A DNA stretch of 64,000 bases, from contig NZ_LR792632.1 of NCBI RefSeq assembly GCF_902827225.1, forward strand, positions 329,030 to 393,029, read 5' to 3'. Shown piece by piece: positions 1 through 64,000 of this stretch (position 1 is its first letter; every line of letters starts with the position of its first letter). A program made the translations under genes and the position numbers. The stretch is from Methanocaldococcus lauensis (GTDB lineage Archaea > AGJL01 > Methanococci > Methanococcales > Methanocaldococcaceae). The notes under the pieces are model-generated. The model ran no database searches and was not told where the DNA came from. It saw only the letters and a list, made by a program, of their open reading frames with translations.

Positions 1-63
1 GGACTTGAACCCGGGTCGCACGCCCCCCAAGCGCACAGGATAACCAGGCTACCCCACGGCCCC
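1..63 (-). tRNA. tRNA-Pro(GGG), 3' end cut by window edge
   Basis: Read on the minus strand, the acceptor GGGGCCG is followed by T8-G9, a D-arm with GGTAGCCTGG, an anticodon loop TTGGGGG (anticodon GGG) and the T-arm with GGTTCAAGTCC. The 3' acceptor strand lies outside the window. The gene is downstream of rpoN on the same strand, so it may be the last member of that transcription unit. Confidence 0.9.
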
Positions 64-98
64 ACAAGAGTGTATAATTTCTAAAGAACTAAAAATTT

Positions 99-320
99 TT
101 ATAAGTATTTTTCATCGTGAGCAATAATTTCATCTATAATCTCTTTTCCATCTTCACTAATTCTATATGATATAAACATTCTTCTACAACAGTATTTCTT
201 AATTCCTAAATCATCCAGAACATCTTTTGGATTTTCTCCATTTAATATTCTTCTTTTATATTCATCAAAAACTTCGGCAATAACATTACCACAAGAAAAG
301 CATCTAATTGGGAACATCAT
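99..320 (-). CDS. rpoN: DNA-directed RNA polymerase subunit N
   Basis: This is the small archaeal RNA polymerase subunit N (eukaryotic Rpb10 counterpart), a zinc-binding assembly subunit next to subunits D and L. At 73 residues it has the family's usual length and zinc ligands: C7 and C10 in CFSCG and the adjacent C44-C45 in YCCRR. The start at 320 is chosen because GGTGAT sits 4 nt upstream; an ATG at 317 is also possible, and the in-frame GTG further up lies within the ribosome-binding sequence. It closes the rps13-to-rpoN ribosomal/polymerase operon. Confidence 0.95.
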   Translation of the reverse strand: MMFPIRCFSCGNVIAEVFDEYKRRILNGENPKDVLDDLGIKKYCCRRMFISYRISEDGKEIIDEIIAHDEKYL

Positions 321-374
321 AATCATCACCCATTATAAAAAGAAAATTATAACATAATAAATAAAGTAAAGAAT

Positions 375-797
375 TTATCTGTAAGATTTTTGTCTCTTTG
401 CTCTTGGACCTTTTGTAGATCTACTTGGTTTATGTGGCTCGGTTCTTCTTGCATCGCTAACTAACAATGTTCTGTCGTAAGCTAAGAATTTATCTCTCAA
501 CTCTTTACTACCAGTAAATTCAACAATTGCCTTACCAATTGCGGTTCTTGCGGCATCCATTTGTCCCATAACTCCTCCGCCTTTTACAGTAACATCTATA
601 TCCATCTGGCTAATTATTTCCTCTCCAGCCAACAATATAGGTTCCATTAATTTCATTCTTTTATACTTTGGTTCTATTAACTCAATTGGTATTTTGTTAA
701 TTCTTATTCTACCTTTTCCAGGTCTTGCTACAGCCCTTGCAATTGCCCTTTTTCTTTTACCAACTGTTAAAACTATTTTTTTATTTTGTTCTTCCAT
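375..797 (-). CDS. rps9: 30S ribosomal protein S9
   Basis: Small-subunit ribosomal protein S9 (uS9), 140 residues. The C-terminal tail, rich in Arg and Lys and ending KRQKSYR, is the extension that reaches the P-site tRNA in the 30S subunit. The central [19 protein letters not shown] segment is typical. The start has GGTGAT just upstream. It is 10 bp behind rpl13 in an operon ordered S13-S4-S11-RpoD-L18e-L13-S9-RpoN, the standard archaeal arrangement. Confidence 0.97.
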
Positions 798-806
798 TTA
801 ATCACC

Positions 807-1220
807 TCAGAATTTCGCTCCTAAGTGTTTGCTTAACTCACCTAATGTAATATACTTTGTAGTGTTTAATGGATGAGATATTTTTTCATCAACTTGTAAA
901 TTTTTAGGATTGCCAACATAAACCTTAACTCTCTTAAATGCCTCTCTACCTTTTGGTTTTTTATATGGAAGCATTTTTCTTATAGTTCTTCTCAATATAT
1001 CGTCAGGTCTTCTTGGAAACTTTGGACCAAATCTTCTTGGATTAGCAACGTTTTTCTTTTCTCTCTCTTCTTGATATGTTTTTATAATCCAATCTCTATT
1101 ACCAGTTATAATTACCTTTTCAGCATTTACTATAACTATTTCTTCTCCTCTTAATACTCTTTTCGCTACTTCTGAAGCTAATCTTCCCAATATCGCTCCT
1201 TCAGCATCTATTACTGTCAT
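807..1220 (-). CDS. rpl13: 50S ribosomal protein L13
   Basis: Large-subunit protein L13 (uL13), 137 residues, recognised from the N-terminal DAEGAILGRLAS segment and the basic central region containing FPRRPDDILRR. The ATG at 1220 is preferred because GGTGAT lies 4 nt upstream; a longer frame begins with a GTG inside that ribosome-binding sequence. It lies between rpl18e and rps9, with short gaps consistent with cotranscription. Confidence 0.96.
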   Translation of the reverse strand: MTVIDAEGAILGRLASEVAKRVLRGEEIVIVNAEKVIITGNRDWIIKTYQEEREKKNVANPRRFGPKFPRRPDDILRRTIRKMLPYKKPKGREAFKRVKVYVGNPKNLQVDEKISHPLNTTKYITLGELSKHLGAKF

Positions 1221-1238
1221 TACTATCACCAACGTGTT

Positions 1239-1601
1239 TTATGCCATAATTCTAACATTTGAACCTTTTGGATTTCTTTTTATTAATTCTTCAATAGTTA
1301 TAGCCTCTCCTCCAGCCTCTTCAATTAACTTTTTAGCTGTTTCTGAAAATGCAAATGCCGCAACTATTACCTTATGATCTAATTTACCAGCTCCTAAAAC
1401 CTTACCAGGAACCAAAACTATGTCTCCTTCCTTTGTGTATCTATTTATTTTACTTAAATTTACTTCAGCTCTTCTCCTTCTTGGTTTTGCTAACCTTCTT
1501 GCTATATCCTTCCAAATCTTTGCCTGATTTTTATAACTTTCATACTTTAAAGTCTCAATTAACTTAACCAATCTTGGATTTGTTGCTCTAATCTTTTTCA
1601 T
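1239..1601 (-). CDS. rpl18e: 50S ribosomal protein L18e
   Basis: Archaeal/eukaryotic L18e (eL18) of 120 residues. It is the L15-fold protein of the large subunit with no separate bacterial counterpart at this position. Recognisable parts are the basic RLAKPRRRR stretch and the [13 protein letters not shown] segment. The start at 1601 follows GGTGAG by 4 nt. It lies between rpoD and rpl13 in the operon, as in other Methanococcales. Confidence 0.95.
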
Positions 1602-1662
1602 AATTCTCACCGTGTTTTAAACCTTTTTAAGGTTTTAAAAAATTTAATAATATTATATAGTA

Positions 1663-2238
1663 TTATTCCTCAATTTGTTCCAGTTGTTTTAAAAAACTTT
1701 CTGCCTTATTTTTTAATATTTTAACAGCCTCTTCTAATATTTCTTCAGCCTCCATTTGACCAAATGTTTCTACTAAAAATTCTACCTCATCTTCATCAAT
1801 TTGTTTATAAACAGCATTGCATGGCTGCCATTTTGCATGTATTTTACCGATACCTGGAACTGCATCACATTCAATCTGTATCTTTTGTCCTTTACCTAAT
1901 TTTACAATTGGAATATTTTTAAATGCTACTTCTCCATTATCAGATTTTAAATCTGATGAATAAACCACACAAGGCCCTTCTTTTTCTAAGGTGAATTTTA
2001 TAACCTCATTTTCTAATAATGGTTTTCCCTTAATTGGAACTAATCCCAATCTATGTGCTAAAATTTCATCATCCATTGATGAAGAATTCTCATATATATA
2101 AACATCTTCAATAGCATAGGTTGGAACTTCAGAAATCATTATTCTTCTAATAGCATTAGAAAAAGATATTGGTGCTTTTAAAGAAAAAATAAAATTTTCA
2201 CCAATTCTTGTTTTTTTCTTCTCTTTAAGTGTAATCAA
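1663..2238 (-). CDS. rpoD: DNA-directed RNA polymerase subunit D
   Basis: Subunit D of archaeal RNA polymerase (Rpb3/alpha-like), which heterodimerises with subunit L to start enzyme assembly. It is 191 residues, short for the family. The region where many archaea carry a cysteine-rich Fe-S domain has only scattered cysteines, with no 4Fe-4S pattern, so the cluster domain appears absent here. The start is a TTG with GGTGGT 4-5 nt upstream; no better ATG lies near. Its place between S11 and L18e is standard. Confidence 0.95.
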   Translation of the reverse strand: MITLKEKKKTRIGENFIFSLKAPISFSNAIRRIMISEVPTYAIEDVYIYENSSSMDDEILAHRLGLVPIKGKPLLENEVIKFTLEKEGPCVVYSSDLKSDNGEVAFKNIPIVKLGKGQKIQIECDAVPGIGKIHAKWQPCNAVYKQIDEDEVEFLVETFGQMEAEEILEEAVKILKNKAESFLKQLEQIEE

Positions 2239-2250
2239 AGGTTACCACCT

Positions 2251-2640
2251 TTATTTTTTAAACCTCTTCTTAGGAGTTGTACCATCGTGTGGTATTGGTG
2301 TAACATCTTCAATTCTTCCTATTCTTAACCCAGATCTTGCTAATGCTCTAATTGCCGCTTGAGCTCCAGGTCCAGGATTTTTCTGACCACTACCTCCCGG
2401 AGCTCTAACTTTTATATGTATGTTGTAAATACCTCTCTCTTTTAATACTTCAGCCAACTTAAAAGCCGCCTGCATTGCTGCATATGGAGAACCTTCATCT
2501 CTCTGATTTCTTGTAACCATTCCTCCTGAGATTCTTGCAATAGTTTCCGCTCCAGTAATATCTGTCGCGTGAATTATTGTGTTGTTATAAGATGAGTATA
2601 TATGAACAATCCCCCATTTTTCTTTTTTTTGTTCAGTCAT
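2251..2640 (-). CDS. rps11: 30S ribosomal protein S11
   Basis: Small-subunit protein S11 (uS11), 129 residues, from the platform of the 30S subunit. The sequence contains [15 protein letters not shown] near the N-terminus and the [16 protein letters not shown] segment typical of S11. It ends with a basic tail containing PKKRFKK. GGTGAA precedes the ATG. It lies between rps4 and rpoD. Confidence 0.97.
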
Positions 2641-2665
2641 GGTATTTCACCTTTCTTATTTTAAT

Positions 2666-3214
2666 TTATTCAGTTTGTGTTTCTTCTAAACCTATAATTT
2701 TTGCTCTTTCTGGATGATCCTCATAATTAAATGGAGAGTTTTTTGCATAGGTAATTTTGTTTTCTTCTTCAACTGATACCATATAACTTGGAGCAGTTAC
2801 CACTCTTCCATTAACTGCTATGTGACCATGAACTATTAACTGCCTTGCTTGTTTAGGTGTTCTTGCCAATCCTTTTCTAAATACGAGTGTTTGTAATCTT
2901 CTTTCTAAAATATCCTCAACTGTTAATGATAAGACATCATCAAGAGTAGGATTCTCTACTTTTAAAATACCATATCTTTTCAATACATTAAATAGCTGAA
3001 CAGCTTCTTTAGCCCCTTGTTCTGTTCTATCGCTAATTAATCTTCTTGCCTGTCTTCTATACTTTCTTAAAATTGTTTCAGCTTTCCAGACTTCCCTCTT
3101 TCTTCTTAACCCATACTTCCTACATAATTCTTTTTCTCTTTCAATTCTTTCTTTAATCCATGGGTGGTTAGGTGTTTCATAAGTTTTTTTAAATCTTCTT
3201 CTTGGATCTCCCAT
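2666..3214 (-). CDS. rps4: 30S ribosomal protein S4
   Basis: Archaeal S4 (uS4), 182 residues, a primary 16S rRNA binder. The S4 RNA-binding domain spans about residues 105-165 and contains [19 protein letters not shown] and the HIAVNG turn. The N-terminal third is strongly basic. GGTGATTAA precedes the ATG. It is second in the operon after rps13. Confidence 0.97.
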
Positions 3215-3268
3215 TTAATCACCTTTGTTAAATTTTTAAATTTATGTTTGTTTTATAAACTTATTAGT

Positions 3269-3733
3269 TTATTTCTTTCTTCTTGAAACTCCAACAGTAG
3301 GTCCTCTTCTAAATGTACTTTTTGTTCTCTGTCCTCTACATGGTAATCCAAGTTCGTGCCTAATTCCTCTATAACATCTAATTCTTTTCAATCTGTTTAT
3401 ATCTTCTTGTTTTACAATCATTAAGTCACTTTCAATAACGTGTTTATCTTTTCCAGTAACATAATCTTTTCTTCTGTTAAACATCCATGATGGTATTCCA
3501 TATTTAGCAGGATCAGCCAATATTTCCTCAATTTTTTTAACTTCTTCTTCAGTTAAGTAACCTGCCAACTTGTTAGGGTCTAATTTAGCTACTCTTATAA
3601 CAGCTCTTGCCATTGCCTCTCCAACGCCGTATATATCTTGGAGAGCCATTATTAACTTTTTATTACCATCTAAATCTGTTCTTGAAACTCTAATTAAGTA
3701 TTTAAATTCAGAATTTTGCATATTTTCAGTCAA
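3269..3733 (-). CDS. rps13: 30S ribosomal protein S13
   Basis: Small-subunit protein S13 (uS13), 154 residues, which contacts the large subunit and P-site tRNA from the 30S head. It shows the helix-turn segment [14 protein letters not shown] and the C-terminal basic tail with [13 protein letters not shown]. The start is a TTG at 3733 with GGAGGTG 5 nt upstream; the first ATG would remove residues that extend the usual N-terminus only slightly, so the TTG is preferred on the ribosome-binding site. It is the first protein gene of the operon; tRNA-Ser lies 61 bp upstream on the same strand. Confidence 0.95.
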
Positions 3734-3794
3734 GGTTGCACCTCCATAATTCGTGTTTTAATATAAAAATAAAAAACAAAAAATAAAAAATAAG

Positions 3795-3883
3795 TGGCGC
3801 GGAGGGGGGGATTTGAACCCCCGCGGGGCAAAGCCCCATGGGATCTCCAGTCCCACGCCTTGGCCGGGCTAGGCTACCTCCGC
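3795..3883 (-). tRNA. tRNA-Ser(GGA)
   Basis: Class II tRNA on the minus strand with acceptor GCGGAGG pairing CCTCCGC, discriminator G and an encoded CCA. The anticodon loop CTGGAGA gives anticodon GGA. A long variable arm (GGGGCTTTGCCCC) confirms serine type. A TATA-like stretch (AAATTATATAAAG on the minus strand) lies about 20-35 nt upstream, and a T-rich run of 3746-3792 follows the gene. Confidence 0.95.
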
Positions 3884-4150
3884 TCTAAAAGTGTTTTGTG
3901 CTTTATATAATTTATGGCACCAATATTAAAACCTATACCTTATGCTATGATTATTAATGTCAATTATACTTATATATTATTTTCGGTTTGTAGATTTAAA
4001 AATTAAGGTATTTCTATACAGATGCATATAAAAATATATTAATCACTCAAAATCAGAATTAAAATAAACTTTTATATTAATTCTAATGCATAATATTTAA
4101 ACCTTATATGTTGTTACTCTTTAATTATAGTATTAATAGGGGGAAATAAT
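3884..4150. other. Divergent intergenic region, tRNA-Ser / CBS-ParB gene
   Basis: This 267 bp AT-rich stretch holds no gene. On the minus strand the TATA-like element for tRNA-Ser lies at about 3903-3918. On the plus strand ATAATATTTAAACC at about 4089-4102 is a plausible BRE/TATA for the gene starting at 4151. I see no other conserved structure. Confidence 0.5.
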
Positions 4151-4930
4151 ATGAAAGTTAAAGTTTCTGAGTATATGACAAAAAATGTCATAACTGTATC
4201 TAAAGATAACACGGTTAAGGATGTTATTAAATTGATAAAAGAAACAGGTCATAACTCATTTCCTGTTGTAGAGAATGGAAAATTAATAGGAATAGTTTCA
4301 GTTAATGATATTGTCGGTAAAGATGATAATGAAAAAGTAGAAAATGTAATGACTAAAAGAAAGGATATGGTAGTTACAACTCCTGACGCTAATATAATGG
4401 ATGTTGGTAGAATAATGTTTAGAACAGGCTTTTCAAAATTACCAGTTGTAGATAATGAGAATAATTTGGTTGGAATAATATCAAATATGGATGTTATTAG
4501 ATCACAAATAGAAAAAACTACTCCTAAAAAATTAGAAAATATAATTAAAACTTATAAAAGCTTAGGATACAACTTAAAAGTCGAAAAGAAAGAAGTGGAG
4601 GTTACTAAATTAAAACCTACCCAAAATAAAATACAAGCTGATGAATTAGTTGGAAGAAAGTATGAACTAAAAAAAGGATTAGCTGAACCTATAATAGTAA
4701 TAAAGAAAAAAAATGATAACCATTATATTTTAATAGATGGACATCATAGGGCAGTTGCGGCATATAAAATGGGTATTCCAAAGTTAGATGCTTATGTTAT
4801 CTACTTAGATACGGATAAAAAACTTGGTATCGAGAAGACTGCTGAAATGATGAATTTAAAATCATTGGATGATATTAAGATTGTTGATGAGGAAGACGAA
4901 AACTCAGTTAAATTGAAAAAAGTATATTAA
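4151..4930 (+). CDS. CBS-domain protein with C-terminal ParB/sulfiredoxin-like domain
   Basis: A 259-residue protein with two N-terminal CBS modules (about residues 8-55 and 66-117), which in other proteins bind adenosine nucleotides or related ligands. A C-terminal ParB/Srx-fold domain (about 155-230) carries the motif DGHHR at 196-200 of the ParB-like nuclease superfamily. The combination suggests a nucleotide-regulated ParB-like ATP-using or nuclease activity, but the substrate is unknown. GGGGGA precedes the ATG. It is followed after 14 bp by cgi121, so the two are probably cotranscribed. It corresponds by position to M. jannaschii MJ0188 in my recollection. Confidence 0.85.
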   Translation: MKVKVSEYMTKNVITVSKDNTVKDVIKLIKETGHNSFPVVENGKLIGIVSVNDIVGKDDNEKVENVMTKRKDMVVTTPDANIMDVGRIMFRTGFSKLPVVDNENNLVGIISNMDVIRSQIEKTTPKKLENIIKTYKSLGYNLKVEKKEVEVTKLKPTQNKIQADELVGRKYELKKGLAEPIIVIKKKNDNHYILIDGHHRAVAAYKMGIPKLDAYVIYLDTDKKLGIEKTAEMMNLKSLDDIKIVDEEDENSVKLKKVY

Positions 4931-4944
4931 ATTTAGGGATAGTT

Positions 4945-5376
4945 ATGATAATTAAAGGTATAAGAGGAGCAAAAATAAATAAAGACATTTTTAATTTAGG
5001 ATTAGAATTTCAAATTTTAAATGCTGATTTAATAGCGACAAAAAAACATATACTACATGCAATAAATCAGGCTAAGACAAAAAAACCAATTGCTAAAAAT
5101 TTTTGGATTGAAATTTTAGTTAGAGCTTCTGGACAGAGGCAGATACAGGAGGCTATAAAGATTATAGGAGCAAAAGATGGAAATGTTTGTGTAGTATGTA
5201 AAGATGAGGATACATTTAAAAAGATTCATAAACTAATAGGTGGAGAAGTTGATGATTCAGTTTTAGAACTTAATGAAGAAAAAGAAAAACTAATTAGAAA
5301 AGCTTTTAACATAAAAGGTTTTGGAAATACTGTTGAGAGAGTTTTAGAGAAGATAGCATTAATTGAATTAAAATAA
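4945..5376 (+). CDS. cgi121: KEOPS complex subunit Cgi121
   Basis: A 143-residue protein recognised as the Cgi121 subunit of KEOPS, the complex (Kae1, Bud32, Cgi121, Pcc1) that makes N6-threonylcarbamoyladenosine at position 37 of ANN-decoding tRNAs. The archaeal protein has been structurally studied in M. jannaschii as MJ0187, and Cgi121 binds the tRNA 3' CCA end. Visible family features are HAINQAKTKKPIAKN and the RASGQRQIQEAIK segment. GGGATAGTT precedes the ATG. The other KEOPS genes are not in this window. Confidence 0.88.
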   Translation: MIIKGIRGAKINKDIFNLGLEFQILNADLIATKKHILHAINQAKTKKPIAKNFWIEILVRASGQRQIQEAIKIIGAKDGNVCVVCKDEDTFKKIHKLIGGEVDDSVLELNEEKEKLIRKAFNIKGFGNTVERVLEKIALIELK

Positions 5377-5391
5377 AATAAGGTGAATGTT

Positions 5392-6594
5392 GTGAAAGTT
5401 ATTAATGGTGGAGTTATAGCCCCAAAAGGTTTTAAGGCTAATGGTTATAAGGAAGGAAAGTATGGAGTGGCAATAATTATCTCTGAAAATGAAGCTGTTG
5501 GAACTGGTGTTTTTACAAAAAATAAAGTTGTAGCTCATCCAGTTGTTTTATCAAAGAACCTAATAAAAAATAGAGATAAATTTAGGGCAATAGTTGCAAA
5601 TAGTGGAAACGCTAACTGCTTTACAAAAAATGGTTTAGAAGATGCAAAAGAAATGCAGAAAATAGTTGCTGAACTTTTTAATATCAAAGAAGAGGAAATT
5701 TTAGTGGCATCTACAGGAGTAATTGGAAGAAAAATGAATATGGAAATTATAAAAGATAGAATAAAAAAAGTTTATGAATTAATGCAAAAAGAGAGTAGTT
5801 CTATAAATGCCGCTAAGGCTATAATGACAACAGATACAAAACCAAAAGAGATTGCAGTTGAGTTTGAAGTAAATGGAAAAAAAGTTAGAATTGGGGGAAT
5901 TGCTAAGGGAGCGGGAATGATACATCCCAATATGGCTACTATGCTCTGTTTTATAACTACCGACATAATTATTGACAAAGAAAACTTAACTAAAATTTTA
6001 CATAGGGTTGTGGATAAAACCTTCAATAATATATCTGTTGATGGAGATACTTCTACAAATGATACTGTTTTTATTTTAGCTAATGGTAGATGTGGAGTTA
6101 ATTATGAGGAATGTAAGGAAGAGTTTGAAAAATCTTTACTTTATGTTTGTAGAGAACTTTCCAAAATGATAGTCAAAGATGGAGAAGGAGCCACTAAATT
6201 TGTAGAGGTAATAGTTAAAGGAGCAAAAACTAAAGAGAATGCTATTAAAGCATCAAAGGCAATAGTTAATTCTTTATTAGTAAAAACTGCAATATTTGGA
6301 GAAGATCCTAACTGGGGAAGAATCTTAGCGGCAGTTGGGTATAGTGGGGCTGATTTTGATCCAAGTATTGTTGATATTATAATTGGTAATAATAAGGAGG
6401 AGGTTTATTTAGTCAAAGATGGAACTCCATTAGCAGATGAAGGAACTGATGAGTTAAAAAAAGCAGAAGAAATTATGAAAAGTGATGAAATTAAAATAAT
6501 AGTTGATTTAAAAATGGGTGACTTTGAAAATGTTTGTTATGGATGTGATTTAAGTTATGAGTATGTTAGAATAAATGCTGAATACACTACTTAA
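5392..6594 (+). CDS. argJ: Bifunctional glutamate N-acetyltransferase/ornithine acetyltransferase ArgJ
   Basis: ArgJ transfers the acetyl group from N-acetylornithine to glutamate (and in bifunctional forms uses acetyl-CoA) in arginine biosynthesis. It is made as a precursor that cuts itself into alpha and beta chains between Ala and Thr of the NMATML motif; the nucleophile is Thr at about residue 183. KGAG and the oxyanion-hole TGVIG segment are also present. The protein is 400 residues, the usual length. The GTG at 5392 is favoured because AGGTGAA lies 5 nt upstream; an upstream in-frame GTG at 5383 overlaps that site. argD, another gene of the pathway, is at 37302. Confidence 0.96.
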   Translation: MKVINGGVIAPKGFKANGYKEGKYGVAIIISENEAVGTGVFTKNKVVAHPVVLSKNLIKNRDKFRAIVANSGNANCFTKNGLEDAKEMQKIVAELFNIKEEEILVASTGVIGRKMNMEIIKDRIKKVYELMQKESSSINAAKAIMTTDTKPKEIAVEFEVNGKKVRIGGIAKGAGMIHPNMATMLCFITTDIIIDKENLTKILHRVVDKTFNNISVDGDTSTNDTVFILANGRCGVNYEECKEEFEKSLLYVCRELSKMIVKDGEGATKFVEVIVKGAKTKENAIKASKAIVNSLLVKTAIFGEDPNWGRILAAVGYSGADFDPSIVDIIIGNNKEEVYLVKDGTPLADEGTDELKKAEEIMKSDEIKIIVDLKMGDFENVCYGCDLSYEYVRINAEYTT

Positions 6595-6696
6595 ATTATT
6601 TTTTAAATTATTTTTTATTTTAAAATCTATATTTATAAATTTAGATTAGTAAATCTTATTAATCAAAATAAAAAATAGTAATAAATCTTGCCAAAT

Positions 6697-7152
6697 TTAT
6701 TTGATTGGAACGAACATTGAACTTCTTGTAGCACCCATACCAGGAGCTCCGTGCTGAACTGGTTTTCTTGTTAATGAGAACTCTCCTAAGTAATGACCTA
6801 TCATTTCAGGAGTCACTTTAACTTCAACAAACTCTTTTCCATTATAGACACCAAATGTTAATCCAACCATATCTGGAGTTATAACGAAATCTCTACAGTG
6901 AGTTCTAATAATTCTTGGTTCTTTACCTTTGTTTAACAATCTTCTTGCTCTTTTAATTTTCATAGCCAATTTTTTCTGTTGTGGAGTTAATCCTCTTAAC
7001 AATGTTCTTCTCTGCCTTGCAGGTAATAATTTAGCAAACTCTCTCAAAGGCATTTGTTGTAATTCTTCTAATGTGTATCCTCTATATCTAAATTCAACTT
7101 TCTTAGAAATTACCTGTTTTTTCTTTCTTAATCTTCTTCTTTTAGATGCCAT
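6697..7152 (-). CDS. rps19: 30S ribosomal protein S19
   Basis: Archaeal S19 (uS19), 151 residues, from the 30S head. The C-terminal part has the family signature, with [16 protein letters not shown], and the N-terminus is highly basic ([10 protein letters not shown]). GGTGAATTAAT precedes the ATG. It is the last of five S10-type operon genes here. The genes that usually follow (L22, S3, L29) are absent, and argJ converges on it instead. Confidence 0.97.
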
Positions 7153-7221
7153 ATTAATTCACCATTAATTGTTATTTTTATTTATAATTTATGAAGGTAG
7201 GTAGAAAAAATTTAGAGAAAA

Positions 7222-7947
7222 TTACTTCCTGACTCCAGTTCTTCTTGCTGCAATGTGTCCAACTTTTCTTCCTGGAGGCATTCTTCTTGAAACTGTTGTT
7301 GGTTTTCCAGTGTGTTGGTGTCTTCCACCACCGAATGGGTGATCGACTGCGTTCATTGCTACTCCTCTAACTCTTGGCCATTTAATAGCCTTAGCCTTCA
7401 TAGCATAATATTTCTTACCTGCCTTAACAAATGGCTTCTCTTTTCTACCTCCACCAGCGACTACTCCTATTGTAGCTCTACACATTGAATGTAAAGCCTT
7501 AATATGTCCAGATGGTAATTTAACATATGTTCTATCATCGTCATGTGTTAAGATATGAGCATAACATCCTCCTGCTCTAACTAATTTTCCACCATCTCCT
7601 GGGATTGTTTCTATGTTAAATACTGGAATACCCTCTGGAATTGATCCTAATGGTAAAACATTTCCTGGTTTTATATCAGCGGTAACTCCACATTCTATTA
7701 TGTCTCCAACTTTCATTCCCTCTGGAACTATTAATAACCCTTCCTCCCCTGTTTCATATTCTACTTTTGCTACTGGGGCACTTCTTCCAGGATCATGTAA
7801 AATATCAACAATTTTACCTAAAACTTTTCCTTTTTTTTCTAATTCGTCAAATTTTCTATATTTTGCTTCTCCCCTTCTTTTATGTGAAGGACTTGTATAT
7901 GTTGGGCTACCTCTACCTCTTCTTTGGGATACTAATCTTTTACCCAT
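7222..7947 (-). CDS. rpl2: 50S ribosomal protein L2
   Basis: L2 (uL2), 241 residues, a universally conserved large-subunit protein needed for peptidyl transferase centre assembly. The conserved C-terminal segment NAVDHPFGGGRHQHTGKP carries the important histidine of the family. The start at 7947 follows GGTGAT by 4 nt; two upstream in-frame starts overlap the ribosome-binding site. It lies between rpl23 and rps19. Confidence 0.97.
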   Translation of the reverse strand: MGKRLVSQRRGRGSPTYTSPSHKRRGEAKYRKFDELEKKGKVLGKIVDILHDPGRSAPVAKVEYETGEEGLLIVPEGMKVGDIIECGVTADIKPGNVLPLGSIPEGIPVFNIETIPGDGGKLVRAGGCYAHILTHDDDRTYVKLPSGHIKALHSMCRATIGVVAGGGRKEKPFVKAGKKYYAMKAKAIKWPRVRGVAMNAVDHPFGGGRHQHTGKPTTVSRRMPPGRKVGHIAARRTGVRK

Positions 7948-7973
7948 ATTCATCACCGTTTTTTAATTTAATC

Positions 7974-8234
7974 TTAGTATATTCCTAAGCTTGCAGCTAT
8001 TTTACGAGCATCATATCCTTTTTTCAACTTAATGTATGCCTTTTTTTCTCCCTTAGGAGTTATTAATGTATTTACCTTTTCTACTTCAACATCAAACAAT
8101 TCTTTCATTGCTCTTTTTATGTCTCTTTTTGTAGCCTTTCTATCTACATAAAATACTAACTTGTTTTCTGTTTCAATTAATCTAACAGCCTTTTCTGAAA
8201 CTACCGGCATTTTTATTACATCAAAAGCATCCAT
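7974..8234 (-). CDS. rpl23: 50S ribosomal protein L23
   Basis: L23 (uL23), 86 residues, the exit-tunnel protein that docks SRP and chaperones. Segments [13 protein letters not shown] and [21 protein letters not shown] are typical. GGGGATGAATT precedes the ATG. It is in standard order between L4 and L2. Confidence 0.96.
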
Positions 8235-8259
8235 AATTCATCCCCTTGTTTCAAATTTT

Positions 8260-9021
8260 TTATTTGTTAAATCTCTCTTTTAATTTTTCTATAGCATTTT
8301 CAGTCCATACTGTTAATCTTCCAGCAACTCCCCCTGGAGCTAAGTGTATAATTCCTAAATCTTTGGCTGTTATAACATCAACTCCAGGTAGATTTCTTGA
8401 TGCTAATATTGCATTACATTTATCACCAACAACAACTAAAACACTTCTTGGCTTTTTATATCTCCTACCTCTCATTTTTCCTCTTCCAGCTCTAATCTTA
8501 ATACCATTCTTAGCCCTTATAACATCACTACTTACTCCCAATTTTTCAAAAACTTTAAAAACTTCTTTTGTTTTCTGCAAATCTTCAAATGAATTTTCAA
8601 CGATTATTGGTAAATTTTCATTTTCAAATATATGTCCTCTTTCTCTAACCAATTCTGGATTTGCTGTTGCGGCAATAGCACTTTTTATTGCTTTAATTCT
8701 TTCTTTTTTATTTACTCTCTCCCATAATATCTTTTCAACTTTTGGTGGATGTGCTCTTCTACCTCCAACAGCCTGTGGAACAAATGCCGCCCATCCTTGT
8801 GGGGTTCTTATAACTCTTGCCATACCATGCCCTTTACCTATACACTTTGCAGAAGTTCTCTTACCAGCCATAGGATCTGAACCTTTTGGTTGCAATCTTG
8901 CAGTAAATGCAGATAAAAATGCTCTTCTAATTAGATCAGGTCTATATTCTTCTTCAAATACTGATGGTAATTCAATTTCCTTGACTGTTTCACCATTTAA
9001 ATTATAAACCACGGCTTTCAT
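8260..9021 (-). CDS. rpl4: 50S ribosomal protein L4 (L1e)
   Basis: Archaeal L4 (uL4, formerly L1e), 253 residues. The extended loop with [19 protein letters not shown] and [13 protein letters not shown] reaches the exit tunnel and is typical of the archaeal/eukaryotic type. GGTGAATAAAG precedes the ATG. A long open frame on the opposite strand (8246-9007) is a shadow of this gene. Confidence 0.97.
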
Positions 9022-9104
9022 CTTTATTCACCTTTATCATCTATTTACTCATATTTATCGTTTAAAATTTTTAATTTTAAATTAGTTTATTTTAATTTCC
9101 CTGA

Positions 9105-10112
9105 TTATTTCCCTTGTTTTGATGTTGTACTTATGTATGTAATTTCTGGAACCTTAATTAATGGTTCTTGTGGTCTTATAGCTCTTCTTAACACAATTAA
9201 CCTCTTTGCTGGTCCTTGAACTGAACCTTTTAATACAACATATTTGTTTCTAATAACACCATAGTGTAAGAATCCTCCTTTTGGAGTAATTTCCTCTCCA
9301 TTATTTCCAATTTTTAAAATTCTTTTATTGTATTCTGTTCTTTGGTGGTAACCCATTTGCCCTGCCATTGGAACGGTCCACATTATCATTTTTGGTTGCC
9401 ATGGACCTACAGAACCTACGTGCCTACCTACTCCTTTTCTTGCGTGCTTTCCAAATTGTATTTTAACTCCCCATCTTTTTACAGGTCCTTGGAATCCTTT
9501 ACCTTTTGTAACTCCAATTGTATCAACTAATTCTCCTTCTTGGAAGACATCTGTAATATTTAATTGCTTACCTAAAATCTCTTTAGCGTAGTTTAATCTT
9601 TCATCTATATTTTTTCCTCCAATTCTAATTTCTAAAATTTCTGGCTTTTTCTTTGGCAAGCATGTTAATTTTGGATTTGTATGAACTAAAACTCTAACAT
9701 CCTCTATTTTATCTTTTAATGATTCTAAATCTTCTACTGTCTTTTTATCTTCTTTCTTTGGTAATTTGATTTTTCTTTCTAATTCTTTATCTAAGTTATC
9801 TGCCCAAACTTCTGTTAATGTTGTTAAATAGTTTCTCTCATTTCTTCCATAAACTCTTATACCAAATACATTAATTGGCGGAGCCTCTAATATTGTGATT
9901 GGAGTAAATATTTCCTGCCCAGCATTAGGACTTTTTGGATTATCTTCTTTAATAAATGCATGGCTCATTCCTGCTTTATATACAGGAAATGCTTGCAATC
10001 TTACAGTATCTTCTTCTGGCCAACTTCTAATTCTTGGCACAGGTCTTTTTGCTCTTTTTCTTGGACTGAATGCTAAGGAACCTCTTCTTGGTCTATTAAC
10101 ATTTAACCCCAT
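9105..10112 (-). CDS. rpl3: 50S ribosomal protein L3
   Basis: Archaeal L3 (uL3), 335 residues, first gene of this S10-type cluster. The segment [15 protein letters not shown] and the glycine-rich [15 protein letters not shown] are diagnostic and line the peptidyl transferase region. GGAGGTTAGATT precedes the ATG. The operon promoter presumably lies at about 10170-10205, where minus-strand TTAAATTTAATATAG resembles a TATA region. Confidence 0.97.
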
Positions 10113-10214
10113 AATCTAACCTCCGAAATATTTATTACTATAAATTAAAAAATCTTAATTGTGTTTTTATGTTTTAGTGTGTTTATACTATATTAAATTT
10201 AAGCCTATAATAGC

Positions 10215-10253
10215 GCAAACCTGTCATTGCCTATTAAGGCTTTTCAGGTTTGC
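10215..10253. other. Strong nested inverted repeat upstream of L3 and translin-like genes
   Basis: GCAAACCTG (10215-10223) is the exact reverse complement of CAGGTTTGC (10245-10253), and within the loop GCCT-ATTA-AGGC (10229-10240) forms a second perfect stem. The element lies between the divergent L3 and translin-like genes, about 85 bp before the latter's start and 100 bp before L3. It could be an operator, a small RNA hairpin or a leader structure; the sequence does not decide which. Confidence 0.6.
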
Positions 10254-10337
10254 ATTAATATTAATAAACATAATAAAAGAAAAGAAGTGTATAAACAAAT
10301 ACTAACAAAAGGGTATATAAAATTTTTGGTGATGATC

Positions 10338-10946
10338 ATGGAAGAGGTAGAATACTTAATAAACTACCTTGCAAATAAAGACAGCGTTAGAGAAGAAATT
10401 TTAAAATTATCAAGGGAAATAGTAAGAGATTGCTCAATGTTAATTAGAAAAATACATAAATCAGACAAAGAAGAAAATTTTGAAGATAAATTAAAAGAAA
10501 TTGAAGAAAAAATTAAAAAATTGAATAGTATGGCAACATTTCCAGAGTTTGTTGGATATTTATCAACTCCTCAGCAGGAGTTCGTAGAGGCATTGGCATT
10601 GTATATGATAAAATTTAAAAATAAAATTCCTAAGTTTAAAGACCTTGATTTTATAAAGGAGGAAAATTATATTTTGGGATTATCTGATGTGATTGGGGAA
10701 TTAAGGAGAGAAGTTTTAGAATCTATGAAAAATGATGATCTATCAGAAGTTGAAAGATACTTTAAATTTATGGAAACATTATACGATTTTTTAATGAACT
10801 TTGATTACTACTATGTTGTAGATAATTTAAGAAGAAAGCAAGATATATGTAGAGGAATCTTAGAAAAAACTCATGGAGATATAGTTACATTTATAGAAAA
10901 TTTGAAACTTAGAGAAGATTTAAAAAATGTAAAAAATCTTAAATAA
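10338..10946 (+). CDS. Translin family protein
   Basis: A 202-residue, nearly all-helical protein recognised as the archaeal translin/TRAX family, which in eukaryotes forms octameric single-stranded nucleic acid binding and RNase (C3PO) complexes. The C-terminal half with GLSDVIGELRREVLES and LRRKQDICRGILEKTHGD is the family signature. The start at 10338 is chosen because GGTGAT lies 4 nt upstream; a longer frame from 10227 would run through the inverted repeat and has no ribosome-binding site. Its archaeal role is unknown. It is divergent from L3. Confidence 0.83.
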   Translation: MEEVEYLINYLANKDSVREEILKLSREIVRDCSMLIRKIHKSDKEENFEDKLKEIEEKIKKLNSMATFPEFVGYLSTPQQEFVEALALYMIKFKNKIPKFKDLDFIKEENYILGLSDVIGELRREVLESMKNDDLSEVERYFKFMETLYDFLMNFDYYYVVDNLRRKQDICRGILEKTHGDIVTFIENLKLREDLKNVKNLK

Positions 10947-10950
10947 ATAT

Positions 10951-12006
10951 TTAATTATCTTTTTCATCTTTCTCTAAATATACTGTATATGTTGGGAATG
11001 CCATCTCTATTCCTTCTTTCTCAAACTCCTCTTTTATTTTTAAATTAATCTCATCAACAGCATTTAAATAATAATCAAAACTAATATTTCTTACAAAATA
11101 TTCTACTCTTAAATTTAAACTCCAATCACCATATTCTGTAAAATGAACTCTATAGGGGGGTAGAGTGGCAGGATGATTTTCAACAATATTTGTTATTATT
11201 TCTTTACCTTTTTTAATTTTCTCAACTGGTGTATTGTAAGTTAAACCAATAGTCATTAAAACTCTTCTTCTATCCCTAACTGTTAAATTTTCAATAGAGG
11301 ATTCCAACAAATTAGAATTAGGGACTGTTATTAATGTATAATCAAATGTCCTTATTCTTGTACTTCTCATACCAATTTCTTCAACGATTCCTTCAACATC
11401 GCCAACTTTAACCCAGTGTCCAAAACTAAATGGCTTATCAATTAATATTAAAACACCTGCAATAAAGTTTTTTATTGTATCTTGCATTGCCAGTGCTACT
11501 GCTAAACCTCCAATACCTAAACCAGCCAATATAGCAGTTACATCATATCCAACAGAACTTAAAGCAGTTAATATTCCAAGAACTATTATTAATATTTTTG
11601 TAAATTTTTTTAACGGTTTAAATATGTGATCATCAAGTTTTGTTTTAGTTTTTTCAACTAATGGTGATACATAATGTTCGAAAATCCCATCAACAAACTT
11701 AACAGCAAAGTATGTTATTGAAAAAATAACAACAACTTTTATAGCACTTTCTATGATTTTATGAATGTAATCAGGTAATACTAAAAAGTTCAATCCAAAA
11801 TAAAAGAATATAACCACTATAATTACAACTGTTGGTATATCTATGGCGTCTAAAAAAATATCATCAAGTTTTGTTTTTGTTTTAGATACAATTTTTTTTA
11901 TATAATTTTTTATAAATTTATCTACAATTTTTCCTGCAACAATTCCTAACAATGTAATAGCAATAAAAATAACTATATGAGTTGGAGTATTATTAAATAT
12001 CTCCAT
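10951..12006 (-). CDS. Small-conductance mechanosensitive channel, MscS family (MscMJ type)
   Basis: A 351-residue membrane protein with about four to five hydrophobic segments up to residue ~185 followed by the MscS beta and alpha/beta domains. The pore helix is the glycine/alanine-rich stretch ILAGLGIGGLAVALAMQDT at about 160-178, and KVGDVEGIVEEIGMRSTRIRT marks the MscS beta domain. It opens under membrane tension and releases solutes during hypo-osmotic shock. M. jannaschii MscMJ (MJ0170) is the recalled ortholog. It converges with the translin-like gene, 4 bp away. Confidence 0.92.
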   Translation of the reverse strand: MEIFNNTPTHIVIFIAITLLGIVAGKIVDKFIKNYIKKIVSKTKTKLDDIFLDAIDIPTVVIIVVIFFYFGLNFLVLPDYIHKIIESAIKVVVIFSITYFAVKFVDGIFEHYVSPLVEKTKTKLDDHIFKPLKKFTKILIIVLGILTALSSVGYDVTAILAGLGIGGLAVALAMQDTIKNFIAGVLILIDKPFSFGHWVKVGDVEGIVEEIGMRSTRIRTFDYTLITVPNSNLLESSIENLTVRDRRRVLMTIGLTYNTPVEKIKKGKEIITNIVENHPATLPPYRVHFTEYGDWSLNLRVEYFVRNISFDYYLNAVDEINLKIKEEFEKEGIEMAFPTYTVYLEKDEKDN

Positions 12007-12050
12007 ACTCCTACACCTTTCTTATAAAAGTTAATTATTGTTTAATTTAC

Positions 12051-13784
12051 TTACTTATTATTCTGTTTTCTACCTCTTTGAATTTCGTAAATTCTTTTTA
12101 CATCCTCTATTGTGTTTATATCATCCTTACCTTTGTCAAATCTAAATCTTACAACTCTTGGGAATCTTAAAGCATATCCACAGGGATACTTATCAGATTT
12201 TTGTATTTCTTCATAAGCAACTTCAATAACAATTTTTGGCTCAACTTCTACCTCTTCCCCTAAATCTCTAATAATTATTTTATCAATCTCCTCTTTTAAC
12301 ATTTCTAAGTCACTTTCAGTCAATCCAGTTCCTACATGTCCGATTGGATATAAATTACCTTCTTCATCCCTAACACAAATTTCAAAAGAACCATACCAAT
12401 CTTTTCTCTTACCCATTCCCCTTTTAGCCTTTGTAATTACAACATCTAAATTTTCAAGAGTTGGTTTAAATTTATACATAGTTCTAACTCTACTTCCCGG
12501 TGTATATGGGGCTTTTAGATTTTTAATCATAACTCCCTCATGCCCTATAGATAAACTCCAATTATAAAACTCTTTAGCCTCTTTTGGATCGTTAGTAACT
12601 AACTTATAAGATATGTCAATAATTTTATCTGATCTCAGTTCTTTCTCTATTCTTTCCCTTTCAGTTCTCCAATCATTTTCATAACCAACAATTTCCTCTA
12701 AAACTTTTCTTCTATTTTCAAACTCTTCATCAATAAATGATTCTCCATTTTTATAAAGTATGTCAAATAAATAAACTCTCAAATTAATTTCCTTCATTAT
12801 CTTTCCAATGTCATACTTTCTTCTAAACCTCCTAAGGATATCTTGAAATGGTCTTGGCTTTCCAGTATTTTTATCAATTGCTACACATTCTCCTTCAACA
12901 ATTAACTGATCTACATTAATTTTTTTAATAGCCTCTACAATTTCAGGAAGAGCGTTTGTAACATCTTCCAATCTCCTACTGTAAATTTTAACTTTATCTT
13001 TATCTTTGTGTATTTGAACTCTTGCTCCATCATACTTTGTCTCAAATTGTGCCCTACCCATTTCTAATAAAGCCTCTTCAATTGATGGAGCAATTTGTGC
13101 CAGCATAGGTTTTATTGGTCTAAATATTTTTAATTTTAATTCTTCATCATCTAAATTTCCTCTTAATAATTTCTCAGCTAAAAGCCCAATGTCATTGGTT
13201 ATAGCATATAATTTTTCCAATTTTTCCTTAGGCACATTGAAATAAACTGAAAGTGCCTCCAATATAGTAGGAACATTCATCCCTATTCTCATATCCTCCA
13301 ATATTAACCTCGCTAAATATCTACACTCAATTGGTGACGCTCTTAAAAATAAACTACTTATTAATCTCAACTTTTTCTTTACTGAACCTTCTCCTTCAAT
13401 CTCTCCAACTCTCTTTAATGTATTATAAACTTCATCTACCGTTAATGGCTGAAAAAATAAATAGGACTGCTTAATTTTCGACTTTAACTTTTCAATAGCT
13501 AAACCAATATCCCCAGTTTCTTTAATTTTCTCCAATAATTCATCTTTTTTAATTCCTATTGATGTTACCGCATTAATTAAAAGTTTTTCTCCAATTCCTA
13601 ATTCTCTTTCATCATATTCTGGATAAACTCTACCTATTGCCATGTAACAAATCTTTTTTAAATCTTCTGGTGTTCCTTTTTCTTTAACCATATCAATTAA
13701 TTTTATAAATAAATCTCTTTTTTCCAATCTTTTAGTGGTTTTTTCAATTTTGTCAAATATTTCACAAACATCTTTCCATAGCAT
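12051..13784 (-). CDS. lig: ATP-dependent DNA ligase
   Basis: Archaeal replicative DNA ligase, 577 residues, which seals nicks in Okazaki-fragment joining and repair. It has an N-terminal DNA-binding domain (1-~220), an adenylation domain with the nucleophilic lysine K250 in ETKYDGAR, motif IV EGVMIKN, and a C-terminal OB domain with motif MYKFKP. Length and motifs match the euryarchaeal enzyme. GGTGAAATT precedes the ATG. pcm is upstream on the same strand. Confidence 0.97.
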   Translation of the reverse strand: MLWKDVCEIFDKIEKTTKRLEKRDLFIKLIDMVKEKGTPEDLKKICYMAIGRVYPEYDERELGIGEKLLINAVTSIGIKKDELLEKIKETGDIGLAIEKLKSKIKQSYLFFQPLTVDEVYNTLKRVGEIEGEGSVKKKLRLISSLFLRASPIECRYLARLILEDMRIGMNVPTILEALSVYFNVPKEKLEKLYAITNDIGLLAEKLLRGNLDDEELKLKIFRPIKPMLAQIAPSIEEALLEMGRAQFETKYDGARVQIHKDKDKVKIYSRRLEDVTNALPEIVEAIKKINVDQLIVEGECVAIDKNTGKPRPFQDILRRFRRKYDIGKIMKEINLRVYLFDILYKNGESFIDEEFENRRKVLEEIVGYENDWRTERERIEKELRSDKIIDISYKLVTNDPKEAKEFYNWSLSIGHEGVMIKNLKAPYTPGSRVRTMYKFKPTLENLDVVITKAKRGMGKRKDWYGSFEICVRDEEGNLYPIGHVGTGLTESDLEMLKEEIDKIIIRDLGEEVEVEPKIVIEVAYEEIQKSDKYPCGYALRFPRVVRFRFDKGKDDINTIEDVKRIYEIQRGRKQNNK

Positions 13785-13845
13785 AATTTCACCACATATA
13801 ACTAAAATAATTAAAGGATTAAATAAAACTAACTATTTTATTGAT

Positions 13846-14490
13846 TTATTGAAAACCTTCCTTTCCAATTAAAGGAACGAATGCTACTGGACCACAATCT
13901 TTTATTATAACTTGATCTCCTCTCTTTTCTGCTAAAATCAATTTTTGTAAATATCTACCTACTGGCATTAATAATTTTCCTCCATCCTTCAACTGTTTTA
14001 TTAACGGCTCTGGAATTTTAGGCCCAGCGGCAGTTACATATATTCTATCGTAAGGAGCCAGTGGCTCATAACCCAAAGTTCCGTCCCCTACAACTACAAT
14101 AACATTGTCATATCCCAATTTTCTTAAAGTTCTTTCAGCTTTTTCAGCCAATTCTGGAATTCTTTCTATACTAACTACTAAACCATCTTTACCAACTATT
14201 TCAGCAGTAACAGCCGCGTGATAACCACATCCAGTTCCTACCTCTAAAACTTTCATTCCTGGCTTTAAATCTAATAACTCACTCATCATGCCTACCATAT
14301 GAATGGCTGAAATCGTTTGACCATAACCAATTTCTAAGGGTGTATCTACATAGGCATATTTTTTTAAATGTTCGGGAAGAAATTCCTCTCTTGGAACTTT
14401 TAGTAATGCATCTATCACTCTCTTACTCTTTATATACCCCTCCCTAATTAACTTTTCAATAACTTTCCTTTTCTCTTCCTCTAAGTTCAT
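13846..14490 (-). CDS. pcm: Protein-L-isoaspartate O-methyltransferase
   Basis: A 214-residue SAM-dependent methyltransferase that repairs isoaspartyl residues in aged proteins. The SAM-binding motif I is [14 protein letters not shown] and the active-site region has [12 protein letters not shown], both characteristic of Pcm. The start at 14490 follows GGTGAT by 4 nt; the upstream in-frame start overlaps that site. It is divergent from the Tfx-like regulator at 14568. Confidence 0.96.
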
Positions 14491-14567
14491 ACTTATCACC
14501 AAATAAAATTTAAATAAATTTTATTTTATATAATTTTTATAACATTAAATTTCTACATGGTGTTAAT

Positions 14568-14972
14568 ATGGAATCCTTTCTAACAGAAACACAAATTAAG
14601 GTTTTAAAATTAAGAAAAAAGGGTTTAACACAAGAAGAGATTGCAAAATTATTGGGAACAAGTAGAGCAAATATTAGTATGATAGAAAAGAGAGCAAAAG
14701 AAAATATAAAAAAGGCATATAACACAATAAAAATTTACAATATGATTATTGCCCCAGTATCTATTGAAATTGATGAGGGTATCGATGTCTTGGAGATTCC
14801 AAAAATTGTATTTAAAAAAGCTGATGAAGAAAATATAAAAGTAAAATACAACACCTTGGAGTTAATTGACCTTATAAAAGAAAAAGCTTCAGATTTTATT
14901 GAAAATAGAATAACCATAAAGAAATTTAAAATATACATCCTTGAAAATGGAGATGTAGAAATTAGTAGATAA
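14568..14972 (+). CDS. Tfx family DNA-binding protein
   Basis: A 134-residue putative transcription regulator. The N-terminal helix-turn-helix (about 6-40, LTETQIKVLKLRKKGLTQEE then IAKLLGTSRANISMIEKRA) resembles the sigma-70 region-4-like HTH of the archaeal Tfx family, known from a Methanothermobacter protein binding the fmd operon promoter. The C-terminal part has no motif I recognise. Only a weak GGTG lies before the ATG. The gene precedes pelA by 13 bp and may be cotranscribed. Confidence 0.8.
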   Translation: MESFLTETQIKVLKLRKKGLTQEEIAKLLGTSRANISMIEKRAKENIKKAYNTIKIYNMIIAPVSIEIDEGIDVLEIPKIVFKKADEENIKVKYNTLELIDLIKEKASDFIENRITIKKFKIYILENGDVEISR

Positions 14973-14985
14973 TAGAGGGGATTAA

Positions 14986-16029
14986 ATGAAGATTCTTGAA
15001 GAGATTCCACAAAAAAATATTATTAAACTTATGCCTGAAAATTTAGATGATTTGTGGGTTTTATATAACATTATTGAAGAAGGGGATAAAGTATTTGCAG
15101 TTACTGAGAGAAGAGTGCAAGATAAAGGAGATGTTATCAGAGCAGATAGAGGAGTTAAAAGAAAAATGTTCTTAGGTCTTGAAGTAAAAAATGTAGAATT
15201 TGATGAAAATTTAAATAGATTGAGAATCTTAGGTTCAATAATTCATGGTCCAGATGATGTCCCTCTTGGAAGTCATCACACATTTGAAATTAAGCCATTT
15301 GACGAACTTTCAATTGAAAAAAATTGGAAAAAATGGCAAATTGATAGAATAAAAGAGGCGATAGAGTCTTCTAAGAAACCTAAGATTTTAGTAGTAGTTA
15401 TGGATGATGAAGAGGCAGACATTTTCGAAGTTAGAGATTACACTATAAAAGAAATTTGCTCTATAAAATCTCATACATCTAAAAGGTTGGATTATAAAAT
15501 TAACGAAGAACTAAAAAAAGAATACTATCACGAAATTGCTAAGGTTTTAGAAGAGTATGATGTTGACAACATCTTAGTTGCTGGTCCAGGGTTTGCAAAG
15601 AATACATTTTATAATTTTATCTCTACTCAGTATCCAGAACTTAAAAGTAAGATTTTAGTGGAAACTATATCTACAACTTCAAGATCTGGAATGAATGAAG
15701 TTATTAAAAGAGGGCTTATTAATAAAATATATGCACAATCAAGAGTAGCAAAGGAAACACAATTAATAGAGAAACTTTTAGAGGAAATTTCTAAAAAAGG
15801 ATTGGCAGTTTATGGAATTGATGATGTTAAAAAGGCATTAGAATACTCAGCCATAGACACATTGTTAGTTTCAGATAGTTTAATAAGAAATAATGAAATT
15901 GAAAAAATAATTGATACTACTGAAGAGTTGGGAGGGAAGGTAGTTATTGTCTCCTCTGAACACGATGCTGGAAAACAGTTAAAAGCATTAGGAGGAATAG
16001 CAGGGTTATTAAGGTTTCCTATAGAATAA
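14986..16029 (+). CDS. pelA: Pelota (mRNA surveillance/ribosome rescue factor)
   Basis: Archaeal pelota (Dom34), 347 residues, an eRF1-related factor that with aIF/EF-1alpha and ABCE1 frees stalled ribosomes. The N-terminal Sm-like domain contains PENLDDLWVLYNII and the segment IHGPDDVPLGSHHTFEI; the central domain has DNILVAGPGFAKN; the C-terminal domain ends in GIAGLLRFPIE. Unlike eRF1 it lacks a GGQ motif, as expected. The partner ABCE1 gene is also in this window at 39731. GAGGGGATTAA precedes the ATG. Confidence 0.96.
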   Translation: MKILEEIPQKNIIKLMPENLDDLWVLYNIIEEGDKVFAVTERRVQDKGDVIRADRGVKRKMFLGLEVKNVEFDENLNRLRILGSIIHGPDDVPLGSHHTFEIKPFDELSIEKNWKKWQIDRIKEAIESSKKPKILVVVMDDEEADIFEVRDYTIKEICSIKSHTSKRLDYKINEELKKEYYHEIAKVLEEYDVDNILVAGPGFAKNTFYNFISTQYPELKSKILVETISTTSRSGMNEVIKRGLINKIYAQSRVAKETQLIEKLLEEISKKGLAVYGIDDVKKALEYSAIDTLLVSDSLIRNNEIEKIIDTTEELGGKVVIVSSEHDAGKQLKALGGIAGLLRFPIE

Positions 16030-16040
16030 TAAAAATAAAA

Positions 16041-16823
16041 TCATCTCCAAAATAACTTTTTAATTTTGTCAATAAAGCTCTCTTTCTTTTTAATTTTTTT
16101 AATGTCTATTTCAAAATCTATTGGAACCCCTGCTAATATTGACGCTAATTTCATATATGCTAAAGATGCAGGAGAGTTTGGTCTATACTCTATAACGCTC
16201 ATATTTTTCAATGCTCCCGCTCTAACATTTTCATCCTCAGGAACTTCAACTAAAACTTTTCCTTTTATTAACATCTCAATTTCATCCTTTCTCATCTCTC
16301 CAAAATCTCTACCAACTCTATTTAACACTATTCCCATTAAAGGAGTTCCAGCCATTTCAGCACTCTCTTTTAATCTAACAGCGTCAATAATTGAAAACAT
16401 TTCAGGAGTAACAACAAGTAGAAGCTTATCAGCAACAGCAAGATGAGTAGCCATCTCTCTATTTAACCCAGCAGGAGCATCTATAATTATATATTCAAAT
16501 TCATCCTCTATATCATTTATAACCTCTGGAAGTAAGTCAATATCTGACTTCTTATAACCTTCTAAAGATAAACTTGTTGGTAAAACATAAACTCCCGTTC
16601 TATGTTTATAAATAGCCTCTTTTATATCTGCCTCTCCACTTAAAACTTCGTGTAATGATGGTTTTTTCTTTTCCATATTAAATAATATTCCCAAATTAGC
16701 CATGGATATATCTCCATCAACAGCTAAAACTTTTTTTCCTAATTTTGCAAGACCTACAGCCAATGATGCAGAAGTCGTTGTTTTTCCTACACCACCTTTA
16801 CCTGAAGCTATGGTAATTATCAT
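16041..16823 (-). CDS. minD: MinD/ParA-type P-loop ATPase
   Basis: A 260-residue ATPase of the MinD/Mrp/ParA superfamily with the deviant Walker A motif GKGGVGKTT (signature K9 and K14) and Walker A' DGDISMANLG. The C-terminal KKKESFIDKIKKLFWR is an amphipathic basic helix like the MinD membrane-targeting sequence, so membrane association is likely. Archaeal MinD homologues have been tied to positioning of surface structures, not to a MinE system; no MinC or MinE is present here. It converges with pelA. Confidence 0.92.
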   Translation of the reverse strand: MIITIASGKGGVGKTTTSASLAVGLAKLGKKVLAVDGDISMANLGILFNMEKKKPSLHEVLSGEADIKEAIYKHRTGVYVLPTSLSLEGYKKSDIDLLPEVINDIEDEFEYIIIDAPAGLNREMATHLAVADKLLLVVTPEMFSIIDAVRLKESAEMAGTPLMGIVLNRVGRDFGEMRKDEIEMLIKGKVLVEVPEDENVRAGALKNMSVIEYRPNSPASLAYMKLASILAGVPIDFEIDIKKIKKKESFIDKIKKLFWR

Positions 16824-16931
16824 AATATCACTATAATTGTTTTGTTTATACTATTGGTGTTCTACTTTTTAATGATTCATTCTTAACATACTATGGAAAT
16901 TTTCAAAGCCTTCAGTAAAAAATGAAATCAA

Positions 16932-16951
16932 CCGAAAAGTTTAAATAAAGG
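16932..16951 (+). promoter_or_regulatory. Strong BRE/TATA promoter of the histone gene
   Basis: The run CCGAAAAGTTTAAATAAAGG combines a BRE-like purine stretch and a TATA box. It lies about 55 nt before the histone ATG, fitting a short leader with the GAGGTGG ribosome-binding site at 16984-16990. This is among the clearest promoters in the window. Confidence 0.7.
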
Positions 16952-16995
16952 ATTTATATCACTATTTATTGAAAATCTATTGAGAGGTGGGAATA

Positions 16996-17199
16996 ATGAG
17001 AGAACTACCAGTAGCACCATTTGAAAGAATATTGAAGAAGGCAGGAGCAGAGAGAGTAAGTAGAGCTGCTGCAGAATACTTAGCTGAGGCAGTTGAAGAA
17101 ATTGCTTTGGAAATTGCTAAGGAGGCTGTCGATTTAGCTAAGCATGCTAAGAGAAAAACCGTTAAAGTCGAAGATATTAAGTTAGCTTTAAAGCAGTAA
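16996..17199 (+). CDS. Archaeal histone
   Basis: A 67-residue histone-fold protein that wraps and compacts DNA. The sequence begins [16 protein letters not shown] and ends [14 protein letters not shown], the two hallmark archaeal histone segments; [16 protein letters not shown] forms the central helix. There are no tails. The ATG at 16996 is used because GAGGTGG lies 5 nt upstream. The strong promoter at 16932 fits an abundant chromatin protein. Confidence 0.97.
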
Positions 17200-17409
17200 G
17201 TTCTTTAAATTAGAATATTTTGGATATATTTTATTTTTCAACTAATTTTTTACAAATAAATTTTGGAAGGTCTTGTTTTTATGGAATTATGGAATTAATT
17301 TATTTTCTAAGATATTAAAAAAATTAAGGATTAAAAATTTTTATAACTATTTATTGATTTTATTATTGATTTTATATAGTTGATTTAACATTATTACATA
17401 TATATCTGA

Positions 17410-17481
17410 GCCCTGGTGGTGTAGGGGACATCACAGGGGACTTCGGATCCCCAGACCCGGGTTCAAATCCCGGCCAGGGCT
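17410..17481 (+). tRNA. tRNA-Arg(TCG)
   Basis: Acceptor GCCCTGG pairs with CCAGGGC at the 3' end. The anticodon stem GGGGA/TCCCC encloses loop CTTCGGA, giving anticodon TCG. The T-arm GGGTTCAAATCCC is intact. No CCA is encoded and the discriminator position is T, which is unusual and worth checking. Confidence 0.9.
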
Positions 17482-17506
17482 TTAATGATTAGTTTCATAA
17501 AATGCT

Positions 17507-18214
17507 ATGGATGATGAGATAATGCTTAAATTGGTAGTTTCTATAATTGTTATTGTTATATTAGCATTACTTATTAAAAAAAGTAATTGCTTAGATAATC
17601 AGGGAATTATTGGTTCCTCTATTATGGGCTTTATATTACTTTATTTTTGTGGATTTAAATATTTAATTTTATTATTATCTTTTTTTGTATTAGGAGTTAT
17701 AGTTAGTAAAATTGGTAAAGAAAAAAAGAAAAATAAAAACATATATGAAAGTTGTAGAAGTTTAAAGAATGTTTTAGCAAATGGTTTAATCCCATTAATA
17801 TTTGCAATTTTAACAGTTTTAGGTTTTAAATTAGCATTGTTTGGATATATATCTTCAATTGCTGCAGCAACTTCAGACACTTTTTCCTCAGAGTTAGGAG
17901 TATTATCTAACGAAAATCCAAGATTAATAACTACATTTGAAGTCGTAGAAAAAGGAACTGACGGAGCTATAACAATATTTGGGTTAGTTGCTGGGTTATT
18001 GGGAGCTTTTATAATAGGGGTTATAGGATATCTATGTTTTAGAAATCCTAATATCATTTTATGTAGTGTCATTGGAGGTATTTCTGGTAATTTAGCAGAT
18101 AGTTTCGTTGGGGCAGTATATGAAAGAAAAGGGATTCTAAATAATGAACATGTTAATTTAATAGCTACTATAGTGGGAGGTATCATAGGGATATTTGTAG
18201 CTATGATATTATAA
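17507..18214 (+). CDS. DUF92 integral membrane protein
   Basis: A 235-residue polytopic membrane protein with about six hydrophobic segments, recognised as the DUF92 (TIGR00297) family. The conserved core is SIAAATSDTFSSELGVLS followed by TDGAITIFGLVAGLLGAF and GNLADSFVGAVYERKG. Plant relatives include VTE6, a phytyl-phosphate kinase, so an isoprenoid or polyprenyl phosphate substrate is conceivable here; that is inference. No ribosome-binding site is seen before the ATG; the gene starts 26 bp after tRNA-Arg and may be read from that promoter. Confidence 0.85.
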   Translation: MDDEIMLKLVVSIIVIVILALLIKKSNCLDNQGIIGSSIMGFILLYFCGFKYLILLLSFFVLGVIVSKIGKEKKKNKNIYESCRSLKNVLANGLIPLIFAILTVLGFKLALFGYISSIAAATSDTFSSELGVLSNENPRLITTFEVVEKGTDGAITIFGLVAGLLGAFIIGVIGYLCFRNPNIILCSVIGGISGNLADSFVGAVYERKGILNNEHVNLIATIVGGIIGIFVAMIL

Positions 18215-18275
18215 ATTAATGATATTATAAATTAATGATTTAATCAAACCCATAAATAACTAAATTTATTAATAG

Positions 18276-18293
18276 CCGAAAAATTTATATATA
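18276..18293 (+). promoter_or_regulatory. Promoter of the tRNA-Thr/Pro/Tyr cluster
   Basis: CCGAAAAATTTATATATA is a near-ideal archaeal BRE plus TATA box. About 25 nt downstream, TGC at 18315-18317 matches the usual stable-RNA initiator context, 8 nt before tRNA-Thr. Confidence 0.8.
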
Positions 18294-18324
18294 ACTTCTG
18301 TAATTTAACTAATACTGCAAATGA

Positions 18325-18401
18325 GCCTCGGTGGCTCAGCCTGGTAGAGCGCCTGACTTGTAATCAGGTGGTCGGGGGTTCAAATCCCCCCCGGGGCTCC
18401 A
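18325..18401 (+). tRNA. tRNA-Thr(TGT)
   Basis: Acceptor GCCTCGG pairs with CCGGGGC (one G-T pair), followed by discriminator T and an encoded CCA. The anticodon stem CCTGA/TCAGG holds loop CTTGTAA, anticodon TGT. First gene of a tRNA cluster driven by the promoter at 18276. Confidence 0.95.
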
Positions 18402-18413
18402 TTTTCTGTTAGT

Positions 18414-18491
18414 GGGCCTGTGGGGTAGCCTGGTCTATCCTTTGGGATTTGGGATCCTGAGACCCCAGTTCAAATCTGGGCAGGCCCACCA
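18414..18491 (+). tRNA. tRNA-Pro(TGG)
   Basis: Acceptor GGGCCTG pairs with CAGGCCC, followed by A and encoded CCA. The anticodon loop TTTGGGA gives anticodon TGG. The D-arm GGGGTAGCCTGG resembles that of the other proline tRNA at the window start. A degenerate copy of its 3' end lies at 18556-18575. Confidence 0.95.
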
Positions 18492-18555
18492 CTAAACTAT
18501 CAGTAATCTGCTTTCTTAGACTTTTGATGCAACTTATTCTAAAAGTTGCGTTTGG

Positions 18556-18575
18556 ATCAGGACAAGCCCACCACT
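18556..18575 (+). pseudogene. Degenerate copy of tRNA-Pro 3' end
   Basis: ATCAGGACAAGCCCACCACT repeats the T-arm/acceptor end of tRNA-Pro at 18474-18493 with three mismatches in 20 bases, including the CCA and the next three flanking bases. The two copies are 82 bp apart. The stretch between them also carries a perfect GCAACTT/AAGTTGC hairpin (about 18530-18550). It may be a broken tRNA or a duplicated target end left by integration; neither is proven. Confidence 0.5.
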
Positions 18576-18581
18576 TTATGT

Positions 18582-18658
18582 CCGGCGGTAGTTCAGCCTG
18601 GTAGAACGGCGGACTGTAGATCCGCATGTCGCTGGTTCAAATCCGGCCCGCCGGACCA
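18582..18658 (+). tRNA. tRNA-Tyr(GTA)
   Basis: Acceptor CCGGCGG pairs with CCGCCGG, followed by A73 and encoded CCA. The anticodon loop CTGTAGA gives anticodon GTA. The C1-G72 pair is the known identity feature of archaeal tyrosine tRNA. Confidence 0.96.
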
Positions 18659-18683
18659 TCTTCAATACCTTTGTAAGGTTCAA

Positions 18684-18701
18684 CCAAAAAGTATATATAG
18701 G
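18684..18701 (+). promoter_or_regulatory. Second promoter in the stable-RNA cluster (tRNA-Lys/5S/tRNA-Asp)
   Basis: CCAAAAAGTATATATAGG matches a BRE/TATA element and lies about 45 nt before tRNA-Lys. A short hairpin, ACCTT-TGT-AAGGT at about 18667-18679, precedes it and could end the upstream transcript. The cluster is therefore probably two transcription units. Confidence 0.65.
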
Positions 18702-18743
18702 AGAAATACAATATGTTTGGAACGCACACGAGCTAAGGGCTAA

Positions 18744-18823
<80 letters not shown>

Positions 18824-18830
18824 TTTCATT

Positions 18831-18947
18831 TGGTACGGCGGTCATAGCGGGGGGGATACACCCGAACCCATACCGAACTCGGAAGTTAAGCCCCCCAGCG
18901 ATGCCCCGAGTACTGCCATCTGGCGGGAAAGGGGCGACGCCGCCGGC
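18831..18947 (+). rRNA. rrf: 5S ribosomal RNA
   Basis: The segment shows the archaeal 5S core: GGCGGTCATAGCG near the 5' end, ACACCCGAACCCATACCGAA, the GGAAGTTAAGCCCCCC motif and a 3' end GACGCCGCCGGCC that pairs with the 5' GGTACGGCGG region. Ends are estimated from helix I. It is separated from 16S and 23S genes and lies in a tRNA cluster, an arrangement known for an extra 5S gene in Methanococcales. Confidence 0.94.
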
Positions 18948-19006
18948 CTCTTTTTATTCATTATTTATTATTGAATGCTTTGTTAGGTTATCCTTGGCAT
19001 TATTAT

Positions 19007-19084
19007 GCCCTGGTGGTGTAGCCCGGCCTATCATACGGGACTGTCACTCCCGTGACTCGGGTTCAAATCCCGGCCAGGGCGCCA
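19007..19084 (+). tRNA. tRNA-Asp(GTC)
   Basis: Acceptor GCCCTGG pairs with CCAGGGC, discriminator G and encoded CCA. The anticodon stem CGGGA/TCCCG holds loop CTGTCAC, anticodon GTC. It is last in the cluster, 59 bp after 5S rRNA. Confidence 0.95.
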
Positions 19085-19168
19085 TTTTTTATTTTAGACA
19101 AATTAATTGATAAATTTAAATATTCTTAATATTTTAATTAAATTTTAAAAGTTTTAAATGTGAGTAAT

Positions 19169-19795
19169 ATGGAAGAAGAATTTTATAAGATTATAAAAGG
19201 AGTAGGGATTATAAAAAATATTATCAAAATGATCTATTTATCGAATAAAAATAAGGATATATTTTCAAAGCCATCCAAAACTAAGCCAATTCAGTTAGTT
19301 GAGTGTATTGGTTGTGGACTCTGTGTAAGTAAATGTCCGACCAATGCTATAAAAATATTTGATTTTAGAGAGACAATATGCTCTGTTTGTGGAACTTGCT
19401 TAGAAATATGCCCCAATAACGCTATAATAAAAGATAGATTTACAATAGATGAAAGTAAATGTATGAAATGTGGAATATGTGTATTATTTTGTCCCATTCC
19501 AATAATCAAAAAAGACATTCCAAAACCAAAGACACCAGTAATTTTAAAAGATAGATGTAACAGTTGTGGTTTATGTGATTGTGAGGCAATAGATGTATTA
19601 AATAAAGAAATTGATCCAGAAAAATGCAAACTATGTTTAAAATGCATTGATAGATGTCCTTTACAGGCAATTTTAACGCCAGATGAGTATGTAAATTCTT
19701 TAGTTATAAAGGTAGATATTGACAGTTGTATATTCTGTAGAGAATGTGAAGAAGTCTGTCCAATTAGGGGAAATAATGAGCATAGAGAAGGCTAA
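19169..19795 (+). CDS. Polyferredoxin with six predicted 4Fe-4S clusters
   Basis: A protein of about 208 residues with 24 cysteines arranged as six four-cysteine groups. Five are of the CX2CX2CX3CP type, for example CIGCGLCVSKCP, CSVCGTCLEICP and CIFCRECEEVCP; one is unusual, CNSCGLCDC, with a CX2CX2CXC spacing and no proline. It probably carries electrons in methanogenic or biosynthetic metabolism; the partner is unknown. The start is uncertain: an in-frame GTG at 19160 is equally possible. Its last 20 nt overlap the next gene, so translation is probably coupled. Confidence 0.82.
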   Translation: MEEEFYKIIKGVGIIKNIIKMIYLSNKNKDIFSKPSKTKPIQLVECIGCGLCVSKCPTNAIKIFDFRETICSVCGTCLEICPNNAIIKDRFTIDESKCMKCGICVLFCPIPIIKKDIPKPKTPVILKDRCNSCGLCDCEAIDVLNKEIDPEKCKLCLKCIDRCPLQAILTPDEYVNSLVIKVDIDSCIFCRECEEVCPIRGNNEHREG

Positions 19796-20435
19796 AGAAG
19801 ATTTTAGGTATTTAATAAATAGGGGATATAAAAAAGATGTTGCATTAAATTTTGTTGCTAATCATTACAAGTTGAGTAAAGAAGATAGACTTAGAATTAT
19901 TAGAACTACTCACACGGATGAGGAGATTAAAATAACAAAAAGTAAATTAAAAAGATTATCTGATATAAAAGGGAAAACACTATATATTGATGGATTTAAT
20001 GTCCTTATAGGTTTAGAGGCTTTAATTAAAGGAAATAAAGTTGTTTTGTGTGATGATAATATATATAGAGACTTTGAAAAAGTTTATGGTAAATATATAA
20101 TAAATGAATACTCCATTAAAGCAATATCTTTATTATTAAAAATTCTTAAAGAGTATGATATAAAGCCAATAATTTATTTAGATGCCCAAGTGTCAAAAAG
20201 TGGGATGTTAGCAAAAAATATTAGAGAAAAAATGAAAGATTATAATATAGTTGGAGAAGTCCATTGTGTTAAAAACTGTGACTATATTCTTAAAAATAAA
20301 GAAATAGTGGCAACATCAGATAGTGTAATAATTAAAAGTAAGAATGTTAAATATATTGTTGATTTAGTAGCAGAGGCTATCGAATATTTAAAAAATCAGA
20401 AAAGGGGAGAAAATGAAAATTGGAATAATGAGTGA
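19776..20435 (+). CDS. DUF434-type protein of unknown function
   Basis: A 219-residue protein starting in the overlap with the polyferredoxin gene; AGGGGA lies 4 nt before the ATG. The N-terminal ~55 residues (KAKEDFRYLINRGYKKDVAL and following) resemble the DUF434 domain, and the rest, with TLYIDGFNVLIGLEALIKG and ATSDSVIIK, looks like a NYN/PIN-type nuclease fold (an Asp after a hydrophobic strand, then GFNV). A nuclease role is possible but not shown. Its end overlaps the phosphodiesterase gene by 23 nt, making a tightly packed trio. Confidence 0.72.
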   Translation: MSIEKAKEDFRYLINRGYKKDVALNFVANHYKLSKEDRLRIIRTTHTDEEIKITKSKLKRLSDIKGKTLYIDGFNVLIGLEALIKGNKVVLCDDNIYRDFEKVYGKYIINEYSIKAISLLLKILKEYDIKPIIYLDAQVSKSGMLAKNIREKMKDYNIVGEVHCVKNCDYILKNKEIVATSDSVIIKSKNVKYIVDLVAEAIEYLKNQKRGENENWNNE

Positions 20436-20913
20436 TACTCACGACTATCTACCTAACATAAGAAAGGCAATAGAGATATTTAACAAGGAAAATGTTGAGA
20501 CAGTAATACACTGTGGAGATTTTGTTAGTTTGTTTGTCATAAAGGAGTTTGAAAATTTAGATGCCAATATAATAGCAACATATGGAAATAACGATGGAGA
20601 GAGATGTAAATTAAAAGAATGGTTAAAAGAGATTAATGAAGATAATATTATTGATGATTTCGTATCAATTGAAATTGATGGGTTAAAATTTTTTATAACT
20701 CATGGACATCATAAATCTGTCTTAGATTTGGCTATAGACTCTGGTTTGTATGATGTTGTTATCTATGGGCATACCCACGAAAGAGTTTTTAAGGAGGTTA
20801 ATAATGTTTTAGTTATAAATCCTGGAGAGTGCTGTGGATATTTAACAGATATCGCCACAATTGGAATTTTAGATACAGAGAAAAAAGAATATAAAGAAAT
20901 AATAATAGAATAA
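20413..20913 (+). CDS. YfcE/MJ0936-type metallophosphoesterase
   Basis: A 166-residue phosphodiesterase of the calcineurin-like superfamily. Metal-binding motifs are in order: SDTHD (residues 7-11), HCGDF (34-38), YGNND, THGH and YGHTHE. The M. jannaschii counterpart MJ0936 has a known structure and metal-dependent phosphodiesterase activity. The natural substrate is uncertain. GGGGAGAAA precedes the ATG within the end of the previous gene. Confidence 0.93.
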   Translation: MKIGIMSDTHDYLPNIRKAIEIFNKENVETVIHCGDFVSLFVIKEFENLDANIIATYGNNDGERCKLKEWLKEINEDNIIDDFVSIEIDGLKFFITHGHHKSVLDLAIDSGLYDVVIYGHTHERVFKEVNNVLVINPGECCGYLTDIATIGILDTEKKEYKEIIIE

Positions 20914-20964
20914 TAATAAAAATAAAAAGTTAAAAAATTAAAAATAAAAATATGGGTGAAAATG

Positions 20965-22305
20965 ATGGTTAGAGTTCTGTTAATAGGAGGAGGAGCAAGA
21001 GAGAGTGCTATAGCATATACACTAAAAAAGAATGATGAAGTTAAATTATACACTTTAATGAAAAATAAAAACCCAGGAATTGCAAGATTATCAGAAGAGA
21101 TTAAATTAGCAAAAGAAACTGATTTAAATGAAGTTAAATCATTTACTGAAAAAGTTAAGCCAGATTTAGCAGTTGTAGGTCCAGAGGCTCCATTAGAGGC
21201 AGGAGTTGTTGATCTATTAGAGGATATGGGTATTCCAACTGTTGGCCCAAAAAAAGTAGCGGCTCAAATAGAAACAAACAAAGAATTTATGAGAAATTTA
21301 TTAAAAAAATATAATATAAAAGGTTCTTTAATGTTTAAAGCTTTTGAAGAGTATGGAGAAGAGTTAGAGAGTTTTATAGATGAACTTACTGAAAAAGGAA
21401 TAAAGGCAGTTGTTAAACCAGTTGGATTAACTGGAGGAAAAGGAGTTAAAGTCGTGGGAGAGCAATTAAAAGACAATGAGGAAGCAAAAAAATATGCTAA
21501 GGAGATTTTTGAGACAGGATTAGGAGGAGGAAAGGTTTTAATTGAGGAAAAGTTAGAAGGGGTTGAATTTACATTACACGGATTTGTTGATATTGACAGT
21601 ATAAAATTCACCCCATTTGTTCAAGATCATCCACATGCATTGGAGGGAGATAAAGGTAGTATAACTGGAGGTATGGGTTCTTACTCATGCCCAGATCATA
21701 ATTTACCATTCATGACAGAGGAAGATGTAAAATTGGCAAAAGAGATTATGGAAGGAACTGTTAAGGCATTAAAAGAAGAAGTTGGTGGATACAAAGGAAT
21801 TCTATATGGACAGTTTATGCTAACTAAGGATGGGCCTAAGATTATTGAATACAACGCAAGATTTGGAGATCCTGAGGCAATGAATATATTGGCAATATTA
21901 AAAAATGACTTCTTAGAAATTTGTGATGCAATAGTCAATAAAAAACTCAAAAATGTAGATGTTGAATTTGAAAATAAAGCAACTGTTTGCAAATATGTTG
22001 TTCCTAAGGGTTATCCTGACAATCCAGTAAAAGGAGAACCAATAACAGTAGATGAAGAATCAATTGAAAAGTTAGGAGCAATATTACACTATGCATCAGT
22101 TAATGAGGAAAATGGAACTATATATATGACTGGTTCAAGAGCTGTTGCTGTCATAGGAGTTGCTAATACAATTGAAGAGGCTGAAAAGATTGCTGAAGAG
22201 GCAACAAAGTATATTAAAGGAGAAGTATATCACAGAAGCGATATAGGTAAAAAAGAGTTAATTAAAAAGAGAATTGAAACTATGAGACAGTTGAGAGGAT
22301 TCTAA
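20965..22305 (+). CDS. purD: Phosphoribosylamine-glycine ligase
   Basis: PurD, 446 residues, joins glycine to phosphoribosylamine with ATP in purine synthesis. The N-terminal [16 protein letters not shown] segment and the ATP-grasp region with [14 protein letters not shown] and [14 protein letters not shown] are diagnostic. Of two adjacent ATG codons the second (20965) has the better distance to GGTGA. It stands alone, with no other pur genes here. Confidence 0.96.
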
Positions 22306-22452
22306 CATTAGTTCTCTAATTTTTTTATGTCTAAATCCTTAATATTATCTATAAAGTTTGAAATGTTCTAAGTTTCTATTTTTTCTTTTAATTTTTAAGC
22401 ATCTTTTTAGGATTACTAATTTTAAGAATAATAAAAAGGTTTGGTGTTTAGT

Positions 22453-23037
22453 ATGAAGTGTTCAAAATGTATTAAAAAACTTTGTTATACTGGAAAAAAC
22501 TGCAGAAAGGATATAACTGAAGAAATTTTGGAAGAATACAACAAAAAAGAAAATTTAAAAATAGCTGAAGTTTCTTCTTATATAGAGGCTATATACTATA
22601 TGAAAATAACAAGATTAGAGGAGATTATAGAATTTTGCAAACTTATGGATTATAAAAAGATTGGCATAGCATTTTGCATAGGTTTAGAAAATGAAGCAAA
22701 AATATTGGATGAGATTTTATCACAACATTTTGATGTTTATTCAGTTTGTTGTAAAGTTTGCGGAATTGATAAAGATATTTTAAAATTAAAGAAAATTAAC
22801 AATAATAATAAAGAGGCTATGTGCAATCCCATAGGACAGGCTAAAATTTTAAATGAGATTGGGACTGATTTAAATATTATTGTAGGTTTGTGTATAGGGC
22901 ACGACATTTTATTTCAAAAATATTCAAAAGCTCCAACGACAACATTTATTGTTAAAGATAGAGTTTTATCTCATAATCCAGCAGGGGCTTTATATAGCAA
23001 ATACTATTTAAAAAAGTTAAAAAATTTAAAATCTTAG
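22453..23037 (+). CDS. DUF1847 cysteine-rich protein
   Basis: A 194-residue protein of the DUF1847 family with many cysteines: CSKC, C and C in the first 22 residues, YSVCCKVCGI in the middle and the family signature CNPIGQAKILNE with GLCIGHDILFQKYSKAPTTT. The pattern suggests metal binding. The function is unknown. The start at 22453 follows GGTG by 6 nt. The isomerase gene follows after 9 bp and may share the transcript. Confidence 0.85.
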   Translation: MKCSKCIKKLCYTGKNCRKDITEEILEEYNKKENLKIAEVSSYIEAIYYMKITRLEEIIEFCKLMDYKKIGIAFCIGLENEAKILDEILSQHFDVYSVCCKVCGIDKDILKLKKINNNNKEAMCNPIGQAKILNEIGTDLNIIVGLCIGHDILFQKYSKAPTTTFIVKDRVLSHNPAGALYSKYYLKKLKNLKS

Positions 23038-23046
23038 TGTGATAGA

Positions 23047-24039
23047 ATGAAAAAAATGAAAGATTTAAGACCAATAATATGGGATGATGATAAAAAAGAG
23101 CTAATTTTAATAGACCAAAGGAAGCTTCCAAACGAATTAGAATATTTTATCTGCAAAAATTATAAAGATGTTGCCTATGCAATAAAAGATATGGTTGTTA
23201 GAGGAGCTCCTGCTATTGGAGTCTCTGCAGCTTATGGATTGGCTTTAGCTGAAATTAGAGGAGATGATATCTATAAGGCATACAACATCTTAAAGAATAC
23301 AAGACCTACTGCAGTTAATCTATTTTGGGCATTGGATAGATGTTTAAAGGCATATAATGAAGGAAGGTCTATATTGGATGAGGCAAAAAAAATTCATGAA
23401 GAAGATATAGAAACCTGCAAAAAAATTGGAATGATTGGAGAAAAACTTATAGAAGATGGAGATACTATTTTAACTCACTGTAATGCTGGGGCTTTAGCAA
23501 CTTCTGCATATGGAACAGCATTGAGTGTTATTAGATTTGCATATTACAATGGAAAAAAAATTAAAGTTATTGCAGATGAAACAAGACCAAGATTGCAAGG
23601 GGCTAAATTAACAGCCTTTGAGTTAAATTATGAAGGAATTCCAGTTAAAGTTATTACTGATAATACTGCTGGATTTTTAATGCAAAAGGGTGAGATTGAT
23701 AAAATTATAGTTGGAGCAGATAGAATCTTGGTAGATGGAACTGTATATAACAAAATAGGAACATATAGTTTGGCAGTTTTAGCTAAATATCATGGAATTC
23801 CTTTCTATGTAGCTGCTCCTTTATCAACATTTGATTTAAAAAGTTCTGAAAAAGATGTTATTATTGAAGAGAGAGATGAAAGAGAAGTAGCATATATTGA
23901 TGGAGTTAGAATAATTCCTGAAGGTGTTGGTTGCTACAACTATGCTTTTGATAAGACACCTCCAGATTTAATAACTGCAATAATTACTGAAAAAGGTATA
24001 ATAAAACCAAAAAAAGAAGATATTTTAAAGCTTTATTAA
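23047..24039 (+). CDS. mtnA: Methylthioribose-1-phosphate isomerase (eIF2B alpha-like)
   Basis: A 330-residue member of the MtnA/eIF2B-alpha family, isomerising 5-methylthioribose-1-phosphate to the ribulose-1-phosphate. It has VVRGAPAIGVSAAYGLALA, the catalytic cysteine in THCNAGALAT, and GADRI with the conserved aspartate. The M. jannaschii ortholog (recalled as MJ0454) is linked to salvage of methylthioadenosine and 5'-deoxyadenosine. GTGATAGA precedes the ATG. Confidence 0.93.
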   Translation: MKKMKDLRPIIWDDDKKELILIDQRKLPNELEYFICKNYKDVAYAIKDMVVRGAPAIGVSAAYGLALAEIRGDDIYKAYNILKNTRPTAVNLFWALDRCLKAYNEGRSILDEAKKIHEEDIETCKKIGMIGEKLIEDGDTILTHCNAGALATSAYGTALSVIRFAYYNGKKIKVIADETRPRLQGAKLTAFELNYEGIPVKVITDNTAGFLMQKGEIDKIIVGADRILVDGTVYNKIGTYSLAVLAKYHGIPFYVAAPLSTFDLKSSEKDVIIEERDEREVAYIDGVRIIPEGVGCYNYAFDKTPPDLITAIITEKGIIKPKKEDILKLY

Positions 24040-24106
24040 TAGATAGATATATATGCTATAAAGGTGTAATAATATATAATAGGATATTTTTAAAATTGGT
24101 GAAATA

Positions 24107-24574
24107 ATGAAAAAAACAAAGGTTATTGTTTTGGCTGAAAATGCATTAACTACTCCAGGAAAATTAGTAAGATATATAAATTCGTTAAATTTGCCTATTG
24201 TGGTTAAAGAAACGTGCTTTGGAGCATACATTGAAGGAGAAGAAGATTTAGTTGATAAAGTATCTCAAGAAATTAGAAATTTTGAAAAAAATAGAATATT
24301 TTGTAAGGATAGAGGGTATCCTATTTGGGATAAAAGAAGATGTAGAGCTTTTAGAGGAGGAGGTCCAAGAGAAGGCTTCCATCAGTTAGAGGCTGAGCAG
24401 GCAGTTTTAGATAAAATTGGCTTAGCATTAGATAAAATTGAAAAAGAGGGATTAAAGCCAATGGATGAAATATTAGAGAAAGAGAATATATTAATGGAGA
24501 AAAACTCCAAACTACCAGTTGAAAAGTTTAAGGAAGTCATTGATAAGGTATTAGGGATTAAAAATGAGGCGTAA
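24107..24574 (+). CDS. Putative methanogenesis marker protein 6
   Basis: A 155-residue protein recognised from the segments [16 protein letters not shown] and [20 protein letters not shown] as the methanogen-specific marker protein 6 family. These markers occur in genomes with methyl-coenzyme M reductase but have no established function. GGTGAAATA precedes the ATG. Its 3' end overlaps hjc by 11 bp. Confidence 0.8.
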
Positions 24575-24965
24575 ATATAGAAAAGGTAGTTCTTTTGAAA
24601 GAGAATTAAAAAAACTTTTAGAAAAGGAGGGATTTGCAGTCATTAGAAGTGCTGGAAGTAAGGGAGTTGATTTAATAGCTGGAAAAAATGGAAAAATTTT
24701 AATATTTGAGTGTAAATATTCATCAAAAGAGAAATTATATGTAAGTAAAGAGAATGTAGATAAACTTATTAATTTTTCAAAAACTTTTGGTGGAACTCCT
24801 TTTTTAGCAATAAAGCTCAATGGAGAAATTTTATTTGTAAATCCTTATAACTTATCTACCAACGGAAAAAACTACCTAATTGATAAAAAAATAAAAATTA
24901 TTGCAGTAGATTTTTACGAAGTTATTGAAAAAGATAAACAGCTAAAAATAGATGACTTAACTTAA
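24564..24965 (+). CDS. hjc: Holliday junction resolvase Hjc
   Basis: A 133-residue archaeal Holliday junction endonuclease that cuts four-way junctions in recombination. The nuclease-fold residues are present: Glu in [11 protein letters not shown] (about residue 11), Asp in GSKGVDLIA (about 36) and the FECKY motif (E and K at about 49-51). It starts inside the preceding gene in another frame, so the two are coupled. It converges with the next gene, overlapping by 9 bp at the stop codons. Confidence 0.95.
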
Positions 24966-25370
24966 TTTTAAATTTTCACTTATAATTTTTGATATAACAA
25001 TACATAACAACGCTATTTTTTTTGGTTTTAATACAATAGATACATGTTTGTCATCTTTGTGAAAACCTATAAGAATTGAAGCTATTCTATTCTCATCGGC
25101 TGGTAATACTCCTATAGACACTCTTCCATCGATACCAAAAACCGTTCCTATATCTTTAATCTTATAAACTTTAATTTTATCTTTTTTAAATTTCTTATTA
25201 ATTTTTTCAGCTACTATTACACTTTGCTCTAACAAAATTTTTAATAAAGCCAAAGACTCAAGATTCATCTTTATACTTTCTTTAACATCCCTATATAGCA
25301 TTTTAAGAACTACATGTTTACCATCAAACTCTATTCCAAACTTTTTGTAAGGTAAATTAACAATATCCAC
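24957..25370 (-). CDS. Conserved hypothetical protein upstream of hjc (opposite strand)
   Basis: A 137-residue protein that I cannot assign to a characterised family. It is mixed alpha/beta with a lysine-rich middle (about 55-70) and a hydrophobic C-terminus ([19 protein letters not shown]). The start is a GTG at 25370 placed 4 nt after GGTGAG; a second in-frame GTG overlaps that site. It is downstream of selB on the same strand with an 82 bp gap. Its position between hjc and selB matches my memory of M. jannaschii, so it appears real. Confidence 0.75.
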
Positions 25371-25452
25371 AGTTCTCACCAGACTTTTAATAACTCAAAT
25401 TTGGTTAAATAAAAATTTTTGTTAATTTTATATATAATCCTTAACCTAATTT

Positions 25453-26859
25453 TTATCCCCACTTTCTAACCCTTTTTAAAATTACACTCTCTCCTCCTTC
25501 AACATTTCCATCAAATTCAGCAATTAAGTAACCTTTAGTCCCAAAAGTCCCTTTTATAACTCCCCAAATTTTTTTATCTGGAACATAAACTTTTTCTCCA
25601 ATAAGTTTTTCTCCTGAAGCTTTAGATTTTGCCAAACCCTCAATGTAAATTTTATCTTTCTTTTTAACAATTTTTCCTTCTTTTACAACTAATTTTTTAA
25701 CTTCAACATCTTCAAAGCTAACAACTTCACCAAATCCACAAATTCTTAAAGTGTTTGGGGGCAAATCTAACCTCATTATTAAAACTTTATCCCCTTCCTC
25801 AACAACTATCTTTTTATCTAACTTAAATATGCAATAGCAAGAATCTCCTCCTACAATTTCATTTAAAACTATTGGCTCCTCTTTATCATTAATTTTTTCT
25901 ATTTTGTATGGAATTATAGTTGCAGGAACTGTTAATAAACCAACATTTATATGAACCTTCATTTTTGGAGTTAAATTATATTTAAATAAATTTAAAATCT
26001 TTACTTTTGCCACAAACTTATCAATAACTTTTAATTTTGTATTTTCATCTGTCAATATACAACCTCTAAACAAACTCTCTGGCTCTATATTCATCAAAGA
26101 TATTCCTACTCTATCTCCAGCATAAGCCTCATCAACATCCTCTTTAAAGCACTGTATGCTTTTAACTTTAACCTCGTGATTTATTGGCAAAACTCTTAAA
26201 GTATCTCCAACCTTTACCTTTCCTTTGTGAATTGTTCCAGCGACGACTGTTCCAACTCCTTTTATTTTAAAAGCGTGATCGATAGGCATTTTTAAATAAC
26301 TGTCAATATCTCTTTTAATATTTATACTATCTAACAAATTTTTAAGTTCTTTTTTTAATATATCAATATTTTTTCCAGTTTTTGCTGAGATTTTAACTAT
26401 CTTAGAATCCTTTAAATTTGTCGTAGAGTTTAATATTTGTCTCATAAATGTTTCAGTTCTTTTAATTTCCTCTTCTGAGGCAATATCTATTTTATTTATA
26501 ACAACTATTGTTGGAATATTCAACAAATCCAAAACTAAAAGATGTTCTCCCGTCTGTGTCTTTGGCCCTTCTTTAGCATCTACCACCAATAAGGCAACAT
26601 CTATAATATTTCCAGCCCCAACTGCTGTTCTTATTAATTCAGAATGTCCCGGAGCATCTACAAGAGTTATTCTATAATTATCCAATATAAAAGAGGAAAA
26701 TCCTAAGTCAATAGTAATCCCTCTTTTTTGAGATTCCTTTGGTTTATCTAATGCAGATGTTGATATAATCTCAGTTAATTGTCTCGCTAATTCTGTTTTC
26801 CCGTGATCTATATGTCCAAACAAACCAACATTTACATTTATCATTTTTTTATTTTCCAT
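25453..26859 (-). CDS. selB: Selenocysteine-specific elongation factor SelB
   Basis: An archaeal SelB (aSelB) of 468 residues, the EF-Tu-like GTPase that brings Sec-tRNA to UGA codons. The G motifs are GHIDHGKTE (P-loop), DAPGH (switch II) and NKID. The sequence DKPKESQKRGITIDLGFSSF is typical of SelB, where the switch region differs from EF-1alpha. Three beta-barrel domains follow. The start at 26859 is likely; ATG 26844 is an alternative. rnp2 is 15 bp upstream on the same strand. The gene implies selenoprotein synthesis, though I saw no selenoprotein gene in this window. Confidence 0.94.
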   Translation of the reverse strand: MENKKMINVNVGLFGHIDHGKTELARQLTEIISTSALDKPKESQKRGITIDLGFSSFILDNYRITLVDAPGHSELIRTAVGAGNIIDVALLVVDAKEGPKTQTGEHLLVLDLLNIPTIVVINKIDIASEEEIKRTETFMRQILNSTTNLKDSKIVKISAKTGKNIDILKKELKNLLDSINIKRDIDSYLKMPIDHAFKIKGVGTVVAGTIHKGKVKVGDTLRVLPINHEVKVKSIQCFKEDVDEAYAGDRVGISLMNIEPESLFRGCILTDENTKLKVIDKFVAKVKILNLFKYNLTPKMKVHINVGLLTVPATIIPYKIEKINDKEEPIVLNEIVGGDSCYCIFKLDKKIVVEEGDKVLIMRLDLPPNTLRICGFGEVVSFEDVEVKKLVVKEGKIVKKKDKIYIEGLAKSKASGEKLIGEKVYVPDKKIWGVIKGTFGTKGYLIAEFDGNVEGGESVILKRVRKWG

Positions 26860-26874
26860 ATTACCACGCCCCAA

Positions 26875-27276
26875 TTATGATTTATTTTGTTTCTTAGATT
26901 TTAATTTCTCTCTTTTAATTATAAACCACCTCTTTGGATTTTTTATACCTAAAAATTTAATTTTTGCCTTTCTTATTGTTCCAGAAACTCCTAAACAAAT
27001 AATGTTTATTGGTTTATTTTTAAATTCTCTAGCTAAAATTAAAGAACTCTTTACATAATCAACATTATCCCTTTGGCATCTTAAAATACCATATGGAAAT
27101 TCATAATATACGAGCCAAGGATTTGCTTTAGATGTTCCCCAAGCTCCATAATAATCTAAAACAGCTTTTCTAATTAAATTAACTACCTCTCCTTCTTTTA
27201 ACTCTTCATCATATATTATTTTAAATGCAATGTATCTTTTTTTCTCTCTTAAAGTTGGTGGTAGTGTTTTAAGCAT
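26875..27276 (-). CDS. rnp2: RNase P protein component 2 (Pop5)
   Basis: Pop5/Rnp2, 133 residues, one of the archaeal protein subunits of RNase P that support 5' maturation of tRNAs. Recognised from LPPTLREKKRYIAFKI at the N-terminus and from GILRCQRDNVDYVKSSL with the GVSGTIRKA segment. The start at 27276 follows GAGTGATAAT. It precedes selB by 15 bp, a pairing of tRNA processing and translation genes. Confidence 0.92.
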   Translation of the reverse strand: MLKTLPPTLREKKRYIAFKIIYDEELKEGEVVNLIRKAVLDYYGAWGTSKANPWLVYYEFPYGILRCQRDNVDYVKSSLILAREFKNKPINIICLGVSGTIRKAKIKFLGIKNPKRWFIIKREKLKSKKQNKS

Positions 27277-27394
27277 ATTATCACTCACTAAATTAATTAA
27301 AATTAAAATTAATTAAAGTAATTAAAGTTTAATATTAAGAATTAAAAAATTAAAGATATTAAAATATTTCTAAAATATTGCTGAGGGATAAGTT
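27277..27394. other. Divergent promoter region rnp2/nadC with ATTAA-type repeats
   Basis: From about 27290 to 27355 the DNA is built from repeated AATTAAA/AATTAAT units. No structured element or specific operator stands out. TATA boxes for both directions probably lie in it. Confidence 0.4.
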
Positions 27395-28249
27395 ATGCTT
27401 AAAGATTATGCACTAAAAATTTTAAAAAAATCTTTGGAATACGATGTAGGATTTGGAGATATTACAACAAACAGCATAATCTTAGAAGATGTAAATGTTA
27501 AGGGAGTTATTAAAGCAAAGGAAGAGTGTATTTTATGTGGAATTGATTTCATTGTGGAATTTTTTAAAGAATATAATATAAAATGCAAAAAATTATATAA
27601 CGATGGAGATAAGGTTTATGGAAACATATTAGAGTTTGAAGGAGATGCAAAAACAATATTAACAATAGAAAGAACTGCCTTAAATTTATTGATGCATCTC
27701 TCTGGAATAGCAACAACTACTTATAACATAATTAAAAAAGTTAGAAAAATTAATAAAAATGTTAAAATTGCCTGCACAAGAAAAACTTTACCTTTGTTAT
27801 CTCCTTTACAAAAGTATGCTGTATATGTTGGAGGGGGAGACACACATAGGTTTAGGTTAGATGACTGCGTTTTAATTAAAGATAATCACATAGCTATTGT
27901 AGGAATAAAAGAATCTATTAGAAGAGCTAAAAAAAATGTAAGTTTTACAAAAAAGATTGAGGTTGAAGTAGATAACTTAGAGGGGTTAAAAGAGGCTTTA
28001 GAGGAAAAACCAGATATAATAATGCTTGATAACTTTAAACCTGAGGATATTGAAAAAGCTTTAAAAATAATTGATGATTTTGAGAAAAAAACCAATTTTA
28101 GACCAATTATTGAAGTCAGTGGAGGCATAAACGAAAATAATATTTTAGAATATGCAAAATATAATATAGATGTAATATCCTTAGGAATTTTAACACACTC
28201 AGTTAAAAGCGTTGATATGAGTTTAGATATACTTGAAGTTGAAAAATAG
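27395..28249 (+). CDS. nadC: Quinolinate phosphoribosyltransferase
   Basis: NadC, 284 residues, converts quinolinate and PRPP to nicotinate mononucleotide in NAD synthesis. Segments ERTALNLLMHLSGIAT, ACTRKTLPLLSPLQKYA and GGGDTHRFRLDD contain the conserved substrate-binding Arg, His and Lys residues; EVSGGINENNI is near the C-terminus. GAGGGATAAGTT precedes the ATG. No other nad genes are present. Confidence 0.96.
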   Translation: MLKDYALKILKKSLEYDVGFGDITTNSIILEDVNVKGVIKAKEECILCGIDFIVEFFKEYNIKCKKLYNDGDKVYGNILEFEGDAKTILTIERTALNLLMHLSGIATTTYNIIKKVRKINKNVKIACTRKTLPLLSPLQKYAVYVGGGDTHRFRLDDCVLIKDNHIAIVGIKESIRRAKKNVSFTKKIEVEVDNLEGLKEALEEKPDIIMLDNFKPEDIEKALKIIDDFEKKTNFRPIIEVSGGINENNILEYAKYNIDVISLGILTHSVKSVDMSLDILEVEK

Positions 28250-28359
28250 TAAAAAACATTAAATACTTCTATTCTAATAATATTGAAACTATGTAATTTT
28301 TAATATAATAATTCTATATATGTCCTTAAAATGTAAAAATAATGATAATGGGTAGTATT

Positions 28360-28665
28360 ATGACTGGAACTACTCTTATAATTATACTTATAGTTAGTGG
28401 GCTTATTTCTGTTGCTCTTATTGTAAAATTATTTTTATTAAACAAAAGTAAAGGTCAAACAATAAATACCTACAAAAAACTACAACAGGAAAAGATAGAA
28501 CAAGAACAAGAAGTCATAAAAAGATTAAAAAGTATGAAATTTGAAGTTACTGATGAATTTATTGATAACATTATAAACAGTGAAAATGAACTCTTAGAAG
28601 AGGCTTTGAATGATTTAGATGATGATCCTTTAAAAAAATTAAATTTTGGGAAAAAGAACTCCTAA
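28360..28665 (+). CDS. Small membrane-anchored protein of unknown function
   Basis: A protein of about 101 residues with a single N-terminal transmembrane helix (about 5-29, LIIILIVSGLISVALIVKLF) followed by a charged cytosolic-type tail with coiled-coil character (KKLQQEKIEQEQEVIKRL). Family not recognised. The start at 28360 has GGTAGT upstream; an ATG at 28342 is an alternative. The 3' end overlaps the convergent next gene by 27 bp. Confidence 0.65.
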   Translation: MTGTTLIIILIVSGLISVALIVKLFLLNKSKGQTINTYKKLQQEKIEQEQEVIKRLKSMKFEVTDEFIDNIINSENELLEEALNDLDDDPLKKLNFGKKNS

Positions 28666-29070
28666 AACTTCAACAAATTTTGGATTTTTTCTTTTTTTAT
28701 CAAAATACATACAAACTCCAACCATAATATTTCTTTTTTTTGCAATAACATAATCACATTCACATCCTATCATTTCAAAACTTTCCTTCATCTTTTCAAA
28801 ACCAAAGGAATCTAAATATGTAGGATTTTCTTTAAATATTTCATTTATTCTACTTACAAATTTATCAATTTCCTCTACATCCTCTACAATCTCAAAATTT
28901 TCTTTTTTTAACTTTTCTTTTAGATAATCTTTTATACTTTCATAATTATCAAATTCTTCATCTCTACAAACTCCTTTGACAATTAACATATCATCAGTTT
29001 CAAACAATGGCTTAGAGCCCTTAAATGCCTTTAAACTATGCATTAATTTTCCTATTTGAGATTTCCACAT
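28639..29070 (-). CDS. Conserved methanogen protein of unknown function (possibly DUF2120)
   Basis: A 143-residue protein with alternating charged helices and the cysteine-bearing segment MIGCECDYVIAKKRNI near the end. It resembles an uncharacterised methanogen family that I provisionally recall as DUF2120, without certainty. GGTGTAAAGAT precedes the ATG. It overlaps the convergent membrane-protein gene by 27 bp; codon use is like its neighbours and both frames look coding. Confidence 0.7.
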   Translation of the reverse strand: MWKSQIGKLMHSLKAFKGSKPLFETDDMLIVKGVCRDEEFDNYESIKDYLKEKLKKENFEIVEDVEEIDKFVSRINEIFKENPTYLDSFGFEKMKESFEMIGCECDYVIAKKRNIMVGVCMYFDKKRKNPKFVEVLGVLFPKI

Positions 29071-29095
29071 ATCTTTACACCAAAATTAATTTTTT

Positions 29096-30037
29096 TTATA
29101 AGTTTTTAACTTCTTCACAATACTTCTTAATAATTTCAGCAGATTTTTTAAAGGCTATTAACTCATCTTCACTTAATTCAATTGCTACAACTTCCTCAAT
29201 TCCATTCTTTCCAATTTTTACTGGAATTCCTATACATAAATCTTTAATTCCATCAAATTCACCATCAACATATGCAGATAGAGTTAATAATCTCTTTTCA
29301 TTATTTACGATGCATCTAACTACATTTAAAATAGCGGCGGCAGGACCAAACTCTGAGCCTCCCTTTAATCTGATAATTTGCTCTCCCTTTGTTTTAACAT
29401 CTTCAATAATTTTGTTTATTGGCAACTCTTTAAATCTTTCAAATTTGTCAATAGGAATTCCCCCAACAGATGTGGCACTCAATAAAGGAACCATACTGTC
29501 TCCGTGTTCTCCTATAATTCTCGTCCTAACTTCATCTATATGCACTCCAAAGAATTTAGCTATAGCTACTTTAAATCTTAAAGAATCTAAGTGTGTTCCC
29601 AAACCAAAAACTTGACTTCTGTCAAACTTTGAATCTATTAATGCCTTGTATGTCATTACATCTACGGGATTCGTTATAACGAATATCTTTGTGTCACATA
29701 TTTTAGATATTTTTTTAGCATATTTTCCAACAATTTTTGCATTTACTTTTGCTAAATCCATTCTACTCATTCCCTCTTTACGAGGAACTCCACTCGTTAT
29801 TATAACAATGTCACTTTCATCGATAATTTTTAAGTCATTATCACTTCCAACATATATATTAGCATCACTTCTTGTTCCTGCTAATGCATCGTAAATATCT
29901 CTTTTTAACCCTTCTAATTTATTTAAGGAATGTTCCCTCCCAATTAAAACTAAATCTTTCATAAATGGTTCTTTAGCTAACAGCAATGCAGTAGCACTTC
30001 CTACTCTACCAGAAGCTCCTATAATTGTAGCTTTCAT
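29096..30037 (-). CDS. mdh: L-malate dehydrogenase (lactate dehydrogenase-like)
   Basis: A 313-residue NAD(P)-dependent malate dehydrogenase of the LDH-like group. The Rossmann motif is GASGRVGSA (residues 7-15); the active-site histidine is in GEHGDSMVPL, and the specificity region has SGVPRKEGMSRMDLAK. The M. jannaschii ortholog MJ0490 has a solved structure and functions as a malate dehydrogenase. GGGATAACT precedes the ATG. It is likely part of the partial reductive TCA route in methanogens. Confidence 0.93.
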   Translation of the reverse strand: MKATIIGASGRVGSATALLLAKEPFMKDLVLIGREHSLNKLEGLKRDIYDALAGTRSDANIYVGSDNDLKIIDESDIVIITSGVPRKEGMSRMDLAKVNAKIVGKYAKKISKICDTKIFVITNPVDVMTYKALIDSKFDRSQVFGLGTHLDSLRFKVAIAKFFGVHIDEVRTRIIGEHGDSMVPLLSATSVGGIPIDKFERFKELPINKIIEDVKTKGEQIIRLKGGSEFGPAAAILNVVRCIVNNEKRLLTLSAYVDGEFDGIKDLCIGIPVKIGKNGIEEVVAIELSEDELIAFKKSAEIIKKYCEEVKNL

Positions 30038-30153
30038 AGTTATCCCTCATTATAATTTTTTTACAAAAATTAATTAATAGAAAACCTAATAAAAATAGAA
30101 CCAAAAGATTAAGAAAATAGAAATTAAAAACTTAAAAATTAAAATTATTTATA

Positions 30154-30942
30154 TTACAGTTCTTCAACAAATGAATGTATTAGATTAATATTATTTGAAA
30201 GTATTTTTTCAGATTCTTCCAACACATCATTTAATGTGCTAATTGTAATAGCAGGCTGAGAAATTTCTGATAAAAATTTATAACTATCTTTTTCGTGGAA
30301 TAATATACCCTCATAGTATCTTAAATTAGGTATAGCATATAGAACCCCATCTAATGAGATTATTTCCTTTGCGGCATCTACTATTGTATCTATCGTTAAT
30401 GTCATAGTTCCAGATGTTTTTGAAACTCTTGCCTTTCTATATGTTTTTAAAACTCCAACTTTTGCCTTTTCAACGAATATATTTGCCTTTTCATAAGTGT
30501 TGTCTGTCTCATAAATATCTTCGTCAAAAACCCCTTTTGGATCCTCAACAATGAAAACCTCTGGGTCAAATTTACTTAAAAATTCTGGCTCAATTCCTCC
30601 TAACCCAGTTAAATCAATAATTAAATCAGGATTTATCTCATTTCTCATCAACTTTAATTTAAATTCATTTAAATGTAAAAATTTTATATTTCCATTTGAG
30701 ACAAAATTTTTCATAAACTCGTGTATATCCACTAAATAAACTTTATCTGAATATTCTAATAAATTATGAGCTACATAGTTTCCCCACAAATAAACTCCAA
30801 TAATTACAGTTTCTTTGAATTCCTCTCCTTCTAAGAAGTTTCTAATTGCATTAAATTTCTTCTTAGCAATTTCATTTATTACATCAATAACTTTTGTCCT
30901 TGTATAGATTGTTTTTACTGTTTCAGTTATGCCATACTGCAT
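30154..30942 (-). CDS. hcgC: FeGP cofactor biosynthesis protein HcgC
   Basis: A 262-residue protein recognised as HcgC (DUF1188), the SAM-dependent methyltransferase that adds the C3 methyl group to the pyridinol of the iron-guanylylpyridinol cofactor of [Fe]-hydrogenase. The Rossmann-like segment TVIIGVYLWGNYVAHNLLEY and LIIDLTGLGGIEPEFL fit the family. The start at 30942 follows GAGGTG; the upstream in-frame start is within the ribosome-binding region. It sits 11 bp after hcgB on the same strand; hmd itself is not in this window. Confidence 0.9.
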   Translation of the reverse strand: MQYGITETVKTIYTRTKVIDVINEIAKKKFNAIRNFLEGEEFKETVIIGVYLWGNYVAHNLLEYSDKVYLVDIHEFMKNFVSNGNIKFLHLNEFKLKLMRNEINPDLIIDLTGLGGIEPEFLSKFDPEVFIVEDPKGVFDEDIYETDNTYEKANIFVEKAKVGVLKTYRKARVSKTSGTMTLTIDTIVDAAKEIISLDGVLYAIPNLRYYEGILFHEKDSYKFLSEISQPAITISTLNDVLEESEKILSNNINLIHSFVEEL

Positions 30943-30953
30943 AAGTAACACCT

Positions 30954-31424
30954 CTAATTTATAGAAATTCCTATTCTTTTTAACGCTTCAATTAACTCAT
31001 CTTTAATTCTTTTTTCTATATTTTCCTTATGGATTACTGAGGAAGGAGATAAAGAGGCAGTTAAAATCCTACCTTTCTCATCCAATATAACGAGCATAGA
31101 GCCAGAGCCTGGAACTCCCAACCTTCCTCTTGAAATGTATATATCTGCTTTTTCAGTATCTAAAGCTAATAAACCCTTATACAAAGCGGGCATTCTTGTC
31201 AAATCGGCAAATTTTGTATCAATATCAATCATCTTTATTTGTGCATTACAAACTTTTAACATAATATCTTTTATTACTTTAAATTTCTTTTGATTGTTTG
31301 TAGCCACGATGATTTTTTTTGCCTTTTTTATTTTCTCTTGGATTTTTTTTACCTCTTCCTCTTTATCTCCCTTCCTAATATTTTTAATTGATTCAATGTA
31401 TGCCTCTTTAATAATATCTTCCAT
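30954..31424 (-). CDS. hcgB: FeGP cofactor guanylyltransferase HcgB
   Basis: A protein of about 156 residues recognised as HcgB (DUF3236), which joins GMP from GTP to the pyridinol of the FeGP cofactor. Characteristic segments are IIVATNNQKKFKVIKDI, TRMPALYKGLLALD and SRGRLGVPGSGSMLVI. ATG codons at 31427 and 31424 are both possible after GGATG. It lies between pheS and hcgC with 12 and 11 bp gaps, which argues for one transcript. Confidence 0.9.
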   Translation of the reverse strand: MEDIIKEAYIESIKNIRKGDKEEEVKKIQEKIKKAKKIIVATNNQKKFKVIKDIMLKVCNAQIKMIDIDTKFADLTRMPALYKGLLALDTEKADIYISRGRLGVPGSGSMLVILDEKGRILTASLSPSSVIHKENIEKRIKDELIEALKRIGISIN

Positions 31425-31436
31425 CATAATCATCCT

Positions 31437-32879
31437 TTAAATTCTCCTTAGCCAATTTAGGTCATTTTTATGTAATTCTCTAATATCTGTTAAGTTGTAT
31501 TTTAGCATTGCCAATCTACTAAATCCAATACCCCACGCCAAAACAGGTTTTTTTATTCCTATTGGCTCCAAAACTTCTGGTCTAAATATTCCAGCCCCTA
31601 ATATTTCCAGCCAACCTTTTCCTTCTAAATAAACCTCCGCCTCTAAGGATGGCTCGGTAAATGGGAAGTATGCTGGTCTAAATCTAACTTTTTCAAATCC
31701 TAATCTGTTTAAAAATTCCTTTAAAATTCCTATTAAGTTGTTGAAATTAACATTGTCGTCCATTACTATACCTTCACATTGATAGAATTCTGGCAGGTGT
31801 TTATAATCTATTGCTTCATTTCTAAATACTCTATCTATACAGAATACTTTATGTGGCTTATTTTTCTCCTCCTCTGATAGAGATGCGAGGTATCTTATTG
31901 ATGATGCCGTTGTGTGAGTTCTCAAAATTAATCTTTTTGATACATTTTCATCAAATTTGTATTTCCAACATCTCTCATGGACTTCCTTAACTTTATCAAT
32001 TAAATTAGTTGGAATTTCTCCAACATTAGGATACTTTAAAAAGAATGTATCTTGCATTTCCCTCGCTGGATGGTCTTGTGGTTCAAAGAGCATATCAAAG
32101 TTCCAGAATTCCGTCTCAACAATAGGACTTTTAATCTCTTTAAAACCCATTGCCAATAAAATTTCTTTAACTTCCCTTATAATCCTCGTTAATGGATGAA
32201 CCTTAGCAGGATATACAACTTTAGTAGGAACTTTTACATCATAGGGTCTTATATAAGCCCTTTTCCATTTTCCACTTATTATAATCTCTCTCGTTAGTTG
32301 AGTAATCTCTTCTTCAATTTCTATTGGTTTTTTAATAAATTCTTTACCTTTTTCAGTTAATTTTATCTTTACTTCTTTTTCTTCGTCAAAATCAACATAT
32401 CCTCTCTTTTTTAAAATTTCAATTATTTTCTTTTCCTCTTCATTAAAGTTATCCAAATATTTATTTTCTTTAATTTTTTTTAATATTTCTTCTTCAACAT
32501 CTTTATAATCTAAATTGTCAAATATAATTTTCCCTTTTTCGATTTTAGCAATTTTTTTTCTTTTTATGGCTCCTAATGCGGCATTTATTTCTTCTTTTGG
32601 TAAAATGTCTTTTAATTTTTTAATTTCAATTTCCTTTATATTGTTTTCTTTTAAATATTTCGCAATCTTTCTCTCTGGGAAATCGTCTTCATTAACTACA
32701 TTAACAATTTTTTTAACCTTCTCATCAATATCTACCAATCCCTTACCTTTTAACCATAAAGAAACTCTCAATATTTTTTCTTTTTGCATATATTTTTCTA
32801 ATCCCTCTAAACTAAATTCATCTCTATTTTTTTCTTGAAAAATTTTTAATAACCTTTTTTCATCTATATGTAAATCCAT
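31437..32879 (-). CDS. pheS: Phenylalanyl-tRNA synthetase alpha subunit
   Basis: Archaeal PheS, 480 residues, catalytic subunit of the alpha2beta2 enzyme. The N-terminal half is a helical, lysine-rich tRNA-binding extension (about 1-215). Class II motifs follow, with [18 protein letters not shown], then [24 protein letters not shown] (here seen as shorter blocks) and [18 protein letters not shown], ending in [10 protein letters not shown]. The start at 32879 follows GGTGAG by 4 nt. pheT is not adjacent; hcgB and hcgC follow. Confidence 0.96.
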
Positions 32880-33009
32880 AACTCTCACCATTCTTATAAT
32901 AGGACAATATCTTTATATTTATTACCTAACAACATTAACATTAAACTATATTTTGTTATATTTTTTATTTTTTAGTTAAATCAAAATTCTTTAATATAGA
33001 GGGATTTTT

Positions 33010-33960
33010 ATGTTGAACGATATTAAGATTATAGATGAGATTTATAGAGAAGGTTATTTATTTGCACAATATGGAATCTACTTAAAGAAAAAATTTAAAG
33101 AGAAAATTTTTAAGATTCCAGTAGATATTGGTCTTGGATGTCCTCACAAAAAAAATGGTGGCTGTATATTTTGTTCAGAAATGGGAAGGCCTATATCAGT
33201 TAAATACTGTGATGTAAAAATTCCATTAAAAGAGCAGATTGAAAAACAGATGATAAATCAAAGTAAAAAAGGTTTTGAAAAGTTTTATATTTATTTTTAT
33301 CCAGGAACTAACACCTATGCCCCTATTGAAAAATTAAAAGAAATTTGGGACTTTTGTTTATCCTATAATAATGTTATTGGATTGTCAATAGGAACAAGAC
33401 CAGATTGTTTAGAGAAGGAAAAACTTGATATTTTGGCAGAATATGTTGAAAATGGTTATGACATTTGGATAGACTTAGGAATACAAAGTGTTCATCAAAA
33501 AACCCTTGATATATTAAATAGAGGACATAAAGTTTCAGATATTATAAAATCAATAAAAGAATGCCACAAAAGAAAAATAAAAGTTTGTGGGCATATTATT
33601 TTAGGACTTCCGAGAGAGACATGGAATGAAATGATGGAGACAGCAAAAATTCTCTCTTTATTAGAGATTGATGCAGTTAAAATATATCCATTAGTAGTTG
33701 TTAAGGGAACAAAATTAGAAGAAATTTATTGGAAAGGAGAATATAGAACTTTAGATGAAAAACAGTATGTAAATTTAGTTTGTGACTTTTTAGAACATCT
33801 TTCCCCTTATGTGCTAATTCAAAGATTATCAAAGGACAAAGTTCCAGATAATCTTAAAGTTTCCCCAGAGTGGAGTTTAAATAGATTTAAAATTATGAAT
33901 AAAGTCATTGAAGAGTTAAAAAAGAGAGGTAGTAGGCAGGGATTAAAATATGGGCAATAA
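33010..33960 (+). CDS. Radical SAM protein, YhcC/TIGR01212 type
   Basis: A 316-residue radical SAM protein. The cluster motif CPHKKNGGCIFC (CX7CX2C, about residues 43-54) is the variant seen in the YhcC/TIGR01212 family, related to Elp3. Further conserved parts are the GTNTYAP segment, IGTRPDC, DLGIQSVHQKTLDILNRGH and GHIILGLPRE. The substrate is unknown; YhcC relatives have been suggested to act on tRNA or small molecules. GAGGGATTTTT precedes the ATG. Confidence 0.88.
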   Translation: MLNDIKIIDEIYREGYLFAQYGIYLKKKFKEKIFKIPVDIGLGCPHKKNGGCIFCSEMGRPISVKYCDVKIPLKEQIEKQMINQSKKGFEKFYIYFYPGTNTYAPIEKLKEIWDFCLSYNNVIGLSIGTRPDCLEKEKLDILAEYVENGYDIWIDLGIQSVHQKTLDILNRGHKVSDIIKSIKECHKRKIKVCGHIILGLPRETWNEMMETAKILSLLEIDAVKIYPLVVVKGTKLEEIYWKGEYRTLDEKQYVNLVCDFLEHLSPYVLIQRLSKDKVPDNLKVSPEWSLNRFKIMNKVIEELKKRGSRQGLKYGQ

Positions 33961-34022
33961 TTATATTTTTATGTGTTTAGAGTAATATTCTTTTATAGTT
34001 AACCATAAATTTATCTATAATT

Positions 34023-34031
34023 CGAATTTTG
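34023..34031. promoter_or_regulatory. Distal CGA-N3-TCG-like operator before F420H2 oxidase
   Basis: TTCGAATTTTGAAC contains CGA-ATT-TTG, one mismatch from the CGA-N3-TCG core also found at 36033 and 36997. It lies 31 bp before a second copy at 34054. Interpreted as a possible site for the Lrp-type regulator encoded at 36566; this is inference. Confidence 0.4.
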
Positions 34032-34053
34032 AACTATTAAAAATATAATCGAA

Positions 34054-34062
34054 CGAAATGCG
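34054..34062. promoter_or_regulatory. Proximal operator-like site before F420H2 oxidase
   Basis: AACGAAATGCGAACCG contains CGA-AAT-GCG, one mismatch from the CGA-N3-TCG core. Its right flank GCGAACCGTTA matches TCGAACCGATA at the rubrerythrin promoter, and in both the TATA box starts about 11 nt after the core (here TTATTATATAA at 34073-34083). The shared spacing suggests common control. Confidence 0.5.
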
Positions 34063-34139
34063 AACCGTTAAGTTATTATATAATGATGATTGAAATAATA
34101 ATTGATACTAATATTAAAAATAAATTCTTAGGTGATACT

Positions 34140-35381
34140 ATGAAAGCAGATGCAGTAAAAATAGCAGATGGAGTATATTGGGTGGGGGTTTTAGATTGGG
34201 ATATAAGAATGTATCATGGTTACACATTAAAAGGAACTACATACAACGCATATTTAGTATTTGGAGATGAAAAAGTTGCTTTAATAGACAACACATATCC
34301 AGGAACCTCTGCTCAAATGTGGGGTAGAATAAAGGATGCATTTGAAAAAGAAGGAAGAGAATTTAAAATTGATGTAATTGTTCAAAACCACGTTGAAAAA
34401 GACCACAGTGGGGCTTTACCAGAAATTCACAAAAAGTTCCCAGAAGCACCAATATACTGTACTGAAGTTGCAGTTGAAGGTCTTAAAAAGCATTACCCAT
34501 CATTAAAAAATGCTCCTTTCAAAGTAGTTAAATCATTAGATACTGTTGATTTAGGAGGAAAAACTTTAACATTCTTAGAGGCTCCTTTATTACACTGGCC
34601 AGACAGTATGTTCACCTTCTATAACGAGGGAGGAATATTATTCTCAAACGATGCATTTGGACAGCACTTATGCTTCCCAGCACATAAGAGATTTGATAAG
34701 GATATTCCAGAATATGTGTTAATGGATGCTAATCAAAAGTTCTACGCAAACTTAATAACCCCATTGTCAAAACTCGTATTGAAGAAATTTGACGAAGTTA
34801 TTAAGTTAGGATTGTTAGATAAAATAAAGATGATTGCTCCATCACATGGACAAATATGGACTGACCCAATGAAGGTTATTAAAGCATATCAGGACTTTGC
34901 TACTGGTAAAGCCGCTAAGGATAAGGCAGTTATTGTCTATGACACAATGCACTACTCAACCCAAAAGATGGCTCATGCATTTGCAGAAGGGTTAATGAGT
35001 GAAGGTATTGATGTAGTAATGTATTACTTGCACTACGATGAAAGAAGTGAGATAGTTAAAGATATATTAGACGCTAAGGCAGTCCTCTTTGGAATTCCAA
35101 CAATCTACGATGAGCCATATCCATCAATTGGAGATATTATATACTACTTAAAAGGTCTCAAATTTAATAGAACTGGATTTAAGAGATTGGCTATAACCTT
35201 TGGTTCAATGGGTGGAGAAGGAGGGGCAGTTAAAAAGATTGCTGAAGAGTTGGCAAACTGTGGATTTAATGTTATCGACCAGTATGAATTATACTATGTT
35301 CCAACAGAAGATGAATTAACTAACTGCTACAATATGGGTAAAGAATTAGCTAAGAAGATTAAGGAATTGAAAATTGAATAA
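34140..35381 (+). CDS. fprA: Coenzyme F420H2 oxidase (flavodiiron protein)
   Basis: A 413-residue flavodiiron protein that reduces O2 to water with F420H2, protecting the anaerobe. The N-terminal metallo-beta-lactamase domain has diiron ligands in HVEKDH (H84, E86, D88, H89) and the segment [10 protein letters not shown]; the C-terminal flavodoxin domain starts near [18 protein letters not shown], the FMN-binding loop. The start at 34140 follows GGTGAT by 3 nt; a longer frame from 34083 begins at the TATA box and is rejected. It heads an oxygen-defence block. Confidence 0.95.
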
Positions 35382-35525
35382 TTTTTAACTTTTTCTTTTT
35401 AACTATTAATTTTTGCTTTTGTATATTCGTATATTTAAATATGATATATTAAGATATTAAATGGTAATTATTACAGACTTTAAATAGTAATTAAAATATT
35501 TGAAAACTGATATTACATTTAAAAA

Positions 35526-35541
35526 TTACACAAATGTGTAA
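35526..35541. promoter_or_regulatory. Perfect palindrome upstream of hemerythrin gene
   Basis: TTACAC-AAAT-GTGTAA is a perfect 6-bp inverted repeat with a 4-nt spacer, 22 nt before the hemerythrin ATG and about 10 nt after the TATA-like CATTTAAAAATTA. At this position, around the transcription start, a bound protein would repress. It differs from the CGA-N3-TCG sites nearby. Confidence 0.55.
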
Positions 35542-35563
35542 AAATAAAAATTAGGTGATTTAA

Positions 35564-36004
35564 ATGGCAGAAATAATTAAGTGGAGTAAAGATCTCGAAA
35601 CAGGAATTAAAGCATTTGATGATGAGCATAAATTTTTAGTAAAAACACTAAATGAAATTTATACATTATTAATGGAAGGAAAAAAAGAGGAAGCAAAAGA
35701 ATTGTTAAAGAGGAGAGTTGTAAATTATGCTGCAAAACACTTCAAACACGAAGAGGAGGTTATGGAAAAATATGGTTATCCTGACTTAGAAAGACATAGG
35801 AAAACACATGAAATTTTCGTTAAAATAGTTATTGAAAAACTTCTACCAAAAATTGAAAATGGTTCAGATGATGATTTTAGAACTGCTTTATCTTTTTTAG
35901 TAGGTTGGCTAACTATGCACATAGCAAAACCAGATAAAAAATATGGAGAGTGGTTTAAAGAGAAAGGTATCGTTATAGATGACGAAATGGTGGATATTGA
36001 CTAA
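35564..36004 (+). CDS. Bacteriohemerythrin-like oxygen-binding protein
   Basis: A 146-residue single-domain hemerythrin. All diiron ligands are visible in order: H22, H59, E63, H78, H82, H119 and D124 (motifs [22 protein letters not shown] and TMHIAKPD). It binds O2 reversibly and could store, sense or deliver it to the F420H2 oxidase. GGTGATTTAA precedes the ATG. It lies between fprA and rubrerythrin, with its own promoter and palindrome. Confidence 0.94.
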
Positions 36005-36032
36005 AATTTTAACTAATCCATTAAATATTTTA

Positions 36033-36041
36033 CGAATTTCG
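36033..36041. promoter_or_regulatory. CGA-N3-TCG operator before rubrerythrin
   Basis: ACGAATTTCGAACCG contains the exact core CGA-ATT-TCG. The TATA box GTTATATAT begins about 10 nt downstream, the same layout as before fprA. This arrangement, an upstream activating site directly before the BRE/TATA, is what has been described for activation by M. jannaschii Ptr2. Confidence 0.55.
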
Positions 36042-36128
36042 AACCGATAGTGTTATATATCGTGACTATGTAGTATAATTATAGAAAAATTAATTAAAAA
36101 GTTAATAAAAATGACATCGGGTGAGATG

Positions 36129-36554
36129 ATGGAGTTGGAGTTAATAAATGAACACAAAATTGGAGTAACAAAAGGAACAGAGTTAGAGAAAGAAGTTCAA
36201 GCAAACTTTGAAGGAGAGTGTAAAGAAGTTGGTTTATACTTAGCTATGGCAAGACAAGCTCAGAGAGAAGGATTGCCAGAAGTTGCTGAAGTTTTAATAA
36301 GAATTGCGATGGAAGAAGCTCAGCACGCAGCACACTTTGCAGAAATGAATGGATTAATTTCAGAAAACTTAAAGGAGAATATTGAAATGATGTTAAAAGG
36401 AGAATGTATGGCTAATAAAGAGAAGAAAGCAGCAGCAACAAAAGCAAAAGAATTAGGAATTGACCCAGCTCACGACTTCTTTGATGAATCAAGTAGAGAT
36501 GAAGCAAGACACGCAAAAATGTTAAAAGGAATATTAGAAAGATACTTTAAATAA
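36129..36554 (+). CDS. Rubrerythrin-type diiron protein without rubredoxin domain
   Basis: A 141-residue diiron protein of the rubrerythrin family, probably an H2O2 or O2 reductase. Iron-ligand motifs are [23 protein letters not shown] and [11 protein letters not shown]. The C-terminal rubredoxin (two CXXC) domain of classical rubrerythrins is missing, so electrons must come from a separate rubredoxin or ferredoxin. The start at 36129 follows GGGTGA. It is preceded by the operator-like site at 36033. Confidence 0.92.
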
Positions 36555-36565
36555 CCGAATATAAT

Positions 36566-36988
36566 TTATTTTATTTGCTCTAAAATAATGGCTGGACAAA
36601 TCTTTTTTATTCCATCAATTTTTCCAATCTTATTAAAAATTAAATCAGAAAATTCTTTTCCATTTTTAGCCCAAATCTCCGCCATTATCATATGGTCTCC
36701 CGTAGATGTAAAGACTTTTTTAACCTCCTCAAATTTGCAGAGTTCATGTGCTACACTTAAAAATTTATCTGGCTCAGTGTCAAAACCTGTTAATGCTACA
36801 ACATTGTATCCTATTTTTGAAGGGTCAATTATGGCAGTGTATCCTTTAATAACTCCCTCCTCTTCCAATTTTTTTACCCTCTTTCTTATGGAACTTTCAC
36901 TTGTTCCTAATTCTCTCGCTATATCAGTATATGATTTTCTTCCATCTTTCATAAGAATTTCAATAATTTTTAAATCTTTTTCATCCAT
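36566..36988 (-). CDS. ptr2: Lrp/AsnC family regulator (Ptr2 type)
   Basis: A 140-residue Lrp/AsnC regulator with an N-terminal winged HTH ([20 protein letters not shown], then [20 protein letters not shown]) and a C-terminal RAM ligand/oligomerisation domain. Gene order with the ferredoxin gene matches M. jannaschii ptr2 (MJ0723)/fdxA, where Ptr2 activates fdxA and a rubredoxin gene by recruiting TBP. The start at 36988 follows GGTGAT by 3 nt; a longer frame runs hydrophobically through the promoter and is rejected. The palindrome at 36996-37006 overlaps its ribosome-binding region, so autoregulation is possible. Confidence 0.9.
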
Positions 36989-36995
36989 AGTATCA

Positions 36996-37006
36996 CCGAA
37001 TTTCGG
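36996..37006. promoter_or_regulatory. Operator between ptr2 and ferredoxin gene
   Basis: CCGAATTTCGG is palindromic apart from its centre and contains CGA-ATT-TCG. It fits a half-site spacing of three, as in the Ptr2 consensus I recall (GGACGA-N3-TCGTCC). It lies 8 nt before the ptr2 start and about 64 nt before the ferredoxin start. Confidence 0.6.
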
Positions 37007-37069
37007 ATAATAATAAACTTTATTAATAACATAAACATACCAAATATATAAAAATTTTGGAGGATGAAA

Positions 37070-37279
37070 ATGGCTGTTGAAATTATAGTAAATAAAGAAA
37101 AATGTATAGGATGTGGAAGATGTTATGATGTTTGTCCAAAGGGGCCATTGATTTGGAAAAAAGATGAAAATGGAAAATATTACGCTTATGATGTTGAATA
37201 CTGTCACAACTGCAAATTTTGTGCTGGTAGATGTCCAACAAACGCTATATTAGTTAAAGTGGTAAATTCAAAAAAATAA
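37070..37279 (+). CDS. fdxA: 2[4Fe-4S] ferredoxin
   Basis: A 69-residue ferredoxin with two cluster motifs, [12 protein letters not shown] and [12 protein letters not shown], each of the CX2CX2CX3CP type. It is a small soluble electron carrier. The start at 37070 is 6 nt after GGAGG. It is divergent from ptr2 and is the presumed Ptr2 target fdxA. Confidence 0.93.
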
Positions 37280-37301
37280 TAAAATAATTTAGATTAATAT
37301 T

Positions 37302-38498
37302 TTATTTTTGCTCTATTTTGGAAAATACATCGTCTAATGCATCAATTAGACTATCAATATGCTCTTTTTCTACTATTAATGGAGGTAGGAATCTTAAAAC
37401 TACATCAGATGTGCAGTTAATTAAAAATCCTCTTTCGAGCATTTTTTTAACGATTTCAGAACCGTTAAATTCAAGTTCAGTACCAATCATTAAACCTAAA
37501 CCTCTAACCTCCTTTATAAAATCATATTTTTCTTTAAGATTTTTAAGTTTTTGAATGAAATAATCTCCTTTTTCTATAACTTTATTGTCCTTAATTAACT
37601 CCTCTATAACCTCTACTGAAGCCAACGCCGCTGAGCACGCTAAAGGGTTTCCCCCAAAAGTTGTTCCGTGGTCTCCATAATTTAATGCCTTACCTATTTC
37701 TTCTTTTAAAATTACAGCCCCAATAGGAACTCCTCCTCCAAGTGCCTTAGCCAAAGTTACTATATCTGGCTTAACTCCATAATGCTCGTAAGCAAACATT
37801 TTTCCAGTTCTACCCATACCGCACTGAACTTCATCAAAAATTAGAACAATATTTTTATCATCACATAAATCCCTAACACCCTTTAAATAATCTTTGTCAG
37901 CTACATTAATCCCTCCTTCTCCTTGAACTGGCTCTACTATTATGGCACAAGTTTTATTTGATATACTTTCTTTTAACGCTTCTAAGTCATTGAAAGGCAC
38001 ATACTTAAATCCTTGAGGAAGTGGATGAAATCCTTCTTGATACTTAGGTTTTGGAGTAGCCGCCAATGTTGTTAAAGTTCTACCGTGAAATGCATTATAC
38101 ATACTAATTATTTCTCCACCATCTTTTCCTAAAACCTTTGATGCATACTTTCTCGCAAACTTTATAGCCCCTTCATTTGCCTCTGCCCCACTATTGCAAA
38201 AAAATGCCTTATCTAAGCCACTTAACTCTACTAATTTTTTAGCAAGTTTTATTTGTGGAATTGTGTAATATATGTTAGATGTATGAATTAATGTTTCTGC
38301 CTGCTTTTTTATTGCTTCAACTACTTTTGGATGACAGTGTCCAACATTATTAACTCCAATTCCAGCTAAAAAGTCATAATATTTCTTTCCATTTATGTCA
38401 TAAACTTCCATCCCTCTACCTTCAACTAAAACAACTGGTAATCTTCCATAAATTTGAAGATGATACTTTTTTTCCAATTCTATCCAGTTCTCATTCAT
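37302..38498 (-). CDS. argD: Acetylornithine aminotransferase
   Basis: A 398-residue class III PLP aminotransferase in arginine biosynthesis; it may also act in lysine synthesis. Motifs are FFCNSGAEANEGAIKFARKY, FDEVQCGMGRTGK and the PLP-binding lysine in VTLAKALGGGVPIGA. Length and sequence fit ArgD, not ornithine or GABA enzymes, though related paralogs cannot be excluded. GGTGATTAA precedes the ATG. It is divergent from leuB. Confidence 0.94.
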   Translation of the reverse strand: MNENWIELEKKYHLQIYGRLPVVLVEGRGMEVYDINGKKYYDFLAGIGVNNVGHCHPKVVEAIKKQAETLIHTSNIYYTIPQIKLAKKLVELSGLDKAFFCNSGAEANEGAIKFARKYASKVLGKDGGEIISMYNAFHGRTLTTLAATPKPKYQEGFHPLPQGFKYVPFNDLEALKESISNKTCAIIVEPVQGEGGINVADKDYLKGVRDLCDDKNIVLIFDEVQCGMGRTGKMFAYEHYGVKPDIVTLAKALGGGVPIGAVILKEEIGKALNYGDHGTTFGGNPLACSAALASVEVIEELIKDNKVIEKGDYFIQKLKNLKEKYDFIKEVRGLGLMIGTELEFNGSEIVKKMLERGFLINCTSDVVLRFLPPLIVEKEHIDSLIDALDDVFSKIEQK

Positions 38499-38608
38499 TT
38501 AATCACCATAAAATTTATTGGTAAATTTTTATATTAGGTAGGGTATTTATCATTATTGTGCTATATAATAATTAATATCCCAACACAAAAATAAATTTGG
38601 TGAGAGTT

Positions 38609-39610
38609 ATGCATAAAATATGCGTTATAGAAGGAGACGGAATAGGTAAGGAGGTAATTCCTGCTACAATAAAGGTTTTAGAAGCTACAGGGTTACCATT
38701 TGAGTTTGTTTATGCAGAAGCAGGAGATGAAGTTTATAAAAGAACTGGAAAAGCATTACCAGAAGAAACTATTGAAACTGCCTTAGATTGTGATGCTGTT
38801 TTATTTGGGGCTGCTGGAGAGACTGCGGCAGATGTTATTGTGAAATTAAGGCATATCTTAGATACATATGCCAATGTAAGACCAGTAAAAGCATACAAAG
38901 GAGTTAAATGCTTAAGACCAGATATTGACTATGTTATTGTTAGAGAAAATACTGAAGGGCTTTATAAGGGAATTGAGGCAGAGATTGATGAAGGAATAAC
39001 AACAGCCACAAGAGTTATAACTGAAAAGGCATGTGAGAGAATATTTAGATTTGCCTTTAATTTAGCAAGGGAAAGGAAAAAAATGGGTAAAGAAGGAAAA
39101 GTAACCTGTGCCCATAAAGCAAATGTTTTAAAAATAACTGATGGTTTATTTAAGAGAGTATTTTACAAAGTATCTGAGGAATATAAAGATATAAAAGCAG
39201 AAGACTGCTATATAGATGCTATGAACATGTATATAATTACTAAACCACAAACATTTGATGTAGTAGTAACATCCAATTTATTTGGGGATATTCTCTCAGA
39301 TGGAGCGGCTGGAACTGTTGGAGGTTTAGGTTTAGCCCCTTCTGCAAATATTGGAGATGAACACGGATTATTTGAGCCAGTTCATGGTTCAGCCCCAGAT
39401 ATAGCTGGAAAGAAAATAGCAAATCCTACTGCTACAATATTAAGTGCTGTGTTAATGCTTAGATACTTAGGAGAGTATGAAGCGGCTGATAGGATAGAGA
39501 GAGCATTAGAAGAAGTTTTAGCATTAGGTTTAACAACTCCTGACTTGGGAGGAGATTTAAACACTTTTGAAATGGCAGAGGAAGTTGCTAAGAGAGTTAG
39601 AGGAGAATAA
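38609..39610 (+). CDS. leuB: 3-isopropylmalate/3-methylmalate dehydrogenase
   Basis: A 333-residue beta-decarboxylating dehydrogenase of the isocitrate/isopropylmalate family. Motifs are EGDGIGKEVIPA, VRENTEGLYKG, the DAMNMYIITKP and VTSNLFGDILSDGAAG metal site, and HGSAPDIAGKKIANP. Of the two M. jannaschii paralogs (LeuB and AksF), gene context near argD and ABCE1 fits MJ0720, annotated LeuB; homoisocitrate dehydrogenase (AksF) is the alternative. The start at 38609 follows GGTGAG. Confidence 0.87.
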   Translation: MHKICVIEGDGIGKEVIPATIKVLEATGLPFEFVYAEAGDEVYKRTGKALPEETIETALDCDAVLFGAAGETAADVIVKLRHILDTYANVRPVKAYKGVKCLRPDIDYVIVRENTEGLYKGIEAEIDEGITTATRVITEKACERIFRFAFNLARERKKMGKEGKVTCAHKANVLKITDGLFKRVFYKVSEEYKDIKAEDCYIDAMNMYIITKPQTFDVVVTSNLFGDILSDGAAGTVGGLGLAPSANIGDEHGLFEPVHGSAPDIAGKKIANPTATILSAVLMLRYLGEYEAADRIERALEEVLALGLTTPDLGGDLNTFEMAEEVAKRVRGE

Positions 39611-39730
39611 TACTCTATTTTATTTTTTAGATTCTATTTTTTTTCTATCATTAAATTTTTAAAATAAACAAAATATGAAATTTAAAATCTATTTAAATTT
39701 GGATTAAAATTATTTCTTGGAGGTGGTTTT

Positions 39731-41497
39731 ATGAGATTGGCTATTATTGACTATGATAGATGTCAGCCAAAAAAATGCTCTATGGAGTGTATTAAATACT
39801 GTCCAGGAGTTAAAATGGGTGAGAAAACAATAGTTATTGATGAAAATACTGGAAAGCCAATTATATCAGAAGTTTTATGTTCTGGTTGTGGAATATGCGT
39901 TAAGAGATGTCCATTTAAAGCAATATCTATCATAGGATTACCAGAAGAGTTGAGTGAGGATAAAATAGTTCATTCCTATGGGCAAAATAGATTTAAGTTG
40001 TTTGGTTTAGTTATACCAAGAGATGGAGTAGTTGGAATTATTGGTCAAAATGGAATAGGTAAATCAACCGTTTTAAGAATATTGGCAGGAGAATTAATTC
40101 CAAACTTAGGAAGAGATGACAAAGAGCCGAATTATGATGATGTTATCAAGTATTTTAGAGGTTCTGAATTGCAGGAATATTTTGTGAAGTTGAAAAATAA
40201 AGAAATAAAGGCAATACATAAAGTTCAATATGTTGATATTTTACCAAAAGTTGTTAAAGGAAAAGTTGGAGAATTGTTAAAGAAAATAGATGAAAGAGGA
40301 AAATTTGAAGAAGTCGTTGAGAAGTTAGAATTAAAAAATATCTTAGATAGGGAATTACATCAATTGTCAGGGGGAGAATTACAAAGAGTTGCTATAGCCG
40401 CTGCATATTTAAGAAAGGGAGACATATATTTCTTTGACGAACCTTCTTCTTGGTTAGATATTAGGCAAAGATTCAATGCCGCGAGATTAATAAGGGAGTT
40501 AAATAAGGTTATTGTGGTTGAGCACGACCTAATAGTTTTGGATTATTTATCTGACTATATACATATAATGTATGGGGTTCCTTCAGCATATGGTATTGTT
40601 TCACTACCTAAGAGCGTTAGAGTAGGAATAAATGAATACCTATATGGTGAGTTAAGAGAGGAAAATATAAAGTTTAGAAAGGAGCCAATAATATTTGAAA
40701 AAAGACCAGTTATTGATTATAAAAACAGACCTGTATTATTAACATATTCACCAATGAAAAAAACCTTAGGTAGTTTTAAATTAGAAGTTAGTGGTGGAAC
40801 TATATACAAAGGAGAAGTTATTGGTATCTTAGGCCCTAATGGAATTGGAAAGACAACATTTATTAAATTGTTGGCAGGAGTCATTAAACCAGATGAGGGA
40901 GAGGTTACTAAAGAAAGTGAAATTAAAGTATCTTACAAGCCACAGTATATAAGTCCAGATTATGATGGAACAGTTGAAGATTTATTAAGTTCAATAACTA
41001 ATATTCACACTTCCTACTATAAATCAGAGATTATTAATCCTTTACAATTAGAAAAATTATTGGATAGGAATGTTAAAGAGTTATCTGGTGGTGAGTTACA
41101 GAGAGTGGCAATAGCGGCGTGTTTAAGTAGAGAAGCAGATATTTATCTATTAGATGAGCCTTCAGCATTCTTAGATGTTGAACAAAGATTGGCTGTTTCA
41201 AAGGTTATTAGAAGAATGGCAGATGAGAAAGAGGCAGGAATGTTTATTGTCGATCACGATATGTTATTCCAAGATTATATTTCAGATAGGTTTATCGTAT
41301 TTAGTGGTGAGCCAGGAATATACGGAATTGGAAGTAGTCCAATGAATAAGAGGGAAGGAGCAAATAAATTCTTAAAAGAAATGCAAATTACATTTAGAAG
41401 AGATCCAGAAACTGGAAGACCAAGAGCTAATAAAGAAGGTAGTCAAAGAGATATTTTACAAAAAGAAAAAGGAGAGTATTACTATTTGGATGAATAA
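39731..41497 (+). CDS. rli: ABCE1/Rli ribosome recycling ATPase
   Basis: ABCE1, 588 residues, splits ribosomes after termination together with pelota or aRF1. It has N-terminal 4Fe-4S domains (cysteines in CQPKKCSMECIKYC and the ferredoxin-like CSGCGICVKRCP), then two ABC domains with Walker A GQNGIGKST and GPNGIGKTT, and two LSGGELQRVAIA signatures. The hinge region between them is present. GGAGGTGG precedes the ATG. pelA, its functional partner, is at 14986. Confidence 0.97.
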   Translation: MRLAIIDYDRCQPKKCSMECIKYCPGVKMGEKTIVIDENTGKPIISEVLCSGCGICVKRCPFKAISIIGLPEELSEDKIVHSYGQNRFKLFGLVIPRDGVVGIIGQNGIGKSTVLRILAGELIPNLGRDDKEPNYDDVIKYFRGSELQEYFVKLKNKEIKAIHKVQYVDILPKVVKGKVGELLKKIDERGKFEEVVEKLELKNILDRELHQLSGGELQRVAIAAAYLRKGDIYFFDEPSSWLDIRQRFNAARLIRELNKVIVVEHDLIVLDYLSDYIHIMYGVPSAYGIVSLPKSVRVGINEYLYGELREENIKFRKEPIIFEKRPVIDYKNRPVLLTYSPMKKTLGSFKLEVSGGTIYKGEVIGILGPNGIGKTTFIKLLAGVIKPDEGEVTKESEIKVSYKPQYISPDYDGTVEDLLSSITNIHTSYYKSEIINPLQLEKLLDRNVKELSGGELQRVAIAACLSREADIYLLDEPSAFLDVEQRLAVSKVIRRMADEKEAGMFIVDHDMLFQDYISDRFIVFSGEPGIYGIGSSPMNKREGANKFLKEMQITFRRDPETGRPRANKEGSQRDILQKEKGEYYYLDE

Positions 41498-41679
41498 CCA
41501 TAAGGAAATACCTTCTATGGTTGATGATACCGTTCTGGTTCTCCGCTACAAATGGAACAAATCGTAGCAGAGAGCCTTCCAGCCTCCTAACTTCATTGGC
41601 TGGCAATCGGGGTTTAAAAGAAACCACATCTTCAGCTTACCCATTCGGGCTTAGTTTCCCCACATATCGGGACTGCCAT
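41498..41679 (-). ncRNA. Candidate structured RNA downstream of rli
   Basis: This ~180 nt stretch, between the rli stop and tRNA-Glu, is much richer in GC than its surroundings and has no credible gene. On the minus strand it folds into several stems: CCATAAGG/CCTTCTATGG at 41498-41520; CTCTGCTAC/GTAGCGGAG at 41541-41572; CCAGCC/GGCTGG at 41579-41603; GGTTT/AAACC at 41611-41625; and CCC/GGG at 41640-41649. A T-G pair in the second stem exists only on the minus strand, where plus would have C-A, so the RNA is probably minus-strand. A promoter lies at 41692. I do not recognise a family; RNase P and SRP motifs are not apparent. Confidence 0.6.
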
Positions 41680-41691
41680 GTTATAATATAA

Positions 41692-41709
41692 CCTTATTTA
41701 AATTTTTGG
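41692..41709 (-). promoter_or_regulatory. Promoter of the candidate RNA
   Basis: On the minus strand CCAAAAATTTAAATAAGG resembles the BRE/TATA elements of the tRNA promoters at 18276 and 18684. Initiation about 25 nt downstream would fall near 41675, at the start of the GC-rich structured stretch. Confidence 0.55.
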
Positions 41710-41916
41710 ATAGTGTTTTATAGAAACAAAAGTATAAATTTGTTTTGTATGTTCTATTTAAGGAAATTGCCCGAATTGTGTAAAGAAAAATTACAGAAAT
41801 TAGATTAAAATAATGAAACAATTATAAAAATCTATATATTCATATATTTATTTATATTATTATACAAATATATAATGTATTAACAAATAAAAAAACAAAT
41901 AAAATAAGATAAATAA

Positions 41917-41991
41917 TGCTCCGGCCGGGATTTGAACCCGGGTCGCGGGCTCGAAAGGCCCGCATGATTGGCCGGACTACACCACCGGAGC
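41917..41991 (-). tRNA. tRNA-Glu(TTC)
   Basis: On the minus strand acceptor GCTCCGG pairs with CCGGAGC, the discriminator is A, and no CCA is encoded. The anticodon stem CGGGC/GCCCG holds loop CTTTCGA, anticodon TTC. It is followed at short distance by tRNA-Arg on the same strand. Confidence 0.94.
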
Positions 41992-42010
41992 ACATTATAA
42001 TTAAAAAAAA

Positions 42011-42088
42011 TGGCGGACCCGGGGGGATTTGAACCCCCGACCCCCGGCTTAGAAGGCCGGTGCCCTATCCAGGCTAGGCTACGGGTCC
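42011..42088 (-). tRNA. tRNA-Arg(TCT)
   Basis: On the minus strand acceptor GGACCCG pairs with CGGGTCC, followed by G and an encoded CCA. The anticodon stem CCGGC/GCCGG holds loop CTTCTAA, anticodon TCT, the tRNA for the AGA codons dominant in this genome. Confidence 0.95.
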
Positions 42089-42220
42089 TCTTAATCTTTT
42101 AAATCTATTAAGTGAGCATTTCTTACAATAGAAATTTCTACTATATATACTTTTCGTTTCATTATTAATAACAAAAATTAATTAAGACGAAGTTAAAATA
42201 GATAAAGGAATTTATCTAAT

Positions 42221-42628
42221 TTACAACTCTTTATTATTTTTAAACCATTCTGGATAACCAACTATTTTATACCCACCAAAAGGACCTGATTTACTCTCTA
42301 TTTTAAATCCAAGTGTTTTTAAATCTTTTATTCTGTTATGGACTGCTACTCTACTCTTTCTATCAATGTAGTTTTTTAAAAATTCACCAGATACAAAATC
42401 TGAGTTCTTAGCGAATATTCTATTCTTTTCTAATATTTTTTTAGCCTCTTCTGTACCATATTTCTTAGATAAGTTTTTAAATATTTCATTAACTCCCATA
42501 AGAATATTTAAAAGAATAAAATGCCCTATATCTAACTTTATATTATTTTCATAAGCCTTTTTTAAAAATTCCCAAAAGTCGTAATCTTTTCTATTTACAA
42601 TTTTTTTTAACTCTTCTTCTATATTCAT
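42221..42628 (-). CDS. Hypothetical protein with possible winged HTH at the C-terminus
   Basis: A 135-residue protein of unknown function. The N-terminal part is helical; the C-terminal segment (about 85-130), with RVAVHNRIKDLKTLGFKIES and GPFGGYKIVGYPEWF, reads like a winged helix with a beta hairpin. This could be a regulator. It overlaps the upstream CBS-domain gene by 4 bp (ATGA), so the two are translationally coupled. GGGGAGGTAG precedes the ATG. Confidence 0.75.
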   Translation of the reverse strand: MNIEEELKKIVNRKDYDFWEFLKKAYENNIKLDIGHFILLNILMGVNEIFKNLSKKYGTEEAKKILEKNRIFAKNSDFVSGEFLKNYIDRKSRVAVHNRIKDLKTLGFKIESKSGPFGGYKIVGYPEWFKNNKEL

Positions 42629-43269
42629 CTACCTCCCCTGATCTTTGCCAATCTTCTCGCTAATGCAACCATTCCTATTTCAATAAGACCTACAAAGAAT
42701 TTTTCCAAACCTCCACAAGCCCATATTGCCTTTCCAAAAGTAGTTTTTTTAATTCTCTCTTCATACTCTTTTGGCGTTATATCCTCTCCAGTCATTCTTT
42801 TTGTTACAACTGCTGCTGCTTCCATCAGCTCTTCCCAGCTTATATCTCCAATATGATTGTGTAATTCCTTAAATATCTTATATACTGGAATTTCATATAA
42901 CTTAGCTAAGGTTTTAACAACATCACAGTTTCTAACCATCCCCACAACTTTACCATCTCTTGTTAAAACTGGAATACTAACAACCTTATATTTAACGAAT
43001 TTTAAAACCACATCTCTTGCCTCATCATCTTCATAAACAGTAATAACTTCTTCTTTATTACGCATAAACTCAGTTATTGGTTTTTTGAAATCTTTCTCTG
43101 AAATCCCTAACAACTCCAAAGCAGTTATCCAACCCACTAATTTATCTTCTTTATCAACTATAGGAGCAGAAAATCTCTTTTTCTTTTTTAATAAGTTTAT
43201 AGCATCTTCAACAGTCTCATCTATATATATTTTAGCAAAATTCTTGTCCATTAAGTCTCTAACTTTCAT
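42625..43269 (-). CDS. CBS-domain protein
   Basis: A 214-residue protein with two CBS modules (about 3-55 and 68-120), including VRDLMDKNFAKIYIDETVED and the PITEFMRNKEEVITV linker start, followed by a ~90 residue C-terminal helical domain with TKRMTGEDITPKEYEERIKK that I cannot assign. CBS pairs usually bind ATP, AMP or SAM. It is coupled to the HTH-like gene, suggesting a ligand-responsive pair. It lies 101 bp downstream of homoaconitase. Confidence 0.83.
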   Translation of the reverse strand: MKVRDLMDKNFAKIYIDETVEDAINLLKKKKRFSAPIVDKEDKLVGWITALELLGISEKDFKKPITEFMRNKEEVITVYEDDEARDVVLKFVKYKVVSIPVLTRDGKVVGMVRNCDVVKTLAKLYEIPVYKIFKELHNHIGDISWEELMEAAAVVTKRMTGEDITPKEYEERIKKTTFGKAIWACGGLEKFFVGLIEIGMVALARRLAKIRGGR

Positions 43270-43370
43270 AGTATCACGGAAAAATTTATAAAAATAATTA
43301 TAGCATTTGAACTTTTTATCTTTTTATCTTTATCTTTTTAAAATTAATTTTAACTGAAATCTAATTTATT

Positions 43371-44633
43371 TTAATCTAATTTATTAGTTATGTATCCTTT
43401 AATTGCACTTATTGCAGCAACTTTTGGTGATGCCAAATAAATATAGCTATTTATATGTCCCATTCTTCCTCTAAAATTCCTATTTGTCGTTGATAAACAA
43501 ACTTCCCCCTCAGCTAAAACTCCTTGATGAGCCCCTAAGCAAGGACCACAACCTGGAGGACAAATCATTGCTCCAGCTTTAACAAATATATCAATAAGCC
43601 CCTCCTTTAACGCTTGCATAAAAACCTTTTTTGATGCAGGAATGATAATTAATTTAACATCTTTATGAACCTCCCTACCCTTTAAGTATTTAGCCGCTTC
43701 TCTTAAATCACTCAATCTTCCATTTGTACAACTACCTATAAAAACTTGATCAATTTCAATTCCTTCAACTTCACTAACTGGCTTTACATTATCAGGATGG
43801 TGTGGAACTGCTATTTGCTCTTCCATATCTGTTATGTCAATCTCAATTTCTTTATAATAACTCTCCTTTTCCCTATTTACTGTTATTCTTTCTTTTTTTA
43901 ATTTTGCAATTTCTTCATCACCTAAATTCCTCTCTTTCTTTAAATAGTTGTAAGTTATTTCATCTGCCTCTATAACTCCTGTTTTTCCTCCCATTTCTAT
44001 TGCCATATTACATAATGTTAATCTCCCATCCATATCCATATTTTTTACAACTTCTCCACCATATTCAATAGCCATGTATGTAGCTCCTCTCCTACCTATC
44101 TCTTTACAAACTCTCAAAACAATATCTTTAGCAGAAATATTTTCATTTTTTCCAACAATATCAACCCTAATAGTTTTTGGCACTTTAATCCATGTTTCCC
44201 CTGTTGCATAAATATAAGCCATGTCTGTGGCTCCAAAGCCAGTGGCAAAAGCTCCAAAAGCTCCATGAGTGCATGTATGGCTGTCTCCACCAGCTACAAA
44301 CATATTAGGAAAAACATAATTTTCAGCTAAGATTTGATGACAAATACCTTCCCCTCCTTTATGGAACTTTTTTATGCCAAATCTCTTAACGAACTCTAAA
44401 GCCAATTTTTGCATTTCAGCAGCTTTAACTGTATTTGCTGGGACATTGTGGTCGAAGGCAACAACTATTTTATCTGGATTCCAAACGCTATCGCTCATCT
44501 CTTTTAAAGCTTTATAAGCTAATGGAGTAGTTCCATCATGAGTCATTGCCAAATCAACTTCAACCTCTATGCTATCTCCTTCATAGACATTATAACCAAC
44601 TTTTTTTGATAATATCTTCTCCACTAATGTCAA
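43371..44633 (-). CDS. hacA: Homoaconitase large subunit
   Basis: A 420-residue member of the LeuC/aconitase family. The 4Fe-4S ligands are in FIGSCTNGRLSDL and CPPGCGPCLGAHQG. The gene matches M. jannaschii MJ1003 in my recollection, which is the large subunit of homoaconitase for 2-oxosuberate synthesis (coenzyme B biotin-like side chain). Isopropylmalate isomerase is the alternative, as both have similar large subunits. The start is a TTG after GGAGGTGATAAA, a strong ribosome-binding site. The small subunit is not adjacent. Confidence 0.82.
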   Translation of the reverse strand: MTLVEKILSKKVGYNVYEGDSIEVEVDLAMTHDGTTPLAYKALKEMSDSVWNPDKIVVAFDHNVPANTVKAAEMQKLALEFVKRFGIKKFHKGGEGICHQILAENYVFPNMFVAGGDSHTCTHGAFGAFATGFGATDMAYIYATGETWIKVPKTIRVDIVGKNENISAKDIVLRVCKEIGRRGATYMAIEYGGEVVKNMDMDGRLTLCNMAIEMGGKTGVIEADEITYNYLKKERNLGDEEIAKLKKERITVNREKESYYKEIEIDITDMEEQIAVPHHPDNVKPVSEVEGIEIDQVFIGSCTNGRLSDLREAAKYLKGREVHKDVKLIIIPASKKVFMQALKEGLIDIFVKAGAMICPPGCGPCLGAHQGVLAEGEVCLSTTNRNFRGRMGHINSYIYLASPKVAAISAIKGYITNKLD

Positions 44634-44667
44634 TTTATCACCTCCCTTAAATTATATAGTAATTATA

Positions 44668-45381
44668 TTATTTCTTATTTTGATTTGAGCAATTACCACA
44701 AAAAATACAGGGTTTTATATATCCCGCTAAAAAATCTAATGCATCACTAATTTTTTTATGAAATAACTTTGGAAATTTATATATGAAATAGCCGTATATG
44801 ATTCCAGTAATTATATCAACTATCCAATGCATTCCTAAAATTAAAGTTGATATAGGAATCAATATAGCCAATGTAAAGTAAATATAATTTAAATATGTCT
44901 CATCTTTGAAATGTAATGCCAATAGAAATGAATATGCCGTATGTAATGAGGGAATTTCATAAGTTGGTTTTGTAAATATCCAAAAGTAATGCATATCTAC
45001 CAAATCTTTAGCAACATTTACTTGAAACGGTGATTTAACAACAAAAATAGAATATATTATTCCTGCAAACAACCAACCAAGTGCTAAATCAATTAAAATA
45101 ATATCACTTTTTAAAAAATCCTTTTTTATAAATAAATAGTATGCAATACCACAAATAATCATAAGAGAAAATCCATATAAATATATTATTTTAAAAAATT
45201 CAATAACAACTGTTGGTAATGATTGAAGAATTAAATAAAAATTTCTGTTGCATAAAGGGAGAGTCATTAATAAAGTAGTTCCATCTATTGGCTTTAATAT
45301 TTGTGAATACCACATTAAGCCACCCCACATAATATAGGCAATTGGATATACTGCCAATCTAACTACAATCCTTCTATCCAC
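44668..45381 (-). CDS. PAP2-superfamily membrane phosphatase with cysteine-rich tail
   Basis: A 237-residue membrane protein with about six hydrophobic helices. The phosphatase signature motifs are present: IPSLHTAYS (motif 2 histidine) and GMHWIVDIITG (motif 3 histidine and aspartate). The first motif is less clear, at about KSPFQVN. Such enzymes dephosphorylate polyprenyl or lipid phosphates. The C-terminus is unusual: CIFCGNCSNQ, a CX2CX2C tail that may bind metal. The GTG at 45381 follows GGTGAT. Confidence 0.83.
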   Translation of the reverse strand: MDRRIVVRLAVYPIAYIMWGGLMWYSQILKPIDGTTLLMTLPLCNRNFYLILQSLPTVVIEFFKIIYLYGFSLMIICGIAYYLFIKKDFLKSDIILIDLALGWLFAGIIYSIFVVKSPFQVNVAKDLVDMHYFWIFTKPTYEIPSLHTAYSFLLALHFKDETYLNYIYFTLAILIPISTLILGMHWIVDIITGIIYGYFIYKFPKLFHKKISDALDFLAGYIKPCIFCGNCSNQNKK

Positions 45382-45427
45382 AAATATCACCAAAGAGTTT
45401 TTAAATACAATAAATTAAGGTGAGATT

Positions 45428-46924
45428 ATTAAATTTTTAGAAGGAATAGTTGATTTCCTACAAAAAAATGTAAAAACAATATTTTCCTATCCCGGAGAGC
45501 AGATACTTCCACTTTATAATGAGATAGAAAATAGTAGTATAAAAAATATTATGGCTAAAGATGAGAGAGGATCTGGCTTTATGGCTGATGGTTATGCAAG
45601 AATAACTAACTATATAGGAGTTTGCTTGGTAACTGCTGGACCAGGAAGCACAAATTTAACTACTCCAATAGCTAATGCTTACAAAGATAATTCCTCAGTA
45701 TTAGCCATAACTGGAAGATGTGAAAGAAAATATATTGGTAAAAATTACTTCCAAGAGATTAATATGGATTTCTTAAATTTTTACAAAGGGTATTTTATTA
45801 ACAACGATGATATAAATTCTATTGTTTCAGCATTTAGAGATTGTCTATACAACAAAAAGCCAGTTCAGATAAATATTCCCTCTGATGTATATAAAGATAA
45901 AGTTGATGAAAATGATTTATATAACAATAATATATATTATAATAATGACAACGAAAATGGTAATGGAATAATTGATATAGATAAAATAAACTCCGAACTG
46001 TCTAATGCTAAAAAACCACTATTTTTAATTGGACAAGGGATTTATGGAAATTTAAGTTATAATGAAATGCTAAAAATATCCAAAATTTTGGAAAAATTAG
46101 ATTGTCCAATATCTACAACATTTCCAAGTAGAGGAGTTATTGATGAAAATTTAAATAACTGTGTGGGTTTAGTTGGTAGAAGAGGAGATATAAAATCTTT
46201 ATTGGAGGCAGATAAGATAATAAATTTTGGTTCGTCACTTTCATACAATACTTATGTTGAAAGTGTTAGGGAAAAACTTTTAAAGAAAACTGTAAATATA
46301 AACCTAAAACCAAAAAGTATTAAAGAGTTAAAAGAATTTTTTAAAGATTTAAGTATAGATAACAAAAACTGGTTTTATAACAAAGAAAATAAATTCTCTC
46401 CTAATGGAGATTATTCAACTAAAATAAATGAAATAATTGAAAGTATTCCAGAAGATTCTATAATAGTTACAGACGCTGGAAAACATACGGTATTTACTTG
46501 CCTATTAAAAAAATGCGTTGTTCCAAGAAATATTATTTCATCTCATTCGTTTGGTTCTATGGGCTTTGGTTTGCCAGCATCTATAGGAGTTAAATTTGGA
46601 TGTATTGACTTTAATATTGATAGAGATATTATACTGATTAGTGGGGATGGTGGCTTTTTAATGAATATTGAAGAATTACAGGTAGTTTCTGAACATAATT
46701 TAAAAATTTTAATGATTGTAATGAAAAATAATAAATTGGCTGAATTTTGCAAAATAAAAAATCCTAACTTTAATAAATTGGCTGAAGCCTTTGAAATAGA
46801 TAATTGCTACATAGAAAAAGCTGATGAGATTAGTTCAACAATTAAAGAGTTTTTAAAGAAAGATAAGCCATTATTAATGGTTATTGAGACAGAGGATGAA
46901 AAACTACCTAACCCAAATATATAA
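45428..46924 (+). CDS. Acetolactate synthase-like thiamine diphosphate enzyme, apparent AUU start
   Basis: A ThDP-dependent enzyme of the acetolactate synthase/pyruvate decarboxylase superfamily. The frame shows YPGEQILPLYNEI, the catalytic-glutamate region KDERGSGFMADGYAR, TAGPGSTNL, and the ThDP/Mg motif GDGGFLMN ... KNN. The first ATG is at 45551, which would delete about 41 residues including the N-terminal ThDP-binding strand. No ATG, GTG or TTG occurs in frame after the upstream stop at 45416-45418, but ATT at 45428 follows GGTGAG by 3 nt, the same spacing as fprA and ptr2. A full-length product of 498 residues from AUU is the best reading. Specific substrate unknown. Confidence 0.8.
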   Translation: MKFLEGIVDFLQKNVKTIFSYPGEQILPLYNEIENSSIKNIMAKDERGSGFMADGYARITNYIGVCLVTAGPGSTNLTTPIANAYKDNSSVLAITGRCERKYIGKNYFQEINMDFLNFYKGYFINNDDINSIVSAFRDCLYNKKPVQINIPSDVYKDKVDENDLYNNNIYYNNDNENGNGIIDIDKINSELSNAKKPLFLIGQGIYGNLSYNEMLKISKILEKLDCPISTTFPSRGVIDENLNNCVGLVGRRGDIKSLLEADKIINFGSSLSYNTYVESVREKLLKKTVNINLKPKSIKELKEFFKDLSIDNKNWFYNKENKFSPNGDYSTKINEIIESIPEDSIIVTDAGKHTVFTCLLKKCVVPRNIISSHSFGSMGFGLPASIGVKFGCIDFNIDRDIILISGDGGFLMNIEELQVVSEHNLKILMIVMKNNKLAEFCKIKNPNFNKLAEAFEIDNCYIEKADEISSTIKEFLKKDKPLLMVIETEDEKLPNPNI

Positions 46925-46983
46925 ATTTTTAAAATTATTAGTTGATTAGATAATTTAAATTACTAAATTAATGGAGGGATACT

Positions 46984-47853
46984 ATGGAAGTTTTAACTGA
47001 GTTATTTAACATTTTATCAAAAGATTTACACTTTAATGTTACAAAATTGGACTCTAAAACTTATGAACAAAATTGGAAAGTTCCAGAAGGATTTATTTCC
47101 ATAATTGGTTTAGAAAATGCTAAGATGCCAGTATTTTACTATGGATTAACAGATTCTTACAAAGAGGAGTATAAGCTTAAAAAAGTTGTTACACCTAAAG
47201 GACAAAAACAGGTTTTTGCAAGACTCTACTACATATTTGACAGAAGAGATATTATAGAAAAAGAGAAATATGTTGTTGCGAATGCATTTAATGGACTTTT
47301 ATTACTTATAAAATTTGATAAAAATGAATTTATTGAAAAAGCAATTGAAATGCTAACAAGAGGTTATGAAGAAGATGATTTTATTAAAGAAGTTATTAAT
47401 AAGGTTAAAGAAAAAAATATGTTTGACTCTGTTGAAGAAACTATAAGATTTATGGCTAATAGAGATTATAACTGGATTATTGGAAAAATAAAATACAATG
47501 TAGGTAGTTTAGAGTATTCTGGACAAGGTTTCTATTTACTTCCTATAAAAACAAATATGCAGATAACTCCGGGGCTAAAAATTGAAAATGGTAAAGTTAT
47601 TATTGACTTGGAGAATTCACATTTATTTAAAAACTTTATTGTATATGTGGATACTATCAACAACAAAATAATCTTTAACAAACAAAGATTGTGTAATAAA
47701 ACACCAGCTATATTAGAAATAATGTCAAAAATTGATGACAACACTTGTCCTTGGTGTGGTGCTAAATTAAGAGTAGTTAAAACAAAAAAAGGAGAGTTTT
47801 TAGGTTGTACAAATTACCCAAAGTGTTTGTATAGAAGATTTCCAAAGAAATAA
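46984..47853 (+). CDS. Hypothetical protein with C-terminal topoisomerase-type zinc ribbon
   Basis: A 289-residue protein of unknown function. The last ~40 residues (CPWCGAKLRVVKTKKG then FLGCTNYPKCLYR) form the zinc finger seen at the C-terminus of type IA topoisomerases, with CX2C and CX5-type cysteines. The N-terminal ~240 residues are unrecognised. A DNA or RNA binding role is plausible. GGAGGGATACT precedes the ATG. It ends about 250 bp before the foreign-looking island. Confidence 0.82.
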   Translation: MEVLTELFNILSKDLHFNVTKLDSKTYEQNWKVPEGFISIIGLENAKMPVFYYGLTDSYKEEYKLKKVVTPKGQKQVFARLYYIFDRRDIIEKEKYVVANAFNGLLLLIKFDKNEFIEKAIEMLTRGYEEDDFIKEVINKVKEKNMFDSVEETIRFMANRDYNWIIGKIKYNVGSLEYSGQGFYLLPIKTNMQITPGLKIENGKVIIDLENSHLFKNFIVYVDTINNKIIFNKQRLCNKTPAILEIMSKIDDNTCPWCGAKLRVVKTKKGEFLGCTNYPKCLYRRFPKK

Positions 47854-47891
47854 TTTAGTGTCAAAGGAGTTAAAAAAGGGGTCTATCAAAC

Positions 47892-47917
47892 ATGGATAAT
47901 TATAGACAAATATCCAT
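47892..47917. promoter_or_regulatory. Interleaved inverted repeats upstream of the HTH-cupin gene
   Basis: ATGGATA (47892-47898) and TATCCAT (47911-47917) form an inverted repeat, and GTCTAT (47881-47886) with ATAGAC (47902-47907) forms a second one that interlocks with it. They lie about 185-220 bp before the gene start, outside the immediate promoter (TATA-like TCATATATACC at 48045-48056). Could be an operator of the upstream gene's terminator or of the island; not demonstrated. Confidence 0.4.
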
Positions 47918-48101
47918 ATTCCAATATATCGTTTATATCATATATTCTCGTATCTCATCTTTTCGCTACCATATTTTTTTATTTTGTTATTATATTAATA
48001 TATAAATATTATTTGATTTTAGACACACTCATCCGTTTAGTAAATCATATATACCCTTTTGTTCTATATAATGAACAACATAATAAAGTGAGGTGAATAT
48101 A

Positions 48102-50054
48102 GTGGACAAAAAGGATAGCCTATTAGTAGCTGTTGGAAGAAGGATATCCAGATTAAGAAAGGAAAGGGGGATTACATTATCGGGTCTTGCCAAAGTTGCT
48201 GGAATTTCAAAATCAACGCTATCTACTATAGAATCTGGGGATGCGAATCCTACAATATCTACATTGTGGGCAATAGCAGATGCCCTTAATGTTCCATTCG
48301 GAGAACTTCTTCCAGAAGAATTTAAGGAGGTTGATGAGTCTGGAATAACTGTTCGACTTATAGAACGATCGGAGGGAGAGCCAAAAATTGAAGTTTACAA
48401 GATGATCCTAAGCCCAAAGAGTGTTAGAAGAGCTAATCCCCATCAAAAAGGTGTGATTGAGAAGGTTCTCGTAGTAAGCGGTAGCATGCTAACAGGACCA
48501 GTATCATCTCCTAAACTCTTAAAAGCTGGAGAAGAGATGGAATTCAAAGCTGATGTGCCTCACGTATACATGGCTATGGATGAAGGAGCAACAGCAATAA
48601 TCACAATAAAATATCCATTGCTTGAGGACTCTTATAATCAATACGACATTATTAAGCCGTTTCCGGAGAATGACGTTGAATGGGATGGCTTAAAATCCTT
48701 GTTAAGCAGGTTAAGTGAAGAATCTCTTTTAGGTATCCCAGTATTTAGAATTGAACTTCATGGAGGCTATACGAGAGATGATCTAAGAAAACTAAAGGAC
48801 ATCCTTTATTCGCTTAAAGTAAAAAACCTAAAGCCCCACCTAATTGAAGATAACCATAGGGTATTAATATACTTATTTAGTACCTTTCCGGGAACTTTTA
48901 GGAGTTTTGATTCAGTTAGCTTAAATGACAAGAAATTCCATGAAGCGGTAAAAATTCTTAAACTCTCTAATAAGCAAAAATTATCAGAAGATGAGTTTAA
49001 GTATTTACAAGATTTAACAAGTGACTCATCATTCTTGCTAAGTGTCTTAGCATCAGAAGTGCTCTTAATCCATGCATATCCTACAATTCCCAATATAATT
49101 CTTAAGTTATACGAAAAAGACGTAAAGATATTTTACAAGCCTAAAACGTCATTCGAAGAGAGGATTAATGTCGGTTTATACAACGCTTTTGAACCACTTC
49201 ACCCCGGTTATGCTCGGCAAGCATTGTTTATTGCTTATATCGTCAGAAAATACTTTGGAGATGAAAAAATTCAAGCCCTTGATGTAGGAACTGGTCCAGG
49301 TCATCACTTAAAAATGTTATATGAGTTAGTACCTTACCTTAGTGTTCTATGCGTAGAAAATAGCCCAAAAGCCATAGAATACCTTAAAAATAATCTTAAA
49401 GGGTTTAATTTTGGTTATATTCTTGAAGACTTCCTAGAATTCAAGTATTATGATAAAAAGGTGCCGTTGATAATTTCTGTCGGCTCATCTCATCACATGA
49501 ATACTCTGTTCTTCTTAGAGAAATCATATGATTTACTTGAAAATGGTGGTATTCTGATTGTTTCCGACGAGTTTATCTCACCCTACCATGATCGCTTAGA
49601 AAGAGCGAGGAATATTATATCCCATCATACGAAATACATGCTGGAAACTTTGGTTGAAATACCAGAAAATGCTAATCTAACGGATGAAGAAAGAAGGTTA
49701 GTCAAACTTTTATCGAGAAATATACCTTTGATTTCATATCTTGCAGAGATTGGAGAGGTTAGAACTGCTATGAGCTATGCATTTCAACTCTTTAGAGATC
49801 TCAATAGGATTTTAATTCCTCCCAAAATCTCTCATCCGTTTATATCTTACTACATATTTCAATACTTAGAGCTATCAGCAATGATTGCAGGTCTTGATTA
49901 CGAAGTTGAAAGAAAAACGTACCCTGAAAGGTTTAAATCACTTGCAGAAGAAACTGGATTTTCTTTATTACACCACACGAGAATCTATGCCACTCACGGA
50001 GCAAACGAGATGGACGCGGGAACACACATCTTCGCTCTAAAAAAGGAGGGGTAA
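48102..50054 (+). CDS. HTH-cupin-methyltransferase fusion regulator
   Basis: A protein of 650 residues with three parts: an N-terminal XRE/HTH_3 domain (about 6-60, with GRRISRLRKERGITLSGL then AKVAGISKSTLSTIESG), a cupin-like sensor domain (about 90-170, with VLVVSGSMLTGP), a helical middle part, and a C-terminal class I SAM methyltransferase (about 340-650; motif I DVGTGPGHHLKML, acidic VEN). HTH-cupin proteins are common amino-acid-responsive regulators; fusion to a methyltransferase is unusual. The GTG at 48102 follows GTGAGGTGA, preferred over GTG 48093. AzlC/AzlD follow within 2 bp. Codons include CGA, CGG, CGC and TCG, rare around it. Confidence 0.8.
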   Translation: MDKKDSLLVAVGRRISRLRKERGITLSGLAKVAGISKSTLSTIESGDANPTISTLWAIADALNVPFGELLPEEFKEVDESGITVRLIERSEGEPKIEVYKMILSPKSVRRANPHQKGVIEKVLVVSGSMLTGPVSSPKLLKAGEEMEFKADVPHVYMAMDEGATAIITIKYPLLEDSYNQYDIIKPFPENDVEWDGLKSLLSRLSEESLLGIPVFRIELHGGYTRDDLRKLKDILYSLKVKNLKPHLIEDNHRVLIYLFSTFPGTFRSFDSVSLNDKKFHEAVKILKLSNKQKLSEDEFKYLQDLTSDSSFLLSVLASEVLLIHAYPTIPNIILKLYEKDVKIFYKPKTSFEERINVGLYNAFEPLHPGYARQALFIAYIVRKYFGDEKIQALDVGTGPGHHLKMLYELVPYLSVLCVENSPKAIEYLKNNLKGFNFGYILEDFLEFKYYDKKVPLIISVGSSHHMNTLFFLEKSYDLLENGGILIVSDEFISPYHDRLERARNIISHHTKYMLETLVEIPENANLTDEERRLVKLLSRNIPLISYLAEIGEVRTAMSYAFQLFRDLNRILIPPKISHPFISYYIFQYLELSAMIAGLDYEVERKTYPERFKSLAEETGFSLLHHTRIYATHGANEMDAGTHIFALKKEG

Positions 50055-50056
50055 AG

Positions 50057-50695
50057 ATGTTTAAAAAGGGATTGATTGCTAGCTTTCCAATAGTGATTGG
50101 TTATATCCCTGTTGCCATAACTTTTGGAGTAACTGCGTTGGCGTTAGGATTCAATGAAGTCGAAGCAATTCTTGCATCAGCATTAATCTTTGCCGGAGCA
50201 AGTCAATTTGCATTAATTTCACTTGCATCGAATTCGTTAATTGATGCGGTAACTATTCCAATAATTTTAAATTTAAGGCATATAGTTTACGGTTGCATAG
50301 TATCTCAAAGGTTTGAAATAAGAAATCCGTTTATAACTGCATTTGGATTGACGGATGAGGTTTTTGCAACATCTTTAAACGCTCCAAACAGTGAGAGGTT
50401 TAGTTGGGGTTTAGAATTGGGAGCTTATCTATCTTGGGTTTTGGGAACTGCGATTGGTATTCTTGGTGGAGCAGTTTTACTTTCTAATGAAACTTTAGCT
50501 CCTTCTCTGGTGTTTGCACTTACAGCTTTATTCTTAGTGCTCTTAATTCCCAACCTTAAAGGATATCACACGCTATCTGCGTTAATTGGAGGGACTATCG
50601 CTCTAATATTTCATTACTTTGGATATACTTCAATGGGAATTCTACTCGCGGGTATTTTAAGTCCAATAGTGGTTCTAAAAATCAAAAATAGGTGA
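50057..50695 (+). CDS. azlC: AzlC-family branched-chain amino acid exporter subunit
   Basis: A 212-residue polytopic membrane protein of the AzlC family, the large subunit of AzlCD exporters for branched-chain amino acids and their analogues. Recognised from PVAITFGVTALALGF, the FAGASQFALISL segment and NLRHIVYG. About five to seven helices. GGAGGGGT lies 5 nt before the ATG, and the gene starts 2 bp after the fusion-regulator stop, so the two are cotranscribed. Confidence 0.9.
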   Translation: MFKKGLIASFPIVIGYIPVAITFGVTALALGFNEVEAILASALIFAGASQFALISLASNSLIDAVTIPIILNLRHIVYGCIVSQRFEIRNPFITAFGLTDEVFATSLNAPNSERFSWGLELGAYLSWVLGTAIGILGGAVLLSNETLAPSLVFALTALFLVLLIPNLKGYHTLSALIGGTIALIFHYFGYTSMGILLAGILSPIVVLKIKNR

Positions 50696-50700
50696 TAAAA

Positions 50701-51036
50701 ATGATAGAACACTACGTAGCAATAATATTGGTTGCGATAGGAACATATCTATCAAGATTTTTACCAATATATTTTAATGAAAGATTTAAAAGGTTAAAGG
50801 GTTTTAACGAATTCCTTGCGTATTCATCAACAGCCTTAATATCTGCACTTTTCATTACATCGCTCGTATCCTTTCCAGTTGAATTAAAAAACACAAGTAT
50901 AAGTATTGTAGCGTTAGCATTAGTCTTTGTATCTTACAAAAAATGGAAAAATTTAGGATTTTCTGTATTAATCGGAGTGATAGCACATTTATTATTATCT
51001 TTGGTAATTAAAAATTTCATAACATTAATAGTATAA
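50701..51036 (+). CDS. azlD: AzlD-family branched-chain amino acid exporter subunit
   Basis: A 111-residue membrane protein of the AzlD family, partner of AzlC. It has the conserved TYLSRFLPIYF near the N-terminus and about three to four helices. The start at 50701 follows GGTGAT; an in-frame GTG at 50692 overlaps the end of azlC. It completes the island. Confidence 0.88.
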   Translation: MIEHYVAIILVAIGTYLSRFLPIYFNERFKRLKGFNEFLAYSSTALISALFITSLVSFPVELKNTSISIVALALVFVSYKKWKNLGFSVLIGVIAHLLLSLVIKNFITLIV

Positions 51037-51226
51037 TAGTGTTGATATAAAGAATGTGTCCACTTAATAAAATCTTCACTAAACTAACTGGTTATACTAC
51101 AGAATAAATTTATATTAAAAATTAAAATTATATATACAAACCTTTTGGTAATGAATATCTATAAATGTATATATTTGTCCATGAAAAATTTAACTGTTTC
51201 AAACGGCTTTCAATATTTATTTTAAA
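51037..51226. other. Intergenic region right of the island
   Basis: 190 bp of AT-rich DNA without a gene. It contains GTATATATTTGTCCATG near 51168, the inverse of the GACAAATAT motif left of the island at about 47905-47913. I see no transposase, tRNA or long repeat at either boundary. Convergent genes flank it. Confidence 0.4.
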
Positions 51227-52246
51227 TTATTTCTTTAAATAACTACAAACTTTTTCAAACATCAAATCAGTAGGGTCTTCTAACTCAATAACACCAAGTT
51301 TTTTTCCTAAGTTTTCTTCAACATAGTCTATTATTTCTTTAATATTGATTGTATGGATCATTCTACCTTTTTCAATTAAATATTTATCAACTCCAAGTAA
51401 TTCTTGAGGATAGCAGGATATTGTTGGAATTCCAAGAATAGCACTCTCTCTATTCATAGTTCCTCCTGCTCCAATCATAAAATCAGAGTGATATAATAAA
51501 GATAAGGCATCAATTGCTTCCTTAGGAACAATAACATTGAGTTTCTCATAATTTATTCTCTGATAATCATCTCTTGGAAAAACTACTATATTACAGTCAA
51601 TTCTTTTTTTTAGTTCTTTTATAATATCTGGCAAAATATCCTTGTGTCCATTACAATAGGAAGAATTTGGACATGGTCTCATAACTATTGTAGGTCTATT
51701 ATTATCAATATCTAATTTTTTTAGAATATCGTTATCTATCGGGTAATAGCCATTTAATCGAGAATTTACATTTGCCACTTCGCAAGTTCCATCAAAGCTT
51801 ATAAAATTTCTTCCTCCGCAATCTTTAAGCTTTTTTTCATCAGTTGCTATTGGTTTTATAATTTCATTTGCCAATGGAAGAGTTAATCTATTCTGAGCCT
51901 CTGCATATTCATTATCTACAACAAAAATAATTGGAATGTTTAAGCCAAAGGCAACTCTTGGCAATTCTACTGAATGTTTTGCTATTGCCACTTTTGGTTC
52001 TACATTAGATATTAATTCAGATAAACCAATAACTCTCTCAGCGTAAAAAATTAATTTTTCTTTTAATGTTTTTCCATGCTTTCCTATACATTTTCCTACA
52101 AAATTGTAAATTTTAACTAATTTATCTAAATTTTTTGAATCTCTGTAAGTTAATAAATATTCTATTCCTTCCTTTTCAAATTTTTTTATTAATTGACAAA
52201 AATAATGAACATGAGGAGCATTTGTTAAGTCAATCCAAACATCCAA
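51227..52246 (-). CDS. DUF354 glycosyltransferase-like protein
   Basis: A 339-residue protein of the DUF354 family, related to UDP-GlcNAc 2-epimerase/glycosyltransferase folds. It opens with DVWIDLTNAPHVHYF, a family hallmark, and has GAGGTMNRESAILGIPTIS near the end. The substrate is unknown; surface glycan or coenzyme synthesis is possible. The TTG at 52246 follows GAGGTGG and starts the protein at the expected point; a GTG nine bases upstream is inside the ribosome-binding region. Confidence 0.82.
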   Translation of the reverse strand: MDVWIDLTNAPHVHYFCQLIKKFEKEGIEYLLTYRDSKNLDKLVKIYNFVGKCIGKHGKTLKEKLIFYAERVIGLSELISNVEPKVAIAKHSVELPRVAFGLNIPIIFVVDNEYAEAQNRLTLPLANEIIKPIATDEKKLKDCGGRNFISFDGTCEVANVNSRLNGYYPIDNDILKKLDIDNNRPTIVMRPCPNSSYCNGHKDILPDIIKELKKRIDCNIVVFPRDDYQRINYEKLNVIVPKEAIDALSLLYHSDFMIGAGGTMNRESAILGIPTISCYPQELLGVDKYLIEKGRMIHTINIKEIIDYVEENLGKKLGVIELEDPTDLMFEKVCSYLKK

Positions 52247-52258
52247 TATAACCACCTC

Positions 52259-53452
52259 TTAAAATAAATAAACTTCTACAAACTCTCCTTTTTCATAACC
52301 TTCAACATTTTCTGGAATTAGTATATAGCCATCACTTCTTGTTAATGAAGATATAACTCCACTTCCTGTTATTCTTATAGGATCAACATATTTATTTATT
52401 TTCACTCTTACAAAATCAACTCTACCAAGTTCTGAGGCAATGTTTCTTTTTAGAGGCATTATTATTTTTTTCCTTTTTGTGAAAAATCTTTGAATAAACA
52501 ATTCAAATTGAACTGCTGACGCTACTGGATAACCAGATAGCATAAATATTAATTTGTTATTTACAACTCCTAAACCAAAAGGTTTTCCTGGCCTTATATT
52601 TACTCCATGAATTAAAATGTTACCTAACTCTTTAACTGTCTCTACCGTTATATCTCTCTCACTTACAGAAGTTCCACCAGTTATTAATAAAATGTCATTT
52701 TCTTTTAATGCTAATTTTATAGTATTTTTTAATGAATCTTTGTTATCTTCCACTATATCATAAATTTTTCCATTAAATCCAAGATTTTTTACTAAACCAT
52801 ATAGCATATACACATTGGAATTTATAACTTTTCCATTTAATTTTTTAATATCTTCTTCAATATTTTCAACATCTTCTAAACTAACAAGTTCATCCCCAGT
52901 AGGTATTATTCCAAATTTTAAGTCATAAACATTAACTTTTTTTATTCCTAAGGATGCAAGTAAATTTAAATGATATGGATTAATTATGGTTCCTTTTTTT
53001 AAAACAATTTCTCCCTTTTTGACATCCTCACCAACTTTTGATACATTCTCATTAGGATAAACAGATTTATAAATTTCAACAAAGTTATTAATTTCATTAC
53101 AAAATTCTTTCATAACTACGGCATCAGCGTTTTTTGGTAGTTTTTCTCCAGTAAATATTATTTTCGCCTCTCCAGAAGATATTTCATCATTATTAACAAG
53201 ATTTAGTATTATAGGATTTGTTTCAGAAGCCCCAAATGTATCTTCAGCAATAACTGCATATCCATCCATTGCCGCTCTATTAAAATATGGTAAGTCAATA
53301 GGAGAAATAATATCTTCACATAACACTCTATTTAATGACTCGATAAGATTAGCTTTTTTAATTTTTTTATTTTTTTCAATATATTCAAATAAATTATTAA
53401 AAACTATTTTTTCGGCATTATTTAATGGCATCAATTTTTTTATTAGCTTCAT
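52259..53452 (-). CDS. moeA: Molybdopterin molybdenumtransferase MoeA-like protein
   Basis: A 397-residue MoeA, inserting Mo or W into molybdopterin. Motifs are DLPYFNRAAMDGYAV, FTGEKLPKNADAVV, GIIPTGDEL, GGTSVSERD and RPGKPFGLGV. The C-terminal domain is present. The start at 53452 follows GGGTGATCCTA. It lies 12 bp upstream of DUF354 on the same strand and is divergent from AMP phosphorylase. Methanogens need W/Mo pterin for formylmethanofuran dehydrogenase. Confidence 0.93.
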   Translation of the reverse strand: MKLIKKLMPLNNAEKIVFNNLFEYIEKNKKIKKANLIESLNRVLCEDIISPIDLPYFNRAAMDGYAVIAEDTFGASETNPIILNLVNNDEISSGEAKIIFTGEKLPKNADAVVMKEFCNEINNFVEIYKSVYPNENVSKVGEDVKKGEIVLKKGTIINPYHLNLLASLGIKKVNVYDLKFGIIPTGDELVSLEDVENIEEDIKKLNGKVINSNVYMLYGLVKNLGFNGKIYDIVEDNKDSLKNTIKLALKENDILLITGGTSVSERDITVETVKELGNILIHGVNIRPGKPFGLGVVNNKLIFMLSGYPVASAVQFELFIQRFFTKRKKIIMPLKRNIASELGRVDFVRVKINKYVDPIRITGSGVISSLTRSDGYILIPENVEGYEKGEFVEVYLF

Positions 53453-53547
53453 TAGGATCACCCTCTAAAGTTAATAATTACATTCAATATTTTTATATAA
53501 TCTTAAATAAAAATAATAGATTAAAAATAATTCAGATGGGGATTAAT

Positions 53548-55059
53548 ATGTTATTTTTGAAAGTTAGAGTATTAGATATTGACTTGGAGAATTTAGTTTT
53601 AATAAATTCTGAAGATTTAAAAAGTTCCCAATACTTTCCTCAGGATAGAGTAGTAGTTAAATTTAATGATAAGGAAGTTATTGGCGTTTTGTATTCTTCA
53701 ACCAGTTTGATAAATAGAGGAGAAGTGGGATTGCCTAAAAAACTTGTTAAGGAATTGAATGTTAAAGAAGGAGATGTGGTTACAATAAGACACGCTGATA
53801 GACCAAGATCTCTTGGATATATTAGAAAAAAAATGGATGGTAATAAATTAAAAAAAGAAGAAATTTTTGCAATTATTGATGAAATGGTTGATGGAAAATT
53901 AACAAATATTGAAATTTCTGCCTTTGTTACATCTTTATATATAAATGGAATGGATATGGATGAAATTGAAGCAATGACAATTAGAATGGCTGAAACTGGA
54001 AAAATGGTTGATTGGGAGACACAAATATTTGATGTGCATTCAATTGGAGGGGTTCCTGGAAATAAATATGCTTTACTTGTAGTTCCTATCGTAGCATCTA
54101 CTGGCTTAAAGATTCCAAAAACATCTTCAAGAGCTATAACTTCTGCCGCAGGAACAGCGGATGTTGTTGAAGTATTAACAAGGGTAGATCTAACTATCGA
54201 GGAGATAAAAAGAGTGGTTAAAGAAACCAACGGATGTATGGTTTGGGGAGGGGCATTAGAATTGGCTCCTGCAGACGATATAACTATAAATGTAGAAAGA
54301 CCTTTGGGGATAGATCCTAAACCACTATTATTGTCAAGTGTTATGGCTAAAAAATTAGCAATGGGTGTTAATAAATTATTAATTGATATTCCAACTGGCT
54401 ATGGAGCAAAGGTTAAAAGTATAAAAGAGGCATCAAGTTTAGCAAGGAACTTTATTGAGTTAAGCGAAAGATTAAAAATAGTTACTGAATGTGCAATAAC
54501 CTATGGAGGACAACCAATTGGAAGGGCAATAGGTCCAGCGTTAGAAGCAAAAGAGGCATTATTGGCATTAGAAGATTACAAACAAGCTCCAACGAGTTTA
54601 GTTGAGAAATCTATATCTCTTGCAGGAATTTTATTAGAGATGGGGGGAGTTTCTCCTCCTGGAGAAGGAAAATATATGGCTGAAGATATATTAGCAAAGG
54701 GTAAGGCTCACGATAAATTTATGGAAATAATTGTTGCTCAGGGAGGGAAAGAAGTTAGTTCTGAGGAAATTGAAGTAGGAAAATACTACACTGATATACA
54801 TTCTCCAATAGATGGATATGTGACAAGAATATCTAACTCAGGAATTACAAGAATTGCCAAAGAGGCAGGAGCTCCAAATGATAAAAAGGCAGGAGTATAT
54901 TTAAATGTAAAGGTTGGAAATAAAGTAGAAAAAGGAGATGTTTTATATACAATATACTCTGACTCTGAAGAAAGATTAAAATCTGCTGCAAAATTGGCAA
55001 GAATATTGTATCCTGTTAAAGTTGAAGGAATGTTATTACAAAAAATTTCAAGATTTTAA
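53548..55059 (+). CDS. deoA: AMP phosphorylase
   Basis: A 503-residue archaeal AMP phosphorylase, first enzyme of the AMP pathway that ends at archaeal RuBisCO. It has the thymidine/pyrimidine phosphorylase core with HSIGGVPGNKYALLVVPI and SSRAITSAAGTADVVEVL, plus an N-terminal ~85 residue domain present only in the AMP enzyme. The start at 53548 follows GGGGATTAAT; a frame from 53425 extends into the divergent moeA gene and is rejected. Confidence 0.93.
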   Translation: MLFLKVRVLDIDLENLVLINSEDLKSSQYFPQDRVVVKFNDKEVIGVLYSSTSLINRGEVGLPKKLVKELNVKEGDVVTIRHADRPRSLGYIRKKMDGNKLKKEEIFAIIDEMVDGKLTNIEISAFVTSLYINGMDMDEIEAMTIRMAETGKMVDWETQIFDVHSIGGVPGNKYALLVVPIVASTGLKIPKTSSRAITSAAGTADVVEVLTRVDLTIEEIKRVVKETNGCMVWGGALELAPADDITINVERPLGIDPKPLLLSSVMAKKLAMGVNKLLIDIPTGYGAKVKSIKEASSLARNFIELSERLKIVTECAITYGGQPIGRAIGPALEAKEALLALEDYKQAPTSLVEKSISLAGILLEMGGVSPPGEGKYMAEDILAKGKAHDKFMEIIVAQGGKEVSSEEIEVGKYYTDIHSPIDGYVTRISNSGITRIAKEAGAPNDKKAGVYLNVKVGNKVEKGDVLYTIYSDSEERLKSAAKLARILYPVKVEGMLLQKISRF

Positions 55060-55070
55060 TATTTAATTAA

Positions 55071-55310
55071 CTAATTTTTTATTTTTTTTAGAGAATATTT
55101 TAACTTAGGGCATGATAATAAAATTAAGTTATATAATTCGCTATTTTCTGTTGATTTTAATATCTTATGCATTATTTTTTCATTGTTAATATGAGGTTCA
55201 ATTATATGCCGCACTAATACAATTTTAATACCCATATATCTTGCTTTGGAATTGATAATTTTTAAATCTTCCAAGATTTTCTCTACATTTACATTATTTA
55301 CATTATTCAT
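55071..55310 (-). CDS. Small hypothetical protein
   Basis: A protein of about 79 residues with no recognised domain. It contains [20 protein letters not shown] and a lysine-rich C-terminus ([13 protein letters not shown]). The start at 55310 follows GGTGACATT. It converges with AMP phosphorylase. It has no second line of evidence beyond the ribosome-binding site and normal codon use. Confidence 0.55.
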
Positions 55311-55485
55311 AATAATGTCACCAAACATTAACAATAATATTGACAATATAGTAATAATAACAAAACAAAATTACCTAAAATAAATTCAACAAATCTTAAA
55401 TATAAATTAAAAACTAAATAAATAGAATTTACTTAATAATAGATAACATCTATTATTTATAAATTTCTTGCATATAGTTATATAT

Positions 55486-56625
55486 TTATTTATGTAGGTT
55501 GTTTTTATTATCTACTTTTTTTATTTGTTTAGAATAGTTTAGTTTATGTCTTTTAATCTTTATTTTATATGTTTTTTCAATATATTTTAACTTCCTATAC
55601 TCCCTTTTAGTAATAATAGTTATTGATCTTCCCTTTTTATCAAATCTTCCAGTTCTTCCAATTCTATGCATATATGCTCTTGGGTTTTGAGGTAGATGAT
55701 AGTTAATTACACATTTTAAATCATTAACATCAATACCTCTGCACATTACATCTGTAGCTATTAAAATTTTAATTCTTTTTTGTTTAAACAATCTTATTAT
55801 CTTTTCTCTTCTTGGTTGTTTTAAATCTCCATGTATTGCTTCTGCTTTAAACCCAATATCTCTCAATTTATCCCTTAACTCTTTAGTATCTTTTTTAGTA
55901 TTGCAAAAAACTAACCCATAAAATTCATTATTTTTTAATAATTTACATAATGTTTTAAATCTTTCATTTTCCTTAGTTTCAATAAAACTCTGATCAATAT
56001 TTGCAGTAGTTTTAACCTTTACAAATTCATAGTTTTTCATATATTTTTTACAGAGATTTAATATCTTTTCTGGCATCGTTGCTGAAAACAAAAGGATTCT
56101 TTTATTTTTATTATTGCATGAATTTAAAATTTTTTCAACATCTTCAATAAATCCCATATCCAGCATTTCGTCAGCTTCATCTAATATGAAGTATTTAACA
56201 TTCTTCAAATTTATGGTGCCTCTATTTATGTGGTCTAAAATTCTCCCCGGTGTTCCTACAACTATGTTAGCGTTTTTTAAATCTTTAATTTGTGGATATA
56301 TTGGCTTTCCACCATAAATTTTAGCAATTTTTAAATTTTTGTTTCCTTTTAGTGATTCTATTTCATCTGCAACTTGAATTGCTAATTCCCTTGTAGGTGT
56401 TAAAATAATTGCAGATAATTTAGAGTTTTCGTCTATAAGATCAATTAATGGTATTCCAAATGAAGCGGTTTTCCCACTACCAGTTCTTGCTTGTGCCACA
56501 ATATTACAATTTTCATTTAAAAATAAAGGAATAACTTTTGTCTGAATATCAGTTGGCTTTTCAAAACCTTTATTTTTAATAGCATTTAATGTATTTTCTG
56601 ATAAGTTTAAGTCATTAAAATTCAT
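55486..56625 (-). CDS. DEAD-box RNA helicase
   Basis: A 379-residue DEAD-box helicase. Motifs in order: Q motif region KPTDIQTKVIP, Walker A ARTGSGKTA, PTRELA, TPGRILD, DEAD, SATMP, and motif VI HRIGRTGR. A short basic C-terminal tail follows. M. jannaschii MJ0669 is a structurally known counterpart. It unwinds RNA duplexes, probably in ribosome assembly or mRNA turnover. A T-rich stretch lies upstream. Confidence 0.95.
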   Translation of the reverse strand: MNFNDLNLSENTLNAIKNKGFEKPTDIQTKVIPLFLNENCNIVAQARTGSGKTASFGIPLIDLIDENSKLSAIILTPTRELAIQVADEIESLKGNKNLKIAKIYGGKPIYPQIKDLKNANIVVGTPGRILDHINRGTINLKNVKYFILDEADEMLDMGFIEDVEKILNSCNNKNKRILLFSATMPEKILNLCKKYMKNYEFVKVKTTANIDQSFIETKENERFKTLCKLLKNNEFYGLVFCNTKKDTKELRDKLRDIGFKAEAIHGDLKQPRREKIIRLFKQKRIKILIATDVMCRGIDVNDLKCVINYHLPQNPRAYMHRIGRTGRFDKKGRSITIITKREYRKLKYIEKTYKIKIKRHKLNYSKQIKKVDNKNNLHK

Positions 56626-56787
56626 TTATTTCACATCCCACTAAAATTTGTTCTACTATATATTGATGCCAAAAAAGAGATTTCAGCATCTTCTAATCCA
56701 TTAGTTTTAATAGTATAAAAATATTTGGTTTAATATTGAAAATAGTTTTATCCAATAAAAAGACATTTATTCCCAAAAAAATATTAA

Positions 56788-57201
56788 TTATTCTTCTATT
56801 TTTATTTTGAAAATTAATTCTTTTCCTTCTTTTAATTTTTTTACTATCTCTCTATTAATATCTTTTGCTGATTTATTTGCATTAATCATTAATGTTCTTG
56901 GACATATATAGTTACTCTTTCTAATAACTATGTCTGTTGGATGATTTAAAATTAAATCTTTATGCCCTTCTCCTATTATTGTATCTTTTATTCCTTCAAC
57001 TTCAATCTCTACAATGATTTTTTTAGCATTTCTAAGTTTTTCTTTAAATTCTTCACTAAAATCAGCCATAGATTTATCTGCCTCTATACCTATAATGCAA
57101 TGTCCAGTAGGTGTTAAATAGTTTTCTTTTGTAATCTCTAAGGTTGTTTTATGAGTTGCTGAGACATTTTTATGCCCTTTAGCCTTTATTATAAATTCCA
57201 T
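56788..57201 (-). CDS. DUF371 protein of unknown function
   Basis: A 137-residue protein of the DUF371 family. The conserved region has KGHKNVSATHKTTLEIT and LTPTGHCIIGIEADKS, then GEGHKDLILNHPTDIVIRKS. The function is unknown. GAGGGATTTTT precedes the ATG. It is downstream of the MJ0208-type flavoprotein by 24 bp, on the same strand. Confidence 0.85.
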   Translation of the reverse strand: MEFIIKAKGHKNVSATHKTTLEITKENYLTPTGHCIIGIEADKSMADFSEEFKEKLRNAKKIIVEIEVEGIKDTIIGEGHKDLILNHPTDIVIRKSNYICPRTLMINANKSAKDINREIVKKLKEGKELIFKIKIEE

Positions 57202-57225
57202 AAAAATCCCTCGTAAAATTAATTT

Positions 57226-57945
57226 TTATTTATAGATTCCAAAAAAATCTAAAATCTCATAAGGATGCTTTAATACAATAACATCTTCTAATTCTTTTAA
57301 TTTTTTAGTATTTTCAGCATCTATTTTTCTAACTCTCATTTTAATTTCTTTTCCTTCAATTATTGCATTATATTGGCAGATTTCTTTACAATTTCCACAA
57401 CCCACACATTTTGGTAAGTATATTTCAACAAAGTTGTCTCTTTTAATTATGGCTTCATTAGGACAAACTTTTATGCATTTTAAGCAGAGTTTGCATCTCT
57501 TTCTATCTATGGAGTATGGAAGTTTTGTTATAACAATCCCCTCTTTGTAATCAACAGGAACTATTAATGATTTAACAAATCCCTTTCCTGCCTGAGCTAT
57601 TGCATTTGTTACTAAGCTGTCAGCTATTCCATTAACTACCTTAGCAACAGTATTTCCAGATGTTGGAGAGCAAATTAAGAAGTCATATTTCCCTAAGCTT
57701 AATCTTCCTGTAATTGGAGATGAATAAGGATGCTCCCTCTCTAAAATTAACTCTTCATAATAATTTCCATTGGAAATATATTTTAATTCTTCAAATAAAC
57801 CATACATCTTTACTACTTCCTCTCCAGCTCTTGATACTAAGGTGGTTACTTTTAAATCTTCAATCTCTTCCTTCAATTTTTTCATAACATCAAAACTCTC
57901 TCTTAATAAATGCCCAGCTCCTGTAATACACCAAACAATCCTCAT
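57226..57945 (-). CDS. MJ0208-family archaeoflavoprotein with ferredoxin domain
   Basis: A 239-residue protein of the archaeoflavoprotein MJ0208 family (TIGR02700). The N-terminal flavoprotein domain begins WCITGAGHLLRESF and has CSPTSGNTVAKVVNG; the C-terminal part carries two 4Fe-4S motifs, CKLCLKCIKVCP and CVGCGNCKEIC. Relatives include DmrB/DmrX dihydromethanopterin reductases, so a role in tetrahydromethanopterin synthesis is plausible. GGGATATAC precedes the ATG. It lies 47 bp downstream of the phosphopantoate ligase gene. Confidence 0.87.
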   Translation of the reverse strand: MRIVWCITGAGHLLRESFDVMKKLKEEIEDLKVTTLVSRAGEEVVKMYGLFEELKYISNGNYYEELILEREHPYSSPITGRLSLGKYDFLICSPTSGNTVAKVVNGIADSLVTNAIAQAGKGFVKSLIVPVDYKEGIVITKLPYSIDRKRCKLCLKCIKVCPNEAIIKRDNFVEIYLPKCVGCGNCKEICQYNAIIEGKEIKMRVRKIDAENTKKLKELEDVIVLKHPYEILDFFGIYK

Positions 57946-57992
57946 GTATATCCCAGAGTAAAGTTTAATAAATGATTTGATGATAATATATT

Positions 57993-58775
57993 TTATAACT
58001 CCTCCAAACTCAAATTTTTCAATCTCTCAGCAATGTAATCAATCATCTCCTTTAAATTCTTCATATTGTCAAAACTATCAATGATTTTTAAAAGCTCTTC
58101 TCTATCTTTATTTTTAAATTCTCTAACATATTTGATTAGTAGAGGTAGAGCCCTTGTTAATTCATCAACTATTGTTATAGTAGATTTTCTTGCAGTTCTT
58201 GATAGTGGATTTAAATCTATTGATATGACTTTTTTTCCCATATTAACTAATGCCTCCGTCCTATCTCCATCTTCTAATGGAACTAAAACAACATCCGCAC
58301 TAAATATTCCATCCTCTGAAACCTTTCCTCTCAAGCTGTCTAAGTTTGGAATCTGTTTGTTAGCATCATCAATACCCAAAATTTTTATCTTTCCTGTCTC
58401 TATATCCTCTTTAAATTTCTCTTCAAATTCTTTTTTTATAGCTAACTCTCTCTCCTTAGTTCTATAAAATAAATTAACTTCTATTTTTCCATTCAATTCT
58501 TTTGCAAGTTCAACAACTTCATCTATAGCCAATGCTACTGTATTACCATTAACACTTATCACTGGATTTTTAGCTAAAACTAAATAAGCAGCAGATACTT
58601 TTATTGATTTTAAAGCTATTGGTGTAGTTTTTTCTCCAATTAAATAGTCAAATGTCTCTCCTCTACCATGAGCTATTAGCCCAGCTTTAGCTAAAATCCC
58701 TTTATTTAGTGCTTCAATAATTTTTTCTCTCTTCATTAAAGATTCATATCTTGGATGTGTTTTTGGAATCTCCAT
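57993..58775 (-). CDS. 4-phosphopantoate-beta-alanine ligase
   Basis: A 260-residue archaeal phosphopantothenate synthetase (COG1701, DUF137), which joins 4-phosphopantoate to beta-alanine in archaeal CoA synthesis. Recognised from [17 protein letters not shown] at the start, [18 protein letters not shown] and [17 protein letters not shown]. jannaschii MJ0209 is the recalled ortholog. GGTGATACATA precedes the ATG. It is divergent from sucC. Confidence 0.92.
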
Positions 58776-58851
58776 TATGTATCACCAAGTTTTTATATGG
58801 TTGTTTGTAATAAAACTTTTTGTATATGAGATAATATTTAAGGTGGTAATA

Positions 58852-59946
58852 ATGAAACTACATGAATATGAAGCAAAGAAAATATTTAAAGAGTATGGAA
58901 TTCCAGTTCCAGAAAGTTTTTTAATAAATAAAGGAGATGATTTAAACAGCATAAATGTTGATAAAGAAGTTGTTTTAAAAGCTCAGGTTTTAGTTGGTGG
59001 AAGAGGGAAAGCAGGAGGGATTTTATTCGCATCAAACAAAGAAGAATTTATAAAGAAGGCTGAAGAGCTATTTAATAAAGAAATTAAAGGAGAAAAAGTA
59101 GAGAAAATTTTAGTTGAAGAAAAATTACCAATAGAAAAAGAATACTATGTATCAATTATTATTGATAGAGACGCTAAAAAACCGTTAGTTATTTTCTCAA
59201 CTGAAGGGGGAGTAGATATTGAAGAAGTTGCAGAAAGAGAGCCAGAAAAGATTATAAAGTATCATATTGATGTTAAAAAACCTTTCTTACCATATATAGC
59301 GAGATGGATAGTTAAAGATGCTAAGTTACCAAGTAGTGAGATTGGTAAAGTTGCTGATATAATCTATAAATTATACAAAATCTTTAAAGATTTGGATGCA
59401 ACAATGGTTGAAATAAATCCTTTAGTTATAACTAAAGATGGAAATGTCTATGCCGCTGATGCAGTCCTTCACTTAGATGATGATGCAGCATTTAGACATA
59501 ATTATGAGATATTTGAAGAATACAAAAACAAAGAAAAGTTGCCATTTGCCTATGTTGAATTAGATGGAGATGTTGCTGTTATAGGAAATGGGGCTGGTTT
59601 AACATTGGCAAGTATGGATATAATTAACAACCTCGGCAGAAAACCAGCTTGCTTCTTAGACATTGGTGGAGGGGCTGATACTGAAACAGTAAAATTGGCT
59701 CTAAAAAAAGTTTTAGAAAATAAAAATGTTAAAGGAATATTTATTAACATATTAGGAGGAATAACAAGATGTGATGAAGTTGCAAAAGGAATTATTGAAG
59801 TTCTAAAAGAGCATCCAAATATAAAATTTGCTGTTAGAATGATGGGAACTAATGAGGAAATTGGTAAGAAGATTTTAGAAGAGCATGGAATTCCTTATGA
59901 AACCTCTATGGAAGAGGCTGGAAAAAAACTTATTGAAATGCTATAA
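58852..59946 (+). CDS. sucC: Succinyl-CoA synthetase beta subunit
   Basis: SucC, 364 residues, ADP-forming beta subunit. The ATP-grasp N-terminus has HEYEAKKIFKEYGIPVPES and VLVGGRGKAGGI; the C-terminal part has VEINPLVITKDGNVYAADA, GGGADTETVKLALKK and NILGGITRCDEVAKGI. The start at 58852 follows GGTGGTAATA; a longer frame from 58777 is in the promoter region. The alpha subunit (sucD) is not adjacent. It feeds the partial reductive TCA pathway. Confidence 0.95.
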   Translation: MKLHEYEAKKIFKEYGIPVPESFLINKGDDLNSINVDKEVVLKAQVLVGGRGKAGGILFASNKEEFIKKAEELFNKEIKGEKVEKILVEEKLPIEKEYYVSIIIDRDAKKPLVIFSTEGGVDIEEVAEREPEKIIKYHIDVKKPFLPYIARWIVKDAKLPSSEIGKVADIIYKLYKIFKDLDATMVEINPLVITKDGNVYAADAVLHLDDDAAFRHNYEIFEEYKNKEKLPFAYVELDGDVAVIGNGAGLTLASMDIINNLGRKPACFLDIGGGADTETVKLALKKVLENKNVKGIFINILGGITRCDEVAKGIIEVLKEHPNIKFAVRMMGTNEEIGKKILEEHGIPYETSMEEAGKKLIEML

Positions 59947-59970
59947 ATAATTAATTTTTTGGTGGAGATG

Positions 59971-60891
59971 ATGATATTAGTTACAGGTGGGGCAGGTTTT
60001 ATTGGTAGTCATATAGTGGATGAACTTATTAAAAAAAACTATGATGTTATAATTTTAGATAATTTAACTACTGGAAATAAAGATAATATAAATCCTAAGG
60101 CAGAGTTTGTTGATGCAGATATAAGAAATAAAGATTTAGATGAAAAAATCAATTTTAAAGATTTAGAATTAGTCATTCATCAATCAGCTCAAATAAATGT
60201 AAGAACATCTATAGAAAATCCAATATATGATGCAGATATTAATATTTTAGGAACATTAAATTTATTAGAGTTTATGAGAAAATATGACATTAATAAAATA
60301 ATATATGCTTCTTCTGTAGGTATATATGGAGAACCAAAATATCTCCCAGTAGATGAAACTCATCCAATAAATCCATTATCTCCTTATGGTTTAAGTAAAT
60401 ACTGTGGAGAAGAGTATATAAAATTATATAATAGATTGTATGGATTGGAATATTGTATTTTAAGATATTCGAATGTTTATGGGGAAAGGCAAGACCCAAG
60501 AGGAGAGGCGGGAGTTATTAGTATCTTTATAGATAGAATGTTAAAGAATCAAAGTCCTATTATTTTTGGAGATGGGAATCAAACAAGAGATTTTGTATAT
60601 GTCAAAGATGTCGTTAAAGCCAACTTAATAGCATTTAACTGGAAAAATGAGATAGTTAATATAGGAACAGGTAAAGAAACTTCTATAAATGAACTTTATA
60701 ATATTATAAAAAATGAAATAGGTTTTAAAGGAAATCCAATTTATGACAAACCAAGAGAGGGAGAAATTTATAGAATTTACTTAAATATAGAAAAAGCTAA
60801 ATCATTAGGTTGGACGTCAGAAACTGATTTAAGAGAGGGAATAAAAAGAGTAATTAACTGGATGAAAGATAAAAAAAATATAAATAGGTAA
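59971..60891 (+). CDS. UDP-glucose 4-epimerase-type NAD-sugar epimerase
   Basis: A 306-residue extended short-chain dehydrogenase. The NAD motif is [10 protein letters not shown] (residues 5-14); the catalytic residues are in SSVGIYGEP (Ser) and [13 protein letters not shown] (YXXXK). The protein resembles GalE/UDP-glucose or GlcNAc epimerases; the exact sugar is unknown. The start at 59971 follows GGTGGAG. It probably supplies surface glycans. Confidence 0.89.
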
Positions 60892-60943
60892 TTGTTTATT
60901 TATCTCTATGCCTAATAATAAAAACATACAAAAGGTTGAGAGT

Positions 60944-61210
60944 ATGGACAATGTAGTATTAATAGGGAAGAAGCCAGTGATGAACTATGTTTTAGCAGTT
61001 TTAACACAATTGACAAATAATGACGAAGTAGTAATAAAGGCGAGAGGAAAGGCAATTAATAAGGCAGTAGATGTTGCAGAGATGATAAGAAACAGATTTA
61101 TTAAAGACATTAAAATTAAAAAAATAGAAATAGGAACTGACAAGGTAAAAAATCCAGACGGTAGGGAGGTTAATGTTTCAACAATAGAGATTGTTTTAGC
61201 AAAACCATAA
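60944..61210 (+). CDS. albA: Alba DNA/RNA-binding chromatin protein
   Basis: Alba, 88 residues. The start [37 protein letters not shown] and [17 protein letters not shown] are diagnostic. It coats DNA or RNA and its activity can be controlled by acetylation of an N-terminal lysine in the GKKPVMNY motif. The start at 60944 follows GGTTGAGAG; the ATG at 60908 lacks a ribosome-binding site. Confidence 0.94.
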
Positions 61211-61309
61211 CCAAATAATTTTTATTTTTTATTTTTAAACTTTTATTTTTTTAAAGTTTTTATTCTTTGTATTTTTAATCTTTAAAACAACTGTTATGGG
61301 TGTTAATAT

Positions 61310-61762
61310 ATGCTTAATTCTATAAAAATTAGTGCTATAGTTCATGCTACTGAAGATGAAGATAAAGTTTTAGAGGCTATAGAATTTTTTATTCCAGAGG
61401 ATGTTGATGAGGAAAAAATAAACTTGGAAGTTGTTGAGACAGAAGGTTACTTTAGAAATCCAATAAAAATTATAAATGTAAGTGTAGAAGGAAAAGAGGC
61501 AAAAAAAATATTTAATCATATTATAGATTTAATAAAATCAGATGAAAGAAATATAAATAAATTAAAAAAAGATTTACACCTTAGAATAGAGGATAACAAA
61601 TTTTATGTTAGATTTGATAAGCAAAAGGCTTATTTAGGAAAATGTAAAGTTATGGACGGTGATGATGTCATTAGGGTAGTTTTTAACTTCAAAATATTTT
61701 CTCCAAAAAATAAAGAAGAAAAAGTTAAAGAAATTATTAAAGAATATCTTTCAATCGAATAA
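61310..61762 (+). CDS. RNA-binding protein, COG1325/DUF54 type
   Basis: A 150-residue archaeal protein with an N-terminal L5-like fold (ISAIVHATEDEDKVLEAIE) typical of the COG1325 RNA-binding family, predicted to be linked with the exosome. The C-terminal part carries VRFDKQKAYLGKCKVMDGDD, also family-typical. The exact role is unknown. GGGTGTTAATAT precedes the ATG. It lies 17 bp before hypA. Confidence 0.8.
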   Translation: MLNSIKISAIVHATEDEDKVLEAIEFFIPEDVDEEKINLEVVETEGYFRNPIKIINVSVEGKEAKKIFNHIIDLIKSDERNINKLKKDLHLRIEDNKFYVRFDKQKAYLGKCKVMDGDDVIRVVFNFKIFSPKNKEEKVKEIIKEYLSIE

Positions 61763-61778
61763 AAAAATTGGGATAAAT

Positions 61779-62153
61779 ATGCACGAATTGTCTTATGCTA
61801 CGGCAATGCTTGATGCTATTTTAAATAGTATAAAAAAAGAAGAAGAAAAAGGTAGAAAGATAAAAAAAGTTAGTGAAATAAACTTAGAAATAGGAGAATT
61901 AACTTTTATAAATGTTGAACAGTTAAAATTTGCTTTTGATGTTATTGCAGAGGGAACTGTCTGTAAAGGGGCTAAAATTAATGTTGAATTTATAAAACCA
62001 AAATGTAAATGCTTAGATTGTGGTTATGAAGGGGATGTAAAAATAGTAGATGAATTTGAAATATACTGCCCAAAGTGTAACAGTATGAGATTAAAACTAT
62101 CTGGAGGTAAAGAGTTTAACATAAAAAATGTAACAGTAGAGTTTGAAGATTAA
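61779..62153 (+). CDS. hypA: Hydrogenase nickel-insertion protein HypA
   Basis: HypA, 124 residues, a Ni metallochaperone for [NiFe]-hydrogenases. It begins [12 protein letters not shown], with the nickel-binding H2, and carries the zinc CXXC pairs CLDC and CPKC. Other hyp genes are not here. It is 17 bp after the RNA-binding gene and converges with the broken ATPase gene by 4 bp overlap. Confidence 0.95.
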
Positions 62154-62824
62154 AGAATTCTTTTTATTGCATTCCAAATTAAAAAACTTTGAGGTTTTAT
62201 TTCATTAGTTATTGGATTTAAGAATAAATAATTCTTTTTTATTAGCAAAGTTTTAACATCTTTTTTTATATTGCTTTTTGGAATAGAATAAGTGTTTTTA
62301 AATAATCTTAATGATGTAATAACCTCTTCGTAATTAACATTATAATTTCTTTCTTTAATATCTTCCAAAAGGTTTTCTAATTTTGAAATTTCAATTTTTA
62401 ACAACTCATCTAAGATATTATTGAGATCTTTTACTTTCATTTTGTTTATAACCTTTATAATTAAAATTAGTTTTCCACCGACATGGGAATAAATTAGTTC
62501 TTTTTCTTCTTTAAGTTCGATATTTTTTTCTTTTGCATAGAAATTTATAAATTTCAAAGCATTTTCTTTATCAAAGTCATCGACTAGAATGTAATCTACC
62601 CTATCTCTAAGCATTGCTTCATCATAAACCTTCTCAATGAATAAACTGTCTGAACTTAAACAAAAAACATGACACAAATGCTTTTCTTTTGTCAAATCTA
62701 TGAAAAAATTAAACAACTCATAAATAAGAAAGCCATTAATTTCCATATCACCAATTTTTTGTAATTCGTCAATAATTAATATTGGCAATTTTCCATTTCT
62801 ATAGAGGTTTTCAAAAACATTCAA
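62150..62824 (-). pseudogene. Broken archaeal ATPase gene, C-terminal fragment
   Basis: This frame of 224 residues carries the Walker B region [14 protein letters not shown] and the family segment [22 protein letters not shown] of the archaeal ATPase family (MJ-type). It has no Walker A; that is in the N-terminal fragment 62821-63234. The two are in different frames and overlap by 4 bp at an AT run. Together they match one gene of about 365 residues, so a frameshift split it. Confidence 0.85.
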
Positions 62825-62833
62825 TATATATAT
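62824..62833. repeat. AT dinucleotide run at ATPase frameshift
   Basis: The alternating run (AT)5 lies exactly where the two ATPase frames meet. Removing one AT unit (two bases) joins NVFKYI directly to [12 protein letters not shown] and restores one reading frame. Slipped-strand loss or gain of a unit is the likely cause; phase variation is possible. Confidence 0.7.
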
Positions 62834-62985
62834 TTAAAGACATTTTTGCTCCTTTTTTTGTTTAATAATTCATCTAATATATTCTTTGGTATTGGGATGC
62901 TAGAGATTAATGAAATATCTTTTATTAGATTTGTTATTAGGGATTCTTTATCGTCACTGTGTTCTTCAAATAAAATCTCAACAAT

Positions 62986-63029
62986 TAGACGAAAACTTTC
63001 AGTTTTCGTTGCTCGAAGCTTCGCTTCGA
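62986..63029. repeat. In-frame double-hairpin insert in ATPase gene
   Basis: Two perfect inverted repeats lie in tandem: ACGAAAACT-TTC-AGTTTTCGT (62989-63009) and TCGAAGC-TTC-GCTTCGA (63013-63029), with identical TTC loops. On the coding strand the stretch reads GAA GCG AAG CTT CGA GCA ACG AAA ACT GAA in its first part, with GCG, CGA and CGT codons unlike the AGA-rich gene around it. It keeps the frame. It resembles, in architecture, the palindromic elements known inside Rickettsia genes. I saw no second copy in the window. Confidence 0.6.
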
Positions 63030-63246
63030 AATCTTCATACTTTGATATAAAATGCTCTCTAAGGTTAATGTATGTAATATTTTTATTTTTATCAATTTTA
63101 TTTTCTATTATATACTTCATCAATGCTGTTTTTCCACTATTTATAGGGCCAAAGATAAAGTAAATGTTGTTTGGTTCATCCTCTAAAATGCTTAGAATTT
63201 CTTTTATTTCCTTTTCTCTGTTGAAGAATTTCATTAGTTTCACCAA

Positions 63247-63467
63247 ATTTTTAAATGGATAAAATTATATTAATAAAATTCTTTAAAATGTTTTAACAGT
63301 AAAATTAGGATTGAAAGTTTATATTTGTAAAGTAAAAATTGCAAGTCATTTATATGCTTTTTGATTTGTATTAAATAGTAAGATATATATATGAAATTAT
63401 TTTTAAATATATAACATTTTATATGATGCATTAAAATAGTTTAAAATTATAAAGTAATGGTGATAAA
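63247..63467. other. Upstream region of the secreted beta-helix gene
   Basis: 220 bp of very AT-rich DNA between divergent genes, without a gene of its own. It includes several TATA-like stretches (for example TATATATATGAAATT near 63381) and the GGTGAT ribosome-binding site at 63459-63464. Confidence 0.45.
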
Positions 63468-64000
63468 TTGACAAAAGTAAAGTATTTACTTCTATTTATA
63501 TTAACTTTGCTATGTGCTGGAAGTGTATGGGGTGAAAATGTATATTATATTAACAAATTGCCATATACAATAACCACGCCAGGATATTATATATTAAATA
63601 CTTCTTGCACAGATTTAAACGAAACAGCAATAACTATAAATGCAAGTAATGTAGTATTGGATGGAAATGGAATGGTTTTAGACGGAGACAAAGTTGAGGA
63701 TACTTATGGAATTTATGTAAAGAGACATAAGAATATTACAATAAAGAATCTAATGGTTAAAGAGTTTGGAGTAGGGATTTACCTTACTAATTCATCTAAC
63801 ATCACGATAACAAATAACAAATTAAGCAATTATTGGAGAGATATTCTCCTTGAAAATAACAATAATTACGCAACAATAGTTATTGAAAACAATACAGGTT
63901 CAGGAAATAGACCAATATATTACATTGCAAATAAAAAGAACGCAGTTATTGATTTAAGAGGTAAAGAAATACCTTCACAGATTATATTTGCAAATATTAC
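63468..64000 (+). CDS. Secreted right-handed beta-helix (NosD-like) protein, partial
   Basis: The open frame runs off the window end. It begins with TTG at 63468, preceded by GGTGAT. The first ~23 residues are a signal peptide (lysine, then LLLFILTLLCAGSVWG). After it come repeats typical of the NosD/CASH beta-helix family: ITINASNVVLDGNGMVLDGD, YGIYVKRHKNITIKNLMV and IYLTNSSNITITNNKLSNY. Such proteins are extracellular, sometimes with PGF-type or PGF-CTERM ends that cannot be seen here. Function unknown, probably surface-located. Confidence 0.85.
   Translation, partial: MTKVKYLLLFILTLLCAGSVWGENVYYINKLPYTITTPGYYILNTSCTDLNETAITINASNVVLDGNGMVLDGDKVEDTYGIYVKRHKNITIKNLMVKEFGVGIYLTNSSNITITNNKLSNYWRDILLENNNNYATIVIENNTGSGNRPIYYIANKKNAVIDLRGKEIPSQIIFANI

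Follow-up and report, generated by a model that had tools for sequence, protein, structure and literature searches.

In the case of Methanocaldococcus lauensis, the exporter genes azlC and azlD follow a single gene whose product joins an XRE-type DNA-binding domain, a cupin and a methyltransferase-like domain. We favour the reading that this fusion protein is the local repressor of azlCD and that its recruited methyltransferase half has been shifting from an enzyme to an effector-binding domain; we regard this as rather likely. The reading builds on what can be taken from the sequence directly, namely the domain architecture, the operon, a conserved and genome-unique putative operator, and the loss of the SAM motif under constraint. 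Some thermophilic archaea and at least one bacterium have azlCD beside a predicted switch protein that is fused to a complete methyltransferase-like enzyme. In the following, the window is the whole 64,000-nucleotide (64-kb) stretch of DNA that was analysed, and loci in other genomes are numbered with L.

Operon architecture and relatives

Open reading frames were called in the order fusion gene, azlC, azlD, all on the forward strand, at 48102-51036 (Table 1). The fusion and azlC are separated by 2 bp, and azlC and azlD overlap by 4 bp. The 650 codons of the fusion form a single open frame, and its GTG at 48102 is preceded by the ribosome-binding site GAGGTGA; an alternative start given by the ORF finder, 48093, falls within this GAGGTGA. 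AzlC (122.5 bits, cut-off 32.1) and AzlD (50.6 bits, cut-off 23.7) are encoded by adjacent genes, as is characteristic of the subunits of AzlCD (LIV-E). In the host genome (1.54 Mb, 2 contigs) AzlC and the C-terminal unit of the fusion are each present once. Within the same species, genome G005 also carries a copy of the operon.

Table 1. Coordinates of the operon features in the window.
Feature	Position	Strand	Remarks
Putative TATA box ATCATATATA	48044..48053	+	sequence; predicted function
Operator palindrome TTGTTC-TATATAAT-GAACAA	48059..48078	.	putative; directly behind TATA box, overlaps expected transcription start
Fusion HTH-cupin-linker-methyltransferase	48102..50054	+	GTG start, 650 aa; proposed autorepressor of operon
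XRE/HTH_3 DNA-binding domain	48141..48311	+	residues about 14-70
Cupin domain	48327..48626	+	residues about 76-175; 1y9q and 6b8w matches
Linker/helical region	48627..49121	+	residues about 176-340; aligned with Cereibacter and stand-alone Streptomyces proteins
Class I SAM-methyltransferase-type domain	49122..50051	+	residues about 341-650; Methyltransf_25, motif scan, invariant columns
azlC, exporter large subunit	50057..50695	+	212 aa; Pfam AzlC E 2.2e-35
azlD, exporter small subunit	50692..51036	+	114 aa, GTG start; Pfam AzlD E 2.2e-13

At the N-terminus of the fusion, Pfam HTH_3 matches residues 16-69 (E 8.7e-17, 61.3 bits). The solved HTH-cupin chain 1y9q matches residues 11-176 (E 1.5e-18) and 6b8w matches the cupin at residues 95-158. 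No Pfam cupin model was found at E<=1, and further cupin support comes from a sub-threshold Cupin_2 match in the Cereibacter homologue. An HTH_3 domain followed by a cupin, which is the order of XRE-cupin regulators, is therefore found here with the Pfam cupin models below threshold. The linker region matched no Pfam model. Behind it, Methyltransf_25 matches residues 393-483 (E 4.2e-10), with motif I (DVGTGPGHH) at 394-402 and a C-terminal motif (DAGTH) at 638-642. The open reading frames and domains thus agree with the earlier note, which had described XRE, cupin and methyltransferase domains in one polypeptide, tightly spaced with azlCD. AlphaFold models were too poor for use (pLDDT 52 for the whole fusion, 46 for the methyltransferase half), because alignment depth is lacking. 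A PADLOC match to mad2 of the MADS system was rejected as evidence for defence, as only ~140 residues around the SAM core are covered and a defence context is absent.

The order of fusion, azlC and azlD recurs in 8 archaeal loci from Methanocaldococcus and Archaeoglobaceae, and on a plasmid of Cereibacter azotoformans. The copies most similar to the window fusion (98-99% identity) are L002 and L004, the latter from Methanocaldococcus sp. SG1 (98% identical, same gene order). Archaeoglobaceae have the order at L002, L003 and L005, and further Archaeoglobi at L076, L077 and L078; the fusion was found in 6 of the 59 Archaeoglobi searched, with azlC directly behind it in 6 of 6. On the Cereibacter azotoformans plasmid pORIO1, a 652-aa homologue with about 34% identity to the window fusion, annotated as ‘methyltransferase domain-containing protein’, is followed by AzlC and AzlD. 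Two other Cereibacter plasmid records each gave two separate matches to the homologue. In the one of these that was inspected, from Cereibacter sphaeroides (L039, 2144-6726), an IS21-family element splits the fusion, and azlCD is intact behind the separated methyltransferase part. The bacterial sampling consists of plasmid records. L006, from a bin named WOR-3, was not counted as a bacterial case, as its neighbours nadA, nadX and nadC (NAD synthesis) look archaeal. No relatives were found in viral contigs or in phage records.

Co-occurrence of fusion and azlCD, as raised in the note, was found in all 8 archaeal loci with enough sequence and in Cereibacter. Among related AzlC genes (50-73% identity), the majority lack a regulator of this kind; the fusion is therefore a predictor of azlCD, but azlCD is no predictor of the fusion. 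Neither is the fusion an assembly or frameshift artefact, since other genomes carry full-length homologues in the same gene order; the frame is continuous in 8 of 9 archaeal loci (one is cut by a contig end) and in Cereibacter. At L076 the HTH-cupin part lies in another frame. Several loci are metagenome assemblies, and this frameshift, like the AzlC start at L005, may be an assembly error. In Methanocaldococcus genome G004 (L090, 953-1506) an azlD-like gene stands beside a C-terminal azlC remnant, and the exporter is apparently decaying.

Upstream of the operon, the window carries an acetolactate-synthase-like TPP enzyme (45551-46924, +). Its frame is open for ~45 codons upstream of the first ATG with no ATG, GTG or TTG, and its Pfam TPP_enzyme_N match begins at profile position 45; either the start codon is unusual or the gene is 5'-truncated. 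Between this gene and the operon lies a 289-aa protein (46984-47853, +) with a topoisomerase-I-type zinc ribbon at its end. A homoaconitase/LeuC-type gene precedes the operon by a few kb in the window (43371-44633), L077 (3544-4791) and L078 (3559-4806); SG1 has none there, so this neighbour is probably a coincidence.

A putative operator at the operon head

The upstream regions of the homologous operons have the palindrome TTGTTC-N8-GAACAA in common, directly behind a TATA-like sequence. This TATA-like stretch is conserved, together with its distance from the palindrome, at L002-L006, L077 and L009-L011, and variants of the operator core, less perfect and still recognisable, occur upstream of L076-L078. 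By itself the motif is not significant in the 64-kb window (1 match with <=1 mismatch, 0.30 expected), so the evidence for an operator lies in its distribution across genomes. In the 1.54-Mb host genome TGTTC-N8-GAACA is a single site. The sequence TGTTCTATATWAYGAACA occurs in exactly the 5 Methanococci genomes that have the operon, at the operon head, and in 0 of 31 others, and TGTTCTRTATAACGAACA occurs in 3 of 295 Halobacteriota genomes, 3 of 3 with the fusion and again at the operon head. Altogether, exact-pattern matches among 331 archaeal genomes are confined to the heads of HTH-cupin(-methyltransferase)-azlCD operons.

L009-L011, from other Methanococci, have a stand-alone HTH-cupin protein (67-70% identical) before azlCD. 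These operons without the methyltransferase half retain the operator; thus, presumably the HTH reads the site, and the enzyme half is dispensable for its persistence. In the case of Cereibacter, the operon is preceded by an unrelated perfect 16-bp palindrome, TTCCATTATAATGGAA, about 40 bp before the start codon; a palindrome like this one was obtained in 22 of 5000 shuffles.

The archaeal palindrome is predicted to be the dedicated operator that is typical of XRE-cupin regulators. Judging from its footprint, autorepression of azlCD through this site is very probable. The term ‘self-regulated’, used in the earlier note, is consequently well supported, as the genome-unique putative operator coincides with the putative transcription start and is restricted to such operons.

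The methyltransferase half with and without its SAM site

Class I SAM methyltransferases are recognised by motif I ([DE]xGxGxG) and an acidic residue after strand 2, and the window fusion has both (DVGTGPG at 394, E419). The window, L002, L004 and Cereibacter share DVGTGPG as motif I, L005 has DVGSGCG and a Streptomyces homologue has DVGSGPG; the ribose-binding acidic residue (E419 in the window fusion) is present where motif I is intact. Five of the nine archaeal homologues have an altered or deleted motif I. Two of its residues are missing in L003 and L006, and L003 also lacks ~24 residues behind it; L076 has GVTFSDHN at this position and no acidic residue; L077 and L078 have lost motif I together with about 65 residues of the SAM-binding core. 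Apart from the missing stretch, these degenerate homologues can be aligned right up to the last residue. The description of a full SAM methyltransferase therefore fits the window fusion and does not fit these five relatives.

Comparing the window with L005, dN/dS was 0.07-0.20 in all domains. Between L077 and L078, dN was 0.35 in the linker, 0.29 in the core remnant, 0.27 in the C-terminal part and 0.19 in the HTH, with dS at or near saturation; by these substitution values, the C-terminal regions of both are under purifying selection. Constraint despite SAM-motif loss implies that some lineages make use of this half without SAM chemistry. Methylation or detoxification followed by export, which the note had put forward, cannot hold as a general mechanism, because motif I is changed or missing in five of nine archaeal homologues although the protein stays under selection, and because the half is absent from three related operons. 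This weakening of an obligatory sense-methylate-export scheme and the operator palindrome are what is new here; neither the palindrome nor the ~165-residue linker (176-340) appeared in the note.

The proposed system is a mobile three-gene exporter operon controlled by its own local repressor, for which we infer repression, induction, the class of ligand and the export substrate. The HTH of the fusion would bind the one operator TTGTTC-N8-GAACAA on the transcription start and would thus repress the operon that contains azlCD and the fusion gene itself. Accumulation of an amino acid or analogue would lead to binding of this compound, or of a product made from it, to the cupin and/or the methyltransferase-derived half. 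The ligand-bound repressor would then release the operator, and AzlCD would export the compound. Going by the exporter family, an amino-acid-like export substrate is probable. The C-terminal half would descend from a complete stand-alone SAM-dependent enzyme, and its conserved role across archaea would be effector recognition or allosteric control; that it serves mainly in this way, and not in obligatory catalysis, seems somewhat likely. Against a sensor, motif I is kept in the window, L002, L004, L005 and both bacterial proteins. There the domain may be a working enzyme, and hence may be catalytic in the window species, and the copies with a degenerate SAM site could be derived exceptions.

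Such retained catalysis is central to a bifunctional, ArsRM-like protein that represses the operon and SAM-modifies a toxic amino acid or small peptide, with AzlCD exporting the product. ArsRM itself is a precedent for a regulator fused to a methyltransferase. The window, L002, L004, L005, Cereibacter and Streptomyces proteins all have an intact motif I and the acidic residue, and the methyltransferase half has numerous invariant His/Asp/Glu columns when bacteria and archaea are aligned. Further, the Streptomyces homologue adjoins a distant BesA relative, which suggests amino-acid chemistry. However, in view of the changed or missing SAM site in five of nine archaeal homologues, of which two demonstrably evolve under purifying selection, and of the lack of the domain in L009-L011, we consider this explanation unlikely. 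The sense-methylate-export scheme is similarly doubtful for the window species itself. In its widest form, this would be a system, present in archaea and bacteria, that regulates itself and both modifies and exports a non-protein amino acid or small peptide, where one polypeptide is repressor, sensor and SAM-dependent enzyme, and where relatives show an active enzyme, then SAM-site loss, then removal of the enzyme half; we hold this to be a tentative possibility.

A sensor of SAM or methionine status is improbable. Here, the intact pocket would read SAM/SAH and tune the export of methionine or branched-chain amino acids, in line with the intact SAM motif of the window and the breadth of the exporter family, as the same-type exporters BrnFE and YgaZH also export methionine. 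However, several homologues that have lost the SAM site still keep the fusion and azlC, and in the loci read the operon has no methionine gene next to it. Finally, a chance association of a methyltransferase gene with an HTH-cupin gene, side by side or fused and with no function in common, or an assembly or frameshift artefact, is hardly credible: damaged copies do exist (L076 in another frame, L039 split by the IS21 element), but the conserved architecture already contradicts it, with the frame continuous at nearly all archaeal loci and in Cereibacter, the same azlC partner, and low dN/dS in every domain.

Origin of the parts and comparison with known systems

To return to the repressor with a recruited enzyme half, a possible source of this half is seen on a Streptomyces plasmid, where the linker and methyltransferase unit is a separate 528-aa protein without HTH-cupin. 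The best NCBIfam match of the gene directly after it is BesA, an amino-acid-glutamate ligase (115 bits, cut-off 750, thus a distant relative). Because the stand-alone protein also carries the stretch 176-340, this stretch is part of the enzyme unit, and the fusion joined an HTH-cupin protein to the entire unit, including the ~165 residues before the SAM core. In the HTH-cupin tree, Cereibacter lies outside the archaeal group (0.81) and L009-L011 lie inside, beside the fusions (0.89, 0.94), a placement that favours, short of proof, loss of the enzyme half in the L009-L011 lineage.

Regarding mobility, L002 from Archaeoglobaceae has 97% DNA identity to the window over 48032-51027 only, that is, promoter and three genes, and the flanks are unrelated. 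The fusion gene has a G+C content of 36.6% against 29.7% for the window, and the operon's AzlC is placed in an Archaeoglobi-centred clade. Lateral transfer of the operon between vent archaea would be the simplest reading. In SG1, CRISPR-like repeats lie just upstream of the operon (L004, 5281-5583); homology to the window stops at window position 47961.

The natural proteins appear to line up as a separate enzyme, a fusion with SAM site, a fusion without SAM site and a regulator without enzyme half. Across the fused forms and the enzyme-less form the exporter partner is constant, and in archaea the operator core likewise. Preservation of the enzyme half after loss of the catalytic site in several relatives points to an enzyme on its way to becoming a sensor. 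Few cases, among them BzdR, underlie the idea that enzymes become regulators by gaining DNA-binding domains. The system also offers a handle on the control of amino-acid export in hyperthermophilic archaea, and its genome-unique putative operator, a 20-bp DNA site, would be suited to a sensor.

No earlier description of an XRE-cupin-methyltransferase fusion, or of its link to AzlCD, was found in the one open-access library searched, although such absence is not proof. BzdR of Azoarcus is an XRE repressor with an effector domain derived from shikimate kinase (PMC3602430). Both proteins link an XRE HTH to a recruited enzyme fold, which in BzdR became the effector-binding domain; in contrast to the fusion, BzdR has no cupin, has a kinase-type domain and controls benzoate genes, not an exporter. 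The best NCBIfam match of the window HTH is the BzdR subfamily NF006015, over residues 3-112 only (56.9 bits, cut-off 204). Membership in this family was rejected, as the likeness is confined to the HTH end and the shikimate-kinase-like C-terminal domain is absent.

In ArsRM of Brevundimonas, an ArsR repressor is fused to an arsenite methyltransferase (PMC10190100). A DNA-binding autoregulator (predicted here) fused to a SAM methyltransferase is common to both, whereas ArsRM has an arsenic substrate, a met operon instead of azlCD and no cupin. Its ArsR-type HTH is unrelated to the XRE type of the window, and membership was rejected on this ground. The AZE synthases AzeJ and VioH carry the signature motifs PFNxxGN and RxxYYxxC (PMC11794875). 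They share the class I methyltransferase fold and make an amino-acid-like product; in our motif scan both signatures were absent from all homologues, so this identity was discarded.

With XRE-cupin regulators (PuuR type; 1y9q) the fusion shares the N-terminal HTH plus cupin, and it differs in its additional 475-aa enzyme-derived half. In Bacillus subtilis, AzlCD is a promiscuous exporter under the dedicated repressor AzlB, and it confers resistance to 4-azaleucine, histidine and asparagine (PMC10882977). The archaeal operon resembles this arrangement in its exporter family and in a dedicated repressor (predicted here) encoded beside azlCD. AzlB, however, is an Lrp-type repressor with neither cupin nor methyltransferase, whereas the predicted repressor here is an XRE-cupin-methyltransferase protein.
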